This document shows, in pieces, positions 1 through 64,000 of a stretch of 64,000 nucleotides of DNA. Each line of letters opens with the position of its first letter. Positions within the stretch are counted from its first letter, which is position 1. This stretch comes from Rhodopirellula sp. (lineage in GTDB: Bacteria; Planctomycetota; Planctomycetia; Pirellulales; Pirellulaceae): positions 1 to 64,000 of the forward strand of contig NZVD01000082.1 of the NCBI GenBank assembly GCA_002701385.1. The letters are read 5' to 3'. The translations under genes and the position numbers were made by a program. The notes beneath the pieces are model-generated. The model was not told the origin of the DNA. It worked only from the letters and a program-made list of their open reading frames with translations, and searched no databases.

Positions 1-1
1 T

Positions 2-1198
2 GTGGATACTGGCGGGATCGGTATCAATGATGTCGATGATCTGAGCGATGAAATCGAGGATCAGATTCAGCTGGCGATGGATGCTGCAGATGTCATTCTC
101 TTCGTTGTGGATACTCGAGAAGGTTTACTACCGCTAGACCAGGAAGTGGCTCAGCGACTGCGTTATATCGATAAGCCGATTGTTTGTGTGGCAAACAAGA
201 CCGATGAATCGGGCATGGATCCCGATGCTGATGAGTTCTATCGTTTGGGCCGGGGTAAGCTGATTCGCGTTAGTGCCATGCAGAATCGAAACAAAGAGCT
301 GTTACTCGATATGATCGCTGAACGAGTCCCTCATTTGTCCGAAGAGGAACTCATGGATGAGGATATCGAACCTGGTGAAATGAAGATTGCGTTGGTGGGC
401 CGACGTAATGTTGGTAAGAGCACGTTCATCAACACGTTGACTGAAGCGGAACGAATGATCGTCAGTGAAGTGGCCGGGACTACTAGAGACAGCGTCGATG
501 TTCGTTTCGAGCTTGATGGTAAATCCTTCGTTGCTATCGACACTCCGGGTTTAAGAAAACGTAAGAGTGTCCGAACAGATATCGAGTTCTATAGTACACA
601 TCGTGCTCAACGAAGTATCCGCCGAGCTGATATCGTCTTGATGTTCTTTGATGCCTCACAACGTGTTAGCCAAGTAGATAAGCAGCTAGTGAAGTACATT
701 GAGGACAACTACAAACCCTGTGTCTTTGTTGTCAATAAATGGGATTTGATGGTCGAGCATATGCCGACCGAGCGCTGGGCCAACTATCTTCGTGACACAT
801 TCCAAACCATGTGGCACGTACCGATAGCATTTATTACCGGTCAAACCGGTAAAAATATGAAGGCCTTACTGAACCATGCTCAAATGCTGTATAAGCAGAC
901 TCAAATGCGAGTCGGGACCGGGGAATTGAATCGTTTGGTCAGAGATGCCATGCGACGCCACGCTCCGCCAGTCTTTAAGAATCGTAGACCCAAAGTGTAT
1001 TACTGTAGTCAGGTCAGCACGCAGCCTCCAACGATCGTGATGAAGGTCAATAACCCCAAGGCTTTTGCTCCGGACTATCGTAGATATCTACTTGGAGTCT
1101 TACGTGATCAACTCGATTTCGGAGAAGTCCCGATTAAACTGTATCTGCAAAAACGTGAAAGTTCAGATGGACGAGATGAGATTGGTCCTGTTGGTTAA
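2..1198 (+). CDS. der: Ribosome-assembly GTPase Der (EngA), 5' end cut off by the window
   Basis: Tandem-domain GTPase that acts in maturation of the 50S ribosomal subunit (known of the family). The window starts inside the first G domain: the visible protein opens at its G3 motif (DTGG) and has G4 NKTD at visible residues 65-68. The second G domain is complete, with G1 GRRNVGKST at about 133-141, G3 DTPGLRKR, and G4 NKWD at 245-248. It is followed by the C-terminal KH-like domain, which contains the basic PPVFKNRRPKVYY stretch. About 398 residues are visible, so only the first P-loop region of a usual 440-490 residue protein is missing. The GTG at position 2 is an internal valine, not a start. 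It ends in TAA 65 bases before the next gene, on the same strand. Confidence 0.95.
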   Translation: MDTGGIGINDVDDLSDEIEDQIQLAMDAADVILFVVDTREGLLPLDQEVAQRLRYIDKPIVCVANKTDESGMDPDADEFYRLGRGKLIRVSAMQNRNKELLLDMIAERVPHLSEEELMDEDIEPGEMKIALVGRRNVGKSTFINTLTEAERMIVSEVAGTTRDSVDVRFELDGKSFVAIDTPGLRKRKSVRTDIEFYSTHRAQRSIRRADIVLMFFDASQRVSQVDKQLVKYIEDNYKPCVFVVNKWDLMVEHMPTERWANYLRDTFQTMWHVPIAFITGQTGKNMKALLNHAQMLYKQTQMRVGTGELNRLVRDAMRRHAPPVFKNRRPKVYYCSQVSTQPPTIVMKVNNPKAFAPDYRRYLLGVLRDQLDFGEVPIKLYLQKRESSDGRDEIGPVG

Positions 1199-1263
1199 AC
1201 AGACTACTGCCTGTTGAAAATCACGCCGGACTGTCATCTCACAGACTCTCAGGGGGAATCCCT

Positions 1264-2214
1264 ATGAATGGCGATGATGATTCACCGATGCCGATTGCAA
1301 ATCGTAATCGGTTGACTGCGGTCATTCAATTACTTCGCCCTCATCAATGGGTGAAAAACCTGTTAGTGTTTCTCGCACCAATCTTAGGTCAACAAATCAC
1401 CGCGGAGGGGATTGCTTTGACGGGGCTATGGGCTTTTTTAAGTCTCAGCTTTGTCGCGTCTGCAGTCTATGTGCTGAACGATTTGATGGATGTTCAGGCA
1501 GACCGATTACACCTTACGAAATGTCGGCGTCCTTTGGCCAGTGGCGAAGTTTCCCTGAAACTGGCTCCTGTGATTTTTATCACGATGCTTGTGATGGGAT
1601 TTGCCTTGGCTTACTGGTTTGTGGGCTCCGTCGAGTATTGCTATGCCCTGGGTAGCTACTTTGCGGTTACCTCGCTGTATACGTTTTGGATGAAACGAAT
1701 CGTGATGGTGGATGCACTGGTGCTGGGAGGTTTGTTCACACTCAGAATTGTAATGGGCTCGGTTGCTACCGGCGTAGCTTCCACGGTGTGGTTGCTGGCC
1801 TTTTCCATGTTCATTTTCACCAGTATTGCTTTTGGAAAACGGTTTAGTGAACTGTTCAAGTTTCAGGATGTGCCGGCCGATGATCCACGCCTGGCAAGCC
1901 TACGACGGCGAGGCTATGAACCAACCGACCTCCTGTTAGTTGAAATTATTGGCATCGTGACCGGTATGATTGCCGTACTCGTAATGGCACTTTATATGAA
2001 TGAAGCCAAGGCCGAGTTATACATTTATCCGCAGGCATTATGGGGTGTGGTGCTGGCCGTTCTGTATTGGGTATGCAATTTCTGGATGATGGCCCATCGA
2101 GGCAAAGTTTCTGAAGACGCGGTGAAATACATCGTGCTTGATCGATCTAGCTGGGTTAGTGCTGCTCTGGTTATCACTAGTATGGTAATCGCGATCTGGC
2201 CATTTTCGTCGTGA
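1264..2214 (+). CDS. UbiA-family polyprenyl-phosphate phosphoribosyltransferase (DPPR synthase-like)
   Basis: Predicted to transfer phosphoribose from PRPP to a polyprenyl phosphate, the first committed step to polyprenyl-phospho-arabinose in mycobacteria (Rv3806c family). The 316-residue protein is strongly hydrophobic, with about nine membrane segments. It opens with the family-typical RPHQWVKNLLVF and carries the Mg/PRPP motif NDxxDxxxD at N72, D73, D76 and D80, followed by TKCRRPLASG. These features fit the DPPR synthase branch better than the ubiquinone or heme prenyltransferases. Its TGA is 13 bases before the likely start of a DprE1-like gene, so the two are almost certainly cotranscribed. 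Membrane location is inferred. The lipid carrier length and the identity of the sugar cannot be told from sequence. Confidence 0.85.
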   Translation: MNGDDDSPMPIANRNRLTAVIQLLRPHQWVKNLLVFLAPILGQQITAEGIALTGLWAFLSLSFVASAVYVLNDLMDVQADRLHLTKCRRPLASGEVSLKLAPVIFITMLVMGFALAYWFVGSVEYCYALGSYFAVTSLYTFWMKRIVMVDALVLGGLFTLRIVMGSVATGVASTVWLLAFSMFIFTSIAFGKRFSELFKFQDVPADDPRLASLRRRGYEPTDLLLVEIIGIVTGMIAVLVMALYMNEAKAELYIYPQALWGVVLAVLYWVCNFWMMAHRGKVSEDAVKYIVLDRSSWVSAALVITSMVIAIWPFSS

Positions 2215-2227
2215 GGTGATTTCTGAT

Positions 2228-3640
2228 ATGAATGACTCTTCCGCTGCTTCTCCTGATGATCCGCCCGAAATCTCTAGTGCAAACGCGGTCAATTCGACCC
2301 TGTCCGGATGGGGAAATTATCCCAAGGTTAACTGCACTGTACACTTCCAACGTCAGGTCGATGCTCTCCGGAACCTACTGGTGGAAGGCGATGTGATGAG
2401 TTCGATTCCCAGAGGGTTGGGACGCAGTTATGGCGATTCCTCTGTCAATCAGGACGGAGTGCTTGTTCAGACACCTCGCAATCGCCTGCTGGCTCTTGAT
2501 GAAAAAACCGGTTGCCTGACGTGTGAAGCTGGAGTGAGTCTGGAAGAAGTAATTCAATGTGTCTTACCCAAAGGCTGGTTCTTACCGACGACACCAGGAA
2601 CCAAATTCGTGACGATAGGCGGCGCGATTGCAGCCGATGTACACGGGAAAAATCACCATCGCGACGGAACGTGGGGACAGCATGTGAAACGCCTAAGCCT
2701 GATGGTCGCCGATGGTACGATTATGGAATGTTCGGCTCATCAGAACAGCGATGTCTTTTGGGCAACGGTCGGAGGCATGGGGCTGACGGGGATTGTTTTA
2801 GAAGCTACGATCCAGTTAATGCGAGTTCCGTCGGCATACGTCGAGGTTACTCAGCGTCGAGCATCAAATATGTTTGAAGCCTTCGATCTGTTCTTGGAAA
2901 CGGATGAACAATACAAGTACAGCGTCGCCTGGATTGATTGCTTGAGCAGCAGGAACAAACTGGGACGGTCTGTTCTGCTGTCAGGGAATGATGCCGAAGT
3001 AACGTCATTGAAACCCAAGCAGGCAAAGTCTCCGTGGAAGCTTCCAGCTAAAAGAGCCAAAAGTGTGCCGTTTGAGTTTCCAGGGTTGGCCATGAATCAG
3101 TTGGCCATCCGTGCCTTTAATGGACTGTATTACCGTAAGCATGGCAATCGCCAGATGCTGATGGATTTTGATTCCTATTTTTACCCTCTCGATTCCATAA
3201 ATCACTGGAATCGAATTTATGGGAAACGTGGCTTTGTTCAGTATCAAGCATTATTTCCCAGAGATTGTTCGCGGGAAGCAATGGTCAAGCTGCTGCAAAT
3301 AATTTCAAAATCAGGCCAGGCCTCCTTTTTAGCTGTCCTGAAAAGTAGCGGCCCGGCTAATCCAGGCATGCTGTCCTACTTGTTCGACGGACATACTTTG
3401 GCATTGGACTTTCCATTTCGCGGCGAAAAGACTATTCGCCTTTGTCATCAACTCGATCAGATTATGCTGGAGTTTGGCGGCCGAGTGTACCTCGCCAAGG
3501 ATGCGTTAATTGGTGCCGATACGTTTGCAGCGATGTATCCCCGTCTTGATGAATTTAAACAATTAAAACACCGTCTTGACCCGTTGACGAAATTTCGTTC
3601 CTGTCAGTCTGATCGAGTTGGAATAACGGAGCCACGGTAA
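2228..3640 (+). CDS. DprE1-like FAD-dependent polyprenylphosphoryl-ribose 2-oxidase
   Basis: Predicted flavoprotein oxidising polyprenyl-phospho-ribose at C2, the epimerisation step to the arabinose donor. An N-terminal FAD-binding domain carries PRGLGRSYGDSS and the DprE1 signature PGT-x-FVTIGGAIAADVHGKNHH; the catalytic-type His is residue 139. A C-terminal oxidase domain follows, with GGRVYLAKD (Lys 424) and AMYPRLDEF. Length is 470 residues, close to the 461 of M. tuberculosis DprE1. I chose ATG 2228 because GAGGTG lies 9 bases upstream; a GTG at 2216 is possible but would overlap that site. The residue aligning with Cys387 of M. tuberculosis, the benzothiazinone attachment site, reads Ala392 (TLALDFP). 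The other half of the epimerase (DprE2) is not obvious nearby. It could oxidise a different lipid-linked pentose. Confidence 0.85.
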   Translation: MNDSSAASPDDPPEISSANAVNSTLSGWGNYPKVNCTVHFQRQVDALRNLLVEGDVMSSIPRGLGRSYGDSSVNQDGVLVQTPRNRLLALDEKTGCLTCEAGVSLEEVIQCVLPKGWFLPTTPGTKFVTIGGAIAADVHGKNHHRDGTWGQHVKRLSLMVADGTIMECSAHQNSDVFWATVGGMGLTGIVLEATIQLMRVPSAYVEVTQRRASNMFEAFDLFLETDEQYKYSVAWIDCLSSRNKLGRSVLLSGNDAEVTSLKPKQAKSPWKLPAKRAKSVPFEFPGLAMNQLAIRAFNGLYYRKHGNRQMLMDFDSYFYPLDSINHWNRIYGKRGFVQYQALFPRDCSREAMVKLLQIISKSGQASFLAVLKSSGPANPGMLSYLFDGHTLALDFPFRGEKTIRLCHQLDQIMLEFGGRVYLAKDALIGADTFAAMYPRLDEFKQLKHRLDPLTKFRSCQSDRVGITEPR

Positions 3641-3666
3641 TCTGATCCACGGTAGTAGAAACAAGC

Positions 3667-5625
3667 ATGGCTAAACAACAAACCCATACCGAGCGGCAAC
3701 ATCAGCGAGCTCAAAAGAAGAAGCGTACCCAACGGGACCACCCCAAAGATTCGTCGGTCAAGTTAACGGACATTCCATTACTCAATCTGCGTATTGGAAT
3801 TTCAGTCGTGCTGACCCTAATGTCGATCGCTTTGGCGTTGAAATGCTTTGAATTCCCAGTCCCTGGATCGGGGAAGGAAACGACGATCAATATTGCGTCG
3901 GTAGGAATTGACGATGCTAATATTTTCATGACCTACGCCCAGAATATAGCAGAAGGGCATGGAGCCGTTTACTATCCCGGAGGTCCGCGTGTCGAAGGAT
4001 TTTCGTCTCCGCTTTATCTGTTACTCTGTACCGCGGGGATGTACTTTACCGATGGTATTGAATTTTACCTGCTCCTGTTAAACGCAGTACTGCTATTAGC
4101 CGTCATTGTTACGCTTCAAGTATTCATTCACGGGCTAGGGAAAGAATCGATTGACGGGAAGGAAACTTCAGTCTCCCGACGCGAAATGCTAATCGTAAAC
4201 TGGGCTGCCAGTGCCTTGTTGTGGGCTTGGATTGTTGTCAGTCCGCCATTCATTATTTGGGTATCTGCAACCATGATGGACGTCGGACTTTGGACATTCG
4301 TCTTTGTCTCCGGAAGTGTCGCTGCAGTCAAACTGGCATTGGAACCTGAAGTGCCAAGCCGGCGATTGGGGCTGTGGATAGTTTTACTGCAGTTAACCAG
4401 ACCGGAATCATTCTACTTATGTCTTGTGTGGATTTCAGTCATTGTGGTCGCCAGGGTGAAGCAGGGACATGGGTTTACCAAAGCGGTGGCCGGTTCCAAA
4501 CGCTTGATTAGCACGTACTTGATAGCAGTAGCCGTGATTGTTACCGGAAGGTACCTATATTTTGGATATCCACTTCCTAATACATACTACGCCAAAGTTT
4601 CTCCGGACTTGCTTTACAACCTAAAGCTTGGATTCGGGTATGCCTGGGGATTTATACAGGCTCAACCTTGGGTAGCTGTTGCCCTGTTATTGAATGTTGT
4701 GATACTGATCAAAACACTTGATAAAACCTGGGAGGCATGCACGACAGGAGAGTCAGATGCGAATTCATCGAATCATCCTTCCCAGCAACAGCAGGCATTT
4801 AGTTTAATAGCACTCATTTCCTTGCTAGCCGTACTGACACCGGTACTGACAGGCGGAGATCACTTCAATTACTCGCGATTTTTCCAGCCTTATTGGCCGC
4901 TACTCGTTCTGGCTGGGATCTATTTTTTCCGACAGTACTTCTTGATCGAATCACTGCCTACGATGCGAAAACCCGTGCGGGTGGGGATGACAACGATAGC
5001 TCTGGCAGGGACGATGCTATTGGCACAGCAACCTCCTTGGAATGTGCTTATCAATTCTCCCGGAGCTCGGCCAACGCTAGCCAATGAATTTCAACTGGCC
5101 CTCGGGGGGAGACAGCTAGGGGACATGCTTAATCGTTGGCAGGATGAAATGCGAGTTGGCTCGGACGAGACGTCTCCTTATGCAAGTCTGGGAACACTAA
5201 CTACCGGCGGAATTGGATTTACCTATGATGGGCCTGTGTTGGATATGTTGGGGCTAAACAATCTGGAAATGGCACACAGTGCAGGGGATCGGAAGGGGAA
5301 TAAGAACCATGCGGCTTTTGATAAAGACGTGTTTTTTACTTTGTCGCCAACCCTGTTTGCTCCGCGACGACAGCCGAAAGCATTGACGAACAAAGCCAAC
5401 GTCTTCCCATTTCGAAGCGATGGAGTCGATAGCTTTTGGCAAAGCACCTTAGACGGATTACAGGACGACCAGCGATTTAACGAGCAGTACTTAGCAATCG
5501 AAATTGTCGAATTGACTGATTCGGGTGAGCAACTGGGCCGGTGTACCGTATGGGTCAGGCAATCCTATCTGAAGGAACTTAACGGTCATACGACCGATCA
5601 TTTTTCATATACCGTACTGAATTAA
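3667..5625 (+). CDS. GT-C fold membrane glycosyltransferase, AftB-like
   Basis: A 652-residue integral membrane protein with about ten predicted membrane segments after a short, very basic N-terminus (residues 1-35). The first periplasmic loop contains GIDDANIF (Asp82-Asp83), followed by YAQNIAEGHGAVY and GPRVEGFSSPLYL. This is the pattern of polyprenyl-phosphate-sugar dependent transferases of the AftB type (GT-C superfamily). Later it has GGDHFNYSRFFQPYWPLL and a C-terminal soluble part with VLDMLGLNNLEMAH. It begins 26 bases after the DprE1-like gene. From this context I infer that it uses the polyprenyl-phospho-pentose made by the two upstream enzymes and adds it to an exported glycan or protein. 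The acceptor is unknown. It converges on an SDR gene with a 36-base gap. Confidence 0.75.
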   Translation: MAKQQTHTERQHQRAQKKKRTQRDHPKDSSVKLTDIPLLNLRIGISVVLTLMSIALALKCFEFPVPGSGKETTINIASVGIDDANIFMTYAQNIAEGHGAVYYPGGPRVEGFSSPLYLLLCTAGMYFTDGIEFYLLLLNAVLLLAVIVTLQVFIHGLGKESIDGKETSVSRREMLIVNWAASALLWAWIVVSPPFIIWVSATMMDVGLWTFVFVSGSVAAVKLALEPEVPSRRLGLWIVLLQLTRPESFYLCLVWISVIVVARVKQGHGFTKAVAGSKRLISTYLIAVAVIVTGRYLYFGYPLPNTYYAKVSPDLLYNLKLGFGYAWGFIQAQPWVAVALLLNVVILIKTLDKTWEACTTGESDANSSNHPSQQQQAFSLIALISLLAVLTPVLTGGDHFNYSRFFQPYWPLLVLAGIYFFRQYFLIESLPTMRKPVRVGMTTIALAGTMLLAQQPPWNVLINSPGARPTLANEFQLALGGRQLGDMLNRWQDEMRVGSDETSPYASLGTLTTGGIGFTYDGPVLDMLGLNNLEMAHSAGDRKGNKNHAAFDKDVFFTLSPTLFAPRRQPKALTNKANVFPFRSDGVDSFWQSTLDGLQDDQRFNEQYLAIEIVELTDSGEQLGRCTVWVRQSYLKELNGHTTDHFSYTVLN

Positions 5626-5634
5626 ATGAGCTAA

Positions 5635-5648
5635 CCGTCGCCCGACGG
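5635..5648. terminator. Weak hairpin between convergent genes
   Basis: A five-base-pair inverted repeat (CCGTC / GACGG with a four-base loop) fills the 36-base gap between two converging genes. It has no T-run on either side, so it is at best a poor terminator. Confidence 0.25.
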
Positions 5649-5661
5649 ATTACCCAAATGA

Positions 5662-6453
5662 CTAGACTTGTTTTTGCGGAGGAACGCCTAGGCTCTTTCC
5701 TCCATCAATGGCAATGTCGGTACCGGTGACAAATTTGGCAGCATCTCCTGCGAGATACAAAACAGCCGCTGCGACTTCATCCACGTCGATCATACGGCCT
5801 TCCGCTTTCGCCATCGGGCTGGCTGCCAGCGTAGCCTGATAAGCAGTATCGTAATCACCGGTTGATTCAAGATCACGATTCATCATCCGAGTGTTCTCCA
5901 CCGGCCCTGGGCAAACCGTGTTGACTCGTATACGATCCTTGGAATGACAGAGCGCGAGGCTTTTAGTAAATGCCACCAATGCACCTTTACTCGTGCTGTA
6001 AACCGGATCGTGTGCCCGGGGAAGTATCCCTGCATTGCTAGCCAGATTGATGATAGAACCACCGGACGGTTGCATATATGGGATCGCGTGCTTGCAACAG
6101 AGAAAGGCTCCCTTCAGATTGATTCCCATCACATGATCCCACTCACATTCAGAGACATCCGGGATTTGTTTGATTAAGCCCACGCCGGCGTTGTTAACCA
6201 AAATATCCAGATTGCCTGAGGGGGAAACAGCTTGTTCCACAAGTCCCACTACATCGGACTCATCGGTGACATCACAGGGACGTTGGAAAATACCGAGTTC
6301 AGCGAATAACTCATCATTTTCATCATTCGGTTCAATATCGCCACAGTAGACATCGGCTCCAGCCTTCGCCATAGCAATAGCAACAGCTCGGCCAATTCCA
6401 TACGAGGCCCCTGTTACGATGGCAACCTTTCCGTCAAGCATCTTATCTGTCAT
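5662..6453 (-). CDS. Classical SDR family oxidoreductase
   Basis: A 263-residue NAD(P)-dependent short-chain dehydrogenase with a single Rossmann fold. The N-terminal cofactor motif is TGASYGIG; then come LVNNAGVG, a catalytic Ser in INLAS, and Tyr/Lys in YSTSK 13 residues further on. The C-terminus has FVTGTDIAIDGG. The length is ordinary and the catalytic set complete. An acidic residue at the end of strand 2 (GDIEPND) hints at NAD rather than NADP, which is inference. The substrate cannot be assigned; sugar or 3-oxoacyl alcohols are typical. It sits 120 bases downstream of a second SDR in the same direction, so the two may act in one catabolic route. I do not think it is DprE2, which has a different fingerprint. 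Confidence 0.85.
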   Translation of the reverse strand: MTDKMLDGKVAIVTGASYGIGRAVAIAMAKAGADVYCGDIEPNDENDELFAELGIFQRPCDVTDESDVVGLVEQAVSPSGNLDILVNNAGVGLIKQIPDVSECEWDHVMGINLKGAFLCCKHAIPYMQPSGGSIINLASNAGILPRAHDPVYSTSKGALVAFTKSLALCHSKDRIRVNTVCPGPVENTRMMNRDLESTGDYDTAYQATLAASPMAKAEGRMIDVDEVAAAVLYLAGDAAKFVTGTDIAIDGGKSLGVPPQKQV

Positions 6454-6573
6454 GGTTTTGGTTCTTTCTGTTTCAGCGGTGTTTTTTATTGATCCATTAA
6501 TCTCGAATGCCGAGAGCTAGTTTTCTCGCTCACGAGTTGTCTTCGGAATAGCGTTCTTTCACGAGTGAAAGCT

Positions 6574-7377
6574 CTATTGTCCTCCTCCTTCGGGAATTGG
6601 CCAATTCCATCCACAGGTATACCCACCATCCACATAAATCGTCTGGCCAGTGAGGAAAGCTGAGGCTTTCGAGGCTAGAAATAAAGCCGTTCCCACCATG
6701 TCTTCCGGTGTCCCCAGTCGTTTCTGAGGTGTATTAGTTAATCCCCACTCCTGCATTTGTTCCAGTGACCAGAGCTTCTGTGTGAGGTCAGTAAGGATAA
6801 ATCCGGGAGCCAGTCCGTTGACGCGTACGCCGTGTTCGCCCCATTCCAAAGCGTGACCTTTGGTCATGTGTCCCATCGCCGACTTGCTCATTGCATAAGG
6901 CAGCACGTTCTTTAAGGGACGCAGAGTATTCAGAGACTCGATGTTTATGATGGCCCCCCCTTTTTGATCGATCATGACCTTTCCAACCGAACAAGACATT
7001 TGAAAGGCGCCTTTGAGATTAATGTTCATTACGAAGTCGTAATCGTCTTCGGTAATCTCCAGGCTGGGTTTGCGACGATTGACGCCCGCGACGTTGACAA
7101 GGGTATCGATGCGTCCGTACTTTTCCATGACGGTGTCCACTAGCGACTTAATCGCATCGGCATCCGCGACGTCACAAATTACGGGTAACACTTCATAGGT
7201 TGCTCCTGCTTCGGATAGAGAGGCCGCGGTTGCTTGCAGAGTTTCGGCATCTCTGCCTGTGATGATCGTGTGAGCTCCGCGAACAGCAAATCCTTCTGCG
7301 ATTGCCTTTCCGATTCCGCGACTGCCGCCTGAAATAATGACAATCTGATCCGCCACGCTAAAAAGTGGGTCAGTCAT
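6574..7377 (-). CDS. SDR family oxidoreductase, gluconate 5-dehydrogenase / KduD-like
   Basis: A 267-residue classical short-chain dehydrogenase. The cofactor loop is SGGSRGIGKAIAEGF, with TGRDAE after strand 2 (the Arg suggests NADP). The usual NNAG is changed to NVAG. The catalytic Ser (INIES) and Tyr/Lys (YAMSK) have the normal 13-residue spacing. The C-terminal half, with GFILTDLT, TPQKRLGTPEDM and FLTGQTIYVDGGYT, resembles gluconate 5-dehydrogenase and 2-deoxygluconate 3-dehydrogenase, so a role in sugar acid breakdown is likely but unproven. It lies upstream of the other SDR in the minus direction. A perfect terminator hairpin separates it from the peptidyl-prolyl isomerase gene, so the two SDRs probably have their own promoter. 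Confidence 0.85.
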   Translation of the reverse strand: MTDPLFSVADQIVIISGGSRGIGKAIAEGFAVRGAHTIITGRDAETLQATAASLSEAGATYEVLPVICDVADADAIKSLVDTVMEKYGRIDTLVNVAGVNRRKPSLEITEDDYDFVMNINLKGAFQMSCSVGKVMIDQKGGAIINIESLNTLRPLKNVLPYAMSKSAMGHMTKGHALEWGEHGVRVNGLAPGFILTDLTQKLWSLEQMQEWGLTNTPQKRLGTPEDMVGTALFLASKASAFLTGQTIYVDGGYTCGWNWPIPEGGGQ

Positions 7378-7427
7378 GTGGGTACCCCGTATTGATTACT
7401 CGAATTCAAAAACAACGATGACAAAAA

Positions 7428-7461
7428 GATGCCCGAGCAAGACGAATCTGGCTCGGGCATC
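7428..7461 (-). terminator. Rho-independent terminator after the parvulin-type gene
   Basis: A perfect 11-bp inverted repeat (GATGCCCGAGC at 7428-7438, complement at 7451-7461, 12-base loop). On the minus strand it is followed by TTTTT. It stands 28 bases past the stop of the minus-strand gene ending at 7490. Confidence 0.85.
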
Positions 7462-7489
7462 AGATGATCGCTTCTGATTCTAAGATAGC

Positions 7490-9535
7490 CTATTTTTGAA
7501 ACAGTTGTGGTGTTCCGGTACTTGAGGCTGGTGCAGACGCTCCGGCAGGAATGATGGGCTGTAGGAAATTGATGACATCCGCTCGCTGACGGATGTCATC
7601 AAATGTGACATTCATTGCACTGTGGACTTTGCGTTCAGAAAGATAGTCGATTAATTCCTCTTTAACATCTTCGATTGATTCCACTACAGGAACGGTATGG
7701 CCTGTGCAACGCATAATAATGTATTTACCGCCCACGGCTACGATCCCGGACAATTCCCCTTTCTTTAAGCGGAATGCCTCTTCTTCTACGACAGGCTGCC
7801 CACCGTTTTTGCGAATGGGAGGCACCTTTCCTTGATTGGCTCGCGATACAGGTTCAATGGAATACTGTTCAGCCAGTTGACCAAAAAAGTAATCCGTTGA
7901 ATTGTTGTTTGCCAGATCCCAAACCATATTTGCCTGTCGTTGAGTATTCAGGACGATAGCCATGACTTCGACACGTTTTCCATAGTTGGATTCAAATCCT
8001 TTTTGCAGGTCGTCCTCGGTAATCTGTACCTGATCGCTGACAAGTTGCTTCAGTGCTACCGTTGGCCATACGGCATCTTTCACATAGATGTCGACAGTGA
8101 CATTGTCCTTTGAAGTAATGGCTTCGAGCCAGGTTTGTACGTCTGGGTTGCCCTGATCGTCGATGTATCCCCGGGAATCTGCAGCTCGCTTGATTTCCGA
8201 AAGGATGTCTTCCTGAGAGACCTCTTTGTTTTGGTTTGTCAAAGCCTGCGTTAAGAGCATCCGATTGATCTCTCCCTGAAGAACGTCGATTCCGTAACGG
8301 GTGATACATTCTTCAGCAAGTTCACGAACAGTGATTTGTTGTCCATTGAGAATAGCGACAACGCCAGGGTGGGATTCTTTCAGTGATGCATCCTTGTAGA
8401 CAGACTGAATTTTTGCCTCTGCCTGGAGACGTTGGAAAATGCTGCCGGCAGCCGACTCTAGATTGCGTTCACGAATTTGATCCCGTAAACGAGCTTCCGC
8501 GTCGGCCTTAAACTGAGGAGCAATATAAGTGGACGGAATACGTTTTTCACACTTCATCAGGATGTACTGATTGGCGATTTTTACGAGCTGTGAGATATCG
8601 CCTTCTTTCAGGCTAAAGGCCTCTGCTTCGAGACTTGCATCGCCAACGTGCTTCCCAATTGGTGGGATGAGTCCACGCGCACTGGCACTGGCCTGATCTT
8701 CGGAGTGTTCTTTGGCTAAGGCCCCAAATTCGTCCGGGTTGGCCAGAGCCTGTTTTCTGAGTTCAGTGATCGTGGCCAGGTTAGAGTGGGCGATCAAACG
8801 CACCTTTACCTTGGGGCCAAATTCAGATTCAAAGGCTTTGGCAAGCTGTTCCGGCGTGACCTCGATTTCCTGTGATGCCAATTGTCGAAGTGCCAGATTA
8901 ATCCACATATGTTCATTGCGATATTGATCCGGCGCGATATTGCGTTCCTGCTGTAGCATCGTTAGCCAGCGGTCCACGGACATTCCGAACTTCTTAGCCA
9001 TCCGTTCGATTTCTTTGTCAAGCAGCTCTTCGCTAATTACGATCTGATGTTTTTCACAGGCCTGTTTGATGAGTCTCTTATTGAGATAACCCTCGAGTGT
9101 TTCTTTGCCATATCGATCCAGACAAGCTTGAGCCAGCTGATTACGAGTGATGTTCTCACCGTTAACCTGAGCAACCACTTTGAGAGGTTTTGTGCCAGGG
9201 GATTTACTGGACGTAGAAGCAGGAGCAGTCGCATTTGCTGTGGTGGCGCGATTGGCAGTTGTCGCTGGTTTTGGTTGAGTTTGCCGCGCCGTTGTATTGG
9301 CTGAAGGATTCGTCGACTGCGTGATGCGCGATTGCGTTTGCGGAGCTCGGAACTGTGCCGGCTTTTGCTGAGCTTCGACGTTTTCCGGCGAGACCCAATA
9401 AAGACGGGCTACATAGGCAACTCCCAATAGAGCAACGCCTGTGATTCCCACAATGAAACGTCGAAAAGCGCGACGTGATTCAGCAATGTCCAGTACTTCT
9501 TTGCTACCGTGTGCTTGGCTTTCCTTGCCACTCAT
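7490..9535 (-). CDS. Membrane-anchored SurA/PpiC-type peptidyl-prolyl isomerase with tandem modules
   Basis: Predicted periplasmic folding chaperone of 681 residues. A short cytoplasmic N-terminus is followed by one membrane anchor (about residues 25-45) and a Gln/Thr/Ala-rich linker to about 115. Two homologous modules follow, at about 120-395 and 400-660. Each opens with a SurA-N-like segment (VAQVNGENITRNQLAQ and VAILNGQQITVRELAE) and ends in a parvulin-like domain (GLIPPIGKHVGDASLEAEAFSLKEGDIS and KVPPIRKNGGQPVVEEEAFRLKKGELS). I chose ATG 9535 because AAGGAG lies six bases upstream; a GTG at 9553 would precede that site. It has its own promoter and a 5'-terminal stem-loop upstream. Whether the divergent parvulin domains are still catalytic cannot be judged by eye. 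Confidence 0.8.
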   Translation of the reverse strand: MSGKESQAHGSKEVLDIAESRRAFRRFIVGITGVALLGVAYVARLYWVSPENVEAQQKPAQFRAPQTQSRITQSTNPSANTTARQTQPKPATTANRATTANATAPASTSSKSPGTKPLKVVAQVNGENITRNQLAQACLDRYGKETLEGYLNKRLIKQACEKHQIVISEELLDKEIERMAKKFGMSVDRWLTMLQQERNIAPDQYRNEHMWINLALRQLASQEIEVTPEQLAKAFESEFGPKVKVRLIAHSNLATITELRKQALANPDEFGALAKEHSEDQASASARGLIPPIGKHVGDASLEAEAFSLKEGDISQLVKIANQYILMKCEKRIPSTYIAPQFKADAEARLRDQIRERNLESAAGSIFQRLQAEAKIQSVYKDASLKESHPGVVAILNGQQITVRELAEECITRYGIDVLQGEINRMLLTQALTNQNKEVSQEDILSEIKRAADSRGYIDDQGNPDVQTWLEAITSKDNVTVDIYVKDAVWPTVALKQLVSDQVQITEDDLQKGFESNYGKRVEVMAIVLNTQRQANMVWDLANNNSTDYFFGQLAEQYSIEPVSRANQGKVPPIRKNGGQPVVEEEAFRLKKGELSGIVAVGGKYIIMRCTGHTVPVVESIEDVKEELIDYLSERKVHSAMNVTFDDIRQRADVINFLQPIIPAGASAPASSTGTPQLFQK

Positions 9536-9598
9536 CGGATGCTCCTTAACCAATCAATTCCTTTTGATCGTCAAGGGAACTACGTTGTCCCCCTCCAG

Positions 9599-9652
9599 CC
9601 TTGTGGGTTTGTCAATCTGAGTACAGACGTTGTGCGCAAAGGACCCACAAGG
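9599..9652 (-). promoter_or_regulatory. 5'-terminal stem-loop in the leader of the isomerase mRNA
   Basis: A perfect 10-bp inverted repeat (CCTTGTGGGT at 9599-9608, complement at 9643-9652) with a 34-base loop that may extend the stem through TTTG/CAAA. Its outer edge falls where transcription from the adjacent promoter should begin, so the mRNA would start with this hairpin. No T-run follows on the minus strand, which argues against a terminator. Confidence 0.5.
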
Positions 9653-9659
9653 TGGGAAG

Positions 9660-9689
9660 AGTATAGAGTTTTTTAGAAAAACAGGTCAA
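9660..9689 (-). promoter_or_regulatory. Sigma70-like promoter for the isomerase gene
   Basis: On the minus strand TTGACC (9689-9684) and TATACT (9665-9660) are separated by 18 bases. Both are close to the -35 and -10 consensus. It lies 125 bases upstream of the chosen start of the parvulin-type gene and downstream of the quinone oxidoreductase gene. Confidence 0.6.
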
Positions 9690-9753
9690 GACAGTTTTAA
9701 GCCAAACCACGGACAATTTCATGGTTGGCGGACCGTCGTTTGACTCTGGGAAT

Positions 9754-10752
9754 TCAGGGAGTTAGGACAATTTTCCCGGCAATCGAACCCTGCATACCCA
9801 ACGTGTTATCTTCCTGTAACTGATGTGCATTAGCCGCTTCAGAAAGCGGTAGCACCTGGCTGATCTGGGCTTTCAAAGCACCGGACGAAAGCCAATGATT
9901 GATGTCTTCTGAACATGCACGTAACTCATCGGCCGATGCCTTGAACATGACAAAGCCAAAGAGTTGCAGGCACTTCACATAAAATGGCCCTACTGGAAAG
10001 TCTGGCCGGGCATCACGTCCAGCCATGATGACAATGCGGCCACGTTCTTTCATGACCGAAACAATGTCCTCAAGATTCGGTTCACGTAGTGTTTCCCAAA
10101 AAACGTCAACTCCCTCGGGGGCTGCCGCCAGGATCGCTTCTAGCTCGTTTTCTGTTTTGTAATTGATGACAACGTCGGCCCCGAGTTGCCGGCAACGCTC
10201 GGCCTTTTCCTCTGAACCAGCTGTGGCAATGACACGAGCTCCTGCCGCCTTGGCCATCTGTAACACCATAGCCCCCACACCTCCAGTTCCGCCATGAACA
10301 AAGATCGTTTCTCCAGCCTGAATCCGAGCGTCTCGGAAAAGACCTAAATGAGCAGTTACGCCCACAAGTGAACATGCGGCCGCATCATTGTCAGACACGT
10401 CGTCCGGGGTCCCGTATAACCACTCCTGATCAACACTACAATACTCAGCAAATGTGCCCTGACGGCCTAACAGTCCCTGGTTGGTCCCCCACACTCGGTC
10501 TCCTACCTGGAATCGAGTTACCTCATCACCGATCGCTTCCACTGTCCCAGCCAAATCGCATCCTACTACAAACGGATTGGGGAGTTCCCAGTAATTGGCC
10601 CCGTTACGGATATACGTATCAACCGGATTCAAAGATACTGCTCCCACTTTCACTAAAACCTGACTTCCTGTCACAGAAGGTTTGTCAATTTCTCCGTACT
10701 GAATATTTTGAGCCGGACCACATTCGGTAATAAAAGCGGCTTTCATCGTCAT
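9754..10752 (-). CDS. Zinc-independent NADPH:quinone oxidoreductase, MDR family
   Basis: A 332-residue medium-chain dehydrogenase/reductase of the quinone oxidoreductase class. The N-terminal GroES-like domain has LNPVDTYIRNG and VVGCDLAGTVEAIGDEV. The Rossmann domain carries the nucleotide loop HGGTGGVGAMVLQMAKAAGA, where the AxxGVG pattern is typical of QORs. The zinc-binding cysteines and histidines of alcohol dehydrogenases are absent, and the length matches the family. It probably reduces quinones or enals with NADPH in the cytoplasm. Two starts are three codons apart (MTMKAAF); I used the upstream ATG because neither has a strong ribosome site. It is divergent from the phosphohexomutase gene, and a dispersed repeat lies between them. 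Confidence 0.85.
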   Translation of the reverse strand: MTMKAAFITECGPAQNIQYGEIDKPSVTGSQVLVKVGAVSLNPVDTYIRNGANYWELPNPFVVGCDLAGTVEAIGDEVTRFQVGDRVWGTNQGLLGRQGTFAEYCSVDQEWLYGTPDDVSDNDAAACSLVGVTAHLGLFRDARIQAGETIFVHGGTGGVGAMVLQMAKAAGARVIATAGSEEKAERCRQLGADVVINYKTENELEAILAAAPEGVDVFWETLREPNLEDIVSVMKERGRIVIMAGRDARPDFPVGPFYVKCLQLFGFVMFKASADELRACSEDINHWLSSGALKAQISQVLPLSEAANAHQLQEDNTLGMQGSIAGKIVLTP

Positions 10753-10803
10753 CTTGTTTTCTCGCTGTTGGTGTCCAAAGTAGTGAAAGAAAAACTATTG
10801 TAG

Positions 10804-10887
10804 CATTTAGCCATTAAACCATTTAACCATTTAACCATTTAGACAGTTCGACCCGCCTTCGTCTTTCGGACTTCAGCGGGTAAACTC
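10804..10887 (+). repeat. Dispersed hairpin repeat, copy A
   Basis: An array of CATTTAACC-like units (10804-10841), then a hairpin block, GACCCGCC..CGGACTTCAGCGGGTAAACTC. The same two-part layout recurs at 25970 and 50133. It lies in the divergent gap between the quinone reductase and phosphohexomutase genes and is not coding in any frame I can support. Confidence 0.6.
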
Positions 10888-10997
10888 TTACCGAATGGCC
10901 GAAGTTGGTTTGGGGCTGTGGATTTAGAGAAACCACAATTCCATGTACAATTGTAAAAAGTTTCCAGATCTATACTTTCCAATAGCTAATTGGTTCC

Positions 10998-12812
10998 ATG
11001 CTCGATATTCAATTACTTCTCGATGCCGTTAAGCTCGCTGTGGAAGCAGGGAAACTCTCTTCCAATGCGTTTGAAAACCTTAAAAACTGGATTGAGCAAC
11101 CAAAGTATGCGAAGTTTTTACCTGAAATTGTCAAACATATCCAAGAAGAACAATGGCAGGAATTGGACGACGCTTTTTGGAAAGTACTTGAGTTTGGTAC
11201 CGGTGGACGACGTGGAAGGATGTATCCTTTCGGGTCAAATACAATTAATGAACGCACGATCGGTGAGAGTGCTCAGGGACTTGCAAACTATATAAATTCA
11301 CAAGTCCCGGGAGAATCTCGAAGTTGTGCCATAGCCTACGATACGCGTCATCTTTCACGGGAATTTGCCGAACTGTGTGCAGGGGTCATGGTCGCCAATG
11401 GATTTCAAGTTTATTTCCTGGATGGGTACCGAGCCACACCGCAGCTCTCATTCCTAGTGAGACAAAAACAGTGTAGCTGTGGCATCATGGTCACCGCTAG
11501 CCACAACCCTCCGTCAGACAATGCTGTCAAAGTGTACTGGTCGTCAGGGGGGCAAATTCTTCCTCCCCACGATGCTGCGATTATCAAGGAGGTGATGGAA
11601 AATGTTGACGAAATTGAAGTTGCCGAATTCGCTACTGCAGTAGAAGCTGGGAAGATTAGCATTTGTACTGAGGAGATCGACCAGCAATTTGAACGTACAG
11701 TTGCGGCATTAAGTCAAAACGGGCCGCGTGATTTGAATCTTATCTATTCCCCACTACATGGAGTTGGGGGATTAGTGATTCCTCGGGTTTTAGCTGCCGC
11801 TGGTTTTGAAGGAGTAGAGACCTTTCCAGAGCACGCTCAGCCGGATCCAGATTTTTCCAATGTGCCGGGGCATGTATCCAATCCAGAAAACCTGGAAGTT
11901 TATGAACCAATTATTGATTACGCTCGTCAACAATCGGCTGATGTGATCATTGTAACGGACCCGGATGCAGATCGACTGGGATGTGCCGCGCCGGTCGGTT
12001 TACAGGACGATGCTCCGTGGAAGGTGTTTAACGGAAACCAGCTTTCCGCTATGTTAGGCGCTTATCGCTTAGAATCTCTGCATTCTCGAGGAGAACTATC
12101 TGAAGAGAGTTTTCTGGTAACAACACTAGTCACAACTCAGATGCTCAAGAGAATTGGGGAAAGCTTCTCCGTGCCCACACGGGATGACCTGCTGGTCGGC
12201 TTCAAGTGGATTGCCGGAGCTATAGATGAAGGCGGAGCCGAGCATTTCGTCTATGGGACAGAAGAATCTCATGGGTTCATGATCAGTGAGTATTGTCGGG
12301 ATAAAGACGGTGCTGTGGCGTGCATGATGCTGGCTGAACTTGCCGCTCAATTGAAAGCAGAAGGCCGTACGCTTCATGACTATCTAGAGTCGCTGTACTG
12401 GCAATTTGGATATCACCAGGAGAATCTGGCAACAATCTACATGGAGGGCAGTGAAGGCATGGCCAGGATGAACCGGTTAATGGAACATCTACGGACAGAA
12501 CTGCCCAAAACACTCGGAGGACTTGCGGTGGTTGCCAGACGAGACTATCAAACTCATTTGGTTACCAATGCTGCTGGGGCACAATCTCCTTTAGAGGGCC
12601 CTACTGGAAACCTGATCTTCTTTGACTTGGAGGTCGAGGGGAATTACCTTGCCATTCGGCCCTCCGGCACCGAACCAAAGATCAAGATTTATCTGTTTAC
12701 CTATGAACCAGCCGAAATGCTGTCTGATTTGGATCGTACTCGACGGGAAATGAGCCATCGCATTGAGAATCTGACGGTAGAGTTACAGACGATCGTCGAT
12801 TCGATTCAGTAA
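10998..12812 (+). CDS. Phosphoglucomutase/phosphomannomutase family alpha-D-phosphohexomutase
   Basis: Interconverts hexose 1- and 6-phosphates and so feeds sugar nucleotides for envelope glycans. All four domains of the family are visible in the 604 residues: the phosphoserine loop TASHNPPSDN (Ser168), the metal loop DPDADRLG, the sugar-binding loop GTEESHG, and the phosphate-binding loop RPSGTEPKIK near the C-terminus. An extra N-terminal stretch of about 65 residues precedes the usual GTGGRRGRMYPFGSN opening; this resembles the longer PGM/PMM (PgcA-type) forms. The start ATG has no strong ribosome site. It converges on the zinc-ribbon gene with only four bases between the stop codons. Glucose versus mannose preference cannot be read from sequence. 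Confidence 0.9.
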   Translation: MLDIQLLLDAVKLAVEAGKLSSNAFENLKNWIEQPKYAKFLPEIVKHIQEEQWQELDDAFWKVLEFGTGGRRGRMYPFGSNTINERTIGESAQGLANYINSQVPGESRSCAIAYDTRHLSREFAELCAGVMVANGFQVYFLDGYRATPQLSFLVRQKQCSCGIMVTASHNPPSDNAVKVYWSSGGQILPPHDAAIIKEVMENVDEIEVAEFATAVEAGKISICTEEIDQQFERTVAALSQNGPRDLNLIYSPLHGVGGLVIPRVLAAAGFEGVETFPEHAQPDPDFSNVPGHVSNPENLEVYEPIIDYARQQSADVIIVTDPDADRLGCAAPVGLQDDAPWKVFNGNQLSAMLGAYRLESLHSRGELSEESFLVTTLVTTQMLKRIGESFSVPTRDDLLVGFKWIAGAIDEGGAEHFVYGTEESHGFMISEYCRDKDGAVACMMLAELAAQLKAEGRTLHDYLESLYWQFGYHQENLATIYMEGSEGMARMNRLMEHLRTELPKTLGGLAVVARRDYQTHLVTNAAGAQSPLEGPTGNLIFFDLEVEGNYLAIRPSGTEPKIKIYLFTYEPAEMLSDLDRTRREMSHRIENLTVELQTIVDSIQ

Positions 12813-12816
12813 CAAA

Positions 12817-14934
12817 TCAGATTTCTGTATCTGTTTCAGCCATGCTAATGGCTAACATGCCGACGATCCTGCAAAGTACGACGAGACTTAACCAGATCAT
12901 GATCGCCGCAAAGATGACGGCAATTTTACTTTGGTTCAATAACATCACGGCCCCGACAATACACAAGAAAACCGCCGGGATGCCAATCAGCACGAATTTC
13001 ACAAGCAAATCACTTCGATGCTTAAGTCGCTTGTTTAAGTCCGCGGAAAATGGCTGCCAAAGACTTCCGGTATCCATGATGCCAAGTAGAAAGAATGGAA
13101 ACAAGGTAGCCATGATCACGGTACACAGAATGACGGGTAAAATTCCTAGCAGTCCACTAAGGAAGAAGTCGGTTATCCAGAAACAGATTCCTGCCGGGAC
13201 GGAAGCGTAAGTCACAACGACGAAAACAATGGCGGCGTCGCTGAGCCAACTCCATAAGTCAAAAGCCGGCCATTCCCGTACCTCTAAATCTCCCATGGCA
13301 GTTTGTCGTACGATATTCAGGAGAGTGGAAAAAGCGAATGCGCTCACCCCTAAGAACATGACTGCGCTGACAACGAGCAACGCGAGCGATCCCATCGTTC
13401 CAATGATAGATCCACCGCTGGGTGTGTGAGTCGCTGAGTGTCCCAGAGCGGCGATCAGGGCATAACCACTGCCAAGAATTGCGACGCGTGACAGAACGGT
13501 GGGAAGAGTCATGAGCTGGGCTACCGCTTTAAGCCAGCTTCCTTCTTCGAATTGTAACGTTGGCTCGATCTCTTCCTTATTAGCCTGCTCTTGTTGAGCA
13601 CGCTCTAAAATTTGCCGGCTGGCTGCATGCTCGTCACGCTGGATTTTCTCGCGCATGTCAGGGATATCTTTGAGCACCTGACGGGTCGATCCTGCTGCTG
13701 TGGCTGTTGGTGGCACAGAATTACCATTCGTAGATTCTGAACCTCGAGACGCACTAGATTGATTTAAATCCTCTAATTCATCCCGAACGACACGCTTTAC
13801 CGGTTCCGGCATCTGAGCCGGAGCTTTGATGGTATGCACCTTAAAGCAATCAGGGCATATCTTTTCTTGTCCAACGTCCTCCGGCGTGGCGGAAATTCCT
13901 GTTCCGCAAACTTCACACAATACCTGCCACTCGATTACAGTCCGATAGAGCACTTCTTTTTTCGGTTGCGGCTGTCGTTCGGATAGTTGGGCAATACGAG
14001 TTTGTTCACCCGCAAATCGATGAGGCTGTTTAATGACTCGTTCCGGTAGCGGGAGCGGTTGGCGGGCTGTGACCGTAATGGGCTGACTGCATTTGCCACA
14101 TTGCACGGTCTGTCCAATGTCCTGTTGGTAAACGACAACGTGAGCCTGGCAGACAGAGCAGGGAGTATCCCACCGGATGACCAATTCATATTCAGGTGCA
14201 GTGCTCGTAGGATCCGTCACCACTGGTATTGCCTGAATTGGAGTGAGAGGTTGTACCGGAATGGAGGGGGCATCTCCGATTGCTTCCAGTTCTACAATCT
14301 CTTCTTCGCTTTCTTCGCTTGGCTGATTACCAACAGGCGAAGTTTGACGTGCCTCGGTCGGCATCGATGGTGCAGCTGGTGCCGGAGTTGGGGGGGCTAA
14401 ATCCTTCAAGGGTTCTATAGTGAGTTCGCCACTTTGGGACTGATCGGCATAGCGAGCGGTTTTTCCCGGCTGGCCAGTATCGGGATTCTCTGGTTGATTT
14501 GGACGCAGTGTTAATGTCGGGTCTGACAGTTCGAATTCCTTGCCAGCCGTCTCCGGCTGGCTCGTACGATTAGCGACCGTGCCAGGCTTGGTGGTAGCCT
14601 TGGTCGTAGTTTGGGAGGATTTAGATGGTGCGTCTGGAATAGCGGGAACAGCCACTGATTCGAGGCAGGTTTCGCAAAGGATCTCTTTGCCTGCCTTATC
14701 TCGACTTGCATAAAGCGTGTTATTGCATAGCGGACACTCGACCATGATCGCGCCTGCATGAGTTTGGTTAGCGGCAGAGCTAATAGGTGCAGGTGCCTGG
14801 GATGCCACAAAGGAGGGCAGTCGCATCGGCTTTCCACATTCACTGCACGGTTGTCGGTTACCACTAAATTGAACTGGCAATCGATGCGGTGCATTACAGT
14901 GCGGGCATTGAAAGTCGAGCGTGTTGTCAGGCAT
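12817..14934 (-). CDS. Multi-zinc-ribbon membrane protein, function unknown
   Basis: A 705-residue protein I cannot assign to a named family. Four CxxC...CxxC zinc-ribbon modules are visible, opening CPHCNAPH (about residue 10), CPLCNNTL (about 72), CSVCQAHV (about 258) and CEVCGTGI (about 340). They are joined by Pro/Thr/Glu-rich, probably disordered linkers. The C-terminal third (about 470-700) has four to six hydrophobic membrane segments. Proteins of this build, with zinc ribbons followed by a membrane domain, are common and uncharacterised in planctomycetes (general knowledge). It follows frr in the same direction across a 59-base gap and may be the last gene of the rpsB operon. Roles in sensing or protein quality control would be guesses. 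Confidence 0.75.
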   Translation of the reverse strand: MPDNTLDFQCPHCNAPHRLPVQFSGNRQPCSECGKPMRLPSFVASQAPAPISSAANQTHAGAIMVECPLCNNTLYASRDKAGKEILCETCLESVAVPAIPDAPSKSSQTTTKATTKPGTVANRTSQPETAGKEFELSDPTLTLRPNQPENPDTGQPGKTARYADQSQSGELTIEPLKDLAPPTPAPAAPSMPTEARQTSPVGNQPSEESEEEIVELEAIGDAPSIPVQPLTPIQAIPVVTDPTSTAPEYELVIRWDTPCSVCQAHVVVYQQDIGQTVQCGKCSQPITVTARQPLPLPERVIKQPHRFAGEQTRIAQLSERQPQPKKEVLYRTVIEWQVLCEVCGTGISATPEDVGQEKICPDCFKVHTIKAPAQMPEPVKRVVRDELEDLNQSSASRGSESTNGNSVPPTATAAGSTRQVLKDIPDMREKIQRDEHAASRQILERAQQEQANKEEIEPTLQFEEGSWLKAVAQLMTLPTVLSRVAILGSGYALIAALGHSATHTPSGGSIIGTMGSLALLVVSAVMFLGVSAFAFSTLLNIVRQTAMGDLEVREWPAFDLWSWLSDAAIVFVVVTYASVPAGICFWITDFFLSGLLGILPVILCTVIMATLFPFFLLGIMDTGSLWQPFSADLNKRLKHRSDLLVKFVLIGIPAVFLCIVGAVMLLNQSKIAVIFAAIMIWLSLVVLCRIVGMLAISMAETDTEI

Positions 14935-14993
14935 GGGGCATGTCCCTGCCGCGAGTGAGTATATTCATCAATGTGACACATTGAGCCCTAGGC

Positions 14994-15554
14994 TTATGCG
15001 TCTTCCATGACTTCGGCTTCTCTGGCTTTAGCTGCATCGTTAACCTTGTTTTCGTAACTATTGGTTAACTTCTGGATTTCATCCTTGAGCAAATCGCGGT
15101 CATCTTCAGTTAGGGCGTTGTCTTTTTCACCCTGGTCGGCCGCTTTATTTCCATCTCGTCGCACATTACGAATAGAGACCTTCGCTTCTTCCGACAGTTC
15201 TTTGATGCGTGTCACCATTTTCTTTCGCACTTCACCAGATAATGCCGGGACGTTGATCCGGATCAGACGGCCATCACCCTGAGGGTTGTAACCGAGGTCG
15301 CTAGCGACGATGGCCTTTTCTATGTCTTTAATCACACTGGGATCATAGGGGCGAATGACAATTTGCTGAGGCTCTGGACAGCCTACGTTGGCAAGTTGCT
15401 TTAGAGGCGTTTGAGAACCATAACACTCCACTCGGATAGAGTCGACGAGACCGGGGTTTGCCCGGCCGGTTCGAATCCCTGCCAAATTGTTACGCAGGTG
15501 GTCGAGTGCTTTGTCCATTCGTTCTTCGGTGTCTAACAGGATTTCGTCGTACAT
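14994..15554 (-). CDS. frr: Ribosome recycling factor
   Basis: Splits the post-termination ribosome together with EF-G. The 186-residue length is standard for the family. It shows the N-terminal helix DTEERMDKALDHLRNNLAGIRTGRANP, seen here as DTEERMDKAL and RTGRANPGLVD, then the internal PYDPSVIKDIEKAI. The C-terminal helical part has the RRDGNKAAD motif. It is the fourth gene of the minus-strand block rpsB-tsf-pyrH-frr, an arrangement widely conserved in bacteria. A 124-base gap separates it from pyrH. Confidence 0.97.
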   Translation of the reverse strand: MYDEILLDTEERMDKALDHLRNNLAGIRTGRANPGLVDSIRVECYGSQTPLKQLANVGCPEPQQIVIRPYDPSVIKDIEKAIVASDLGYNPQGDGRLIRINVPALSGEVRKKMVTRIKELSEEAKVSIRNVRRDGNKAADQGEKDNALTEDDRDLLKDEIQKLTNSYENKVNDAAKAREAEVMEDA

Positions 15555-15678
15555 ATTATTTATTCAGCTTTTGATAAGTCCGATGGATTAGAAATGATGA
15601 CGAGTCGTTAAAGCAATTATCTGCAAGTCTAACGTCTCTGTAAAGTTTTATGGCGTTAGGTTGACTGTAGATGAGTCA

Positions 15679-16416
15679 TTAACCGATATAGGTGCCCAGA
15701 GTTTCCCCCTGGACTGCACGTTCGATATTGCCATTGATTTTGTAATTGAAAACCAAAATCGGCATTTTGTTTTCCATACAGTGAGTGATGGCCGTACTAT
15801 CCATAACCTGGAGTCCCTGATCACGCACGGTTTCGAAACTCAGTTCCGGGTAGAAAACGGCATGTGGATTCTTTTCTGGGTCTTCGCTGTAAACGCCATC
15901 AACGCGGGTCGCCTTTAAAAGGATATCGGCTTCTAGTTCCAGAGCTCGTTGAGCTGCTGCAGTATCAGTCGTTACAAAAGGACTTCCAATACCGGCGGCG
16001 ATGATTACCACTCGCCCCTTTTCCAGATGCCGTTTGGCTCGACGACGAATATATGGTTCAGCAACGCCATCCATTCGAATGGCGGACATGACACGAGTTT
16101 GTGCTCCGAGTGCTTCAAGAGCATCCTGCAGAGCCAATGCGTTGATAACGGTAGCCAACATTCCCATATAATGAGCAGTGGCTTCTTGAATACTGACGTT
16201 TTTCTCTTTGAATTGTGCACCGCGAAGGATGTTTCCACCTCCACATACGATTGCAATTTCACATCCCAGTTGTTGTGCCTGATTGATTTGTCTAGATATG
16301 TCAGCAACTTCTTCCATGCTGATTCCGCGTTCGCCAGCTCGAGCGAGACTCTCTCCGGAGAGCTTAAGGACGACGCGTTTGTACTTAGGGTTTTGACTAT
16401 TCTCTGGGTCTGACAT
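15679..16416 (-). CDS. pyrH: Uridylate kinase
   Basis: Phosphorylates UMP to UDP in pyrimidine nucleotide synthesis; the bacterial enzyme is an amino-acid-kinase-fold hexamer. The 245 residues include KLSGESLA near the N-terminus, the glycine-rich [11 protein letters not shown], and the nucleotide-binding [19 protein letters not shown]. Length and motif order match PyrH throughout. It sits between tsf and frr. A strong terminator hairpin lies between tsf and pyrH, so pyrH may be transcribed partly from its own promoter or by read-through. Pyrimidine synthesis is also represented in the window by carA. Confidence 0.97.
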
Positions 16417-16494
16417 CCGTGGGGCCTTTAAAGTTTTGATTTCGCTAGGACCGAGTTATCTTAGCGGAGGCATTTTAGAGTGGGGGCAAAAAGT

Positions 16495-16518
16495 AAGCCC
16501 CGATTTTACTCGGGGCTT
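16495..16518 (-). terminator. Terminator between tsf and pyrH
   Basis: A perfect 9-bp stem (AAGCCCCGA at 16495-16503, complement at 16510-16518) with a six-base loop. Read on the minus strand it is followed by ACTTTTTG, 25 bases after the tsf stop. The plus side also has a T-run (ATTTTTTG), so it could work in both directions. Confidence 0.8.
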
Positions 16519-16542
16519 ATTTTTTGTGCGAATACTTATGGC

Positions 16543-17406
16543 TTATTCTTCACCAGCTTCATCTGAATCTTCTGCGTCGTCCCCTAATTCCCAGTGAACG
16601 AATTGCTTCAAAGACAGACCAACGCTGGATGCGTAATCTCCCACAGTTTCTTTATTTTCTGCTTTGACGTATTCCTGAGAAGTTAAAACTCGCTCAGCAA
16701 AGAAGTTTCGCATACGGCCTTCAACCATCTTGTCGACGATATTCTCAGGCTTTCCTTCCGCCAACGCTGCTTCACGCAGGATGGTACGTTCGTTTTCAAC
16801 AATATCAGCAGGCAGGTCTTCCGGGCTAAGGCCTTCAGGTCGCATCGCGGCGATGTGCTGACTGATACCACGAGCGGCTTCGTCATCACTACCTTCTGCA
16901 GCAAGCAGGACACCGGAAACGGTACCAGCATTGTGACTGTATCCGCCACATCCGCCTTCTAGACGAACCATTCGGCCAATATTAAATACTTCGCGAATAC
17001 GATTGAAAAGATCGTTCTTCACATCGCTGAGAGTCGAGCCTGGTTGGCTTGGGCATTCCAGAGCCAGCAGTGAATCGGCATCATTCGTTTCTGGGTTAGC
17101 TGCGAGAGCAGATGCCAGATCATTGGCGAATTGAATAAACTCTTCGTTGGTGGTCACCGGAGCGCTCTCGCACTTTAGTTCAACCATCGCACCGGCTTGT
17201 TGGTCCAGACCGATGTGCAGTCCGAAGCGGCCAAATGCTGTGGTACGACCAGAGCGTTTTTCGAATACCTGAGCACCACGTTCACGCAACCACTGTACGG
17301 CGGCATCCTGATCTCCATCACATTCGGTTAATGCCTTCTTGCAATCCATCATAGGAAGGCCGGTTTTTTCTCGAAGTTCTTTAACTGCGGCGGCAGTAAC
17401 TGCCAT
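16543..17406 (-). CDS. tsf: Elongation factor Ts
   Basis: Guanine nucleotide exchange factor for EF-Tu. The N-terminal UBA-like region and family signature are clear (LREKTGLPMMDCKKAL, residues 10-25). They are followed by the core with VELKCESAPV and, later, RPEGLSPEDLPADIVENER. At 287 residues it is close to the bacterial norm. A short acidic tail (DDAEDSDEAGEE) ends the protein. It lies 141 bases downstream of rpsB in the same direction, the usual rpsB-tsf operon, and is closed by a strong terminator. Confidence 0.97.
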   Translation of the reverse strand: MAVTAAAVKELREKTGLPMMDCKKALTECDGDQDAAVQWLRERGAQVFEKRSGRTTAFGRFGLHIGLDQQAGAMVELKCESAPVTTNEEFIQFANDLASALAANPETNDADSLLALECPSQPGSTLSDVKNDLFNRIREVFNIGRMVRLEGGCGGYSHNAGTVSGVLLAAEGSDDEAARGISQHIAAMRPEGLSPEDLPADIVENERTILREAALAEGKPENIVDKMVEGRMRNFFAERVLTSQEYVKAENKETVGDYASSVGLSLKQFVHWELGDDAEDSDEAGEE

Positions 17407-17547
17407 AACAGATCTCCTTCAAATCTTGGTTTTAATCTTTGTGTCAATTGGAACTCTTGACCTGCTGGCATTCAGAGCGGACTCAGAAAAGGGTACAGCA
17501 AATCAGGAGGTTACGAGTTGAATTCTCTTAGGCCGAGACGCGATGGT

Positions 17548-18507
17548 CTAGCCTTCTTCTGCGGGAGTGTCGTCTGCTGCTTCCGGTGCAGGAGCTTCTT
17601 CAGCCGGAGTTGCCTCGGCAGTTGCTTCGTCCACTGGCGCCGCCTTTTCTGCAGGAGCGGCTTCTTCTGCGACAGCTTCTTCAGCTGGTGCTTCTTCAGC
17701 AGCGGGTTCTTCAGCAGCGGGTTCTTCAGCAGCGGGTTCTTCAGCGGGGGCAGCAGGAGCTTCTTCGACAGCAGGAGCTGCAGCAGCAACAGGGGAGGCA
17801 GGTGTTTCTTCGTGCACTGGTGCCACGCCTGTTTTTCCTTCGATCACAGCATCAGCCAAGTGTCGGAAGATGATTTCGATACTTCGCAAGCCGTCATCAT
17901 TACCTGGAATAGGAAGATCCACAGTGTCTGGGTCGCAATCGGTATCGATCAGAGCGATCGTAGCTATACCTAAGGCTTTGGCTTCGCGGATGGCATTCTT
18001 TTCTTTATTCGGATCCACGACGACAACACATTCAGGCATCCGGTTCATCGTTCGGATACCATTTAAGTTGCGGTACATTTTGCGGAATTCACGATTCAGC
18101 GAGGACTGCATCTTTTTCGAGTACTGATTAATATCATCACTCGCACGCAACGCTTCCAATTCTTCCAGGCGGCCGAGTCGATTTCGAATCGTGCGGAAGT
18201 TAGTAAGCGTACCACCGAGCCAGCGTTCGGAAACAAAGGGCATTCCACAGCGGGCGGCTTCCCGTTCAATGATCCCGCTTGCCTGGCGTTTGGTTCCGGC
18301 AAACAAAATCAAACTGCCACCTTCGGCAACTCGCTTCAGATATTTCTTAGCTCGCAACAAACCGCGAACGGTTTCGCGAATATCCATCACGTGGATTTGG
18401 TTTTTCTTCGCATAGATATAGGGTGCCATCTTCGGGTTCCAGCGACTTGTGCGGTGACCGAAGTGCACTCCAGCGGTAATAAGGTCTTTGACCAGATTCT
18501 CAGCCAT
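17548..18507 (-). CDS. rpsB: 30S ribosomal protein S2 with a long acidic Ala/Glu/Pro tail
   Basis: Small-subunit ribosomal protein S2. Residues 1 to about 225 are a standard S2, with [36 protein letters not shown] and [12 protein letters not shown]. About 90 further residues are low-complexity Ala/Glu/Pro, including three tandem copies of EEPAA encoded by a DNA-level repeat near 17697-17750. Most bacterial S2 proteins lack such a tail, although acidic extensions occur in several phyla. The first gene of the rpsB-tsf-pyrH-frr block, it has AAGGAAAT as ribosome site before the ATG. A long leader with a promoter-like pair and a palindrome lies upstream. Confidence 0.96.
17697..17753 (-). repeat. 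Tandem repeat in the rpsB tail
   Basis: An 18-base unit (plus-strand reading close to TTCTTCAGCAGCGGG) is repeated about three times in frame. It encodes the repeated Glu-Glu-Pro-Ala-Ala block. Near-identical units suggest recent expansion by slippage. Confidence 0.8.
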
Positions 18508-18647
18508 AATAATTTCCTTTTATTCTATTGGATTCAGGCGATAACACGGACGGTGTATGGCTTTGCAACCTATCAAGCAGTTTGCTCGACCCGTATTACA
18601 GGGGTTCCCTTGGCCTGACAACCAAAAGGTGTCGGGGCGATTCATTC

Positions 18648-18730
18648 CGGCTTGCTATTTAAGCCGAGTAAAACGAACCGCGTAATCCCTAAATCTACAC
18701 CCCAAAATCAGTTCGGTCAATTGACCAAAC
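18648..18730 (-). promoter_or_regulatory. Promoter, palindrome and leader hairpin upstream of rpsB
   Basis: On the minus strand TTGACC (18720-18715) and TAGATT (18697-18692) are 17 bases apart, a plausible sigma70-type promoter. The -35 box sits inside a near-perfect 20-base palindrome (18711-18730, core GGTCAATTGACC), an operator-like layout. Downstream in the transcript a 6-bp stem CGGCTT/AAGCCG (18648-18653 with 18661-18666) may form in the leader. The leader would be about 180 bases long, which suits autogenous control by S2, but I cannot match it to a known S2 leader motif. Confidence 0.4.
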
Positions 18731-18884
18731 CCTAAAACCCACTATTCGGCAGGAAAGAGTATCGAATCCTATTGGAATTGATCGCGAGGTGAGGATTTTG
18801 TGGGGAATTTCAGGTCACACCTCTAATAAAGAAAGGACAAAACAAGGACAAATATAGGACTAACGCAGGTTGTTCTGAAGTTTC

Positions 18885-19046
18885 TTATTCCTGCGATTCC
18901 CACTGGTCTAGATACTTGACCACGCTGCGACAGCAATCCACAATGGCTTGTTTGTGAAACAATTGTTGGGGTAGCCGGTCGTCACGTTGAATCCGGCGTA
19001 CACATCCCCAGATCCAGTTTAAGTTCGTACTAAAAGGGAGAATCAC
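18885..19046 (-). CDS. Possible 53-residue protein or gene remnant, unrecognised
   Basis: An open frame on the minus strand from a GTG at 19046 to TAA at 18885, directly upstream of and antisense to the purA ribosome site. The translation has a protein-like mix: an aromatic N-terminus ([11 protein letters not shown]) and a helical C-terminus ([17 protein letters not shown]). I recognise no family and see no ribosome site. It may be the end of a decayed gene or chance. Confidence 0.2.
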
Positions 19047-19047
19047 T

Positions 19048-20361
19048 GTGCCGGGCACCTGTGTGATTGGTTTGCAGTGGGGCGATGAAGCAAAAGGAAA
19101 GCTTGTCGACCTATTAACTCCGAATTTTGATATTGTCTGCCGTTATCAGGGTGGGTCCAACGCTGGCCATACCGTGGTGACAGGCGATAAAGTTTATAAA
19201 CTTCATCTGATCCCCAGCGGTATTCTTAATCCGGGGACAATGAACATCATCGCTCCGGGCGTCGTGCTCAATCCAGGTACGATTATTGAGGAATTAGAAG
19301 GCCTCAAAGCCAAGGGGATTGACGCGGATAATCTTAAGATCAGCGAGCGAGTGCACGTGGTCTTCCCGTGGCACATTGCCGAAGATCGCGTGATGAATGC
19401 CAAAAAGGTGAAGGGCGAATCCATCGGTACTACATTACGAGGGATTGGTCCCTGTTACCGAGATAAAGTCGGGCGTTCGTTTGCTATTCGCTTGGCAGAT
19501 ATGCTACGTGATGACTTTCCAGAGCGAGTGGCGACCATTGTAGAGGCCAAGAATTCCATGCTGGCTCCGATTGCCGGTGATGAATTCGAGCCACTTGATG
19601 CAGACGCGATCACCGCTGAGTATTCTGCCTATGCTCAAACCCTACGTCCTTTCGTGGCAGATACGACTAACTACTTGCTCGATGCTGTCGATGATTCTAA
19701 ATCGATCCTCTTCGAAGGAGCTCAAGGGTCACTTCTTGATATCGACCACGGGACGTTTCCCTTTGTCACCAGCTCTAACTCGTCAGGCGTTGGTATTTCT
19801 TCCGGCTCCGGAGTACCAGCTCGTTCCATCAATAAAGTGATTGGTGTGATCAAAGCCTACAGTACACGAGTGGGGGGCGGACCGTTTCCGACCGAGCAGG
19901 AAAACGATATCGGGCAAAAGATTCGTGATCTTGGAAATGAATACGGTACCACGACCGGACGCCCACGACGATGTGGTTGGTTTGATGCCGTGGCCGTTCG
20001 TTACACAGCTCGCCTGAGTGGTGTAAGCGCCTTGTCGCTCATGATGATGGATGTCGTATCTATGCTACCGGAAGTAAAAATCTGTGTGGCCTATGAGTTG
20101 GATGGAAAACAGATTACGCACTTCCCAAGTGATGCTGATGATCTTCGTCGTGTGCAGCCGATTTATGAAACCTTCGAAGGTTGGAATACCGATTTGACAT
20201 CAGCGACAAGCTACGATGAATTTCCGGCAGCTGCCAAAGCCTATATCGATCGCGTTAGTGAGTTAATTGGTGTGCCCGTCGAAGTCGCTTCAGTCGGACC
20301 GGACCGTGCTCAGACGATCGTACTGGCAGACTCAGTACAGCATCTTGCTGGCTTGGCATAA
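19048..20361 (+). CDS. purA: Adenylosuccinate synthetase
   Basis: Condenses IMP and aspartate with GTP in AMP synthesis. The 437 residues contain the N-terminal P-loop-like [14 protein letters not shown] (family pattern GDEGKGK, here with Ala in place of the first Gly), NAGHTV, the IMP-binding [36 protein letters not shown], and [12 protein letters not shown]. Start is GTG 19048, with AGGGAG about eight bases upstream. The gene stands alone on the plus strand, with 252 bases before uppS. The Gly-to-Ala change in GDEAKGK is the only oddity I noticed. Confidence 0.96.
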
Positions 20362-20508
20362 CGCAAACGCTTTACAGCTACTCGGATTCCAAAGCATAGG
20401 CAAAAGTCTCGGCTGAGAACGGGAGTATTGTACTAATTCATGAGAGGAATTGGCTGCGCCGCGATTTTGAACTTTTGTAACATTCAGTTCGTATCTCTTT
20501 GTATGACC

Positions 20509-20538
20509 TTGAGTTATCTACCGCCTCTACGGGATAAT
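20509..20538 (+). promoter_or_regulatory. Possible promoter of uppS-cdsA
   Basis: TTGAGT (20509-20514) and GATAAT (20533-20538) with an 18-base spacer, 75 bases upstream of the uppS ATG. Both hexamers match four to five of the six consensus bases. The rest of the 252-base purA-uppS gap shows nothing I can name. Confidence 0.4.
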
Positions 20539-20613
20539 GAATCATATAGTTGTAGCGTTTTGGATTCACCCAAATGCTGATCAGATTCTCCCTACGTCCT
20601 TTCTGCACATTGT

Positions 20614-21381
20614 ATGTCTACCAGTATTCCACAACGATCCTCGACGCTGTCTGATAAGACAGTGAGTCAGGACGTTAAGCTTCTACCCAGGCATATCGCC
20701 ATTATTATGGACGGGAATGGTAGATGGGCACAGCAGCGAGATCTTCCTCGGATTGAAGGGCACCGTCAGGGAGTTAGTAGCGTGCGACGCACGGTCGAGG
20801 AATGTGCTCGATTGAATATTGAGCAACTGACACTGTTCTGTCTATCAAGTGAAAATTGGAAACGTCCTTCCCATGAACTTGATTTTCTCATGCACTTGCT
20901 TGAGCAGTACATGATTGAAGAACGTGGCCTGCTCATGAAGCAGGGGATTCGTGTGCAGGTGATTGGGCGACGTGAAGGAATTCCCGATCGCGTCCTTAAC
21001 GAAATCAATAAGACGATTGAATTGACCAGTGCCAACCAGGGGACCACGCTTTGTCTGGCGATCAATTATGGTGCTCGCGGTGAAATCTCGGACGCCTTAA
21101 AGCAAATCGCTTGTCAGATTGAAACTGGACTGCTAAAGGCCACGGATGTCGACGAGCAATTGATCTCTGAAAATCTCTACACCTCCGGTATGCCAGATCC
21201 TGATTTACTGATCCGTACCAGTGGTGAAATGAGGATTAGTAACTTTCTGTTGTGGCAGATCAGTTATGCCGAACTCTGGGTGACGGAAAAATTCTGGCCC
21301 GAATTTACAGAAGAGGATTTGCATCAGGCGATGAATGTCTTCGCTACAAGAAACCGTCGTTTCGGCGGACTCACTTCTTAA
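20614..21381 (+). CDS. uppS: Undecaprenyl-diphosphate synthase-type cis-prenyltransferase
   Basis: Elongates farnesyl diphosphate with isopentenyl units to make the polyprenyl carrier lipid for peptidoglycan and other glycans. The diagnostic IIMDGNGRWAQQR is present, with catalytic Asp33. GHRQGVSSVRRTV, LFCLSSENWKRP and the C-terminal PDLLIRTSGEMRISNFLLWQ and YAELWVTEKFWPEF also fit the family. At 255 residues it is normal in length. It lies 19 bases before cdsA, the common uppS-cdsA pair. The lipid product would also supply the DPPR synthase-like and GT2 enzymes elsewhere in the window (inference). Confidence 0.96.
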   Translation: MSTSIPQRSSTLSDKTVSQDVKLLPRHIAIIMDGNGRWAQQRDLPRIEGHRQGVSSVRRTVEECARLNIEQLTLFCLSSENWKRPSHELDFLMHLLEQYMIEERGLLMKQGIRVQVIGRREGIPDRVLNEINKTIELTSANQGTTLCLAINYGARGEISDALKQIACQIETGLLKATDVDEQLISENLYTSGMPDPDLLIRTSGEMRISNFLLWQISYAELWVTEKFWPEFTEEDLHQAMNVFATRNRRFGGLTS

Positions 21382-21400
21382 AACAAAATAGGGAACGACG

Positions 21401-22357
21401 GTGCTTCATAAACGACTTGCCGCTTCGGCGGTTATCTTGACTTGTCTGGGAACACTCCTGCACTTCGATTTTCACCATCCTTTATTCGGTGTAGGTGGTT
21501 TCTTGTTGTTGCCACTGTTACTTGTGATTGCCCTCATGGCGACAGCTGAGCTGGGCGAGATGTTGATCAAAGCCGGACTGGAACTTCGCCTCAAACACGT
21601 TCTCTTCAGCGTGGCGATCGTTCATGTACTTACCTTCATTCCATCGCTGATGGATGCGTTTAGTGAATCAGGGTATCCGGACGATTGTCCTGTGGGCCGT
21701 GTTGGATGGATTGGGATCGGTACGGTGCTGGCAATGTGCTGGTTGTTCCTGATTGAAATGTGTAAGTTCAAACAACCAGGGGGCGCTATTCAACGTCTTG
21801 CTAACTCCATGCTGATAGTGGGCTATACGGGGACGGCCTTGAGTTTTCTTACCATCTTGAGGACGTTGCAGATTGGTACCGAACAAACCCACTCAGCCTG
21901 GGGTATGTGCGCGATAATCTCCGTGATTGTGATTACCAAGTGTGGCGACAGCGGTGCTTATTTCACCGGCAAAAGTTTGGGCCGACACAAGATGGCTCCC
22001 ATTCTGAGCCCAAAGAAAACGATCGAAGGTGCCGTTGGTGCCTTTCTTAGTGGAATGGGAGCTTCGATTGCGTTCGGTCACTGGGTGGTGCCAGCAATTC
22101 TCTCCATAGCTACGGAAACCGAGATGACAATTTCAGTCGGACCTGTGTGGGCCTGGGCCTTATACGGCTTGGTCATCACTCTGGCCGGCATGATTGGTGA
22201 CTTGGCAGAGTCGTTGATCAAGCGTGATTCTCAGGTGAAGGACTCGAGTACCTGGGTTCCAGGGCTGGGCGGTGTTCTGGATATTATGGATTCGGTTACG
22301 TTTTCGTTGGTGCCAGCCTACTTGTTCTGGATTTCGACCTGGCTGACCGGTAGCTAA
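21401..22357 (+). CDS. cdsA: Phosphatidate cytidylyltransferase
   Basis: Makes CDP-diacylglycerol, the precursor of bacterial phospholipids, from CTP and phosphatidate in the inner membrane. The 318-residue protein has about eight membrane segments and the C-terminal family signature, seen as KRDSQVKDSSTW followed by PGLGGVLDIMDS. The conserved GDSGAYFTGKSLGRHKMAP segment, also part of the active site, is present. Start is GTG at 21401, just after uppS; the ribosome site is weak. It is likely translated with uppS from one transcript. Confidence 0.93.
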   Translation: MLHKRLAASAVILTCLGTLLHFDFHHPLFGVGGFLLLPLLLVIALMATAELGEMLIKAGLELRLKHVLFSVAIVHVLTFIPSLMDAFSESGYPDDCPVGRVGWIGIGTVLAMCWLFLIEMCKFKQPGGAIQRLANSMLIVGYTGTALSFLTILRTLQIGTEQTHSAWGMCAIISVIVITKCGDSGAYFTGKSLGRHKMAPILSPKKTIEGAVGAFLSGMGASIAFGHWVVPAILSIATETEMTISVGPVWAWALYGLVITLAGMIGDLAESLIKRDSQVKDSSTWVPGLGGVLDIMDSVTFSLVPAYLFWISTWLTGS

Positions 22358-22618
22358 GTGGCTTGCTTGAGCTGGTCATTTTCAGTTTTTTCAGAAGAAT
22401 ATCGATACGTGTCTGAATCATACTGGGGCGTATTGGGGCGTAATTCGTCGTACTTCAGACTGTTATAACCCCTATAAACGGTGAGTATTGGCTGTGAGGG
22501 GAGATATTTCATCCCCTTATTTCATGCAATCAATCGATGCATTGGGGTATAGTTAACAGGCGAGAGGAGTGCCAAATCTTGTGGGACTCCTATTCAAGTA
22601 CCTCATCTTATTTAATCC

Positions 22619-23578
22619 ATGATTGAAGCTACTCTTCCGTTTCCCCGACAACAGGATCTACTTGTACTCTTCGGTACGAAAGATCAGAATCTCCGTTTGC
22701 TACGGGATCAGTTACGCGTGAATGTTACCCACGGTGATGGCTCTTTAGTCGTTCGTGGAGACGAACCGAATGTTCATCAGGCGACCGATGTACTTGAGCA
22801 ACTTAAGAACATCGTTCAACGCAGTGGTGAATTGTCATTTGAAGAGACCAAGCGAGTGGTCGACCGAGTCACTGGTGTCTTCGGTGAAACCATGGATACG
22901 GAAATCGACGTGATGGCTGCCAGTCAGCCGATCGTACCGCGTACAGCAGGACAAGCGAGATACATCAAAGCGATTCGAGAGAATGATCTGGTCTTCGCGT
23001 TGGGACCGGCCGGGACGGGAAAAACTTTCTTAGCCGTGGCGTTGGCGGTGGAAGCTCTCAAACACAAACTCATTCGCAAAATTGTGTTGGTCAGGCCGGC
23101 GGTGGAAGCAGGGGAAAGCCTGGGATTCTTGCCGGGCGATATGCATGCGAAAATCAATCCCTATCTTCGCCCGTTACTTGACTCGCTTCACAGCATGATC
23201 GATTTTGATGTCATTCAGGAATATATGGAAAAGGATGTGATCGAAGTCGTCCCGTTGGCATATATGCGAGGGCGGACGTTAGACGAGGCATTTATTATTC
23301 TGGATGAAGCGCAAAATGCGACGATCAGTCAAATGAAGATGTTCCTGACCAGAATGGGAGCAAAATCGAAGATCGTCGTATCCGGTGACGGAACGCAAAT
23401 CGATTTGCCGAAAAATGTACGAAGCGGTTTGTTGGATGCCACACGCCGGTTGGCTAGTATCTCTGGAGTGGCAGCTATAAAACTCGATGCATCGGATATT
23501 GTCCGTCACCGTTTGGTGCAGGAAATCGTGGATGCTTATGAGCCGGTCGATGATTCGGCCCGAAAACGGAAGAAATAG
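22619..23578 (+). CDS. phoH: PhoH-like ATPase
   Basis: P-loop ATPase of the PhoH/YbeZ family, linked in bacteria to RNA metabolism together with YbeY. The N-terminal 110 residues resemble a KH-like or single-strand-binding region. Then come Walker A GPAGTGKT (residues 129-136), the family-typical RPAVEAGESLGFLPGD, and Walker B IILDEAQNAT. Length 319 is typical. It opens a tight train: the 7TM-HD gene begins six bases after its stop and ybeY follows, the standard phoH-HD-ybeY neighbourhood. The 261-base gap upstream contains two small hairpins (AGGGGA/TCCCCT near 22497-22517 and AGGAGT/ACTCCT near 22565-22591) but no clear promoter. Confidence 0.94.
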   Translation: MIEATLPFPRQQDLLVLFGTKDQNLRLLRDQLRVNVTHGDGSLVVRGDEPNVHQATDVLEQLKNIVQRSGELSFEETKRVVDRVTGVFGETMDTEIDVMAASQPIVPRTAGQARYIKAIRENDLVFALGPAGTGKTFLAVALAVEALKHKLIRKIVLVRPAVEAGESLGFLPGDMHAKINPYLRPLLDSLHSMIDFDVIQEYMEKDVIEVVPLAYMRGRTLDEAFIILDEAQNATISQMKMFLTRMGAKSKIVVSGDGTQIDLPKNVRSGLLDATRRLASISGVAAIKLDASDIVRHRLVQEIVDAYEPVDDSARKRKK

Positions 23579-23584
23579 GCAGGC

Positions 23585-25966
23585 ATGATGGCAAGCGGTT
23601 CTTCCAAAAAATCACGCTCATCAAGAGCAGACTCATTCCAACTCTCCAAAACACGTTTGCGCGAAGTTGTATTCGAAGCGCTGCGAAACGGAAAGAACTG
23701 GGGGCATATCGTGTTATGCCTCATCGCTGCGTTGCTGATGTGGGGAATTACACAGGGGTGGACGCCCCCGTTTCAGTATCGAATCGGCTTTATCCCTGAA
23801 CGTGATATTGTTGCTGCTGTATCCTTTAAGGTCGAAGACGAAATTGGTACCGAGGTCATGCAGCGACGAGCCGTTGCTGAGACGCTGTGTATCTATAACA
23901 ACGATACGTACCAACTCAGCAAACAAAAGAAAGACCTGTCGCTGGCAATCAATGATCTGGTCACTGCCGAATCCTGGGAATCTGCTCCTCATCAACTGTG
24001 GGAACCGTTTCTGGATATGGAAGACGCAGGTTCCTCCGATACACTGCAAAGCGCCGCAGAGCGTTTGGCAGATACTCGGCCTGATTACGAACGGTTTGTG
24101 CAGTTACTGGAGACAGAACAGCAGCGAGAGCTACTCGGTAAGGCGTTAGATAATCTCTATCAACCGTGGCTGCAAAATGGCGTGCTGGAACAACTTGGGC
24201 ATTCCGAAGAGGAAGGGCGGCTGGATTCGATTCAAATCAGCGGAGAGCAACCTGGTGTTGATGTCATTGTGAACGTTTCGGATGTTCGGCAAAGCGAGAT
24301 CCTTCGGATGCTCACCGACTCATTGGGAGAATCACTCGCATTATTGAATTTGGAATTGGATGACCAACAGTTCTTGTTGAGTCATCTGGAGTTTTGGATT
24401 CGAGCAAACACCATTCCGGAAACTCTGAAAATAGATACTGCGTTAAGTATGAAACGTAGACAGAGTGAGCGCGAAAGTGTCGAACAGCAATTTCGTGCAT
24501 TCCAGCCGGGGCAGACTCTGGCCAACGAAGGGGAACCACTACAGGCAAGCGAAATTGCTTTGCTGAGAAAAGAATACGACGCCCGGTTTAACACCCAGTT
24601 GCTGGAGGTAAGCAGTTTGCTGGGATTCGGGATTGCCAGCTTTGGTATGTTCCTCGCCGTATTCCTGCTTTGTGGTGTTTACCTGGCGGTGTATGAGCGG
24701 AATGTAGTGAGTGACACGGCAAGTCTAATTCGTCTGCTCGTGCTCTCAACCATTGTTGTTCTATTGGCCACGACCACCGCCAATGATACGTGGCGAGCAG
24801 AGTTAATTCCGCTGTCGATGTTTGCCATGATATTGACCATTTCGTTTCGCCGTGAATCGGCTTTGTTGGTTGCCTCTGCCGTTGCTTTGGTTGTCGCCGT
24901 TGCCAACGGGAATTCTCTGCCGGGATTTATTATTGTCTTTTCAGCCATTGCTGCCTCCTGTCTGTTAATGGGAAGGGTGCGATCGCGTGTAAGACTGATC
25001 AGTGTGGGGGTCGGGGCAGGGATCATCACTCTGGCCACAACCATCGGTGTGAGTACACTTGCCGGTCAGACGTTTGGCTCCACCGGACTCGAGTTTTGGG
25101 ACCAATTGTTAGAACGAGATGCTGCCGATGTGAACTATCTGACCAACCTGCTTCAAGGAGCAGGGTGGTATGGGATTTGTGTCGTATTGGCCGGATTCTT
25201 TATGACCGGGTTGTTGCCAATTATCGAGTGGATCTTTGGAGTTCAGACTGACATTAGTTTGTTGGAATTGGGCGATCCGGCCCACCCGTTACTTCAGGAA
25301 TTGAAAAATCGTGCTCCAGGGACGTTTACTCACTCACTCAATGTGGGGATGTTATCCGAGCCGGCTGCCGATGCCATCGGGGCCAATGGATTACTGTGTC
25401 GAGTCGGTGCGTATTTTCATGACATCGGAAAGATGTTTAAACCGGAGTACTTTGCTGAAAACCAGGAAGAAAACCGCCATGAACAACTCCTGCCTTCGAT
25501 GAGTAGACTGGTGATTATATCCCATGTCAAAGACGGAGCGGACTTAGGTCGTAAACACCACCTTCCACAATCGTTTATTGATCTGATCGAACAGCATCAC
25601 GGAACCACCATCGTCGAGTATTTCTATCATCAGGCTAAAACGTCTAATTCTGAGTCGGATGTGGAAGAATCGGATTATCGCTATCCCGGGCCCAAACCTC
25701 AGTCCCGCGAGGCAGCGGTGATGATGTTGGCAGATGCCGTCGAGAGTGCCAGTCGCACACTCGATGAACCCGCTCCGGCCCGAGTGGAACATTTGGTGAA
25801 TGAGCTAGCCATGAAACGACTACTCGATGGTCAATTTGACGAATGCGGACTGACGCTATCAGAATTAAGTACCATCCAACGATCCTTGGTTAAGTCGCTG
25901 TTGGCGTTATTACACAAGCGCGTGGAATACCCAGAAGGTGAAGAAGCTAAGAAGTTTATAGGCTGA
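23585..25966 (+). CDS. 7TM-HD family phosphohydrolase (PgpH-like)
   Basis: Membrane-bound HD-domain hydrolase. Homologues such as Listeria PgpH degrade cyclic di-AMP, so that activity is suggested but not shown. Residues 1-60 are basic, followed by one membrane segment and a large extracytoplasmic domain (about 70-340). Seven membrane helices (about 345-570) lead to the C-terminal HD domain with TFTHSLNVGML, the metal pair His612-Asp613 in HDIGK, and a further EQHHGTT motif. Length is 793 residues. It lies between phoH and ybeY in the usual order. Two ATGs occur in tandem at the start, and I used the first. A dispersed repeat copy lies between it and ybeY. Confidence 0.9.
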   Translation: MMASGSSKKSRSSRADSFQLSKTRLREVVFEALRNGKNWGHIVLCLIAALLMWGITQGWTPPFQYRIGFIPERDIVAAVSFKVEDEIGTEVMQRRAVAETLCIYNNDTYQLSKQKKDLSLAINDLVTAESWESAPHQLWEPFLDMEDAGSSDTLQSAAERLADTRPDYERFVQLLETEQQRELLGKALDNLYQPWLQNGVLEQLGHSEEEGRLDSIQISGEQPGVDVIVNVSDVRQSEILRMLTDSLGESLALLNLELDDQQFLLSHLEFWIRANTIPETLKIDTALSMKRRQSERESVEQQFRAFQPGQTLANEGEPLQASEIALLRKEYDARFNTQLLEVSSLLGFGIASFGMFLAVFLLCGVYLAVYERNVVSDTASLIRLLVLSTIVVLLATTTANDTWRAELIPLSMFAMILTISFRRESALLVASAVALVVAVANGNSLPGFIIVFSAIAASCLLMGRVRSRVRLISVGVGAGIITLATTIGVSTLAGQTFGSTGLEFWDQLLERDAADVNYLTNLLQGAGWYGICVVLAGFFMTGLLPIIEWIFGVQTDISLLELGDPAHPLLQELKNRAPGTFTHSLNVGMLSEPAADAIGANGLLCRVGAYFHDIGKMFKPEYFAENQEENRHEQLLPSMSRLVIISHVKDGADLGRKHHLPQSFIDLIEQHHGTTIVEYFYHQAKTSNSESDVEESDYRYPGPKPQSREAAVMMLADAVESASRTLDEPAPARVEHLVNELAMKRLLDGQFDECGLTLSELSTIQRSLVKSLLALLHKRVEYPEGEEAKKFIG

Positions 25967-25969
25967 TGA

Positions 25970-26050
25970 ACCATTTAGCCATTTAACCATGTGACAATTA
26001 GACCCGACTACGTCCTTCGGACTACGACGGGTAAACTCGAGGACAATTGG
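25970..26050 (+). repeat. Dispersed hairpin repeat, copy B
   Basis: CATTTAGCCATTTAACCA-type units, then GACCCGACTACGTCC-TTC-GGACTACGACGGGTAAACTC. The centre forms a GTCC/GGAC hairpin with CCCG/CGGG at the outer end. It sits inside the phoH-HD-ybeY gene train, where nothing else separates the genes. Confidence 0.65.
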
Positions 26051-26093
26051 GCAGTTTATTAGTACTTTAGGCGACAAGTCGTTTAGCGAAAAC

Positions 26094-26543
26094 GTGTTTT
26101 CAGTATTCATCACCAACGAACAATCTAAGTACGAAATCGATGCAGCGCAAATCGAACTCGCAGTTAACCAGGTAGTCGAAGAAGCCGGAGTGGTAACAGG
26201 CGATGTGAGTGTTGCCGTTGTGGATGACCCCACAATTCACCAACTCAATATCGAATACCTTAATCATGACTACCCAACCGACGTCATCAGTTTTGTACTT
26301 GAGCGGGAAGACGAACATCTTGAAGGTGAGATCATTGTCAGTGTCGACACCGCGGTGGAGCTGGCTAAGGACTATCAATGGAATTGGGAGTTTGAGTTCC
26401 TCTTATATGTCATCCATGGTTGCCTGCATTTAGTCGGATACGACGATAAAAATCCTGATGCCAAGGTGCTAATGCAGGAGGCTGAGCGTCGTCACTTAGA
26501 GCGATTTGGAATTGAACACCGAGTCGAGCCTCCGAATAAATAG
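26094..26543 (+). CDS. ybeY: Endoribonuclease YbeY
   Basis: Metal-dependent RNase needed for 16S rRNA 3' end maturation and ribosome quality control. At 149 residues it is the normal length. It has NxxYxxxDxPTDVISF (NIEYLNHDYPTDVISF) and the metal-site region HGCLHLVGYDD. The family motif is H-x3-H-x5-H. Here His108 and His112 are present, but the third position is Asp118. Asp serves as a third zinc ligand in some other metalloproteases, so activity may be kept (inference). Start is GTG 26094 with no strong ribosome site. Its position after phoH and the HD gene supports the call. Confidence 0.9.
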   Translation: MFSVFITNEQSKYEIDAAQIELAVNQVVEEAGVVTGDVSVAVVDDPTIHQLNIEYLNHDYPTDVISFVLEREDEHLEGEIIVSVDTAVELAKDYQWNWEFEFLLYVIHGCLHLVGYDDKNPDAKVLMQEAERRHLERFGIEHRVEPPNK

Positions 26544-26634
26544 CAGAGTTTCATGATTTAGAGGGGCTAACTTTCCTATAATGACAGCGATTCTGTTTCC
26601 GACTGTTCACTTGTTTTAGGAGGTAGCTCCCACC

Positions 26635-27981
26635 GTGCTAACGGTAAGCACCTTGATTCTGTTGTCCTGGGTGGCCAGTGCGTTAGTCGCCATCGGTGCG
26701 ATCGGTTCGAAGATTTTCGATGACTATTCCAGGTCCGCCTTGAAACGGTATTGTCGTCAAAAAGGTAGAGTCGAATTCTTTAATCTGGTCCGTGACCGGT
26801 ATCAAAACATCTCTTTAGCTTCCGAGACTCTTGTGGCCATTGCAGCCAGTGTTGCTGTGGTCTCTCTGGCATTGGCCGTGATTGCGAATCCGGAAAATGG
26901 AATGACTGGTGGTGAAGCAGGAGCTTTAGAGCGCTTGCTGCGTGTTCCGGCGGCAGATGAACTGGGCCAGTTACAATCCACACAGATCTGGACATCAGTC
27001 CTCACGATTGGTCTGAGCCTGCTCTTGCTCGGTGTCTGGATACCCCGTGCCTTGGTAACCGTCTGGTCTTCTCAGATCATTTATCACACCTGGCACTTTT
27101 GGGTTGGTCTGACCTGGTTAATGACTCCGTTCACCTTAGGAGTACGGCTGGTAGCAAGTGTCATATGGAGGTTGTCTGGGCGTGAGCGTCATGAGGAAGA
27201 TGGCGAAGAAGCGTTGGAGGACGAAATTCGTTCCATCGTTACTGCCGGTATGAGGGATGGTCTGGTGGAGGAGGATGAATGGGACATGATTGAAGGGGTG
27301 ATGGAACTCGACGACGTCGATGTTCGCGATATTATGACACCCAGAAATGAAATAGATGCGTTGCCACTGAATTCACAATGGTCTGATGTGCTGGAACTGT
27401 TCGAACGAGTGCGGCGAACAAGGATTCCGGTCTACGACCAGACACTGGATAACTGTGTGGGAATCCTCTATGTCAAAGATCTGCTTACCGTATTTGCCAA
27501 GCCCGGAGCGGCGGAGATAACCACCGTGGAAGAGTTGCTGAGGCCCGCGGAATTTGTGCCCGCTTCCAAAGCAGTCGATCAACTCCTGCGTGGATTCCAA
27601 AAGGACCGCATTCATTTGGCACTCGTGGTGGATGAGTTTAATGCCGTCGTCGGGTTGGTTACGATTGAGGACGCACTCGAAGAAATCGTAGGCGAAATCA
27701 TCGATGAAGATGACGACTTGCCGGAAGAGGTATTTGTCCTGCCTGACCAGCGAATTGAAGCCTTAGGGAAAGCTCATATCGATTCCATCAACGGGATGTT
27801 GGGAATGCAGTTGCCCGAGAGTGATGAAGTTGATACTGTCGCGGGGCTGGTGATTCACCATTTGGGTTATATCCCTGAAGTCGGGGAGCAAATAGAAGTG
27901 GCTGGAATCTGTATTAAAGTCATTCAGGCTACCAAGCGGCGAATTGAGCGGGTAGATTTGTCATTGATTGGCGAACCCTAA
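26635..27981 (+). CDS. CorC/CNNM family transporter-like protein (CBS pair)
   Basis: Membrane protein of the CNNM/CorC ('hemolysin') family, associated with Mg2+/Co2+ efflux. Residues 1 to about 185 hold three to four membrane segments of the DUF21 type. A paired CBS domain follows (about 215-345: VDVRDIMTPRNEIDAL, GILYVKDLL, LALVVDEFNAVVGLVTIEDALEEIVGEI). A C-terminal CorC_HlyC domain follows (ALGKAHIDSINGMLG, TVAGLVIHHLGYIPEVGE). Total 448 residues, typical. Start is GTG 26635 with AGGAGG about ten bases upstream. It belongs to the plus-strand train, 91 bases after ybeY. In many bacteria ybeY and corC are also adjacent. Confidence 0.9.
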   Translation: MLTVSTLILLSWVASALVAIGAIGSKIFDDYSRSALKRYCRQKGRVEFFNLVRDRYQNISLASETLVAIAASVAVVSLALAVIANPENGMTGGEAGALERLLRVPAADELGQLQSTQIWTSVLTIGLSLLLLGVWIPRALVTVWSSQIIYHTWHFWVGLTWLMTPFTLGVRLVASVIWRLSGRERHEEDGEEALEDEIRSIVTAGMRDGLVEEDEWDMIEGVMELDDVDVRDIMTPRNEIDALPLNSQWSDVLELFERVRRTRIPVYDQTLDNCVGILYVKDLLTVFAKPGAAEITTVEELLRPAEFVPASKAVDQLLRGFQKDRIHLALVVDEFNAVVGLVTIEDALEEIVGEIIDEDDDLPEEVFVLPDQRIEALGKAHIDSINGMLGMQLPESDEVDTVAGLVIHHLGYIPEVGEQIEVAGICIKVIQATKRRIERVDLSLIGEP

Positions 27982-28013
27982 ACTGATGGCTTCAAGAATG
28001 TGTGATTTAGACG

Positions 28014-28895
28014 ATGGCGAGTGAAAAGACAGATGCGATTATGATACGCATCGTTGAGTTCAGCGAATCGAGCTGTATCGCCACCATGTTCACCAGAGAT
28101 TTCGGGAAAATCGGTGCCATGGTGAAAGGGGCCAGACGGCCGAAAAGCCCGTTTGAGTCTGCTATTGACCTGTTAACCGTATCTCGAATAGTCTTCATTC
28201 ACAAATCCTCGGACTCCCTGGATTTACTTACGGAAGCAAAACTACAGCGTCGTTTTCGAGCGGCAACTCGTAGTTTGCCTCACTTGTATGCAGGTTACTA
28301 CATCGCGGAATTACTGGATGCTCTGACACATACCGGAGACCCTCATCCAGACCTTTTTGAGTTAACTCAGGATACGATAATTCAGTTAGATGAATTACAG
28401 GATCCGTTAAGTCTGATTGCTCGCTTTGAGTTAAACCTGCTACGTATGATCGGTCAAAAACCGTCATTTGAAAACTGCACGATTTGCGGAAGTAGCGTAC
28501 CACAGCAACCTCGCGTTGCTTTTGGGCAGCTATCAGGTGGCGTTTTATGTCGTCAATGCCGAGTGGGGCAGTCCCGTGTGATCAGTATTTCCTGGGGGGT
28601 TCTGGAAGCGATGAAGTTGTTTTCACAAGGCAATCACGCTTTACCGTCGGTTGACCCGATGGTGCTTGGTGAACTTCGTGGAGTATTGAACAACTACATG
28701 GCAAACCTAATGGGCCGTCGACCACGTATGCAGCCAATGTTAAGCATGTTAGGTCGGCCCAGTACCGTGCGGGATGATGCGTTGAGTCTGCATAGAAAAG
28801 CAGACGCCATGCAGATTCCACGAACCGACGAATCAACGCAAGAGAATACGGACAAGGACGTCCTTGATGAAGCAGAGATTTCCCAAGAGAGTTAA
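28014..28895 (+). CDS. recO: DNA repair protein RecO
   Basis: RecFOR-pathway mediator that loads RecA on gapped DNA. The N-terminal OB-fold is visible (AIMIRIVEFSESSCIATMFTRDFG and GAMVKGARRPKSPF), followed by the helical domain. A zinc-finger-like CTICGSS...CRQC lies at about residues 160-185. Length 293 is a little above the usual 240-260 because of a C-terminal Asp/Glu/Gln-rich tail. The last 29 bases overlap the start of the BamD-like gene in another frame, which implies translational coupling. It lies 32 bases downstream of the CorC-type gene. Confidence 0.9.
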   Translation: MASEKTDAIMIRIVEFSESSCIATMFTRDFGKIGAMVKGARRPKSPFESAIDLLTVSRIVFIHKSSDSLDLLTEAKLQRRFRAATRSLPHLYAGYYIAELLDALTHTGDPHPDLFELTQDTIIQLDELQDPLSLIARFELNLLRMIGQKPSFENCTICGSSVPQQPRVAFGQLSGGVLCRQCRVGQSRVISISWGVLEAMKLFSQGNHALPSVDPMVLGELRGVLNNYMANLMGRRPRMQPMLSMLGRPSTVRDDALSLHRKADAMQIPRTDESTQENTDKDVLDEAEISQES

Positions 28896-30171
28896 CCATT
28901 CCACCTGTTGGTCTGTAGCAGGAATACTGCTGGCCACGATGATGGTTGCCGGCTGTAAAACCAATGCTCAGGTAACCGGTGACGAATTGCTCGGTCCAGG
29001 CCAGCGGTATGGCGCAAAATGGATGGACAGTCAGGGTGAGTACGAAAAGGTAAAACACGTTAAGCCCAAACTCGTGGCCTCGACACCTTCAGAAAAACGC
29101 AAGACAGTTGAAGAAGCGTTTTTGGATAAAGTGCTAAGCTCGGATCCAAAAATCAATAAGGCGAAGCAGTACTTCTCAGAAGCAGAAAGTATCTATAACG
29201 ACGCGGTGAGAATGAGACAGTCTGCGAACGGCAGTCATGCCCAATTAAAAAAGGCTGCAGAGCTATTTATGCAAGCCGGTCGTCGGTACGAAGAAGCAGG
29301 TGGGTATTGGCCTGAGTCGGCGTTGCAGGAAGATGCTTCGTTCATGGCTGCCGAATGCTATTTCTATATCGATTACTACAAACACGCCAACCAGATCTAT
29401 AAAGAGATGCTCAAAGAGTATCCCAATACTCGCCACTTAGACAAAATTCAGGCCAAGCGATTCCAGATTGCTCGTTACTGGCTGGATGAAGACTTCAAAG
29501 ATAAACAGGGATTCTTTGACTTCAATTTTGTTGATAAGTCGATGCCATTCAACTCTCGCTTCACCGAAGCAATCGCTATTCTGGACAAGATCCGCCATGA
29601 TGATCCGACCAGTCAAATGGCTGATGACGCCACTATGTTAGTTGCCGAATCGTATTTTAAGAATGAAAAATATGATCGAGCCCATGAGACGTTAAAGGAT
29701 CTGGTAACCGTTTTTCCGGAAAGTGAACATCAGTTCATTGCTAACTACATGATGGTGCAGTGTAAGTTTCTGCTCTATCGAGGCCCAGAGTATTCCGGAA
29801 TCTATCTCGATGAAGGTGAAAAGCAGATTAAGGATATTCGTCGACAATTCCCGCAGCAATCACAGCAGTATGATGCTCAGATTTCAAAGTGGGCTCGTCA
29901 ATTCCGTTATATGCAGGCGGAACGACAGTGGTGGATCGCTAAGTTCTATGAAGGCAAAGACGAGATTGGAGCGGCGCGTTATTACTACCAAAAAGTTGCC
30001 CAACAATATCCTGATACTCCCTTCGCTAGTCGAGCCTTTACTCGATATAACGATTTGAAAAACTTGCCCGCCAAACCGGATTCCCCGGCTCAATGGTTGG
30101 TTGACTTGTTCCCTGAAAATGACCCTGTCAAACCACTGATTGCCAATGAATCAGGTGGAGCGATTCGTTAG
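28867..30171 (+). CDS. BamD/YfiO-like outer-membrane assembly lipoprotein
   Basis: Predicted lipoprotein with tetratricopeptide-type helices, resembling BamD of the beta-barrel assembly complex. A lipoprotein signal ends in VAGC, with Cys30 as the lipidation site. Repeats typical of the family follow: YYKHANQIYKEMLKEYPNT, YFKNEKYDRAHETLKDLVTVFP and AARYYYQKVAQQYPDTPFASRA. At 434 residues it is much longer than E. coli BamD (about 245), with extra helical repeats in the middle. The ATG at 28867 is used; a TTG directly before it is less likely. It overlaps recO by 29 bases and is 33 bases from the LptE-like gene, pointing to joint envelope biogenesis. Another TPR lipoprotein function remains possible. 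Confidence 0.8.
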   Translation: MKQRFPKRVNHSTCWSVAGILLATMMVAGCKTNAQVTGDELLGPGQRYGAKWMDSQGEYEKVKHVKPKLVASTPSEKRKTVEEAFLDKVLSSDPKINKAKQYFSEAESIYNDAVRMRQSANGSHAQLKKAAELFMQAGRRYEEAGGYWPESALQEDASFMAAECYFYIDYYKHANQIYKEMLKEYPNTRHLDKIQAKRFQIARYWLDEDFKDKQGFFDFNFVDKSMPFNSRFTEAIAILDKIRHDDPTSQMADDATMLVAESYFKNEKYDRAHETLKDLVTVFPESEHQFIANYMMVQCKFLLYRGPEYSGIYLDEGEKQIKDIRRQFPQQSQQYDAQISKWARQFRYMQAERQWWIAKFYEGKDEIGAARYYYQKVAQQYPDTPFASRAFTRYNDLKNLPAKPDSPAQWLVDLFPENDPVKPLIANESGGAIR

Positions 30172-30204
30172 TCGGCGTTCCCGTGGGGCTTTCGGTATAG
30201 AAAT

Positions 30205-30729
30205 ATGATCAAAGCAGGAATCAAATTGACACTCGGGTTGATCATCCTAACTTTGGTCGGATGTACCGGTTATCAATTGGGGAATCAAACTCTGTTTCGT
30301 CCTGACATCCGCACTGTTCACGTGCCGATCGTGCAATCAGAGAGCTTTCGACGTGGCTTAGGGGAACGGCTTACCGAAGCCATCGTGAAGGAAATCGAAC
30401 TACGTACGCCGTATAAAGTGGTGGATGCCAGTAACGCGGACAGTATTTTTCAGGCTCGGCTTGTTGATGAACATAAACGTGTCATTGCCGAAAACCAATT
30501 TGATGAGGCGCGGGACATTGAAACCTTGATGATCCTGGAAGTCTCGTGGCTCGATCGCCAGGGGCAACAGCTCATTCAGCGGACTGAAATTCCTCTGGAT
30601 GAAGGGATTTACATTACGCAGTCTGCGTCTTTTGTCCCGGAAGGTGGGCAGTCTCTGGTCACCGCTCAACAGGAAGTCATTCAGAAGCTTGCTTCCCAAA
30701 TTGTTGCTCAAATGGAATTGCCCTGGTAA
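30205..30729 (+). CDS. LptE-like LPS-assembly lipoprotein
   Basis: A 174-residue lipoprotein with signal and lipobox LVGC (Cys20), then GYQLGNQTLFRPDIRTVHVPIVQSE. It ends in a typical alternating region with an IAxQMxxPW finish. The LptE family plugs the LptD barrel that delivers LPS to the outer leaflet. The GxTLFxPDIRTVxVP pattern is the form seen in planctomycete LptE-like proteins (general knowledge). It follows the BamD-like gene closely, so both genes likely serve outer-membrane construction. Sequence conservation in this family is low, so the call rests on layout and context. Confidence 0.75.
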   Translation: MIKAGIKLTLGLIILTLVGCTGYQLGNQTLFRPDIRTVHVPIVQSESFRRGLGERLTEAIVKEIELRTPYKVVDASNADSIFQARLVDEHKRVIAENQFDEARDIETLMILEVSWLDRQGQQLIQRTEIPLDEGIYITQSASFVPEGGQSLVTAQQEVIQKLASQIVAQMELPW

Positions 30730-30784
30730 GGCATTCCCTAAAGTTCCCATTGAGTCCGTAGTATCTCTGGTCATAATAATCCGT

Positions 30785-31654
30785 ATGACTCACTCTTCAC
30801 CAAGCCAACGCTGGGCACTTCGAACGCAGACACTCGAGTTCGGCTCGCTCCCCACCATCATGGGCATCGTTAATGTGACGCCGGATAGTTTTTCCGATGG
30901 AGGGCAGTTTCACGATCCTCAAGTTGCCGTGAGGCATGCCTTGCAGTTAGTCGCCGACGGAGCCGGTATTTTGGATATCGGTGGGGAAAGCACTCGACCC
31001 TATTCGGATCCGGTCGGAGTACAGGAAGAGCTTGATCGAGTGATACCTGTTGTTGAGCAGTTAAGCCTTCAGACGGACGTCCCGATTTCGATTGATACTT
31101 CTAAGGCAGCTGTAGCCGCTGCCGCCGTCGCAGCCGGAGCTCAGATAATTAATGATGTGACTGGGCTGGAAGGGGATCCAGGCATGTTGCAAGTAGCTCG
31201 CGAGACCGGTGCCGGAGTATGTGCTATGCATATGCAGGGTACTCCTCAAACCATGCAAGATAATCCGACCTATCAGGATGTGGTAGCTGAGATATTCGGA
31301 TATCTCAAATGCCGACGGGATGCCTTGATTGAGGCTGGATTGGACTCTGAGAAAATCTGTCTGGATCCGGGAATCGGATTTGGGAAAACACATGAACACA
31401 ATTTGCAACTGTTGAAATCCTGTCGGGATTTCCATGACTTGGGCTGCCCGCTGTTGGTAGGCCATTCAAGAAAAGGTTTTATCGCCCACGTGTTGGATGA
31501 TCGTGAATGTGAACGAATGTCAGGGACGGTTGGCGCCGCGCTGGGACTTGCTTCACAGGGAGTACAGGTAATTCGCGTACATGATGTGGTGGAATTGCAT
31601 CGCGCCTTGATTCTCTATCAGCAGACTTTTCCCGATGGAAAATTGAGCCGTTGA
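30785..31654 (+). CDS. folP: Dihydropteroate synthase
   Basis: Condenses p-aminobenzoate with dihydropterin pyrophosphate in folate synthesis; the sulfonamide target. It has the TIM-barrel motifs GIVNVTPDSFSDGG, DIGGESTRP, SIDTSKAAVAAAA, INDVTGLEGD, LDPGIGFGKT and VGHSRKGFI. From ATG 30785 the protein is 289 residues, a normal size. A longer open frame reaches back to 30599 inside the LptE-like gene, but the added part shows no homology and would overlap that gene. No strong ribosome site is visible. It is last in the plus-strand train and 55 bases after the LptE-like gene. Confidence 0.96.
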   Translation: MTHSSPSQRWALRTQTLEFGSLPTIMGIVNVTPDSFSDGGQFHDPQVAVRHALQLVADGAGILDIGGESTRPYSDPVGVQEELDRVIPVVEQLSLQTDVPISIDTSKAAVAAAAVAAGAQIINDVTGLEGDPGMLQVARETGAGVCAMHMQGTPQTMQDNPTYQDVVAEIFGYLKCRRDALIEAGLDSEKICLDPGIGFGKTHEHNLQLLKSCRDFHDLGCPLLVGHSRKGFIAHVLDDRECERMSGTVGAALGLASQGVQVIRVHDVVELHRALILYQQTFPDGKLSR

Positions 31655-31795
31655 CGCTCCATTTGTTTTGAATGAGAATTCGAAGAGAAGGAATGTTGTC
31701 TCCCATCCAGGTAGATTGCGATTCACCTGACCTAGTTAACAGCTGCGATGTGTAGCTCCTATTGATTTAACTACCTATGTAAAAGGTACAAGACT

Positions 31796-33067
31796 ATGTC
31801 CGCCCCCGATCAGGATTTGGCTCAATATTGCCGGACAGTTGCAGAAAACGCTCACAAAGCATCAGCTAAATTGCAGCTAGTTTCGGGCGAATTGAAGAAT
31901 CGTTGGCTCAACGAAAGTGCACAGGCACTGCGTGCAGGAGTGCCTGCGATTCTAGCAGCCAATGCCAATGATATTGAGGCTGCGCCTGGCTATGGGCTCA
32001 CTGACGCACAAATCGATCGTCTGGTCCTCAATGAAGAACGTATTGATGGAATCGCCACCGCCTTGGAGCAAATATCCATGCTGCCCGATCCAATCGGACA
32101 GACGATTGAAGGCTCGGTGCGACCCAATGGATTGGAAATCAACAAAGTAAGAGTGCCATTGGGAGTTGTCTTCTTTATCTATGAATCACGTCCCAATGTA
32201 ACGGCCGATGCTGCCGCTATTTGTCTGAAAAGTGGTAACGCGGTTATCCTCAGAGGAGGCAAAGAAGCAGCTCATTCCAGCCGAGCGATTGTCGATATCC
32301 TTATGAAGGTCGCGACTGCTGTCGGCATTCCTGAAAATGCAGTTCAGTTGGTCAGTACTACCGATCGGGCTGCAGTAGGGCATTTCCTTACTCAAGACGA
32401 CTATATCGATGTGGCGATTCCGCGAGGGGGCGAAGGGTTGATTCGCCGGGTTTCGGCAGAAGCAACCATGCCCGTTATCAAGCATTTCGACGGTAATTGT
32501 CACGTCTATATCGATCAAGAAGCCTGTCTTGAAATGGCAACACAGATTGTCGTTAATTCAAAATGCCAGCGAATGGGCGTTTGTAATGCCTGTGAATCTC
32601 TGGTCGTCCATCGTGAGATTGCCGCTGAAGCAATTCCACAGGTCGTCGGAGCATTAATTGAACAGGGAATCACTATCCATGGCGACGAATTGACCTGTCA
32701 GTTGATTGAAAGTGCAGTGCCAGCAACCGAGGAAGACTTTGGAACAGAGTATTTAGGCCCCGGAATTTCAGTCAAAGTCGTGGATGATGTTGATAGTGCA
32801 ATTGAACACATAAATCGTTATAGTTCTCACCATACCGAAGCAATCGTGACTTCCAATATTGTTACAGCACGGCGGTTTGTCGCCGCGATCGACAGTTCGG
32901 CTGTCATGATTAATGCCAGCACCAGGTTTAATGATGGCGGTGAATTTGGGTTAGGAGCTGAAATCGGTATTAGTACGGATAAATTCCATGCTCGAGGCCC
33001 TTGCGGTTTAGAAGAGCTCACCAGTTATAAGTATATTGTGACAGGCAACGGTCAAATTAGGGGCTGA
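31796..33067 (+). CDS. proA: Gamma-glutamyl phosphate reductase
   Basis: Second enzyme of proline synthesis, reducing glutamyl-5-phosphate with NADPH. The 423 residues follow the aldehyde-dehydrogenase fold. Motifs include [37 protein letters not shown], and the region of the catalytic Cys in [14 protein letters not shown], with a C-terminal [18 protein letters not shown]. Start ATG 31796 has AAAGGT nine bases upstream. Its partner proB is not in the window. The FliM-like gene begins 30 bases downstream on the same strand. Confidence 0.96.
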
Positions 33068-33097
33068 TCACGCCAAAAGCTAACGGATGGTAATCAC

Positions 33098-33913
33098 ATG
33101 CAGGATGCGAAGAAAGAGCGAAGTGTCAGAGTCGATTACGAAGTCCTGGGTGGACTCAATCGTCTGTTTGCTGATACGTCAGAGGCACTCTCTGCGAAGT
33201 GGAGCGAACAATTTTTTTTGAAGGTTGATCTCGGGCTTGAGATTGGGGCAGTCCGTTCGTTTCGACAGTTTGCCTACTCTCAACAGCCGCCATTTAATCT
33301 GGCGCAATTGCGAAACCGCGTGGATCATACCAACTGGTGGCTAGTGGTACATGCCTCGTCCGCTTCAGTCCTACTCGACTTATTGCTAGGTTCCCAGCGG
33401 GTTGATTGGAAACCACTTAATCGCTCGCTGAATGCGATTGAATCTGAGTTGATTCTTCCGGTTATCGATGAGATCTCTTCAACGCTGAGTGAAATTTGGC
33501 GTCCGGTTACGGAACTTGATTTGACATTGTTTCAGTGGTATCACGACTTGCCGGAAATCGAATCCGACCTAGAGGAAATCCTCGACGTCGAAATGGTGTG
33601 CATTAAATGGAGACTGTCGGTAGGAGAACATCAGTCACAGATGGGCCTCTGTTTACCGGTTAGTTTTGTCTTGGCCTGGGCTAAGAAGCTAGTTCAGCAT
33701 CACTACGGTGAACTCCCGCTGGAACCTCAGTATGATGCCGTGGTGGAATTAGTAACCGATGATGTCGAATTATCCAAACTCGAAGTCGGTGACGTGCTAG
33801 CTACAGGCCACTCGATCGAAACACCGCTGACGCTGAATGTTTCCAACGGTGACCAGTTAAAGGTCAAGCTTGGAGCTCAGGACGGTAGGAAGGCATTTCA
33901 AATCGTTGAATAA
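33098..33913 (+). CDS. FliM/SpoA-domain protein (flagellar motor switch-like), no flagellar neighbours
   Basis: A 271-residue protein with the shape of the flagellar C-ring component FliM. The middle domain (about 10-200: LGGLNRLFADTSEALSAKWS, LLDLLLGSQRVDW, IESELILPVIDEISSTLSEIW) is followed by a C-terminal SpoA-type domain (about 205-270: LEVGDVLATGHSIETPLTLNV). The N-terminal CheY-binding EIDALL motif of canonical FliM is absent. No flagellar or chemotaxis gene is near; it sits 30 bases after proA. It may be the genome's scattered FliM or a specialised switch or secretion component. The call rests on pattern similarity read by eye. Confidence 0.65.
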   Translation: MQDAKKERSVRVDYEVLGGLNRLFADTSEALSAKWSEQFFLKVDLGLEIGAVRSFRQFAYSQQPPFNLAQLRNRVDHTNWWLVVHASSASVLLDLLLGSQRVDWKPLNRSLNAIESELILPVIDEISSTLSEIWRPVTELDLTLFQWYHDLPEIESDLEEILDVEMVCIKWRLSVGEHQSQMGLCLPVSFVLAWAKKLVQHHYGELPLEPQYDAVVELVTDDVELSKLEVGDVLATGHSIETPLTLNVSNGDQLKVKLGAQDGRKAFQIVE

Positions 33914-33943
33914 TGTTCTGGCTATTCAGGCCGATCGGGAATT

Positions 33944-35725
33944 CTAGCTTGCTGTTTCCAGAGGCGGAAGCATTTCTTCGAGTACTCCACGACTGCGCGG
34001 GAGTAATAGCACGCCTTCAATCACAACCCAGATTTGGAGACAGAGTGTCCCAATACCGATAGACCCAAGCAGATAGTTCTTATTGTCGTCGGCGACAAGC
34101 CAGCCGGTATTCTCATTGAATAACTGCCATGATAGAGCCCAGGCTGGCATAATGAGCATGATCGCCATGGGAATAGCGGCAAACCAGATAGGCTTATTAC
34201 GACGCCATAGGTAGAACACGATTACCATGAATGCGAGTCCAGCAAGTAGCTGGTTGGTTGCCCCAAACAAGGGCCACAGTAGCAAACCGCCTGTGCCTAA
34301 TGCTCCTTTGGGACCGGGAACCATTGCCATCGAAGCTCCCAGTATTACAGCAAACGCGGTCGCAGCATATTTATCGGTAAGCGGTTTAATCTTGATCGTA
34401 CTGCCGATTTCCTGGACGACATATCGCTGTAAACGAGTGGCAGTGTCCAAGGTAGTGGCCGCGAAGCTGGCAACCAAGACAGCCACAATCCCGACTGCCA
34501 TCTCGAGTGGGATTCCCAGAGTTTCAATGAAATTGGCTCCCCCATCGACAAAGGCTGCCACTTTTTGAGTTAAACCAAATCCTGCCCAACTCCCATTAGG
34601 ATCATACTTCGTGTGCCAGGCTTCGATCCCGGTTAATTCAGCTCCGCCGTCAGTGACTCCCATTCCCACGCCAGCACAGCAGGCAAGGATGACTATCACA
34701 GCTAATGCGCCTTCCAACAACATAGCTCCATAACCGACGTACTGGGCATCTACTTCCGATTCCAACTGTTTGCTGGAAGTCCCGCTGCTGACCAGACAGT
34801 GGAATCCACTGATGGCTCCGCAGGCAATCGTAATGAAAAGGAAGGGCCAGACAGGTGGAGCTCCAGCAGGCAGGTTTTCAGCGACAGGTGGAGCGCTGGC
34901 GAAAAGATCTGCTTTACCAGAAACACAGGCAACCAACAGGCCCCCGACCAATAGAGCTAAAGCAACCATTAACTGATGGCTGTTGATATAGTCACGTGGC
35001 TGCAAAAGCGTCCAGACCGGAAGAATTGAGGCAATGAAGCAATAGGCCATCAGGATCAGCGTCCAGACTACGATGGCATTTTCACCGAATGGCTTGATTT
35101 CAAAATGGTAAACGCCAATGTAAATACAAAGATACAGCACGCCCAACGCAACTAGGGAGGGAATCAGTAATCCCCCGCCTCTTTTGTAGACGTGATATCC
35201 AATCAAAACAGCAATGGGGATTTCAATCCATACTGAAAGAACGGATTCTGGATACTGTGCAAAGATCGTCGCGATGACCAATCCGAAAATGGCGAGAACG
35301 ACTGTGAGGGCAGCAAATAAGATTAGCAGGAACAGTAATCTGGCTCGAGGACTAATCAGTCGGCCGGCCACTTCACCAACGGTTTGTCCGCGGTTTCTCA
35401 AGGAGATGACAAGTGCTCCAAAATCGTGAACGGCACCAATGAAAATAGAGCCAAATACGACCCAGATCAGCGCCGGTAACCACCCCCAGAAAACGGCGAT
35501 CGCAGGACCCACAATCGGGCCTGTCCCGGCAATCGAAGTGAAATGGTGTCCAAAAATGACTTCTTTCTTGGTGGGGACAAAGTCGACACCGTCTTCGAGT
35601 TCGGCCGACGGAACTTTGGCATTGGGATCGAGGCCAAAAATCTTGTGAGCAAGCCATTTACCATATGTATGGTAGGCAACAATAAATCCGACGAAGGAAC
35701 CGACTGCGATAAGTAGAGTTTCCAT
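33944..35725 (-). CDS. Carbon starvation protein A family transporter (CstA/BtsT type)
   Basis: A 593-residue membrane protein with about 15 membrane segments. In E. coli the family takes up pyruvate or peptides. Signature stretches are FGHHFTSIAGTGPIVGPAIAVFWGWLP (seen as HHFTSIAGTGPIVGPAIAVF), GSIFIGAVHDFGALVISLRNRG, SGFHCLVSSGTSSKQLE and GTGGLLLWPLFGATNQLLAG. The whole length is conserved. It is convergent with the FliM-like gene and divergent from trxB. The 244-base upstream gap has a small palindrome (ATCCCA-GTT-TGGGAT, 35771-35785), possibly an operator. The exact substrate is unknown; peptides or pyruvate are the best guesses. Confidence 0.9.
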   Translation of the reverse strand: METLLIAVGSFVGFIVAYHTYGKWLAHKIFGLDPNAKVPSAELEDGVDFVPTKKEVIFGHHFTSIAGTGPIVGPAIAVFWGWLPALIWVVFGSIFIGAVHDFGALVISLRNRGQTVGEVAGRLISPRARLLFLLILFAALTVVLAIFGLVIATIFAQYPESVLSVWIEIPIAVLIGYHVYKRGGGLLIPSLVALGVLYLCIYIGVYHFEIKPFGENAIVVWTLILMAYCFIASILPVWTLLQPRDYINSHQLMVALALLVGGLLVACVSGKADLFASAPPVAENLPAGAPPVWPFLFITIACGAISGFHCLVSSGTSSKQLESEVDAQYVGYGAMLLEGALAVIVILACCAGVGMGVTDGGAELTGIEAWHTKYDPNGSWAGFGLTQKVAAFVDGGANFIETLGIPLEMAVGIVAVLVASFAATTLDTATRLQRYVVQEIGSTIKIKPLTDKYAATAFAVILGASMAMVPGPKGALGTGGLLLWPLFGATNQLLAGLAFMVIVFYLWRRNKPIWFAAIPMAIMLIMPAWALSWQLFNENTGWLVADDNKNYLLGSIGIGTLCLQIWVVIEGVLLLPRSRGVLEEMLPPLETAS

Positions 35726-35852
35726 AAGTAGTTAACTCAACGTTGTGAATAAGAGGATTTGGATGCACGAATCCCAGTTTGGGATCCTCATGACCTATTG
35801 GCTAAGGATGTGGCATTTTAACAGAATATAAAGTTCTATGCCCTTGAGATAC

Positions 35853-35882
35853 TTCACTCAACGCCTGCAAAACTCTTATAAT
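35853..35882 (+). promoter_or_regulatory. Possible trxB promoter
   Basis: TTCACT (35853-35858) and a perfect TATAAT (35877-35882) with an 18-base spacer, 88 bases before the trxB start. The -35 box matches four of six consensus bases. Confidence 0.4.
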
Positions 35883-35969
35883 GAGCTGTTTGATTTTTAG
35901 ATCATTGTTACGACTAAATACCGAGTCAGTTTTGAGCCGGTTGCGTCAGCCTAAAGAAGGATTCTTACA

Positions 35970-37016
35970 TTGGCAGAACACGTTGTCATTATTGGAAGTG
36001 GTCCAGCCGGATGGACATCTGCAATTTACACATCTCGCGCCAGCCTGAACCCCTTGGTTTTTGAAGGGGCGGTAACAGAGGAAAACCGACAACAAGGTAC
36101 ATTACCGCTGGGGCAATTAGCACTTACCACGGAAGTCGAGAACTATCCCGGATTTCCTTCCGGTGACTTGGAAGGATATCTTGATAACTCGATTGAGAAA
36201 TCCCGACGCCAGTATATGGCTCCCCATATGAAAGAGGGAGTTAGCGGCCCTGAATTGATGGAGTTAATGCGTCAACAGGCTCTCAATTTTGGCACGCGTG
36301 TTATCACGGACGACATAGTCGAAGTTGACTTTGATGTTCGACCGTTCAAGCTGACAGCTCGCAGTGGCGATGTTGTCGAAGCACATACGGTCATCATTGC
36401 TACCGGAGCTCGAGCCAATTATCTGGGTCTGGAATCAGAAGACAATTATAAGAATCGTGGAGTCAGTGCTTGTGCAGTCTGTGACGGTGCTCTTCCTCGT
36501 TTCCGTGAAAAACCTGTCATCGTCATTGGCGGTGGTGACTCGGCGGTGGAAGAAGCTGATTATCTGGCAAAGTTTGCGTCGAAGGTGATGTTGGTTCACC
36601 GGCGTGATGAGTTGCGAGCTTCAAAAATTATGGCCCAGCGAGCCATTGATAATCCGAAGATCGACATTATCTGGAACTCACAGTGTGTGGAAGTTTTGGG
36701 AGATGACGAAACGGGTGTCACAGGTGCTCGCTTACAAAGCACCGTGGATGATTCCGTGCAGGAAGTGGAAGCAACGGGGTTCTTCGTTGCCATCGGTCAC
36801 ACGCCGAATACTACATTCTTAAACGGTGTACTGGAAATGAATGACAAGGGCTACATCGTGTGGACCAAATCACATCGTACTAATACAAGTGTCGAGGGAG
36901 TGTTTGCAGCGGGTGACGTGGCGGACGATTACTATCGACAAGCCATTACGGCTGCAGGCACAGGATGTCAGGCGGCGCTGGACGCCGAACGATATTTGGC
37001 AAGTCAGGGACTATAA
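35970..37016 (+). CDS. trxB: Thioredoxin reductase
   Basis: FAD-dependent enzyme reducing thioredoxin with NADPH. It has the N-terminal FAD motif [16 protein letters not shown], redox-active Cys168 and Cys171 in [10 protein letters not shown], and the NADPH motif [11 protein letters not shown] with HRRDELRAS. The C-terminal FAD motif is [27 protein letters not shown]. At 348 residues it is slightly longer than the E. coli enzyme (321). The start is TTG 35970, with GAAGG a few bases upstream; no ATG or GTG fits. It is 67 bases before the Nramp-like gene on the same strand. Confidence 0.96.
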
Positions 37017-37083
37017 GCAGCAGTAAGTTAGCAAGAAAAATCGACCCGCTCGGTTTTGAATATCCTACTTCGGAGTGAACATA

Positions 37084-38853
37084 ATGAGTGACCAAGTCGC
37101 TAAGAACAGAGAAATGATCGTGAAGGCCCAGCAAGAGGGCCTGGGGTCAACACTTTTGGCATACACCAAGTTGTCGGGGCCAGGTTGGCTTCAAAGTGCA
37201 ATTACCCTCGGCGGAGGATCATTAGCTTCAGCTTTATTCCTTGGTATCTTGACTGGGACTAATTTGCTTTGGGTTCAGCTCTTCGCGATCATCATGGGTG
37301 TGATCATGTTGTCTGCAATTAGTCATGTGACTCTGTCGACAGGTAAAAAACCATTTCAGGCGATCAATCAGGATATTAACCCTGTGCTTGGTTGGGGATG
37401 GCTTATTGCGACTTGTTTGGCAAATATGATTTGGTGCATGCCGCAATTTAGTTTGAGCTATGATGCACTAAGTAAGAATCTCGCTCCAACTATGTTTGAT
37501 GGTTCTGACAATGGCAAGTATATAGTGTCGGTTGTTTTGTTAACGGCGGCGGTTTTCGTACTGTATCTAAACAATAAACAGGGTCGCGCCGCTAAGGCTT
37601 TTGACATTATTCTTAAAGTGATGGTCGCGATTGTCGTTCTATCATTTTTTGCTGCGGTGATGGTGATGGCTATTGAAGGAAAGGTCGAATGGGGGGCTGT
37701 GTTTGGTGGGTTCATACCAGACCTGTCCCAGTTGTCTAAGCCGGTCGGTGAGTTAGCCATCCTAATTGATGGGTTGGAAAAGCCTTTGCAGGAGTTTTGG
37801 ACTCAACGGGTTGTAGAAGCTCAACAAAATGTCATTATCTCAGCTGCTGCAACGGCAGTTGGAATTAACATGACCTTCCTCTTACCGTATTCGATGTTAG
37901 CTCGTGGTTGGGATAAACCATTCCGTGGAATGGCAAAGTTCGATCTCTCAACCGGAATGGTAATTCCATACTTGCTTGTTACTACTTGCGTTGTGATTGC
38001 TTCGGCAACCATGTTTCATGCCGGAGGGGAAGGTTTTGACAATTCCAAGCTGGCTAGCTTCGATATTGAAGTGATGAAGGTGAGTCCTTCGTATGAAAAG
38101 GTCGCTCCCATTTTATCCGAACGATTAGAACTCAAGACCCCATTTAATGAATTGGAAGGTCAGCAGTTAGAAGCGGTTGAACTTCAGATCGCATCGATGT
38201 CGATTGCAGAAAAGAAACTAGCCTCATCCGTTGTCAAGAAGAATGCATTTGAACTTTCCAGTTCCCTTGCTCCTGTCTTTGGAGAAGGCGAGGAGGGCCA
38301 AAGTTGGGCCAGTCTTATCTTCGGCATTGGCGTGCTGGGAATGGGGTTCTCAACTATCATCATCCTGATGCTGATCAATGGCTATGCTTTCTGCGAGATG
38401 TTTAATGTAGAACAGGGAAGCCGTATGCATATGATCGGCTGTCTAGTCTCGGGAGTCTGCGGAGCAATTTGGCCATTCGTTTGGGGAGGAGATGCACAAT
38501 TCTGGTTGGCAATATTTGTTTCTAGCTTTGGGTTTATTCTTCTTCCGATCGCTTATTCTACATTCTTTATGATGATGAATAACAAGAGGATCATGGGGGA
38601 AGAACGTCCAGAAGGTCGCAGCCGTGTGCTTTGGAATGTATTGATGGGTATTTCATGTGTTTGTGTATTCACCGCCGTGATTTTCACAATCCTTGGTAAG
38701 ATTCAGGGCAAAGGTGGAGACTATATCCTAGGCTTGGTAGTTGTGTTCGTCATCGCAGTCATCATTGGCTTTATCAAAAAGAAGCCAGCTCCGCTTGCGG
38801 TTGAAACGGTTGCGACAAGTGAACCTGCCGATGCCGCGGACACAGCTTCCTAA
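37084..38853 (+). CDS. Nramp-superfamily transporter-like protein lacking the metal-binding motifs
   Basis: A 589-residue membrane protein with about 11-12 membrane segments on an Nramp-like (LeuT-fold) plan. The first helix reads SGPGWLQSAITLGGGSLASA, where canonical Nramp has GPG...DPGN. The helix-6 region reads AVGINMTFLLPYSML, where canonical Nramp has MPHN. The metal-ligand residues Asp, Asn, Met and His are therefore missing, so I doubt plain Mn/Fe transport. A soluble insertion of about 90 residues (about 325-400), unusual for the family, lies between later helices. ATG 37084 is used, with CGGAG upstream; GTG 37075 is the alternative. It is probably cotranscribed with trxB. Confidence 0.75.
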   Translation: MSDQVAKNREMIVKAQQEGLGSTLLAYTKLSGPGWLQSAITLGGGSLASALFLGILTGTNLLWVQLFAIIMGVIMLSAISHVTLSTGKKPFQAINQDINPVLGWGWLIATCLANMIWCMPQFSLSYDALSKNLAPTMFDGSDNGKYIVSVVLLTAAVFVLYLNNKQGRAAKAFDIILKVMVAIVVLSFFAAVMVMAIEGKVEWGAVFGGFIPDLSQLSKPVGELAILIDGLEKPLQEFWTQRVVEAQQNVIISAAATAVGINMTFLLPYSMLARGWDKPFRGMAKFDLSTGMVIPYLLVTTCVVIASATMFHAGGEGFDNSKLASFDIEVMKVSPSYEKVAPILSERLELKTPFNELEGQQLEAVELQIASMSIAEKKLASSVVKKNAFELSSSLAPVFGEGEEGQSWASLIFGIGVLGMGFSTIIILMLINGYAFCEMFNVEQGSRMHMIGCLVSGVCGAIWPFVWGGDAQFWLAIFVSSFGFILLPIAYSTFFMMMNNKRIMGEERPEGRSRVLWNVLMGISCVCVFTAVIFTILGKIQGKGGDYILGLVVVFVIAVIIGFIKKKPAPLAVETVATSEPADAADTAS

Positions 38854-38887
38854 GCAGAGATGACTGTTTGGAATTAATGGGCCTGCC

Positions 38888-40300
38888 ATGGCCGTCAAGG
38901 AGGGAACCTTGGATAAGCTAACGATTAGTGACGCTCGTCAATCCGATTCGATCGGTATGAACGCTCTCGTTCAGGGCTGGGTTCGTACTCGTCGCGATAG
39001 TAAAGGTGGCTTTAGTTTTATCGAAGTCAACGATGGATCGTGCATGGGCAACCTTCAGATTGTTGCCGATGACTCGCTTGCCAACTATGAATCTGAAGTC
39101 AAGCGATTGACCGCAGGCTGTAGTATTAGCATCGAAGGAGAAGTCAAGGAATCAGGCGGTAAACAGGATACCGAGATTTTTGCCTCGAAGATTACAGTCC
39201 ACGGCTGGGCTGATCCCGAAGAGTACCCATTGCAGAAAAAACGGCACTCGTTTGAAAAGCTACGGGAGTGGGCTCACTTACGTCCTCGTACCAACACCTT
39301 TGGTGCCGTTGCACGAGTCCGTAATTGTATTTGCCAGTCGATTCATGACTTCTACCAGGAGTTGGGATTTCTTTACGTTCATACGCCTGTCATTACGGCA
39401 AGTGATTGTGAGGGAGCTGGGGAAATGTTTCGTGTATCCACATTGGATCCGGATAACCCTCCTAAGGATGATGCCGGGCGAGTGGATTACTCGCAGGATT
39501 TTTTCGATCGCCCAAGTTACCTCACTGTCAGTGGGCAATTAGAGGCGGAGATTTACGCGACGGCGTTAGGTAAGGTCTATACGTTTGGGCCAACATTTCG
39601 GGCTGAAAATTCCAATACCTCTCGCCATCTGGCTGAATTCTGGATGATTGAACCGGAAGTTGCGTTCAACGATCTTTCGGACAATATGGATCTGGCTGAG
39701 GCGTTTCTTAAGAGGATCTTTAGCGATGCCTTGTCGAAATGTCCGGAGGACATGGAGTTCTTTAATCTACGGATTGATAACACAGTAATCGAAACGCTTC
39801 AGAAGATTGTCGATTCAGAATTCGTTCGTCTGCCGTATACCGAAGCGATTGATATTTTGCTCGCCAGTGAGCACGAATTTCAATTTCCCGTTGAATGGGG
39901 ATGTGATTTACAGAGTGAACACGAGCGATTCCTAACGGAACAGCATTTCGATGGTCCCGTGATTCTGTACGACTATCCACGTACGATTAAGCCGTTTTAC
40001 ATGTACGTCAATGATGACGAGAAAACGGTGCGAGCGATGGATGTACTTGTTCCTAAGGTGGGAGAAATCATCGGAGGTAGCCAAAGAGAGGATCGGCTGG
40101 ATGTGCTAGAAAGTCGTATGCGGGAGCAGGGGCTAGAGCCAGAAGAATACTGGTGGTATGTCGACTTGCGTCGCTATGGGACCGTGCCACATGCCGGTTT
40201 TGGCTTAGGGTTAGAGCGAGCCGTGCAATTCGTGACCGGAATGCAAAACATTCGAGATGTGATCCCATTCCCGCGAACACCAGGGAGTGCAGAATTTTAA
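38888..40300 (+). CDS. asnS: Asparaginyl-tRNA synthetase
   Basis: Class IIb aminoacyl-tRNA synthetase charging tRNA-Asn. The N-terminal anticodon-binding OB domain is residues 1 to about 115 ([24 protein letters not shown]). The catalytic core has [21 protein letters not shown] (motif 2, seen as [16 protein letters not shown]) and [22 protein letters not shown] (motif 3, seen as [10 protein letters not shown]). It ends in [12 protein letters not shown]. The 470-residue length is standard for AsnRS, and the asparagine rather than aspartate type is supported by the short length and the absence of the bacterial AspRS insertion. Its presence suggests direct asparaginylation in this organism. Confidence 0.96.
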
Positions 40301-40397
40301 TCGCTGGGTGGATACTACCAGTTTAAATTGGAAGTCGGTATAATCGGCGTTCAGTATGTGAACACTACGGCGTCCCGACTAGTAGTGGAAATAAAAA

Positions 40398-40429
40398 GTG
40401 GGCTCTTGTTCGCCGAAACAAGAACCCAC
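40398..40429 (+). terminator. Hairpin after asnS or in the carA leader
   Basis: A 13-bp stem with one mismatch (GTGGG-TCTTGTT / AACAAGA-CCCAC, six-base loop) about 98 bases past the asnS stop. It is followed by GATTTTAGG, so only four T residues. It may be a weak terminator or an attenuator, since a TATAAT at 40339-40344 could start transcription ahead of it. Confidence 0.45.
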
Positions 40430-40509
40430 AGATTTTAGGCTGATAAAGTGCTGGCCTCCTGCCGTGCACGATAGACCCACAGCCACAAAATCAATATCGG
40501 GAAACCTGT

Positions 40510-40541
40510 GTTCAGGCTTTAGCGTGCAAACGCACCTGAAC
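40510..40541 (+). promoter_or_regulatory. Stem-loop with GNRA tetraloop in the carA leader
   Basis: A 7-bp outer stem GTTCAGG/CCTGAAC, an asymmetric internal loop (CTTTA/A), and a 4-bp inner stem GCGT/ACGC closed by a GCAA tetraloop. It ends 51 bases before the carA start. GNRA loops and internal loops are typical of functional RNA folds, but I cannot match this to a known riboswitch or PyrR site. Confidence 0.4.
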
Positions 40542-40592
40542 CGAATAGAAACTGTTTTCACGTTTGTTTTATTTACGAAACTGAATGAAGTA

Positions 40593-41729
40593 ATGACACA
40601 GATTGCAAAACTTGCCCTCGAAGATGGAACGGTATTCACTGGTGAAGCTTTTGGAGCATCCGGTGAAGTTGATGGTGAAGTCGTATTTAATACTTCCATG
40701 ACCGGTTATCAGGAAATCCTGACCGACCCAAGTTATTGTGGCCAGATCGTCACGATGACTTATCCGGAGATTGGTAACTACGGAGTCAATCGAGAAGATG
40801 TGGAAAGTGGTAAGCCTCATCTTGCTGGGTTTATCGTCCGGGAAAACAGCCGAGTCGCCAGTAACTTTCGAAGCGAAGGTTCGCTGGAAGATTACCTGAA
40901 AGAAAACAATATTATTGCCCTGGAAGGAATTGATACCCGGGCGTTAGTTCGTCGGATCCGGACTGTCGGTGCACTTAAAGGTGTTATTTCAACGGAAGAT
41001 CTGGATGACTCCAGCCTGGTTGAGAAGGCTAGGAATTCCGAAGGGCTGGTTGGACGCGATCTGGTGAAGGAAGTTATTCCGGAAGATAGCTGCCAGTGGG
41101 AAGAGACACTGAGTGAGTGGGCGAAGCTTCCTGGCGAATCTCTGGCTGGTGGCGATCAAGCTTACCATATCGTTGCTTTGGACTTTGGCATGAAATGGAA
41201 TATCGCTCGGCACCTAAAAGACCTGGGATGTCAGGTAACCATTCTTCCTGGGACTTCGACAGCCGACGAAGTGATGGCGTTGAATCCGGACGGAGTCTTT
41301 TTATCTAATGGTCCTGGTGACCCTGAACCTCTGGATTACGCGATCAGTACGATTGCTGCTTTGGTTCCTCAGGTTCCAGTATTTGGTATCTGTCTCGGAC
41401 ACCAGCTTTTGTCACTTGCTTGTGGAGCCAAGACCTTCAAGTTGAAGTTCGGTCATCGAGGAGCAAATCAACCAGTTCAGAACCTGGATGCTGGAACAGT
41501 GGAGATTACCGCTCAGAACCATGGCTTCGCTGTGGAGGAAGAATCACTTCCGGATCATCTTGAGGTTACCCATCGAAACCTTAATGACGATACAATCGCA
41601 GGTGTTCGCCATAAAGAGCACAACGCTTTTGGTGTCCAATACCATCCGGAATCGTCATCCGGTCCACACGACAGCCGGTATCTCTTTCAGCAGTTTTACG
41701 ATAGTATCGCTGCCTCGAAGAACAGCTAG
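40593..41729 (+). CDS. carA: Carbamoyl-phosphate synthase small subunit
   Basis: Glutaminase subunit that feeds ammonia to CarB for arginine and pyrimidine synthesis. The N-terminal CarA domain (LALEDGTVFTGEAFG, VFNTSMTGYQEILTDPSY) is followed by a class I amidotransferase domain. That domain has nucleophile Cys267 in GICLGHQLLSLA and the His/Glu pair in YHPESSSGPHDS. From ATG 40593 it has 378 residues, the family norm. An in-frame extension back to 40398 has no similarity and runs through the leader hairpins, so I rejected it. carB is not in the window. Structured leader RNA upstream suggests regulation by transcript folding. Confidence 0.96.
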   Translation: MTQIAKLALEDGTVFTGEAFGASGEVDGEVVFNTSMTGYQEILTDPSYCGQIVTMTYPEIGNYGVNREDVESGKPHLAGFIVRENSRVASNFRSEGSLEDYLKENNIIALEGIDTRALVRRIRTVGALKGVISTEDLDDSSLVEKARNSEGLVGRDLVKEVIPEDSCQWEETLSEWAKLPGESLAGGDQAYHIVALDFGMKWNIARHLKDLGCQVTILPGTSTADEVMALNPDGVFLSNGPGDPEPLDYAISTIAALVPQVPVFGICLGHQLLSLACGAKTFKLKFGHRGANQPVQNLDAGTVEITAQNHGFAVEEESLPDHLEVTHRNLNDDTIAGVRHKEHNAFGVQYHPESSSGPHDSRYLFQQFYDSIAASKNS

Positions 41730-41761
41730 ATAAGGCTGTGTCAACTCGCTGAGTATTCCTT

Positions 41762-42220
41762 ATGAGCAGCAAGTCCAACGGGAAACGTGGAAAGAAAAAA
41801 CTGCGTCCGGGTAGTACGCGAGAGGCGTTTCAAAACAGAGTTCAGCCGAAGCAACGTGTAAAGTCGGATTCCGACGAAGAACGTGATCCCGGGTTGATGC
41901 TGGGGCCCGAAACCCGTGCGGCCGAGGCCGTTACAGTAATGTGGGTGCTTAGCACATTAGGTACGCTGGTATCGTTGCTGGGAGCATTGCTTTTTTCGAT
42001 TGTCGATGCGGCTAGAGAAACGACAGAAGAAGCAGCAGTTGATATGCTCCATATGCTACCTCAGTGGTTCATTATGGTCGGAGCGATCACAGGGCTTTGC
42101 GGTCTGCTCGCCAATTTCTTGACCACGGCACTACGCAATCATCAGGCTCCGTTTGTCGTGAAGTTGATCTCGGGAATGCTATGTGGACTTGGCTTGGCCG
42201 TCGGACTGTTTGTCAAATAA
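41762..42220 (+). CDS. Small membrane protein, function unknown
   Basis: A 152-residue protein I do not recognise. Residues 1-55 are highly charged and basic (KSNGKRGKKKLRPGS), followed by three hydrophobic segments at about 62-82, 95-120 and 130-150. These suggest a three-helix membrane protein with a cytoplasmic basic tail. It starts 32 bases after carA on the same strand and may be cotranscribed with it. No enzyme motif is visible. Confidence 0.6.
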   Translation: MSSKSNGKRGKKKLRPGSTREAFQNRVQPKQRVKSDSDEERDPGLMLGPETRAAEAVTVMWVLSTLGTLVSLLGALLFSIVDAARETTEEAAVDMLHMLPQWFIMVGAITGLCGLLANFLTTALRNHQAPFVVKLISGMLCGLGLAVGLFVK

Positions 42221-42393
42221 GCCTTTTCGTCCCGATTGCTGCGATTTCTTATTCTGCGAAATCTTATTCGTAGAGTGAAAGTCCCGGAGGGGAATCTTTG
42301 CGGGTTTTGTGGCCCAACTCTCGGCGTTTCAGTCCTGTTCTCCAGTCTTCTGACTGGTTCTAGCGTTTTCAAAACCTGCCAGTCGGGTTATTG

Positions 42394-42444
42394 TTGATAG
42401 AACGGCATCCGAGTGGATGTACACCTTTGAAACTGTTCTATCAA
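42394..42444 (+). promoter_or_regulatory. Long inverted repeat in the aminotransferase leader
   Basis: A perfect 10-bp inverted repeat (TTGATAGAAC at 42394-42403, complement at 42435-42444) encloses a second stem, CATCC-GAGT-GGATG. It ends 28 bases before the start codon. Directly after it CAATCTACTG occurs twice in tandem. The rest of the 252-base gap after 42220 has a small CCAGTC-TTCT-GACTGG hairpin at 42342-42357. Function unknown; a leader structure or a dimer-binding operator would both fit. Confidence 0.4.
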
Positions 42445-42472
42445 TCTACTGCAATCTACTGAATTTCGAATC

Positions 42473-43810
42473 ATGGCTCACGAAACTGACATTCCTTCGG
42501 ACGACGACGCTCAACTGCAACCTCCGCAGGATCAGAACGCGGCGGCGGATGCAGATGTTTCATCGGCGGATAGTATGCCTCTGGCCGATGATGTGCCTGA
42601 TCACACCGAGCCGACTACAGAGCCAGTTGAATTTAAGGTAGATACTGCTCAACGTGTTAAGCGGCTTCCCCCTTACATGTTTGGCCGGATTAATAATTTG
42701 CTTTACCAAAAGCGTCGAGCCGGTGAAGACGTGATTGATATGGGGATGGGAAACCCCTCCGATCCACCTCAGCAATTAGTGGTAGATAAGCTAGCCGAAG
42801 CAGCTGCCAATCCCCGAGTTCACGGATATAGTAAATCAAACGGTATTCAGAATCTACGTCGTGAAGTCGCGACGAAGTATTCCCGCAAGTATGGTGTCAC
42901 GCTTGATCCGGATGAAGAAGTAATCGTGTGCCTGGGAAGCAAAGAAGGCTTTAGTCATATGTGTCTGGCCTTGATGGGCCCCGGGGATACGGCCATCGTG
43001 CCAGCTCCTTATTTCCCGGTGCATACCTACGCCGTGGCACTGGCTGGGGGAAATGTGATTTCACTGGAAGTGAACGACAGCGAGAAATTTCTGCAGAATG
43101 TTGCTTACACGTGTCAGCATCTTTATCCCAAGCCGAAACTACTGATTATTAACTACCCACATAACCCCTCAACCGTCACTGTCGAGCAGGGATTCTATGA
43201 TGAAGTCGTAAAACTCGCAAAACGTTACGGGTTTATGGTGATCAGCGATTTTGCCTATGCCGATGTGGCATTTGACGGATATCAACCTCCTAGTTTTCTC
43301 TCATCACCAGGCGCGTCGGACGTTGGTGTGGAATTCACCACCATGAGCAAAGGCTACAACATGGCTGGTTGGCGCATTGGGTTCTGCTCGGGCAATCGCG
43401 AAATGATCAAAGCGTTGGCAACGATCAAAGGCTATTACGACTACGGAATGTTTCAAGCGGTTCAGGTTGCGGCCATCATGGCATTGCGTGAAACCGAAGA
43501 CGCAGTGTTGGAGCAATCGAGGATTTATGAGAGCCGTCGAAACGTACTGTGTGAAGGCCTCAGCCGGTTAGGTTGGGATTTCGAAGTGCCGAAGGCTGGG
43601 ATGTTTGTCTGGGCGCGATTTCCTCAGGAGTGGCAGGATCAAATGTCCACCATGGACTTTGCCATGAAGCTACTGGAAGAAGGAAACGTGGCCGTTAGTC
43701 CGGGGACGGGATTTGGTACTACCGGAGAAGGCTACTTGCGTATGGCCTTGGTTGAAAACGAAAACCGTCTTCGTCAGGGCGTACGTCAAATAAAAGCCTG
43801 TTTGAAATAA
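42473..43810 (+). CDS. Class I/II aminotransferase, AlaC / LL-DAP aminotransferase-like
   Basis: PLP-dependent aminotransferase of fold type I. Residues from about 60 on match the family: [34 protein letters not shown], seen as [13 protein letters not shown] and [11 protein letters not shown]. Further matches are the NYPHNPS Asn region and the PLP-binding Lys in [19 protein letters not shown], near residue 295. It most resembles glutamate-pyruvate transaminase AlaC and the DapL relatives. An acidic, low-complexity N-terminal extension of about 55 residues is unusual; a later start cannot be excluded, but no good internal ATG with a ribosome site precedes the conserved part. Its stop lies two bases from the stop of the convergent dehydrogenase gene. 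Confidence 0.85.
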
Positions 43811-43812
43811 GC

Positions 43813-46800
43813 TTATGGCAGGGGCTGGGAGGCTCGCAGATAGGCAAACAGGTCGCGGATTTCCTGAGGCTTGAGCGTCTTAAGGATACCTTCCGGCATG
43901 ATGGAACGAGGAATCGCCTGCATCTCGTCAATGTCGTCACGATTAATCACGGTTCTCTGGCCGTCGTTACTACGCAAAACGACGACCCGGTTATCCTGGT
44001 CATCAATGAAGCCGGATAATGTACGACCGTCCAGGGTGAAGATGGCATAGTTTTCAAAGCCTTCACGAATCGCGAGGCTTGGATTCACTACATTCAGCAG
44101 CATCGTCTGTAAATCGTCTCGTTTGTAGGTGGTTAGGTTCGGGCCGATGTTACCACCATCGGTAAAGAGTTGATGGCATTTACCACAGTGTTTTAGATAG
44201 AGTTGCTTGCCGTCATATGGATTCCCTGAGGCTTCTCCAATCACTCCTACAAGATCGTTAATACGACGTTGAAGTTCTCCTGCAGATGCAGCTGTTACTT
44301 TTCCAAAGTGTTTTTCTGCTTTGGCCTGCAGCTCTTTGTTATCAAAGAGCACGATTTTCAGAACAGATTCCTGACTGATGGAATCGGCGTCAATGATTTC
44401 CATTTCGATCATGTCGAGCAACATTGCAAGCCAAGGTTCACGGCTAACCAATAAAGACTGGGCAGCTATCTGCGTCTCTTCGTTAAAGGTTGAATAGGCT
44501 TCCAGAACGGTAAGAGCAATCGTATTCGATTCAAACGACTGTAATGCCAGAAGCGAGGCTTGGACGACTTGATCTGAGTCGTCATGCTTGACGAGATTTA
44601 GAAGTGTGGGCACCGCAGCTTGGTGTTTGATTTGCCCAAAGACTCCGATGAGTGCCGCTCGGGCACTAGCATCCAGGTCGGCATTTGTAATCTCGGTGAG
44701 AGCCTGCGTAATCGCCTCCGGTTGTCCAAGGCGAACGCGTAATACCGGGGAGCCTCCACCGGCGCGTCGGATGCTGGATAATAATTCCTCAGGCAATGAC
44801 CCGAGAGACCGTCCTTCGAAGGATTCCTCAAACCCCTTTAGCAAGAGGCTGCGGGAATCATCGTCCGGGGCCTGTTCAAACAGCCAGGTAAGCATGTCGT
44901 ATTCTTGACGCTTACCAGACATGGCATATCGTTTAGCCAGTCGTTCGATGATGTAATCCTGAGTGAGTTCTTGATTCCAGATACTGGCATCTTCAAACAG
45001 GGATTTTAATGCGTCGTATTGATGGGCATTCGCTTCTACCGCCCACCACAGCATGAGTGGAACGTGTTTATCGTCCAGATCCTCACCGTGATAGAGTAAG
45101 GCTTTGGTTAGTTCTGCAAAGAGATGGCTCGGCACTCGGCGAGCTGTTGCGGCAAGTTGGCTTCGAACGTGAACGCTTGGTTCTGACGTGGCAGTGCGAA
45201 CAAGTGCTGCTTGGTAGGGTTCGTCTAGTTCCAGGTGATCCGCGGCCAGACGAATGGACCAGCTACGGACGGTGTCATGCGGGCTTTTGAGAGCAGATAA
45301 TGCCACTTTTAAGTTGTAATGACCGGTGACCTGATACGTCCAAAGTGCATTGAGTGCTACCAGAGCATTGTCTGAGTGGAACAGTTGGTGTAGTTGATGG
45401 AGATCGTCTTTGGAGAGTCGGCGGTTTTTCAATAGACGGATGGCGATCTGTCGATGTAACCGGATGTCGGATTTAAATAGCCCAAATAACTCCTGATTAC
45501 TCCAACCCGTCACGTCGAAGCTCGAGGGTTTCCAACCTTCAGACGGTCGCAATCGGTAAATACGCCCGTTTGTTTTATCGACGCGTCCCTGGTAGTGCGA
45601 AGCGTGATCGATTCGTTGTTCGTAAAGATCTGCCACGTAGATTGCGCCATCCGGGCCTACTTGGATGTCGACCGGGCGAAACCAGGTGTCCGTTGTCTTT
45701 AAGGGGAATCCTAAGTCTTCGGTCTTGAAGGTTGAGCCTTCCCCCTGGACATCACTGTAAACAACTCGCCCTTGTAACGGCTCGATACCAAAGAGCTTGT
45801 TTTGATAACCTTTGGGAAGTGTGGGGTCTTCGTAAATCACAAAGGTGTGCGTAAAGCGTGGTACCTGACTATGCGTCATGGCAGGAAAGTAACCAAAGGC
45901 ATAGGGGTTGGATAGTTGACCGTGCTTTGAAAATCCCTTTAGATAGTAGCCGCCCTGGATGTAATGGAAACCGCGGGTATTGCCGCCGTTGTAACCGGAA
46001 TAGACTCGGCCATGGGAGTCGAATTCCACACCAAACGTATTGCCACCTCCTTCCGCGAAAACTTCATATTTTTTGAGTTGCGGATGATACCTCCAAATAC
46101 ACTGTCCCATCGAGCGGATCGGCTTCTCGTCAGTTCCATAGTGTTTGATGTTACCCGAGACGGTAGAGCCCTGAGCTGCATAAAGCCAGCCATCCGGTCC
46201 CCATCGCAGGTTATTGGCGCAGGAATGAGAATCTTCTATTCCAAAGCCTTCTAAGATTACTTTCGGATCGCCATCAGCTCGATCGTCTTTGTCTTTGTCT
46301 TCGTAGAACAGGAGGTATGGAGGGTTCATGACATAGACCCCACCATCCCCCATGGCAAATGAAGTCGCGATGCTAAGTCCGTCGACAAAAACTGAATGTT
46401 TGTCAAAAGCCCCATCCCCATTGGTATCTTCATGGATTGAAATCTGGTCCTGGCCTTTGTCACCATGGGGAGGAGGCAAGGGCATTTTGTCATAGACAGT
46501 CCTGAGGTATTTGTCACGACTGACGGCGGTAAGGCCTGCGGGATTGGGATACTGTTTGTATTCCATAACCCATAGGCGGCCTCGCTCGTCAAATTTAAAT
46601 GACAGAGGTTGAGCAATATCAGGGTCGGTAAGGACAGCGTCGATGGTAAGTCCGTCCGTGGTTTCAAACTGAGCTAGTGCATCGGAGGGAGTTTGTGGTC
46701 CGCGATCGTTGGCAAGTTGTTTGAAGGATTCTAAGATCTGTTTCGCGTCAGCAAGTTGGTCATAGCGAAATGCTTCGCGGTCTTCAGTTTTCCATTGGGC

Positions 46801-47310
46801 ATAGTCCTGATTGTCACCAATGATATGTTGCCATTTTCCCTTTGTGCTGATCGCCTTGTTTCCGTCCGTGAAAATTGGAGCGGCTACATTAAAGCCTCCG
46901 CGTGGGTATTTGCGATAGACTCGGATTGCTAACACATTCTCCTCGCCGGCAATAAAGTGTTTTGCAGACACGGTGTACTTTTCATCCTCTCCAAGTCCAC
47001 TGCGGAATTTTGGTGGCATGGCACCCACGCTGGCGATTTTGACGCCGTTTAAATAGACTTCGCGAGCATCATCTACCGGTTCAACATAAAGTTCCAGGTT
47101 CTTTCCTGCCCATTGGGTTGGTGGCTTGATAACACATCGATACCAACGGAAGCCATTTTCACTCGCTCCGTTTCTAGGCCGAGTCCAGTCGGATGGAATG
47201 TCTACCTCGGTCCAGGAATTGGATGCTTCCTGAATGGGAGCTTGGCCTTTGGTCTGAGCGGTGGTCCAAGGCAGTAACGTGAGTACAGCAATCAGTAACA
47301 GGCGAATCAT
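43813..47310 (-). CDS. Secreted PVC-type membrane-bound dehydrogenase with HEAT repeats and cytochrome c motif
   Basis: An 1165-residue exported protein of a family greatly expanded in planctomycetes and relatives. The order is: signal peptide (1-20, LLLIAVLTLLPWTTA); a galactose-binding-like domain (about 30-125, WYRCVIKPPTQWAGKNLELYV); a beta-propeller dehydrogenase domain (about 215-620, with VADLYEQRIDHASHYQGR); HEAT-like repeats (about 640-1000); and a C-terminal cytochrome c domain with CGKCH at about 1042-1046 and a later Met-containing RSIMPEGI. Such proteins are thought to oxidise sugars or alcohols in the periplasm and pass electrons to c-type heme, but substrates are unknown. It stands alone on the minus strand and converges on the aminotransferase gene. 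Confidence 0.88.
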   Translation of the reverse strand: MIRLLLIAVLTLLPWTTAQTKGQAPIQEASNSWTEVDIPSDWTRPRNGASENGFRWYRCVIKPPTQWAGKNLELYVEPVDDAREVYLNGVKIASVGAMPPKFRSGLGEDEKYTVSAKHFIAGEENVLAIRVYRKYPRGGFNVAAPIFTDGNKAISTKGKWQHIIGDNQDYAQWKTEDREAFRYDQLADAKQILESFKQLANDRGPQTPSDALAQFETTDGLTIDAVLTDPDIAQPLSFKFDERGRLWVMEYKQYPNPAGLTAVSRDKYLRTVYDKMPLPPPHGDKGQDQISIHEDTNGDGAFDKHSVFVDGLSIATSFAMGDGGVYVMNPPYLLFYEDKDKDDRADGDPKVILEGFGIEDSHSCANNLRWGPDGWLYAAQGSTVSGNIKHYGTDEKPIRSMGQCIWRYHPQLKKYEVFAEGGGNTFGVEFDSHGRVYSGYNGGNTRGFHYIQGGYYLKGFSKHGQLSNPYAFGYFPAMTHSQVPRFTHTFVIYEDPTLPKGYQNKLFGIEPLQGRVVYSDVQGEGSTFKTEDLGFPLKTTDTWFRPVDIQVGPDGAIYVADLYEQRIDHASHYQGRVDKTNGRIYRLRPSEGWKPSSFDVTGWSNQELFGLFKSDIRLHRQIAIRLLKNRRLSKDDLHQLHQLFHSDNALVALNALWTYQVTGHYNLKVALSALKSPHDTVRSWSIRLAADHLELDEPYQAALVRTATSEPSVHVRSQLAATARRVPSHLFAELTKALLYHGEDLDDKHVPLMLWWAVEANAHQYDALKSLFEDASIWNQELTQDYIIERLAKRYAMSGKRQEYDMLTWLFEQAPDDDSRSLLLKGFEESFEGRSLGSLPEELLSSIRRAGGGSPVLRVRLGQPEAITQALTEITNADLDASARAALIGVFGQIKHQAAVPTLLNLVKHDDSDQVVQASLLALQSFESNTIALTVLEAYSTFNEETQIAAQSLLVSREPWLAMLLDMIEMEIIDADSISQESVLKIVLFDNKELQAKAEKHFGKVTAASAGELQRRINDLVGVIGEASGNPYDGKQLYLKHCGKCHQLFTDGGNIGPNLTTYKRDDLQTMLLNVVNPSLAIREGFENYAIFTLDGRTLSGFIDDQDNRVVVLRSNDGQRTVINRDDIDEMQAIPRSIMPEGILKTLKPQEIRDLFAYLRASQPLP

Positions 47311-47502
47311 CGAAGGTCTCGAAGTGGCAATGGGGTTCAGGGAATGTTAATAGTCTAATCCTAACGATTCCCTATGCCTGATTCACGTTGGCGGAGTGTA
47401 AAAAGATGTGGAATTCTTTTAAATTGGTTTCGCAATGTGCTTCAGGGAAACCTATTGTTTTGGTGAGAGAGAAACTAATTCAAGTTCGCCTTTGAGAGAG
47501 GC

Positions 47503-47925
47503 GTGAGAAGTAAGATGTTGAACCGAAGTATGACTCGGTTCGCCCTGTGTTTGGCTGCATTCCTATTGGGTGCATTCGTGGCACTAGGTAGCGAACCTGA
47601 AATCCAGCAAGTTGATTTCCATTTCCTGGCTCCTAATGCGGAAATACGCCTACGAACGGAAACTCAAGTAATCGAATTGAAAATCATTGATCCCGAACAG
47701 GGCGCGGCTGTTGTACGGATTAGCCGCGATGGCAGTGAATTTGGTTCGCCTCGTTCGGTAATCCTGCTAGGGGCCACTCTGGGCCGGCAGCAGGGAGCGT
47801 TGTCCTTGATCGAAATGGGTGTAATTCGTAAGGGGCTAAAGCTTGAATTGGGTATTGGCGATCTGCGTTCTGAGAATCGAGTGCATACAAAAAAGCTGAC
47901 GAGTATCGAGCTACTAAAGGTGTAG
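47503..47925 (+). CDS. Small secreted protein, function unknown
   Basis: A 140-residue protein with an N-terminal signal or anchor (MTRFALCLAAFLLGAFVALGS) and a mature part rich in beta-strand-like alternation (EIRLRTETQVIELKIIDPEQGAAVV). I recognise no family. The start is uncertain: GTG 47503, ATG 47515 and ATG 47530 are all in frame; the last gives the tidiest signal peptide, while the first two lie near GAGAGG-like sites. It is divergent from the large dehydrogenase gene and followed by a strong bidirectional terminator. Confidence 0.55.
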   Translation: MRSKMLNRSMTRFALCLAAFLLGAFVALGSEPEIQQVDFHFLAPNAEIRLRTETQVIELKIIDPEQGAAVVRISRDGSEFGSPRSVILLGATLGRQQGALSLIEMGVIRKGLKLELGIGDLRSENRVHTKKLTSIELLKV

Positions 47926-47960
47926 TGTACACATGTTCACTATCTAGCATTATCTAAAAA

Positions 47961-47986
47961 AACGTGACCAAAGATTGGGTCACGTT
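47961..47986. terminator. Bidirectional terminator between the small secreted protein gene and tRNA-Pro
   Basis: A perfect 9-bp stem AACGTGACC/GGTCACGTT (47961-47969 with 47978-47986), with TTTTTT on the plus side and a run of seven A residues (T on the minus strand) on the other. It would end the plus-strand gene at 47925 and the minus-strand tRNA transcript. Confidence 0.9.
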
Positions 47987-47996
47987 TTTTATTGAG

Positions 47997-48071
47997 TCGG
48001 GGCGGTGGGATTCGAACTCACGACCTTCTGGTCCCAAACCAGACGCGCTAACCAGGCTGCGCTACGCCCCG
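47997..48071 (-). tRNA. tRNA-Pro (anticodon TGG)
   Basis: A 75-base cloverleaf on the minus strand. The acceptor stem is CGGGGCG/CGCCCCG with discriminator A. The D-arm reads GCGCAGCCTGGTTAGCGC. The anticodon stem is TCTGG/CCAGA around loop TTTGGGA, giving anticodon TGG. The T-arm has GTTCGAATCCCAC. The CCA end is not encoded. The anticodon reads CCA and, by wobble, other proline codons. Confidence 0.95.
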
Positions 48072-48134
48072 TAAATGTGAGATTTAATTTACCTAGCGGC
48101 TATCCGTTCGACAACCCCTGTAAGGCGATGATTT

Positions 48135-49091
48135 TTAGGCTGCTCGGTCTTTTTGTGCCGAGCTACCAGTTAGCAAACTGAGGAGTCTGGAAAACTCGTT
48201 TGAGCTACTGAAGTCGACAACGATTTTGCCCGTACCCTTTTCACGTTCGACGATTTTGACACGAGTTCCGAGTGCTCGCTTGAGTTGCTTTTCCAGCATT
48301 TCAATCTGAGCATCACTGGTTTTATTTTTGGTATTTGTCTTTGATTTGGTACTCTGTCCACCTTGGTCATCCATTAGTTTGCGATGGACGTATTGTTCAA
48401 TATTGCGAACGCTTAGTGACTCGCGAACGATCCGTTCACACAACTGAATTTGTTCGAGTGGTTCGAGCGGTAGCAGCGCTCGTGCATGACCGGCAGTAAT
48501 GAGTTGATTGCGGAGTGAGTCCTGAACCTGTTCTGGTAACTCTAGTAGCCGGATTAAATTGGAAATCGTTGAGCGATCAACGTTGAGTCGTTTTGCAAGT
48601 TCAGCCTGAGTGCATTTGTGTTGTTTGAGATACTGCTTAAAGGAAGTCGCCTTTTCGAGTGGTCCCAGATCTTTACGTTGTAGGTTTTCGATGATTGCCA
48701 GCTCTGCGGCTTCACGATCGGTTGCCTGGCGAATCCTGGCGGGGATCGATTTCCAGCCTGCTTGGGTGGCTGCTTTAAGACGACGCTCACCAGAGATGAG
48801 TTGGTAGCGATTGCCAACCTGTCTCACCACGATGGGCTGAAGTAGGTCGTGCTGCTGGAGACTAGCAGCTAAAGCATTGAGTTCGGTAGGATCGAAATGC
48901 TGTCGAGGTTGGTACGGATTTTCGTCGATGCTATCGATTTCGATCGATGAAAATCCGGTAGCAGCTAGGCTCGATTTAGCGGGCTTAGGTGTTGCTTTGT
49001 TCGCCGGTTTTTTTGAGTCGGTTTTAGTGGGAGGTTGAGGTTGTCCCAACAGATCCGCCAGACCTTTTCCCAATCGTCGATTTTTACTCAC
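48135..49091 (-). CDS. parB: Chromosome-partitioning protein ParB
   Basis: CTP-dependent DNA clamp that loads at parS and spreads to organise chromosome segregation. A lysine-rich N-terminal segment is followed by the ParB/Srx domain (about 50-140: IDENPYQPRQHFD and the CTP-site GERRLKAATQ), then the helix-turn-helix parS-binding domain (about 150-215: TQAELAKRLNVDRSTISNLIRLLELP). A C-terminal dimerisation region completes the 318 residues. It overlaps parA by eight bases. Four parS sites lie just upstream of parA. Confidence 0.96.
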   Translation of the reverse strand: MSKNRRLGKGLADLLGQPQPPTKTDSKKPANKATPKPAKSSLAATGFSSIEIDSIDENPYQPRQHFDPTELNALAASLQQHDLLQPIVVRQVGNRYQLISGERRLKAATQAGWKSIPARIRQATDREAAELAIIENLQRKDLGPLEKATSFKQYLKQHKCTQAELAKRLNVDRSTISNLIRLLELPEQVQDSLRNQLITAGHARALLPLEPLEQIQLCERIVRESLSVRNIEQYVHRKLMDDQGGQSTKSKTNTKNKTSDAQIEMLEKQLKRALGTRVKIVEREKGTGKIVVDFSSSNEFSRLLSLLTGSSAQKDRAA

Positions 49092-49830
49092 GCTCTAATA
49101 CCTCCATACACAATTCGGTGTATGCTCGTGCACCTCGGCTCCGAGGTGCATACTCAAGGATGGGTTTGTTATAACTAGGAGATTCCGCTAGCAGGGAATC
49201 CCGGGGGATGACCGTATCGAAGACAATGTCTCCAAAGAACTCACGGACCTCTTTGTCTATCTCTTTAGTCAGTTCTAGTTGAGGGTCATACATGGTAAGT
49301 ACGATTCCCCCAAATTCCAATTGACTGTCTTCCTGATGCATCACATCCCGAATGACGTGAATCATCTGAGTGAGTCCTTCCATTGCAAAGTATTCGCATT
49401 GGATCGGCATGAAGACTTCGGTAGAGGCTCCTAAAGCTGCCTGGGTTAACGGTCCTACACTCGGAGGGCAATCGATGATTACATATTCATACGGTACTGT
49501 CCCGGTACGGATATGCTGTTGAAGTTTGTTGGTTTCAATGTATTCGCCATCCGCCAGCACAGAGACATCCTGAAAGCTGCGACTTCCCGGTAGTAAGTCA
49601 AGATTCTCATAGTGGGTGGACTGAATCGATTGACGCAGGGGGTGATCATTCACCAGAGGGTGTCGATCAGACGGTGGTTGGCCTAATCCCGTGGTGGCAT
49701 TACATTGTGGATCGAGGTCAATCAACAGCGTGGCGCAACCTGCCTGCCCCAGCCCAGCGGCTAGATTAATAGAAGTCGTGGTTTTACCCACGCCTCCTTT
49801 CTGGTTGGCAACGCATAGTATGCGGGTCAC
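49084..49830 (-). CDS. parA: Chromosome-partitioning ATPase ParA (Soj)
   Basis: Walker-type ATPase that moves ParB-parS complexes over the nucleoid. The deviant Walker A is KGGVGKTTTSINLAAGL at residues 11-27; further motifs are DLDPQCNATTGLG and DCPPSVGPLTQAAL. The 248-residue length is typical of chromosomal ParA without an N-terminal regulatory domain. Start is GTG 49830, with AAGGA upstream; ATG codons do not fit. It is the first gene of the parAB operon. The first parS site lies 138 bases upstream, close enough for ParB to influence the promoter region. Confidence 0.96.
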   Translation of the reverse strand: MTRILCVANQKGGVGKTTTSINLAAGLGQAGCATLLIDLDPQCNATTGLGQPPSDRHPLVNDHPLRQSIQSTHYENLDLLPGSRSFQDVSVLADGEYIETNKLQQHIRTGTVPYEYVIIDCPPSVGPLTQAALGASTEVFMPIQCEYFAMEGLTQMIHVIRDVMHQEDSQLEFGGIVLTMYDPQLELTKEIDKEVREFFGDIVFDTVIPRDSLLAESPSYNKPILEYAPRSRGARAYTELCMEVLERE

Positions 49831-49967
49831 CGGAAGGGTCCTTCTTTATAAGCAAGCTTTATAGTCGATCGAATGTATAGAGAAATTTTAATCCTATCAG
49901 TAGGTTTAAGAGAATAGCAGATTGACCCAGGGGTACGCGGGATCTCTGGTAAAGATAGTTGAATTAG

Positions 49968-49983
49968 TGTTTCACGTGGAACA
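49968..49983. promoter_or_regulatory. parS site 1
   Basis: TGTTTCACGTGGAACA, one base from the perfect palindrome consensus TGTTTCACGTGAAACA bound by ParB. It is 75 bases from site 2. Confidence 0.93.
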
Positions 49984-50042
49984 TGCTCCAGACCGCTCAG
50001 TTTGCTGGCGAGTTGATGGTGCAACTGGTATCAGGTTAAAGG

Positions 50043-50058
50043 TGTTTCACGTGAAACG
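50043..50058. promoter_or_regulatory. parS site 2
   Basis: TGTTTCACGTGAAACG, matching the ParB consensus in all but the last base. Together with site 1 it forms the pair on the parA side of ahcY. Confidence 0.93.
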
Positions 50059-50094
50059 CTGAGCAATCGTGGCTACGGGTGGATTTAAGGAGGA

Positions 50095-50124
50095 TCAATG
50101 AAAGTCAATGAAAGTCAATGAATA
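50095..50124 (+). repeat. Three tandem 10-base units behind a strong ribosome site
   Basis: TCAATGAAAG occurs twice, followed by TCAATGAATA. An AAGGAGG stands four bases before the first ATG, which would start a seven-codon frame ending in TGA; the second ATG opens a twelve-codon frame. It could be a leader peptide, but may equally be debris of a lost gene. Confidence 0.4.
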
Positions 50125-50132
50125 TCAAGGCA

Positions 50133-50232
50133 AGTTAGACAGTTAAACAATTAGACAATTGGCAAGCCTGACTTGCAGAGAGGTAAGGTCTTCCCGTTCC
50201 ACTTTCGTCTTTCAGACTTCAGTGGGTAAAAA
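50133..50232 (+). repeat. Dispersed hairpin repeat, copy C
   Basis: TTAGACAGTTAAACAATTAGACAATT, here given as its parts TTAGACAGTTAAAC and AATTAGACAATT, then CCACTTTCGTC-TTTC-AGACTTCAGTGGGTAAAA. It matches copy A in layout and in most bases of the hairpin part. Confidence 0.55.
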
Positions 50233-50293
50233 CCGTCTTAAGGAAGAAGTAGAACGCAGTGCTTAACAGTAGAGGCATTGTCATGGATCCAAT

Positions 50294-50340
50294 GAGCTTG
50301 TCCGTCGTAGTCCAGCGAAGGAGGACGAAGTCGGAGGATT
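50294..50340 (-). repeat. Dispersed hairpin repeat, copy D, inverted
   Basis: Read on the minus strand it gives CCGACTTCGTCC, TCCTTCGCT, GGACTACGACGGAC and AAGCTC. This aligns with the hairpin block of copies A-C but has a few extra bases around the loop. Copies C and D face each other across about 60 bases. Confidence 0.55.
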
Positions 50341-50479
50341 TGATAATTAAGTAGATTGAGTCGTCTTGCCCACTTTCCGTAATTGATAGCATCTCTACAA
50401 TGAAGGGCATGATAGCAAGTCAGGTACCGGCAAATCGTCCGGTCGAATTTATTAGTGATGTAACCAAGGAGTGCAGGAC

Positions 50480-51790
50480 GTGTCTCAGGTAGAACGACTA
50501 CCCTACAAAGTAAAAGACCTCTCATTGGCAGCGTGGGGCCGCCGCGAAATCATCATAGCTGAAAACGAAATGCCGGGATTAATGGCGTTACGTAAGAAGT
50601 ACGGTGAATCTAAACCGTTGGCCGGTGCTCGGATCGCCGGTTGTCTGCATATGACAATTCAGACAGCCGTGCTGATTGAAACCTTGGTGGATTTAGGTGC
50701 GGACGTAACCTGGTCAAGCTGTAATATCTTCTCTACTCAGGATCATGCTGCGGCTGCGATTGCCGAGGCAGGAATTCCGGTTTATGCCTGGAAAGGAATG
50801 AGCGAAGAAGAATTCGATTGGTGTATCGAACAGACTCTCGTCTTTCCCGACGGTAAACCGCTCAACCTGATTCTGGACGATGGCGGAGATTTGACCGCGA
50901 TGGTTCATGATCGATTCCCGGAGTATCTGACGGACATTCGAGGTATCTCGGAAGAAACAACAACGGGAGTCCATCGTCTCTGTCAGATGTTCGCCAATGG
51001 TGAATTGAAAGTACCTTCGATCAACGTTAATGACTCCGTAACCAAAAGTAAATTTGACAACCTTTATGGATGTCGTGAGTCGTTGGTTGATGGGATCAAG
51101 CGAGCGACTGACGTCATGGTTGCCGGCAAGACTGCGGTTGTTTGTGGCTACGGGGATGTTGGTAAAGGATGTGCTCATTCACTGCAGCGTTATGGGGCGC
51201 GAGTGATCGTGACAGAGATCGATCCGATCAATGCTCTGCAAGCGTGTATGGAAGGCTTCCAGGTAATGACGATGGAAGATGCCGCACCGATCGGGAATAT
51301 CTTTGTAACTACGACTGGCAACAAAGATGTGATCCGTGGTGAGCATATGGAAGTCATGCCCAATGATGCAATCGTTTGTAATATTGGTCACTTCGATACC
51401 GAGATCGACGTTGCGTGGCTTAATGGCAATTCGTCATTGAGCAAAGAAGAAATCAAACCGCAGGTAGATCGATATACATTTGATGATGGACATTCGATAA
51501 TCCTTCTTGCGGAAGGTCGATTGGTTAACCTAGGGTGTGCCACCGGTCATCCTTCGTTTGTAATGTCCAACTCGTTTTGTAATCAGGTGCTCGCCCAGTT
51601 GGCATTGTGGACAGAATCGGAAAAATACGACATCGGTGTCCACTTCCTTCCTAAGGAACTGGATGAGGAAGTAGCAAGATTACATTTGGATCAGTTAGGT
51701 GCGAAGTTGACTGTGTTGACTCAGGAACAGGCTGACTACATCGGTGTACCTGTGGCAGGACCGTTCAAACCTGAACACTACCGATATTGA
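50480..51790 (+). CDS. ahcY: Adenosylhomocysteinase
   Basis: Hydrolyses S-adenosylhomocysteine to adenosine and homocysteine, relieving product inhibition of methyltransferases. It shows [16 protein letters not shown], the substrate region [10 protein letters not shown], the NAD-binding [15 protein letters not shown], and the C-terminal KPEHYRY characteristic of the enzyme. From GTG 50480 the protein has 436 residues. AAGGAG at 50466-50471 is eight bases from this GTG, whereas the upstream in-frame GTG (50471) overlaps the site itself. The gene is flanked on both sides by pairs of parS sites, so ParB spreading may cover it. Confidence 0.96.
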
Positions 51791-51808
51791 TTGCTGTCGA
51801 GAAGACGG

Positions 51809-51824
51809 TGTTTCACGTGGAACA
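51809..51824. promoter_or_regulatory. parS site 3
   Basis: TGTTTCACGTGGAACA, identical to site 1, 18 bases after the ahcY stop codon. Confidence 0.93.
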
Positions 51825-51869
51825 TTTTCCACCGACCGCGTGTGAATTAGTTCGCGATATGATGAGTGA

Positions 51870-51885
51870 TGTTTCACGTGAAACA
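51870..51885. promoter_or_regulatory. parS site 4
   Basis: TGTTTCACGTGAAACA, the perfect consensus palindrome, 61 bases from site 3 and upstream of the DUF1015 gene. Confidence 0.95.
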
Positions 51886-51938
51886 CCACGTTAGCCAAAT
51901 GGTGACTGTAGTGTCAGTCCAATTAATGGGGAACCAAA

Positions 51939-53258
51939 ATGGTTCAGATTGAAGCCTTTCAGGGATTGCGATATGACCTGGCTCATGTAGGGTCGCTTAG
52001 TGATGTGATTGCTCCTCCGTATGATGTCATCGATCCGGAGTTTCAAAATCAACTTTACGAAGTGCATCCCACGAACGTCATACGGCTGATTCTCAATCGA
52101 GATGAACCCGGTGATGAAACCGGCGATGAAAAATATGAACGAGCCGCTCGGTATTTAAAACAGTGGCGGCGGGAAGGTGTGCTGTCTGAAGAATCACATG
52201 CAGCCATCTACGTGTACCATCAGGAATTTTCCTATGCGGGTACTACCTTCATCCGTAAAGGATTCATGTGCCGAATGCAGTTGGAGAAACTTGGTGAAGG
52301 CAACGTCTATCCCCACGAAGAAACGCACTCGGCAGCCAAGGTGGATCGTCTCAAATTATTCAATGCAACCCGCGCTAACCTAAGCCAGATTTTCGGCATC
52401 TATCCAGACGAAGAAAATCAAGCTCAGAAGATTCTTGAACAGGCTATCCTGGGTAAGACGCCGTTGGAAGCAACAGATCATCTCGGAGTAGTGCATCGTC
52501 TTTGGGTGGTCGACGACCTGCAAACGATAGGAGATCTGCAGGCCAGTATGGGTGATAAGGCAATGTTCATTGCCGATGGTCACCATCGTTATGAGACAGC
52601 CTGTAACTATCAACAGCAGTTGAAAGAATCCGGAGAGTTAACTGATGTCCACCCAGCCAACTGTGTGATGACGATGTGCGTCAGTATGAATGATGATGGT
52701 ATGATCGTTCTGCCAACGCATCGCTTGTTTAAAGGCCTACCACAATACGACTCGGCCACGTTGATCTCTAAGATCGACTCTGCGTTCGATTGTCAGGTGA
52801 TTGGAACTGGCAGTGAATTGGCTGAGTCTGTTTGGGAACAAATTGAAGTCGACGACGCGCAAGATACCGTCGGCTTGTATTGCCCCGTCGATGATACCTG
52901 GGTGCTAGCCACGCTTAATACTGATGGACTCGAACAGTTGGCTGCTGTTGCTAGTGACCGTACGGATGATTGGCAGGGATTGGGAGTATCGATTTTGCAT
53001 CGCCTCCTCGTCCAAACTTGCCTAGGGCATGAGTCACTTCCAAAGCCAAAGTATGTTCATCTTGTACAGGAAGTTGTGGACAGTCTCAACCTGGGTGCTG
53101 ATGATGACGGAGAAGCGTTTGGGCTGGCCGCGCTAGTGATGCCGGCAACGCTTGATCATATTCGTACCATCAGCAAAAACGGTGAGCGGATGCCAGCCAA
53201 GAGTACTTACTTCTACCCCAAACTGTTGAGCGGTCTGGTTATTAATAGTCTTGAGTAA
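51939..53258 (+). CDS. DUF1015 family protein
   Basis: A 439-residue protein of the DUF1015 family ('SerC-like', uncharacterised). The N-terminal signature is clear: FQGLRYDLAHVGSLSDVIAPPYDVI, seen as LRYDLAHVGSL and APPYDVIDP. Also present are VYPHEETHSAAKVDRLKLF, FIADGHHRYETACNY and PTHRLFKGL. Family members occur near serine synthesis genes in some bacteria, but none is here. It starts 54 bases after parS site 4. Cytoplasmic, with no signal or membrane segment. I give no enzymatic role. Confidence 0.88.
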   Translation: MVQIEAFQGLRYDLAHVGSLSDVIAPPYDVIDPEFQNQLYEVHPTNVIRLILNRDEPGDETGDEKYERAARYLKQWRREGVLSEESHAAIYVYHQEFSYAGTTFIRKGFMCRMQLEKLGEGNVYPHEETHSAAKVDRLKLFNATRANLSQIFGIYPDEENQAQKILEQAILGKTPLEATDHLGVVHRLWVVDDLQTIGDLQASMGDKAMFIADGHHRYETACNYQQQLKESGELTDVHPANCVMTMCVSMNDDGMIVLPTHRLFKGLPQYDSATLISKIDSAFDCQVIGTGSELAESVWEQIEVDDAQDTVGLYCPVDDTWVLATLNTDGLEQLAAVASDRTDDWQGLGVSILHRLLVQTCLGHESLPKPKYVHLVQEVVDSLNLGADDDGEAFGLAALVMPATLDHIRTISKNGERMPAKSTYFYPKLLSGLVINSLE

Positions 53259-53288
53259 TTAGGGGCCGCGTGATTACTGTCGTCCGAC

Positions 53289-53978
53289 TCAACCTATACG
53301 CTCGAATGCCTTTAGTGCATTGCTGCTAAACGTTTGAATTAACTGGCCGTCTTTTCTTCCCGGCGAAGACTCGACTCCGCTTGCAGTGTCCACTGCATTT
53401 GGTTGGGCGGTCGAGATAGCTTCTTCCACATTCACTGGGGTGATCCCGCCGGCTAAGACTACATCGAACCCCCCAAAGTGGGTATTTTGTGGATTGAGTG
53501 CATTCCAGTCGAGGCGGTGGCCCGTGCCCCCGTATGCACCTGGTTGGTAGGCATCCAAGAGAATAGCCTGAAGCGTTACATTCAGAGTAGTACAGGCAGC
53601 TAGATAATCAACCAGGAACGAAGGGTCTGAGTCTTTGCAGCGGAAGGCTTTGATCAACCGGACATTGGCTAATGATTCGAGTGCTCGCAGTTGCTTAAGA
53701 AAGAAAGGATCCTCGTCACCATGTAACTGCAGGAAGTCGAACTGTACCTTGTCGTGAATTTCCTCAATGGCTTCCTTTGTATGGTTGACGAACAATCCCA
53801 CTATCTGGATTTCATCTCGTACAGCTTCGGCAATCTCATTGGCTAGTTCTGGAGAGATGCTTCTTGGGCTGGGAGAGTAGAAATTCAATCCGATCGCATC
53901 GATACCTGCATTCACGCAGAGTTGGGCATCTGCGACCGAGGTAATCCCGCATACTTTGGTTTGAAATAAGCCGTTCAT
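53289..53978 (-). CDS. trpF: Phosphoribosylanthranilate isomerase
   Basis: Amadori isomerase of tryptophan synthesis, a TIM barrel. KVCGITS near the N-terminus carries the catalytic Cys. It is followed by IGLNFYSPSPRSIS, VGLFVNHTKEAI, LQLHGDEDPFFLKQL, DAYQPGAYGGTGHRLDW (with the catalytic Asp) and VLAGGITPVNVEEA. From ATG 53978 it has 229 residues. A longer in-frame extension to 54230 would run into the oppositely directed ExeA-like gene and shows no homology. No other trp gene is nearby. It is convergent with the DUF1015 gene. Confidence 0.93.
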   Translation of the reverse strand: MNGLFQTKVCGITSVADAQLCVNAGIDAIGLNFYSPSPRSISPELANEIAEAVRDEIQIVGLFVNHTKEAIEEIHDKVQFDFLQLHGDEDPFFLKQLRALESLANVRLIKAFRCKDSDPSFLVDYLAACTTLNVTLQAILLDAYQPGAYGGTGHRLDWNALNPQNTHFGGFDVVLAGGITPVNVEEAISTAQPNAVDTASGVESSPGRKDGQLIQTFSSNALKAFERIG

Positions 53979-54193
53979 GATTTGTTTTTTAGGGGACTGC
54001 CTGTCGTTAACTCTTCGCGAATCCTCATATTTTAACGTGGCGCGATTGAAGATGGAGGAAATAGCGAGACTTGCAAACTGGGAATTATCACTTTTCAGCT
54101 GCCTCTTACAGATGACCGAAAAATAAGAATAGGTTCTTTTGTATTCGCTCTTTGACCTCTTTAGATTAATCCGTCGGCAGGAAGCCACAAGCC

Positions 54194-55093
54194 ATGTATG
54201 AAGCATATTACCAGTTGTCCGAACGCCCATTTAATCACGCTCCGAACACCGAGTGTTTCTTTGCGGCGGAGCACGTTCGAGAGTCGTTATCACAAATTGT
54301 GAGAATTGTGACACGAGGTGAAGGGCTTTCTCTGGTCGCCGGTCCTACGGGAACAGGTAAGTCCTCGGTTTGCCAGTTGTTGGTTGAACACTTTCAATTC
54401 AGCCATCAGGTTGTATATTTTCAACATGCTCTGTTCTCCAGTCGCCATTCCTTTTTGGAAGCCGTGCTCCTAGCCCTGGGGCTAAGCAATAGTCGCAATT
54501 CGGAAGCACAGAATCGAACAGCCATTCGGAACCATCTGTTCAATCTGGATGAACATCCACGTTCTTTGCTGCTTGTCATCGATGATGCACATCAGCTAAC
54601 ACCGGACGTATTGGAAGAGTGCCGCCAGTTATCAAATCTGGTTTATAGCGGTGCCCCGCGAGTACATCTTGTACTATCTGGATTATTGAAGCTAGAAGAT
54701 TCACTGTCACATCCTTCATTGGATTCACTCAATCAACGTGTGGTTCATCGATGTTATTTGTCTACACTCTCTGGATTGGAGACGCGGGCTTTAGTTGGCG
54801 ATTGTCTGGAGCGTGCCGGTGGTAAGGTGGCGGAGTTGTTTACTCGGGATGCATTGCGCAAAATCTATGAGTACTCCGAAGGGGTACCAAGAACTGTTGT
54901 GCAGTTGGTAGACCGTGCGATGTTAATGGGCATGAAGTTTGAGAAATCGATGCTCGATGCCTACGAAATTGAATTAGCGTGGGCTGATCTGCAACAACTC
55001 CCTGAACCAAAGTCGCCTGAGCAACTGGAGCAGGCCGCTACGAATCCTACAAGTGCCACCAGTAGCATTGAATTCGGATTGTTGTCCGATTAA
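54194..55093 (+). CDS. ExeA-like AAA ATPase
   Basis: A 299-residue ATPase resembling the N-terminal ATPase part of ExeA/GspA secretion proteins and related polysaccharide-export ATPases. It opens with the family-typical MYEAYYQLSERPFNHAPNTE, seen as YYQLSERPFNHAPN. Walker A GPTGTGKSSV is at about residues 52-61 and Walker B LLLVIDDAHQLT at about 130-141, then an arginine-rich sensor region. There is no membrane segment or peptidoglycan-binding domain. The epimerase gene begins 15 bases downstream and the GT2 gene overlaps that, so the unit may serve a surface glycan. The exact role is uncertain. Confidence 0.8.
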   Translation: MYEAYYQLSERPFNHAPNTECFFAAEHVRESLSQIVRIVTRGEGLSLVAGPTGTGKSSVCQLLVEHFQFSHQVVYFQHALFSSRHSFLEAVLLALGLSNSRNSEAQNRTAIRNHLFNLDEHPRSLLLVIDDAHQLTPDVLEECRQLSNLVYSGAPRVHLVLSGLLKLEDSLSHPSLDSLNQRVVHRCYLSTLSGLETRALVGDCLERAGGKVAELFTRDALRKIYEYSEGVPRTVVQLVDRAMLMGMKFEKSMLDAYEIELAWADLQQLPEPKSPEQLEQAATNPTSATSSIEFGLLSD

Positions 55094-55108
55094 TCCATAA
55101 GGTTTTCT

Positions 55109-56050
55109 ATGGAACCGAAAGCAACCGTTACCGGAGGAGCTGGCTTTATTGGCTCGCGTCTGGTTCGCGCTCTACTTGCCAATGGTTATCGAGTTAGTGT
55201 CCTGGACGATTTTTCAACAGGACGTCTATCTAACTTGCAGGGCTTGCTTGAGCAGATTGATCTCACGGAAGGCTCAATTTTGGAACCTACTTCGTTGAGA
55301 CAGGTGCTGGCCGGGTCGGATGTTGTGTTTCATCACGCCGCACAGGTTTCTGTCCCTTTTTCCATGGCGAACCCAGAGCGTACTCAGCAGATTAACGGCA
55401 CGGGAACTCTGAACGTTCTTGAAGCGGCAGTAGCCACTGGGTGTCGGCGAGTTATTTATGCTGGTTCGAGTAGCTGCTATGGTGATGTTACCAGAGACAT
55501 ACAGACAGAATCAGATCCGATTGCTCCGATATCGCCTTATGGAGAATCCAAGTATCAGGGTGAAGTCCATTGCCAACGGTTTGCAACCGAAACAGAGTTA
55601 GAAACAGTGGTGCTCCGATATTTCAATGTCTTTGGGCCAGGGCAGGATCCGGACAGTCCCTACTCGGCTGTTATTCCTAAGTTCATCTCGCTGATACTTG
55701 CCGGTCAATCGCCGACGATTTTCGGCGATGGTCAGCAGTCACGAGACTTTACATTCGTCGAGAATGTAGTCCAAGCTAACCTCCTTGCCGCCCGCGCTCA
55801 TCAACTCTCTGGCCATAGCATCAACATTGCCAACGGTCGGAGTATTTCACTTCGGCAGTTAGTTGTTTTGTTAAGTGAGTATACAGCAGAATCAGTTGAA
55901 CCAGTCTTTGAAGCGGCTCGGGCTGGTGACATCCTCCATAGTTGTGCAAATATCTCCAAGGCGCGAGAGCTGTTGGAATATCAACCGCTTGTCTCCATTG
56001 AAGAGGGGCTCAAGAGAACGGTGGATTTCTTTCGGAGTCGTTCCTTATGA
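55109..56050 (+). CDS. NAD-dependent nucleotide-sugar epimerase/dehydratase (extended SDR)
   Basis: A 313-residue extended short-chain dehydrogenase. The NAD motif is VTGGAGFIGSRLVRAL, followed by LDDFSTGRLSNL and HHAAQVSVPFSM. The active-site Ser is in GSSSCYG and Tyr/Lys in SPYGESKYQGE, with RYFNVFGPGQDP further on. This set is typical of UDP-glucose or UDP-GlcNAc 4-epimerases (WbpP/GalE-like). It lies in a tight unit: 15 bases after the ExeA-like gene and overlapping the GT2 gene by four bases (ATGA). It probably supplies a nucleotide sugar for a surface polysaccharide. The exact substrate is unknown. Confidence 0.87.
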   Translation: MEPKATVTGGAGFIGSRLVRALLANGYRVSVLDDFSTGRLSNLQGLLEQIDLTEGSILEPTSLRQVLAGSDVVFHHAAQVSVPFSMANPERTQQINGTGTLNVLEAAVATGCRRVIYAGSSSCYGDVTRDIQTESDPIAPISPYGESKYQGEVHCQRFATETELETVVLRYFNVFGPGQDPDSPYSAVIPKFISLILAGQSPTIFGDGQQSRDFTFVENVVQANLLAARAHQLSGHSINIANGRSISLRQLVVLLSEYTAESVEPVFEAARAGDILHSCANISKARELLEYQPLVSIEEGLKRTVDFFRSRSL

Positions 56051-56784
56051 TGCCGTGGAAAATACTAGTCTCCATTGCGACCTATAACGAACGTGAGAAC
56101 ATTGAGCGTTTAGTGGCGGCTGTGCGTGAAAGTGTCTCTGACATCCACGTCCTGGTGATTGATGATGGTAGCCCGGATGGTACAGGGCAGTGGTGCGAGC
56201 TATTTGGTGATGAGCAAGATTGGTTTCACTATATACAGCGAGGAAGTAAACAGGGTCTGGGGTCAGCTACGCTCTGCGGGATGCAGTATGCGGTCGAGCA
56301 AGGATACGATTTGTGGATTGGCATGGACGCAGATTTTAGTCATCCACCCGAACGCTTACCCGCAATGATTGCTGCCATTGGTGATCGGAAGACTCCCGAG
56401 GCTGATGTTGTGATTGGCTCTCGGTACTGCCCAGGTGGAGGAGTGGATGGTTGGCCTTGGAAACGACGTGTCATGAGTCGCTGTGTGAATTTATACGCTC
56501 GTGTTTTGATGGGCCTGTTTCCCCGGGATTGTTCTGGAGCGTATCGTTGCTGCAGAACAGAGATTCTTGAACAACTCGATTTTTCAGAGATACAGTCTAC
56601 CGGCTACTCGTTCTTTGAAGAATTCCTGTGGCGGCTAAAACGAGTTGGAGCACGAATTGTGGAAGTACCGATCGTGTTCGTAGATCGCGAATATGGCCAA
56701 TCGAAACTCAATCGCGCTGAAGCCATCCATTCACTCTGGATGATGTTTAAGTTCGGCGTCCGTAACTGGCTGCGACTTCGATGA
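56047..56784 (+). CDS. GT2 glycosyltransferase, polyprenyl-phosphate mannose synthase-like
   Basis: A 245-residue cytoplasmic family 2 transferase resembling dolichol/polyprenol phosphate mannose synthases. These make a lipid-linked hexose from GDP-mannose or a similar donor. It has IATYNERENIERLVAAV, VIDDGSPDGTGQW, the metal-binding MDADFSHPPERLP and IGSRYCPGGGVDGWPWKRR, and ends VDREYGQSKLNRAEA. There are no C-terminal membrane helices, so it is of the soluble DPM1-like form. It overlaps the epimerase by four bases, implying translational coupling. The sugar (mannose or glucose) is not certain. It fits the polyprenyl-phosphate sugar theme of the window. Confidence 0.87.
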   Translation: MMPWKILVSIATYNERENIERLVAAVRESVSDIHVLVIDDGSPDGTGQWCELFGDEQDWFHYIQRGSKQGLGSATLCGMQYAVEQGYDLWIGMDADFSHPPERLPAMIAAIGDRKTPEADVVIGSRYCPGGGVDGWPWKRRVMSRCVNLYARVLMGLFPRDCSGAYRCCRTEILEQLDFSEIQSTGYSFFEEFLWRLKRVGARIVEVPIVFVDREYGQSKLNRAEAIHSLWMMFKFGVRNWLRLR

Positions 56785-56887
56785 TTTTGAGCTAAAATGG
56801 GAGTTCAGCCGGTATCCGGGTGTGCTTAACGTCACACGACGGACCGGACATCTCTTCCGTGTTCAAAATCTTATCGAAAGTGTCGAA

Positions 56888-58150
56888 ATGAAGTATTTCG
56901 CAGAGGCTTGTCTCTCTTTTTGTTTTTCGCTGCTACTGGCGATTCCAGTCAATGCTCAGGTTTCCATCCAGGTCGAAACAGGGGATCACGCTCGTGAAAA
57001 TACTCCGGTTAAAGTGATTCTGGATTCGCAGGAAGCCATCGTGGCCAATTTGGCGGAGGTCACTTTCAATGGCCAGCAGATTCAAGGGCAGCTTACAGAA
57101 CTAGGGCTTGAGTCATTGCGGGAGCTGGGAAAAGAAGCTGATCCTACGAACCAACGTGAACTGCACTTTATTGTTCCCAAATGGCCGGCGGAGACCAAGC
57201 TAGAGGCAACGGTCTCTTTTGCATTGTCACCGAACAAAGACGCGAGTGGTTTTCAGTTTCAGGACAAAGAAGGACTCTACACGGATGTGTTGTACGAGGA
57301 TCGCCCGGTGATGCGATATATGTATGAAGCTTTGGACACATCGTCTCCGGAACGCATTGGCGAAACATATAAAGTCTATCACCATGTCTATGACCCAACC
57401 GGAGAGCGATTTGTCACCAAAGGCCCAGGCGGTTTATTTCCTCATCATCGGGGTCTTTTCTATGGCTTTAACAAGATCTCCTATACCGTCGATGGGCAGT
57501 CGATGTCAGCTGATATTTGGCACTGTCGAAATGGGGAATCTCAGGCTCATGTAGAAGTCTGTTCTCAGGTTGGTGGCCCTGTGCTGGGTAGGCATCTTTT
57601 AAAGCTTGAATGGAAAGGTCGTGATGGAAAGCCGTTTGCTACAGAATTGAGAGAGCTGACAGCTTACAACGTGGAAGGAGGCGTGCTGATTGAATTTGCT
57701 TCCAAACTTTCGTCTCAGGTCGGTGAGATTAAACTGGCAGGAGATCCACAACATGCAGGATTCCAATTTCGGGGTTCGCAGGAAATCCCGGATAAAACGG
57801 CAGCACAAACATACTATGTCCGTCCGGATGGGAAAGGACAGCCCGGAGCATTTCGGAATTGGCCCGGCAACAAAGAGCATGTAAACCTGAAATGGAATGC
57901 ACTATGTTTCGTCTTAGGTGGCAAACGTCTTACCTGTTGTTATCTGGATCACCCGGAGAACCCTAAGGAGTCACGATTTAGCGAGCGTAATTACGGAAGA
58001 TTTGGTTCGTACTTTGAAACCACGGTGACGGAAGAGAAACCACTGCAGTTGAACTATCGGATTTGGCTGCAATACGGTGAAATGTCGGTCGCTGACGTCG
58101 ACAAGTTCAGCCGTGATTTTGTCACTCCTCCGAATGCCAGCTCGAAATAA
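56888..58150 (+). CDS. DUF6807 (PmoA-like) secreted protein
   Basis: A 420-residue exported protein of the DUF6807 family, annotated in databases as 'PmoA family' although it is not a methane monooxygenase subunit. A signal peptide (FSLLLAIPVNAQ, cleavage near residue 24) precedes a beta-rich domain with YLYEALDTSSPERIG-like text, seen as MYEALDTSS, PGGLFPHHRGLFYGF, DIWHCRNGESQAHVE and YYVRPDGKGQPGAFRNWPG. Such proteins are abundant in planctomycetes and are linked to carbohydrate breakdown (general knowledge). I used ATG 56888; an in-frame GTG at 56822 would add 22 residues ahead of the signal. It stands alone before acs. Confidence 0.8.
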   Translation: MKYFAEACLSFCFSLLLAIPVNAQVSIQVETGDHARENTPVKVILDSQEAIVANLAEVTFNGQQIQGQLTELGLESLRELGKEADPTNQRELHFIVPKWPAETKLEATVSFALSPNKDASGFQFQDKEGLYTDVLYEDRPVMRYMYEALDTSSPERIGETYKVYHHVYDPTGERFVTKGPGGLFPHHRGLFYGFNKISYTVDGQSMSADIWHCRNGESQAHVEVCSQVGGPVLGRHLLKLEWKGRDGKPFATELRELTAYNVEGGVLIEFASKLSSQVGEIKLAGDPQHAGFQFRGSQEIPDKTAAQTYYVRPDGKGQPGAFRNWPGNKEHVNLKWNALCFVLGGKRLTCCYLDHPENPKESRFSERNYGRFGSYFETTVTEEKPLQLNYRIWLQYGEMSVADVDKFSRDFVTPPNASSK

Positions 58151-58245
58151 GCAAGCATTCAAGTCGGACGATTGCATCCCCTCCCGACGCAATCTAGAAT
58201 TTGTTTCTAAACCCAAACAATGCATCTCTTTATGAGGTAGATAAT

Positions 58246-60201
58246 ATGTCTGAAAACACTGGCGGATCAATTGATAATGTAATGCAGGAAAGCCGGTTGT
58301 TTCCCCCTTCCGACCAGTTTTTGGAAGGTTGTGAGATTAATTCCATGGCCGCCTATCAGGAGCTATATGACAAGGCGGCGGCTGATCCAGTTCAGTTCTG
58401 GGGTGACCTGGCCAAGGAGGATCTTCATTGGTTCGAAGCATTTGAAAAAACACTGGATTGGAAAGAGCCGTATGCGGAGTGGTTCGTCGGTGGAAAGACG
58501 AATGTCTCTTACAATTGCCTTGATCGGAATCTGGCAGAAAATGCGGACAAGACAGCCATTATCTGGGAAGGTGAGCCGGGCGATGTACGTACGTTTACTT
58601 ACAGAGAACTTCATAGTGAAGTGAGTCGGTTGGCCAATGCGTTTAAAAAAGCCGGTGTGGAGCAGGGAGATGTCGTTTCAATTTACATGCCGATGGTTCC
58701 GGAACTCGCTTTTGCTATGTTGGCCTGTGCTCGGATTGGCGCAGTTCACAGTGTGATTTTCGCGGGGTTTTCCGCTGAGTCGATTGCGGATCGTAACAAT
58801 GATGCCAGTGCCAAAGTACAACTTACAGCTGACGGTGGTTATCGACGTGGCAAAGTACTCGCACTCAAAGATATCGTAGATGAAGCGTTGGAAAAATCGC
58901 CAACGATTGAAACCTGTATTGTGCTCAATAGGACGGATACAGAAGTCTCGATGAAAGAAGGTCGGGACATTTGGTGGCATGAATTATTAGATTCGGTCGA
59001 TGATGACTGTCCGGCCACGCCTCTGGATTCGGAATCTCCGTTGTTTATCCTCTACACCAGTGGCTCAACTGGTAAGCCGAAAGGGATCAAGCATACGACT
59101 GCAGGGTACAACCTCTATGCGAAGAAAACGTTTGAGTGGGTTTTTGACATTCGCCAGGATGACATCTATTGGTGTACTGCAGACTGTGGCTGGATCACTG
59201 GCCATAGTTACATTGTGTATGGCCCATTAAGTGCAGGTGCCACTTGTGTAATGTTCGAAGGTGCCCCTAATTATCCCGCGGAAGATCGATTCTGGGATTT
59301 GGTGGAAAAGCACAAAATCACGATTCTCTATACCGCTCCAACTGCTATCCGGGCATTCATTAAATGGGGTGATGAGCATGTCGAGAAACATGACCTCAGC
59401 AGCCTGCGATTGTTGGGGACTGTAGGAGAAGGTATCAATCCAGAAGCCTGGATGTGGTATCACGAGAAGATTGGTGGCGAACGTTGTCCGATCGTCGATA
59501 CCTGGTGGCAAACCGAAACAGGGGGGATCATGATGAGCCCACTGCCGGGTGCCGTACCAACTAAACCAGGAAGTTGTACCAAACCACTCCCAGGCATCTT
59601 ACCGGCCATTCTGGATGAAACGGGAGAAGCTGTTGGTGAAAATCAGGGGGGGATGTTAGTGATGACACACCCCTGGCCGGGCATGTTGCGAGGTATCTGG
59701 GGAGATAACGATCGATATCAGGATCAATACTGGTCGAAATTCCCGGGGAACTATCTCGCTGGTGATAATGCTCGCTGTGATGAAGACGGTTACTACTGGA
59801 TCATGGGCCGGATCGATGATGTGATCAATGTTTCCGGTCATCGTCTAAGTACGATTGAAGTGGAGAGCGCCTTGGTGAGTCACCCTAATGTTGCGGAAGC
59901 AGCCGCTGTGGGTCGCAAAGATGAGATCAAAGGTCAGGCCGTTGCTGTGTTCGTGACGCTCGTTGATGCCGAAGCCAGTGATGAGATGAAGCAGGAATTG
60001 AAGCTTCATGTTCGTAAGGAAATCGGTGCTTTGGCTCAGCCGGACGACATTCGATTTACCAGTGCTTTGCCTAAGACGCGAAGTGGAAAAATCATGCGTC
60101 GGCTTTTGCGAGATATTGCCGAAGGTAATGAAGCCGTGGGAGATACCACGACGTTGGAAGACTATACGGTTTTGGCGCAGTTACGTGCCAATGACGAATA
60201 A
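58246..60201 (+). CDS. acs: Acetyl-CoA synthetase
   Basis: AMP-forming ligase activating acetate to acetyl-CoA. From ATG 58246, with GAGGT upstream, it has 651 residues, the family norm. Visible are the N-terminal [18 protein letters not shown]3 motif [28 protein letters not shown] of the acetate pocket, [23 protein letters not shown] (seen as [13 protein letters not shown]), and the C-terminal [11 protein letters not shown], whose Lys is the acetylation-controlled residue in homologues. An in-frame extension to 58201 lacks similarity. It stands alone on the plus strand. Confidence 0.96.
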
Positions 60202-60280
60202 GTCAACAATTAACCAATTGTAAAAATTGACGAGTGTCTAATTGTTTAACTGTCCAACTGGGGCACTGGCTAACTGATTA
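60202..60280. repeat. Partial dispersed repeat, copy E (no hairpin)
   Basis: CAACAATTAACCAATTG and GTCTAATTGTTTAACTG units resembling the A/T-rich arm of copy C, including partial inverted complementarity. The CCCG-type hairpin block is missing. It lies between the convergent acs and lipoprotein genes. Confidence 0.35.
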
Positions 60281-60931
60281 CCTGTTCAGTTGTCCCACTA
60301 CGCCGCCTTCGTCCTGTTGCGTTGCCAATCGGCGATCGGCTTCCTGCCAGATCCTAATCATTTCTTCAGGTTCTTCAAAGTTGAGATAGGTCGGGGCTTC
60401 ATGAGCGGCGACGCGGGTTGCCATTCCGGCGATTCGCCATCCGTCTGTCTGCTCACGCAGGATCCAGATAATGTCGAATTGATGTGTGAGCCCATCTTTG
60501 CCAGGTTCTTTCCAGAGGCTGGTCACGTAGGCGCCACCGGAAACCATTTCGACTCCGCCGACTTCAAATGTGGCATCCGGAGACCCCGGGCTGCGGACGA
60601 CCAAATCGTGCTTTTCAGTTTCTTGCTTGGCGCGTGTGGTTAGTAAATTGGAAATCTCATCGTCTGCACCGGACTGCAAAGCGGCAAGAAAATTCTGTAC
60701 AACGAACTGTGGGGTTGCAGGCTGAGTTGGTTCAGCGTCTTGTGCCGATATATCGGTCTGTTGTGAATTGGGATCTGTCGGAAGGTCCGTGGTAAGCGTT
60801 ACCTGGGGTGCTTGTAAATTCTTGGACTCCATAGAGGACTCGGTGGATTCCGAGCTGTCGGAACATCCTAGGCAAAAAACAAGGAGGCCAAGTAGACAGG
60901 AGTAATTCGTCATCAACTTCGACATTCGCAT
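60278..60931 (-). CDS. Lipoprotein with an NTF2-like domain, function unknown
   Basis: A 217-residue predicted lipoprotein. The signal ends in CLGC with Cys23 as the lipidation site. A Ser/Thr/Glu-rich linker follows to about residue 75. A C-terminal domain begins PQFVVQNFLAALQSGADDEISNLL and includes a WRIAGMATRV strand, the look of an NTF2/DUF4878-type cone fold. I chose ATG 60931; ATG 60925 is also possible. The open frame continues upstream, but that part has no signal-like logic. It is divergent from the Cys-rich protein gene. Confidence 0.6.
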   Translation of the reverse strand: MRMSKLMTNYSCLLGLLVFCLGCSDSSESTESSMESKNLQAPQVTLTTDLPTDPNSQQTDISAQDAEPTQPATPQFVVQNFLAALQSGADDEISNLLTTRAKQETEKHDLVVRSPGSPDATFEVGGVEMVSGGAYVTSLWKEPGKDGLTHQFDIIWILREQTDGWRIAGMATRVAAHEAPTYLNFEEPEEMIRIWQEADRRLATQQDEGGVVGQLNR

Positions 60932-60952
60932 GGAATTTCTCTTTCCAATGAA

Positions 60953-60981
60953 TTGCAACATAATAGTAGGTGTGGCATAGT
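60953..60981 (+). promoter_or_regulatory. Possible promoter of the Cys-rich protein gene
   Basis: TTGCAA (60953-60958) and CATAGT (60976-60981) with a 17-base spacer; each matches four of six consensus bases. Transcription from here would give a leader of about 120 bases containing the two alternative hairpins. Confidence 0.35.
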
Positions 60982-61027
60982 TTGGAAAAAATGCGTAAAT
61001 CTGTAAAGACGAATCGCCCCAGATGTC

Positions 61028-61069
61028 GACGATGATAATGGTGCATCGTCTCCCTAGAGGGTGATGCGC
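61028..61069 (+). promoter_or_regulatory. Two mutually exclusive hairpins in the leader of the Cys-rich protein gene
   Basis: Hairpin 1 pairs GACGATG (61028-61034) with CATCGTC (61044-61050), seven perfect pairs. Hairpin 2 pairs GTGCATC (61041-61047) with GATGCGC (61063-61069), six Watson-Crick pairs plus one G-U, and encloses CCCT-AG-AGGG (52-55 with 58-61 of 61000). They share 61044-61047 and so cannot form together. The ribosome site of the next gene lies 30 bases beyond. Confidence 0.45.
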
Positions 61070-61113
61070 GCAGAAGAAACCACCCCACATATTTGTTAGG
61101 CGAGGATCCTAAA

Positions 61114-61545
61114 ATGAAGCGTTTTGGCGTAAGCGGATTAGCTTTGCTGATGATCGTGACGCTTGTCGTCACTGGTACAGTGCAAGCTGATAAGGAATCA
61201 AAGAAACTAGTCGATTTGTCATTACCTAAAATCAACTTAAAAAAAGCTGAATCCTGTGAAGACAAAAAGGAATGCTGTGACGAGAAGGAAGCCTGTTGTT
61301 CAGCAAAAAGTAAATTACTGGATCGAGCCAAAGGGCTGATCAGTAAGAAAGCTGAATGCACAGGGAAAGAAGATTGCCCTGTTTGTAACAAGGCCAAGAA
61401 GCTAGCAGGTAAAGCTGCGGAAAGCGCTCAGCAAATAACTGGCAAGGCAGGTGCTGTTGTTCAGGATGGCGCAAAGAAAGCGAAGGAAACAGTTTCAAAA
61501 CTTCGCGAACGCACTAAAAAAATGATTGGGAAAGTCAAGAAGTAA
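61114..61545 (+). CDS. Secreted Cys/Lys-rich small protein, function unknown
   Basis: A 143-residue exported protein. The signal peptide is residues 1-25, cleaving after VQA. The mature N-terminal half holds eight cysteines, two as CC pairs (CEDKKECCDEKEACC and later CTGKEDCPVC). The C-terminal half is Lys/Ala-rich and helical (KKAKETVSKLRERTKKMIGKVKK), as in LEA-like or histone H1-like tails. No family is recognised. ATG 61114 has GAGGA eight bases upstream. A structured leader precedes it and a strong terminator follows. Metal binding by the cysteines is a possible role, but this is inference. Confidence 0.65.
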   Translation: MKRFGVSGLALLMIVTLVVTGTVQADKESKKLVDLSLPKINLKKAESCEDKKECCDEKEACCSAKSKLLDRAKGLISKKAECTGKEDCPVCNKAKKLAGKAAESAQQITGKAGAVVQDGAKKAKETVSKLRERTKKMIGKVKK

Positions 61546-61570
61546 CCCGGCTTATTCCAACGGACCCAAG

Positions 61571-61602
61571 AGACGCTGTGTCTGAATTCAGGCACAGCGT
61601 CT
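61571..61602 (+). terminator. Terminator of the Cys-rich protein gene
   Basis: A 10-bp stem AGACGCTGTG/CACAGCGTCT, which may extend through CTG/CAG, followed directly by TTTTTTT. It lies 26 bases after the stop codon. Confidence 0.9.
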
Positions 61603-61652
61603 TTTTTTATGGTAACTCGGATGGGGCACAGGACAGGATTGACCGTTCCTGA

Positions 61653-62585
61653 TTATGCCAATGCTTCACGCAAGATGTCCAAATAATGTCCGGACTCTTT
61701 GCGAGGATCTCCCGCTTCTTCATATTCAAGAACGACAAAACCGCGGTAGTTACTTCCTTTGAGAATTTCTCCAAGACGTTTGAAGTCGGTGGGAGTCGTT
61801 TCACGTTGAGCATTTCGGGTGACGACTTTGACCTGTACGTTCATGGCGTAAGGTGCCACCTCTTCCAGTTCTGCATAAACATCGTCACTTGAAAAGTTAC
61901 CGGTGTCTAGATTGACAGCAAACCAGGGACTTTTTACATCATGCACAAATTGCAACAGTCCTTTCGCAGTTGCTGTTGGTCCCCCATGGTTCTCCAATGC
62001 CAAGACGACTCCTTTTTGACCGGCGTAATCACAACACTCTTCGATCGCCGAAACCATGAGTTTGTGTGATGCTTCTGGCGTTTGTCCCTTTTTAATATGC
62101 CCGGCAAATATGCGAATGACCGGAGCTCCCATGACGGCGGCATGGTCAATCCAGGTTTTCACATAGTCGATCTGTTCCTGGCGTTTAGAGTCGCCTACTG
62201 GGTATCCAAAGTCATTTCCTACCGCTGTCCCTGAAATCGATAGCCCCAAACGAAAGCAATGCTCTTTGAGACCAAGCAGGTACTCCGACGTTACCTCCTT
62301 TGGAAAGTAATAGGATGTTAGTTCCGTACCTTCCAGTCCAAAGCCAGCACAATCATCAATGAAATCATGAAGCGTTAGCTCGGTTGGGTCACCTTGCAAT
62401 AGTTTGCGGTAACTGTAGGCGGCTAAGGAATACTTGAATTTGGCAGTGCCGTTACGTTGGATAGGGTCGATGGCATGGGCGATGCCCGTCAGACCTGCTG
62501 CACCGATCAGTGCAGAGGAACGAGTGAGAAACTGTCGGCGTTGCATGGATGATACGAGTGACTTCAGTGGGCGTAAGTGCGACAT
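61653..62585 (-). CDS. Tat-exported sugar phosphate isomerase/epimerase-like TIM barrel protein
   Basis: A 310-residue protein of the xylose-isomerase-like TIM barrel family (AP endonuclease 2 type). A twin-arginine signal is visible (MQRRQFLTRSSALIGAAGLTGIAHA). Barrel motifs include FGLEGTELTSYYFP, GAPVIRIFAGH, VLALENHGG (metal-ligand Glu), NLDTGNFSSDD and VLEYEEAGDPRKE. Planctomycetes carry many such exported relatives (general knowledge), and their substrates are mostly unknown. The start could be 62585 or the ATG at 62546, directly before the Arg pair. It stands alone, downstream of polX on the same strand. Confidence 0.82.
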   Translation of the reverse strand: MSHLRPLKSLVSSMQRRQFLTRSSALIGAAGLTGIAHAIDPIQRNGTAKFKYSLAAYSYRKLLQGDPTELTLHDFIDDCAGFGLEGTELTSYYFPKEVTSEYLLGLKEHCFRLGLSISGTAVGNDFGYPVGDSKRQEQIDYVKTWIDHAAVMGAPVIRIFAGHIKKGQTPEASHKLMVSAIEECCDYAGQKGVVLALENHGGPTATAKGLLQFVHDVKSPWFAVNLDTGNFSSDDVYAELEEVAPYAMNVQVKVVTRNAQRETTPTDFKRLGEILKGSNYRGFVVLEYEEAGDPRKESGHYLDILREALA

Positions 62586-62642
62586 GGTTCAGGTTTTACT
62601 CTTAGGGGGATGAGGACGTTAACGCTTGTTTAGTTTAATCGA

Positions 62643-64000
62643 TCAGGAGTTGGAAAGCAGCTTTTGGAGTTCAGGCCAACTTAGTGTGTTGGCAACGTGG
62701 GCAGCGGTTAAACCTCCTCGTCGAGCTTGTTTAATGCCGTAGGGTAGGACATCCAGTCCGGAGATCTTATGGGCATCACTATTGATGACAATAGGTATTC
62801 CGCGTTCGCGGGCCATGGCACAATGCACGTCGTGTAAATCTAAGCGAACTGGGTTCGCATTGAGTTCCAGTAATTTCCCATTTTCCTTAGCGGCCTGAAA
62901 CACAGCCTCTATATCCACTTCATACGCTTCACGGCGATTGATGAGCCGGCCTGTCGGGTGAGCGATTATATCCACATGTGGATTTTCCAGGGCGTTGGTT
63001 ATCCGATCAGTGATTTGTTGACGGGGCTGTTTTTGGCCGAAGTGAACGGAAGCGATCACCCAGTCAGCCTGAGCTAAAACTTCGTCGGGCAAATCCATCG
63101 GTCCTGATTCCAGAATGTCGCACTCGATTCCTTTAAGTATTAGAAAGTTGTCATCCCTGGCGGCATTGATCGCGTCGATCTCTTTCCATTGGGCAAGCAA
63201 CCGTTCAGCGTCCAGTCCATTGGCCACGGAAACACGCTGAGAGTGATCGGTGATTGCGATGTACTTTAGTCCTCGAGCCTGCGCTGCGTCAGCCATCTCT
63301 TCGATAGAGGCTTTCCCATCCGTTGCTGTGGTATGCATGTGAAGGTCGCCTTGGATTTGGGCGAGCTCAATCAAATCCGGCAACGCATTCTGAGCTGCCC
63401 AGTCAAATTCAGTTCTTGCTTCACGTAATTCAGGAGCAAAGCAGGGCATACCTAGTGCCTCGTAGACCTCGGATTCGGTTGCCCCGGCAATATACGTTTC
63501 GGAATCGCCATCTACTTGAAAGACGCCGTACTCATTGATTTTCATGCCCAATTGTTTGGCACGACCGCGGACTTCGACGTTGTGATCTTTTGAGCCGGTG
63601 AAGTACTGGAGAGCAGCTCCGAAGGCATCAGCTTCAACGACTCGCAGGTCGACTTGAAAACTGTTGCCGACTCGAATCGACATCTTAGTGTCCCCCTGAA
63701 CAATGATCTGTTCTAAATCGGGGTAGTTACCAAAATGAGCCATGACGGAAGCAGGGTCCTGTGAGACGACCAAAATGTCGAGGTCACCAACGGTTTCACG
63801 TCCGCGACGGTAGCTCCCGGCAAATTCTAATTGTCCGATCGATTCGCATTGATTCAGATGGCTAGCCAAAGAACTGGCAAGCTGATCTGCTTCAGACCAA
63901 TAAATTCGTTCATTGGCTGCCGTTGCAATCGCCATGCCTTCCAGAATGCTTTGTTCAGTCTTGGCAGCAAATCCTTTTAGCTTTTGAACTTCGCCGGCTT
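62643..64000 (-). CDS. polX: Family X DNA polymerase with PHP domain (PolX), 5' end cut off by the window
   Basis: Gap-filling repair polymerase with a C-terminal PHP phosphoesterase that gives 3'-5' exonuclease activity. The frame continues past 63935 to the window edge (reading KLKGFAAKTEQSILEG, part of the helix-hairpin-helix region), so the ATG at 63935 is internal. The polymerase catalytic motif is GSYRRGRETVGDLDILV, with the Asp pair. The PHP domain begins at GDLHMHTTATDGKASIEEM and includes ITDHSQR, ECDILESG, IASVHFGQ, DIIAHPTGR and VINSDAHK. The N-terminal 100 or so residues lie outside the window. Confidence 0.94.
   Translation of the reverse strand, partial: AGEVQKLKGFAAKTEQSILEGMAIATAANERIYWSEADQLASSLASHLNQCESIGQLEFAGSYRRGRETVGDLDILVVSQDPASVMAHFGNYPDLEQIIVQGDTKMSIRVGNSFQVDLRVVEADAFGAALQYFTGSKDHNVEVRGRAKQLGMKINEYGVFQVDGDSETYIAGATESEVYEALGMPCFAPELREARTEFDWAAQNALPDLIELAQIQGDLHMHTTATDGKASIEEMADAAQARGLKYIAITDHSQRVSVANGLDAERLLAQWKEIDAINAARDDNFLILKGIECDILESGPMDLPDEVLAQADWVIASVHFGQKQPRQQITDRITNALENPHVDIIAHPTGRLINRREAYEVDIEAVFQAAKENGKLLELNANPVRLDLHDVHCAMARERGIPIVINSDAHKISGLDVLPYGIKQARRGGLTAAHVANTLSWPELQKLLSNS

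Follow-up and report, generated by a model that had tools for sequence, protein, structure and literature searches.

The 64,000-nucleotide stretch of DNA that was analyzed (the whole of which is called the window, and which is part of a 4.9-Mb planctomycete-type genome) carries at 61114-61545 on the forward strand a genuine gene that is restricted to one lineage and has an ordinary single-gene layout. We lean, with slightly better than even confidence, toward reading it as a lineage-specific unit of one gene, with an exported protein of the envelope type and an mRNA led by a 5' hairpin, and with no alternating RNA switch in its leader.

A lineage-restricted gene for a Cys/Lys-rich protein

The gene, defined by its open reading frame (ORF), its homologues, and its dN/dS values, encodes a protein of 143 aa with 8 Cys and 30 Lys. 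The N-terminus, MKRFGVSGLALLMIVTLVVTGTVQA-DKE, resembles a signal peptide, as judged by inspection and not by a predictor, and the mature protein would have 118 residues, of which 8 (about 7%) are Cys. The C-terminus is rich in Lys and Ala. The eight Cys, the signal-peptide-like start, and the Lys/Ala-rich tail, which the first-pass annotation had described together with the clustering of the cysteines, are all present in the ORF, and the protein is probably exported and of the envelope type.

A single-sequence search found the gene in eight of 241 family genomes, all of them within the genus, of which they make up eight of the nine genomes. The four named relatives that carry the protein are MAGs of the Planctomycetaceae and Pirellulaceae. 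The remaining genome of the genus, G233 (85% complete), yielded neither the Cys/Lys-rich gene nor the divergent lipoprotein gene. The neighbors of the gene in the window encode an acetyl-CoA synthetase, a lipoprotein that matches no family, a barrel protein resembling sugar isomerases, and a PolX/PHP protein, and this neighborhood is largely conserved. The sugar-isomerase-like and PolX genes flank the Cys/Lys-rich gene in the loci of all seven relatives, and the divergent lipoprotein and acetyl-CoA synthetase genes adjoin it in six of them, the exception being G231, whose contig starts 494 bases before the gene and is too short to hold them; the next gene out is retained in four of the seven. 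The gene is under purifying selection, with dN/dS values of 0.06-0.23 in all 15 pairs of the six-genome clade, 0.21 to 0.58 across the 12 pairs between this clade and G231 or G232, and 0.27 for the G231-G232 pair. For the majority of these 28 pairs, dS is close to 1 or higher.

The divergent lipoprotein gene (60278-60931, reverse strand) served as a marker of genomic context and was matched in 214 of the 241 family genomes. Its product has no Pfam or NCBIfam match at the cut-off. A longer reading of this gene across the leader, as an ORF reaching to 61090, was rejected because the stop-to-stop lengths vary among genomes (four have 232-235 aa, three, including the window, have 274-276 aa, and G231 has 215 aa) and because a lipobox-like stretch was seen by eye 3' of the internal Met.

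Downstream of the Cys/Lys-rich gene, an intrinsic terminator consisting of a hairpin (61568-61605, forward strand) and a trailing T-run was located by a terminator scan and by folding against shuffles, and it is strong (z of -7.1, with 0 of 200 shuffles as good). Terminator-like hairpins of -19.3 kcal/mol or lower lie 3' of the gene in all ten loci (eight in the genus and two in another genus), against a background in which 4 of 400 random 110-nt windows reach this threshold. The earlier description of a compact gene that ends in its own strong terminator is therefore upheld.

Profile searches of Pfam, NCBIfam, and PDB returned no family that claims the Cys/Lys-rich protein, the best PDB match (E-value of 0.019) being discarded. 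Weak matches to CsbD (E-value of 0.0098) and to DUF883 (E-value of 0.049), both helical proteins, were obtained with one of the eight members each, the window protein not among them. These matches agree with the repetitive basic helical tail of the Cys/Lys-rich proteins, which, unlike CsbD/DUF883-type proteins, have a signal peptide and a Cys array. The AlphaFold2 model, which is of low confidence (mean pLDDT of 46.6), contains two helices, in the signal peptide region and at residues 89-142. When four of the eight proteins were tested, the C-terminal 40 residues were amphipathic in G000 (the window protein), G227, and G229 (6-8 of 2000 shuffles), and gave no amphipathic signal in G232 (987 of 2000 shuffles). 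The second, shorter helix segments of the four proteins tested were not significant in any case (354, 90, 98, and 1932 of 2000).

Outside the genus, G220 and G221, which belong to another genus, carry at the same place a protein of 103 aa that is rich in Lys and Ala, starts like a signal peptide, and has one CxxC (in G220 at about 7975-8286 of locus L106; the locus of G221 is L107). The gene for this protein is also divergent from the same lipoprotein gene and is followed by a strong terminator. The similarity to the window protein is weak (BLAST E-value of 0.043 in a single comparison; hhalign P of 0.0054 and probability of 6.7%), and the case for kinship, which is not proven, is made by place, signal peptide, and tail. 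Within L106 (3500-12200), the PolX and sugar-isomerase-like genes have the opposite orientation to that in the window, with a gene that looks GTPase-like by eye between them. A scan at the lipoprotein gene in 23 more of the 214 family genomes that match it revealed, by eye, no comparable small gene, several of these stretches being short.

Profile searches covering 241 family and 392 phylum genomes yielded no convincing homologue outside the genus. They added three weak matches in the family and two in the phylum set, one of them shared (G119, G123, G239, and G511). All four were judged by eye to be unrelated, those in G239 and G511 being longer Lys/Glu-rich, coiled-coil-like ORFs, and that in G123 a matched strand without a start-codon ORF of 30 aa. 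The match in G119 is a 175-aa Lys-rich ORF with a CxxCH and a signal-peptide-like stretch, and its assignment is the least sure of the four.

Conserved DNA blocks and hairpins in the leader

The leader had been proposed to contain two mutually exclusive hairpins, in the manner of an attenuator or a riboswitch. Hairpin 1 (61028-61050) and hairpin 2 (61044-61068) can indeed both be folded in the window and do overlap, but the proposed alternation was not borne out, given that the pairing of hairpin 1 is broken in each of the five relatives whose leaders could be aligned. Hairpin 1 (7 bp, forward strand) reaches -7.6 kcal/mol in the window, with 5 of 200 shuffles folding as well, and all seven of its pairs are present there; the five relatives retain 5, 5, 4, 4, and 4 of the seven. 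Across the six species, its stability gives a combined p of 0.20, and the window's own sequence is the only one below 0.05. When arms were swapped between species, native and chimeric combinations were of the same stability (-2.95 and -2.97 kcal/mol), with the native set ranking 357 of 720, which gives no sign of co-evolution of the arms among these species. Hairpin 1, which is specific to the window, is thus not conserved while the protein is, an outcome that had been named in advance as counting against the proposal. Inverted repeats of this kind are common in the window: the 64 kb contain 52 perfect 7-bp repeats with loops of 3-12, and of 21,326 windows of 23 nt, 403 are as stable as hairpin 1 or better. 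The leader as a whole is not more stable than its shuffles (60990-61125, z of -0.60, 55 of 200 as good), and neither is the part at 61014-61090 (z of -0.23, 73 of 200).

The 5' arm of hairpin 1 (61028-61034) falls within a stretch, 61002-61041, that looks like promoter or operator DNA, because it is conserved without indels in the alignment of six leaders despite a dS near or above 1. This stretch contains the box TGTAAAGACGAATC (61002-61015, forward strand), a putative upstream promoter element or operator in which 61002-61009 and 61012-61014 are invariant in all six leaders, and the block TCGAnnATGATAATGG (61026-61041, forward strand), a putative -10 or start region that overlaps the 5' arm of hairpin 1 and has nine invariant columns (61027-61029, 61034-61036, and 61039-61041). 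The spacing between the two is fixed, and the indels of the alignment begin in the region of hairpin 2. Given its place in DNA of this kind, the 5' arm of hairpin 1 is probably not transcribed, and hairpin 1 is probably a chance inverted repeat lying over promoter DNA.

The leaders of G220 and G221 also hold a block resembling the conserved leader block of the window, the counterparts of TCGAnnATGATAATGG being TTCGACGATGAATGG and TTTGACGATGAATGG, respectively. Further upstream, a block that reads TATCTTCGAAAAAA in most relatives (60978-60995, forward strand; eight invariant columns at 60978-60991 in the six leaders) could belong to either of the divergent genes. A promoter scan found no sigma-70-type site on the forward strand of the leader. 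A pair of short conserved blocks separated by a constant distance is reminiscent of the promoters of ECF sigma factors, for which PMC8103513 reports the hallmark AAC at -35 with CGT at -10; the conserved letters of the leader are instead TGTAAAG and TCGA (CGA). A regulon was rejected, the two-block pattern not being common to other genes as far as searched, because the window genome has a single occurrence of the full pattern when up to 3 mismatches are allowed, because of the 23 places in the nine genomes that match the TGTAAAGACGAATC box with at most one mismatch the 17 other than the own locus (6) lack the second block by eye, and because the nine genomes contain 33 occurrences of the short two-block pattern (six at the own locus) versus 29 of a reversed control.

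Hairpin 2 fared better, and is probably real, on modest support. It reaches -7.8 kcal/mol at 61044-61068 (9 of 200 shuffles as good) and -12.6 kcal/mol in its extended form (61041-61069, forward strand), and is rarer than hairpin 1, with 60 of 21,324 windows of 29 nt in the 64 kb being equally stable. Each of the six leaders forms a hairpin at this site (-10.2 to -17.8 kcal/mol) when folded in windows of 32 or 36 bases, with the 5' arm starting in the first six bases of the folding window and with a stem whose sequence and register vary across the leaders. With windows of 28, 32, and 36 bases, the combined shuffle p values are 0.05, 4e-4, and 0.002, respectively. They are not strict probabilities, since the windows were picked once the data had been seen and the species are related; a control window downstream gave 0.91. 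Taken singly, three of the six leaders are below 0.05 at 32 bases (G234 gave 0.28), and G227 gave 0.72 at 28 bases. On the alignment, 72% of the cells are paired, versus 30-54% for slid controls, over which the structure has the advantage of having been read off the same six sequences, and 23 of 500 shuffles reach 72%.

Covariation in homologous leaders, which had been suggested as a check on the two hairpins, gave nothing for hairpin 1 and a weak sign for hairpin 2, whose native arms rank 39-66 of 720 in the swap over six ways of cutting. Of 500 shuffles, 50 equal the covariation score of hairpin 2 and 171 match its two doubly changed pairs, with 0-3 such pairs in slid versions. RNAalifold preferred a different structure of 4 pairs on the six leaders. 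A model of hairpin 2 run on the ten loci matched only its own six members; the hairpin tests used these six of the ten leaders, those of G231, G232, G220, and G221 not being alignable in this region.

No U-run follows hairpin 2, and the Shine-Dalgarno-like AGGCGAGGA (61098-61106, forward strand), which is kept in most of the six leaders by eye and lies outside both hairpins, begins 28 bases beyond its end. In between, a partly conserved stretch, ACCACCCCACATATTT (61079-61094, forward strand), was noted by eye in the alignment; such a ACCCCACATNTTT-like stretch is similar in most of the six leaders and is a possible binding or pairing site. The missing U-run and the free Shine-Dalgarno site make a passive role the likeliest for hairpin 2, and our best guess is that it protects the mRNA near its 5' end. 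The leaders of ompA, papA, and aprE are examples of stabilizing hairpins close to the 5' end. Hairpin 2 resembles these in lying near the probable 5' end and in leaving a Shine-Dalgarno site uncovered downstream, and differs from them in that its 5' end and stabilizing effect are predictions from sequence. According to PMC3997798, an mRNA can be stabilized by a hairpin located at its 5' end or close to it.

Two other accounts of the leader were weighed against a passive hairpin. That it acts as a switch, either attenuator or riboswitch, with hairpins 1 and 2 excluding each other, agrees with the ability of the window sequence to fold both, but is highly improbable in light of the broken hairpin 1 in every alignable relative, the lack of any sign of co-evolution between its arms, and the position of its 5' arm in conserved, indel-free DNA. 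In addition, no expression platform was seen, the leader having no terminator-like site and its Shine-Dalgarno site standing outside the hairpins, and a search of Rfam gave the leader no match at the gathering score, the sole weak match that touches it being on the opposite strand and far below the cut-off. We also find it improbable that the main gene is regulated by translation of a short, possibly leaderless upstream ORF that starts with ATG at 61038 (TTG in G227). A start codon is present at the aligned position in all six leaders, and in G229, G230, and G234 the ORF has 25 codons and a stop that overlaps the main ATG, but that stop is provided by the main start itself (ATGA) whenever the frame stays open. 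The lengths of the ORF differ (8, 12, 25, 25, 13, and 25 codons), the peptides diverge after the first residues, no Shine-Dalgarno-like sequence was seen by eye in the 12 bases before it, and G231 and G232 have no clear counterpart.

Cysteine clusters and the possible chemistry of the thiols

The number of cysteines in the mature protein varies among the eight members: 8 in G000, G229, G231, and G232, 9 in G227, G228, and G230, and 17 in G234. These differences arise largely from a varying number of CC units. The window protein has two CC pairs and a lone Cys, G229 has two pairs, G227, G228, and G230 have three, G231 and G232 have one, and the expanded array of G234 (locus L024, 4001-4480) has five, with its 17 Cys in 134 mature residues. 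The odd counts found in four of the eight proteins argue against a fixed set of intrachain disulfides, and the varying CC units fit metal binding or interchain cross-links better than one fixed disulfide fold.

Metallothioneins combine a very high Cys content with clustered CC motifs. The Cys/Lys-rich protein shares the clustered motifs, but it has a signal peptide, has no family match, and falls short of the very high Cys content, with 8 Cys in 118 residues in the window protein and a maximum of 17 in 134 in G234. A secreted, metallothionein-like metal-thiolate protein made in response to metal is in line with the differences in CC units between species and with the odd Cys counts, and we regard it as possible but doubtful, considering the modest Cys content of the window protein, the absence of metallothionein families from the matches of the eight members at E-values up to 0.1, and the lack of metal-related genes among the neighbors. 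A metal or redox response, which had been raised as one possibility for this gene, likewise received no support from the neighboring genes. A structural envelope component cross-linked by disulfides would suit the signal peptide, the Cys-rich and basic composition, and the helical tail, and odd Cys counts would suit interchain bonds. This alternative is likewise possible but doubtful: a model search found VKOR in none of the nine genus genomes, and the DSBA family, present in six of the nine, is represented in the window genome by a copy that, on inspection, lacks a signal peptide, so that no exported thiol oxidase was found in the nine genomes with these two models. A further idea, that the protein is a young thiol scaffold of the planctomycete envelope in which CC-x4-6 units have been gained and lost on an older, exported Lys/Ala-rich helix with one CxxC, as in the other genus, draws on the two to five CC pairs of the main clade and on the fast evolution and genus-level distribution of the protein; we consider it rather unlikely.

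Under the favored reading, that of a single-gene unit with a hairpin-led mRNA, transcription would start inside or just 3' of the block at 61002-61041, and the mRNA would open with one 5'-proximal hairpin at about 61041-61069, which most likely slows decay that depends on the 5' end. Next would come a Shine-Dalgarno site left open and then the coding region, with the transcript ending at the terminator (61568-61605), and the leader would undergo no alternation, hairpin 1 being a chance repeat. The signal peptide would export the protein, placing the thiols of the CC units and of a C-x5-C-x2-C motif outside the cytoplasm, where they may bind metal or cross-link to other chains, while the basic C-terminal helix probably holds the protein to anionic surfaces of the envelope.

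With these results, the lead of an RNA switch, which is unsupported, gives way to one that can be tested, namely a lineage-restricted Cys/Lys-rich family, unclaimed in Pfam, NCBIfam, and PDB, with a conserved probable promoter. If its thiols bind metal or cross-link chains, this family would be informative on the planctomycete envelope.
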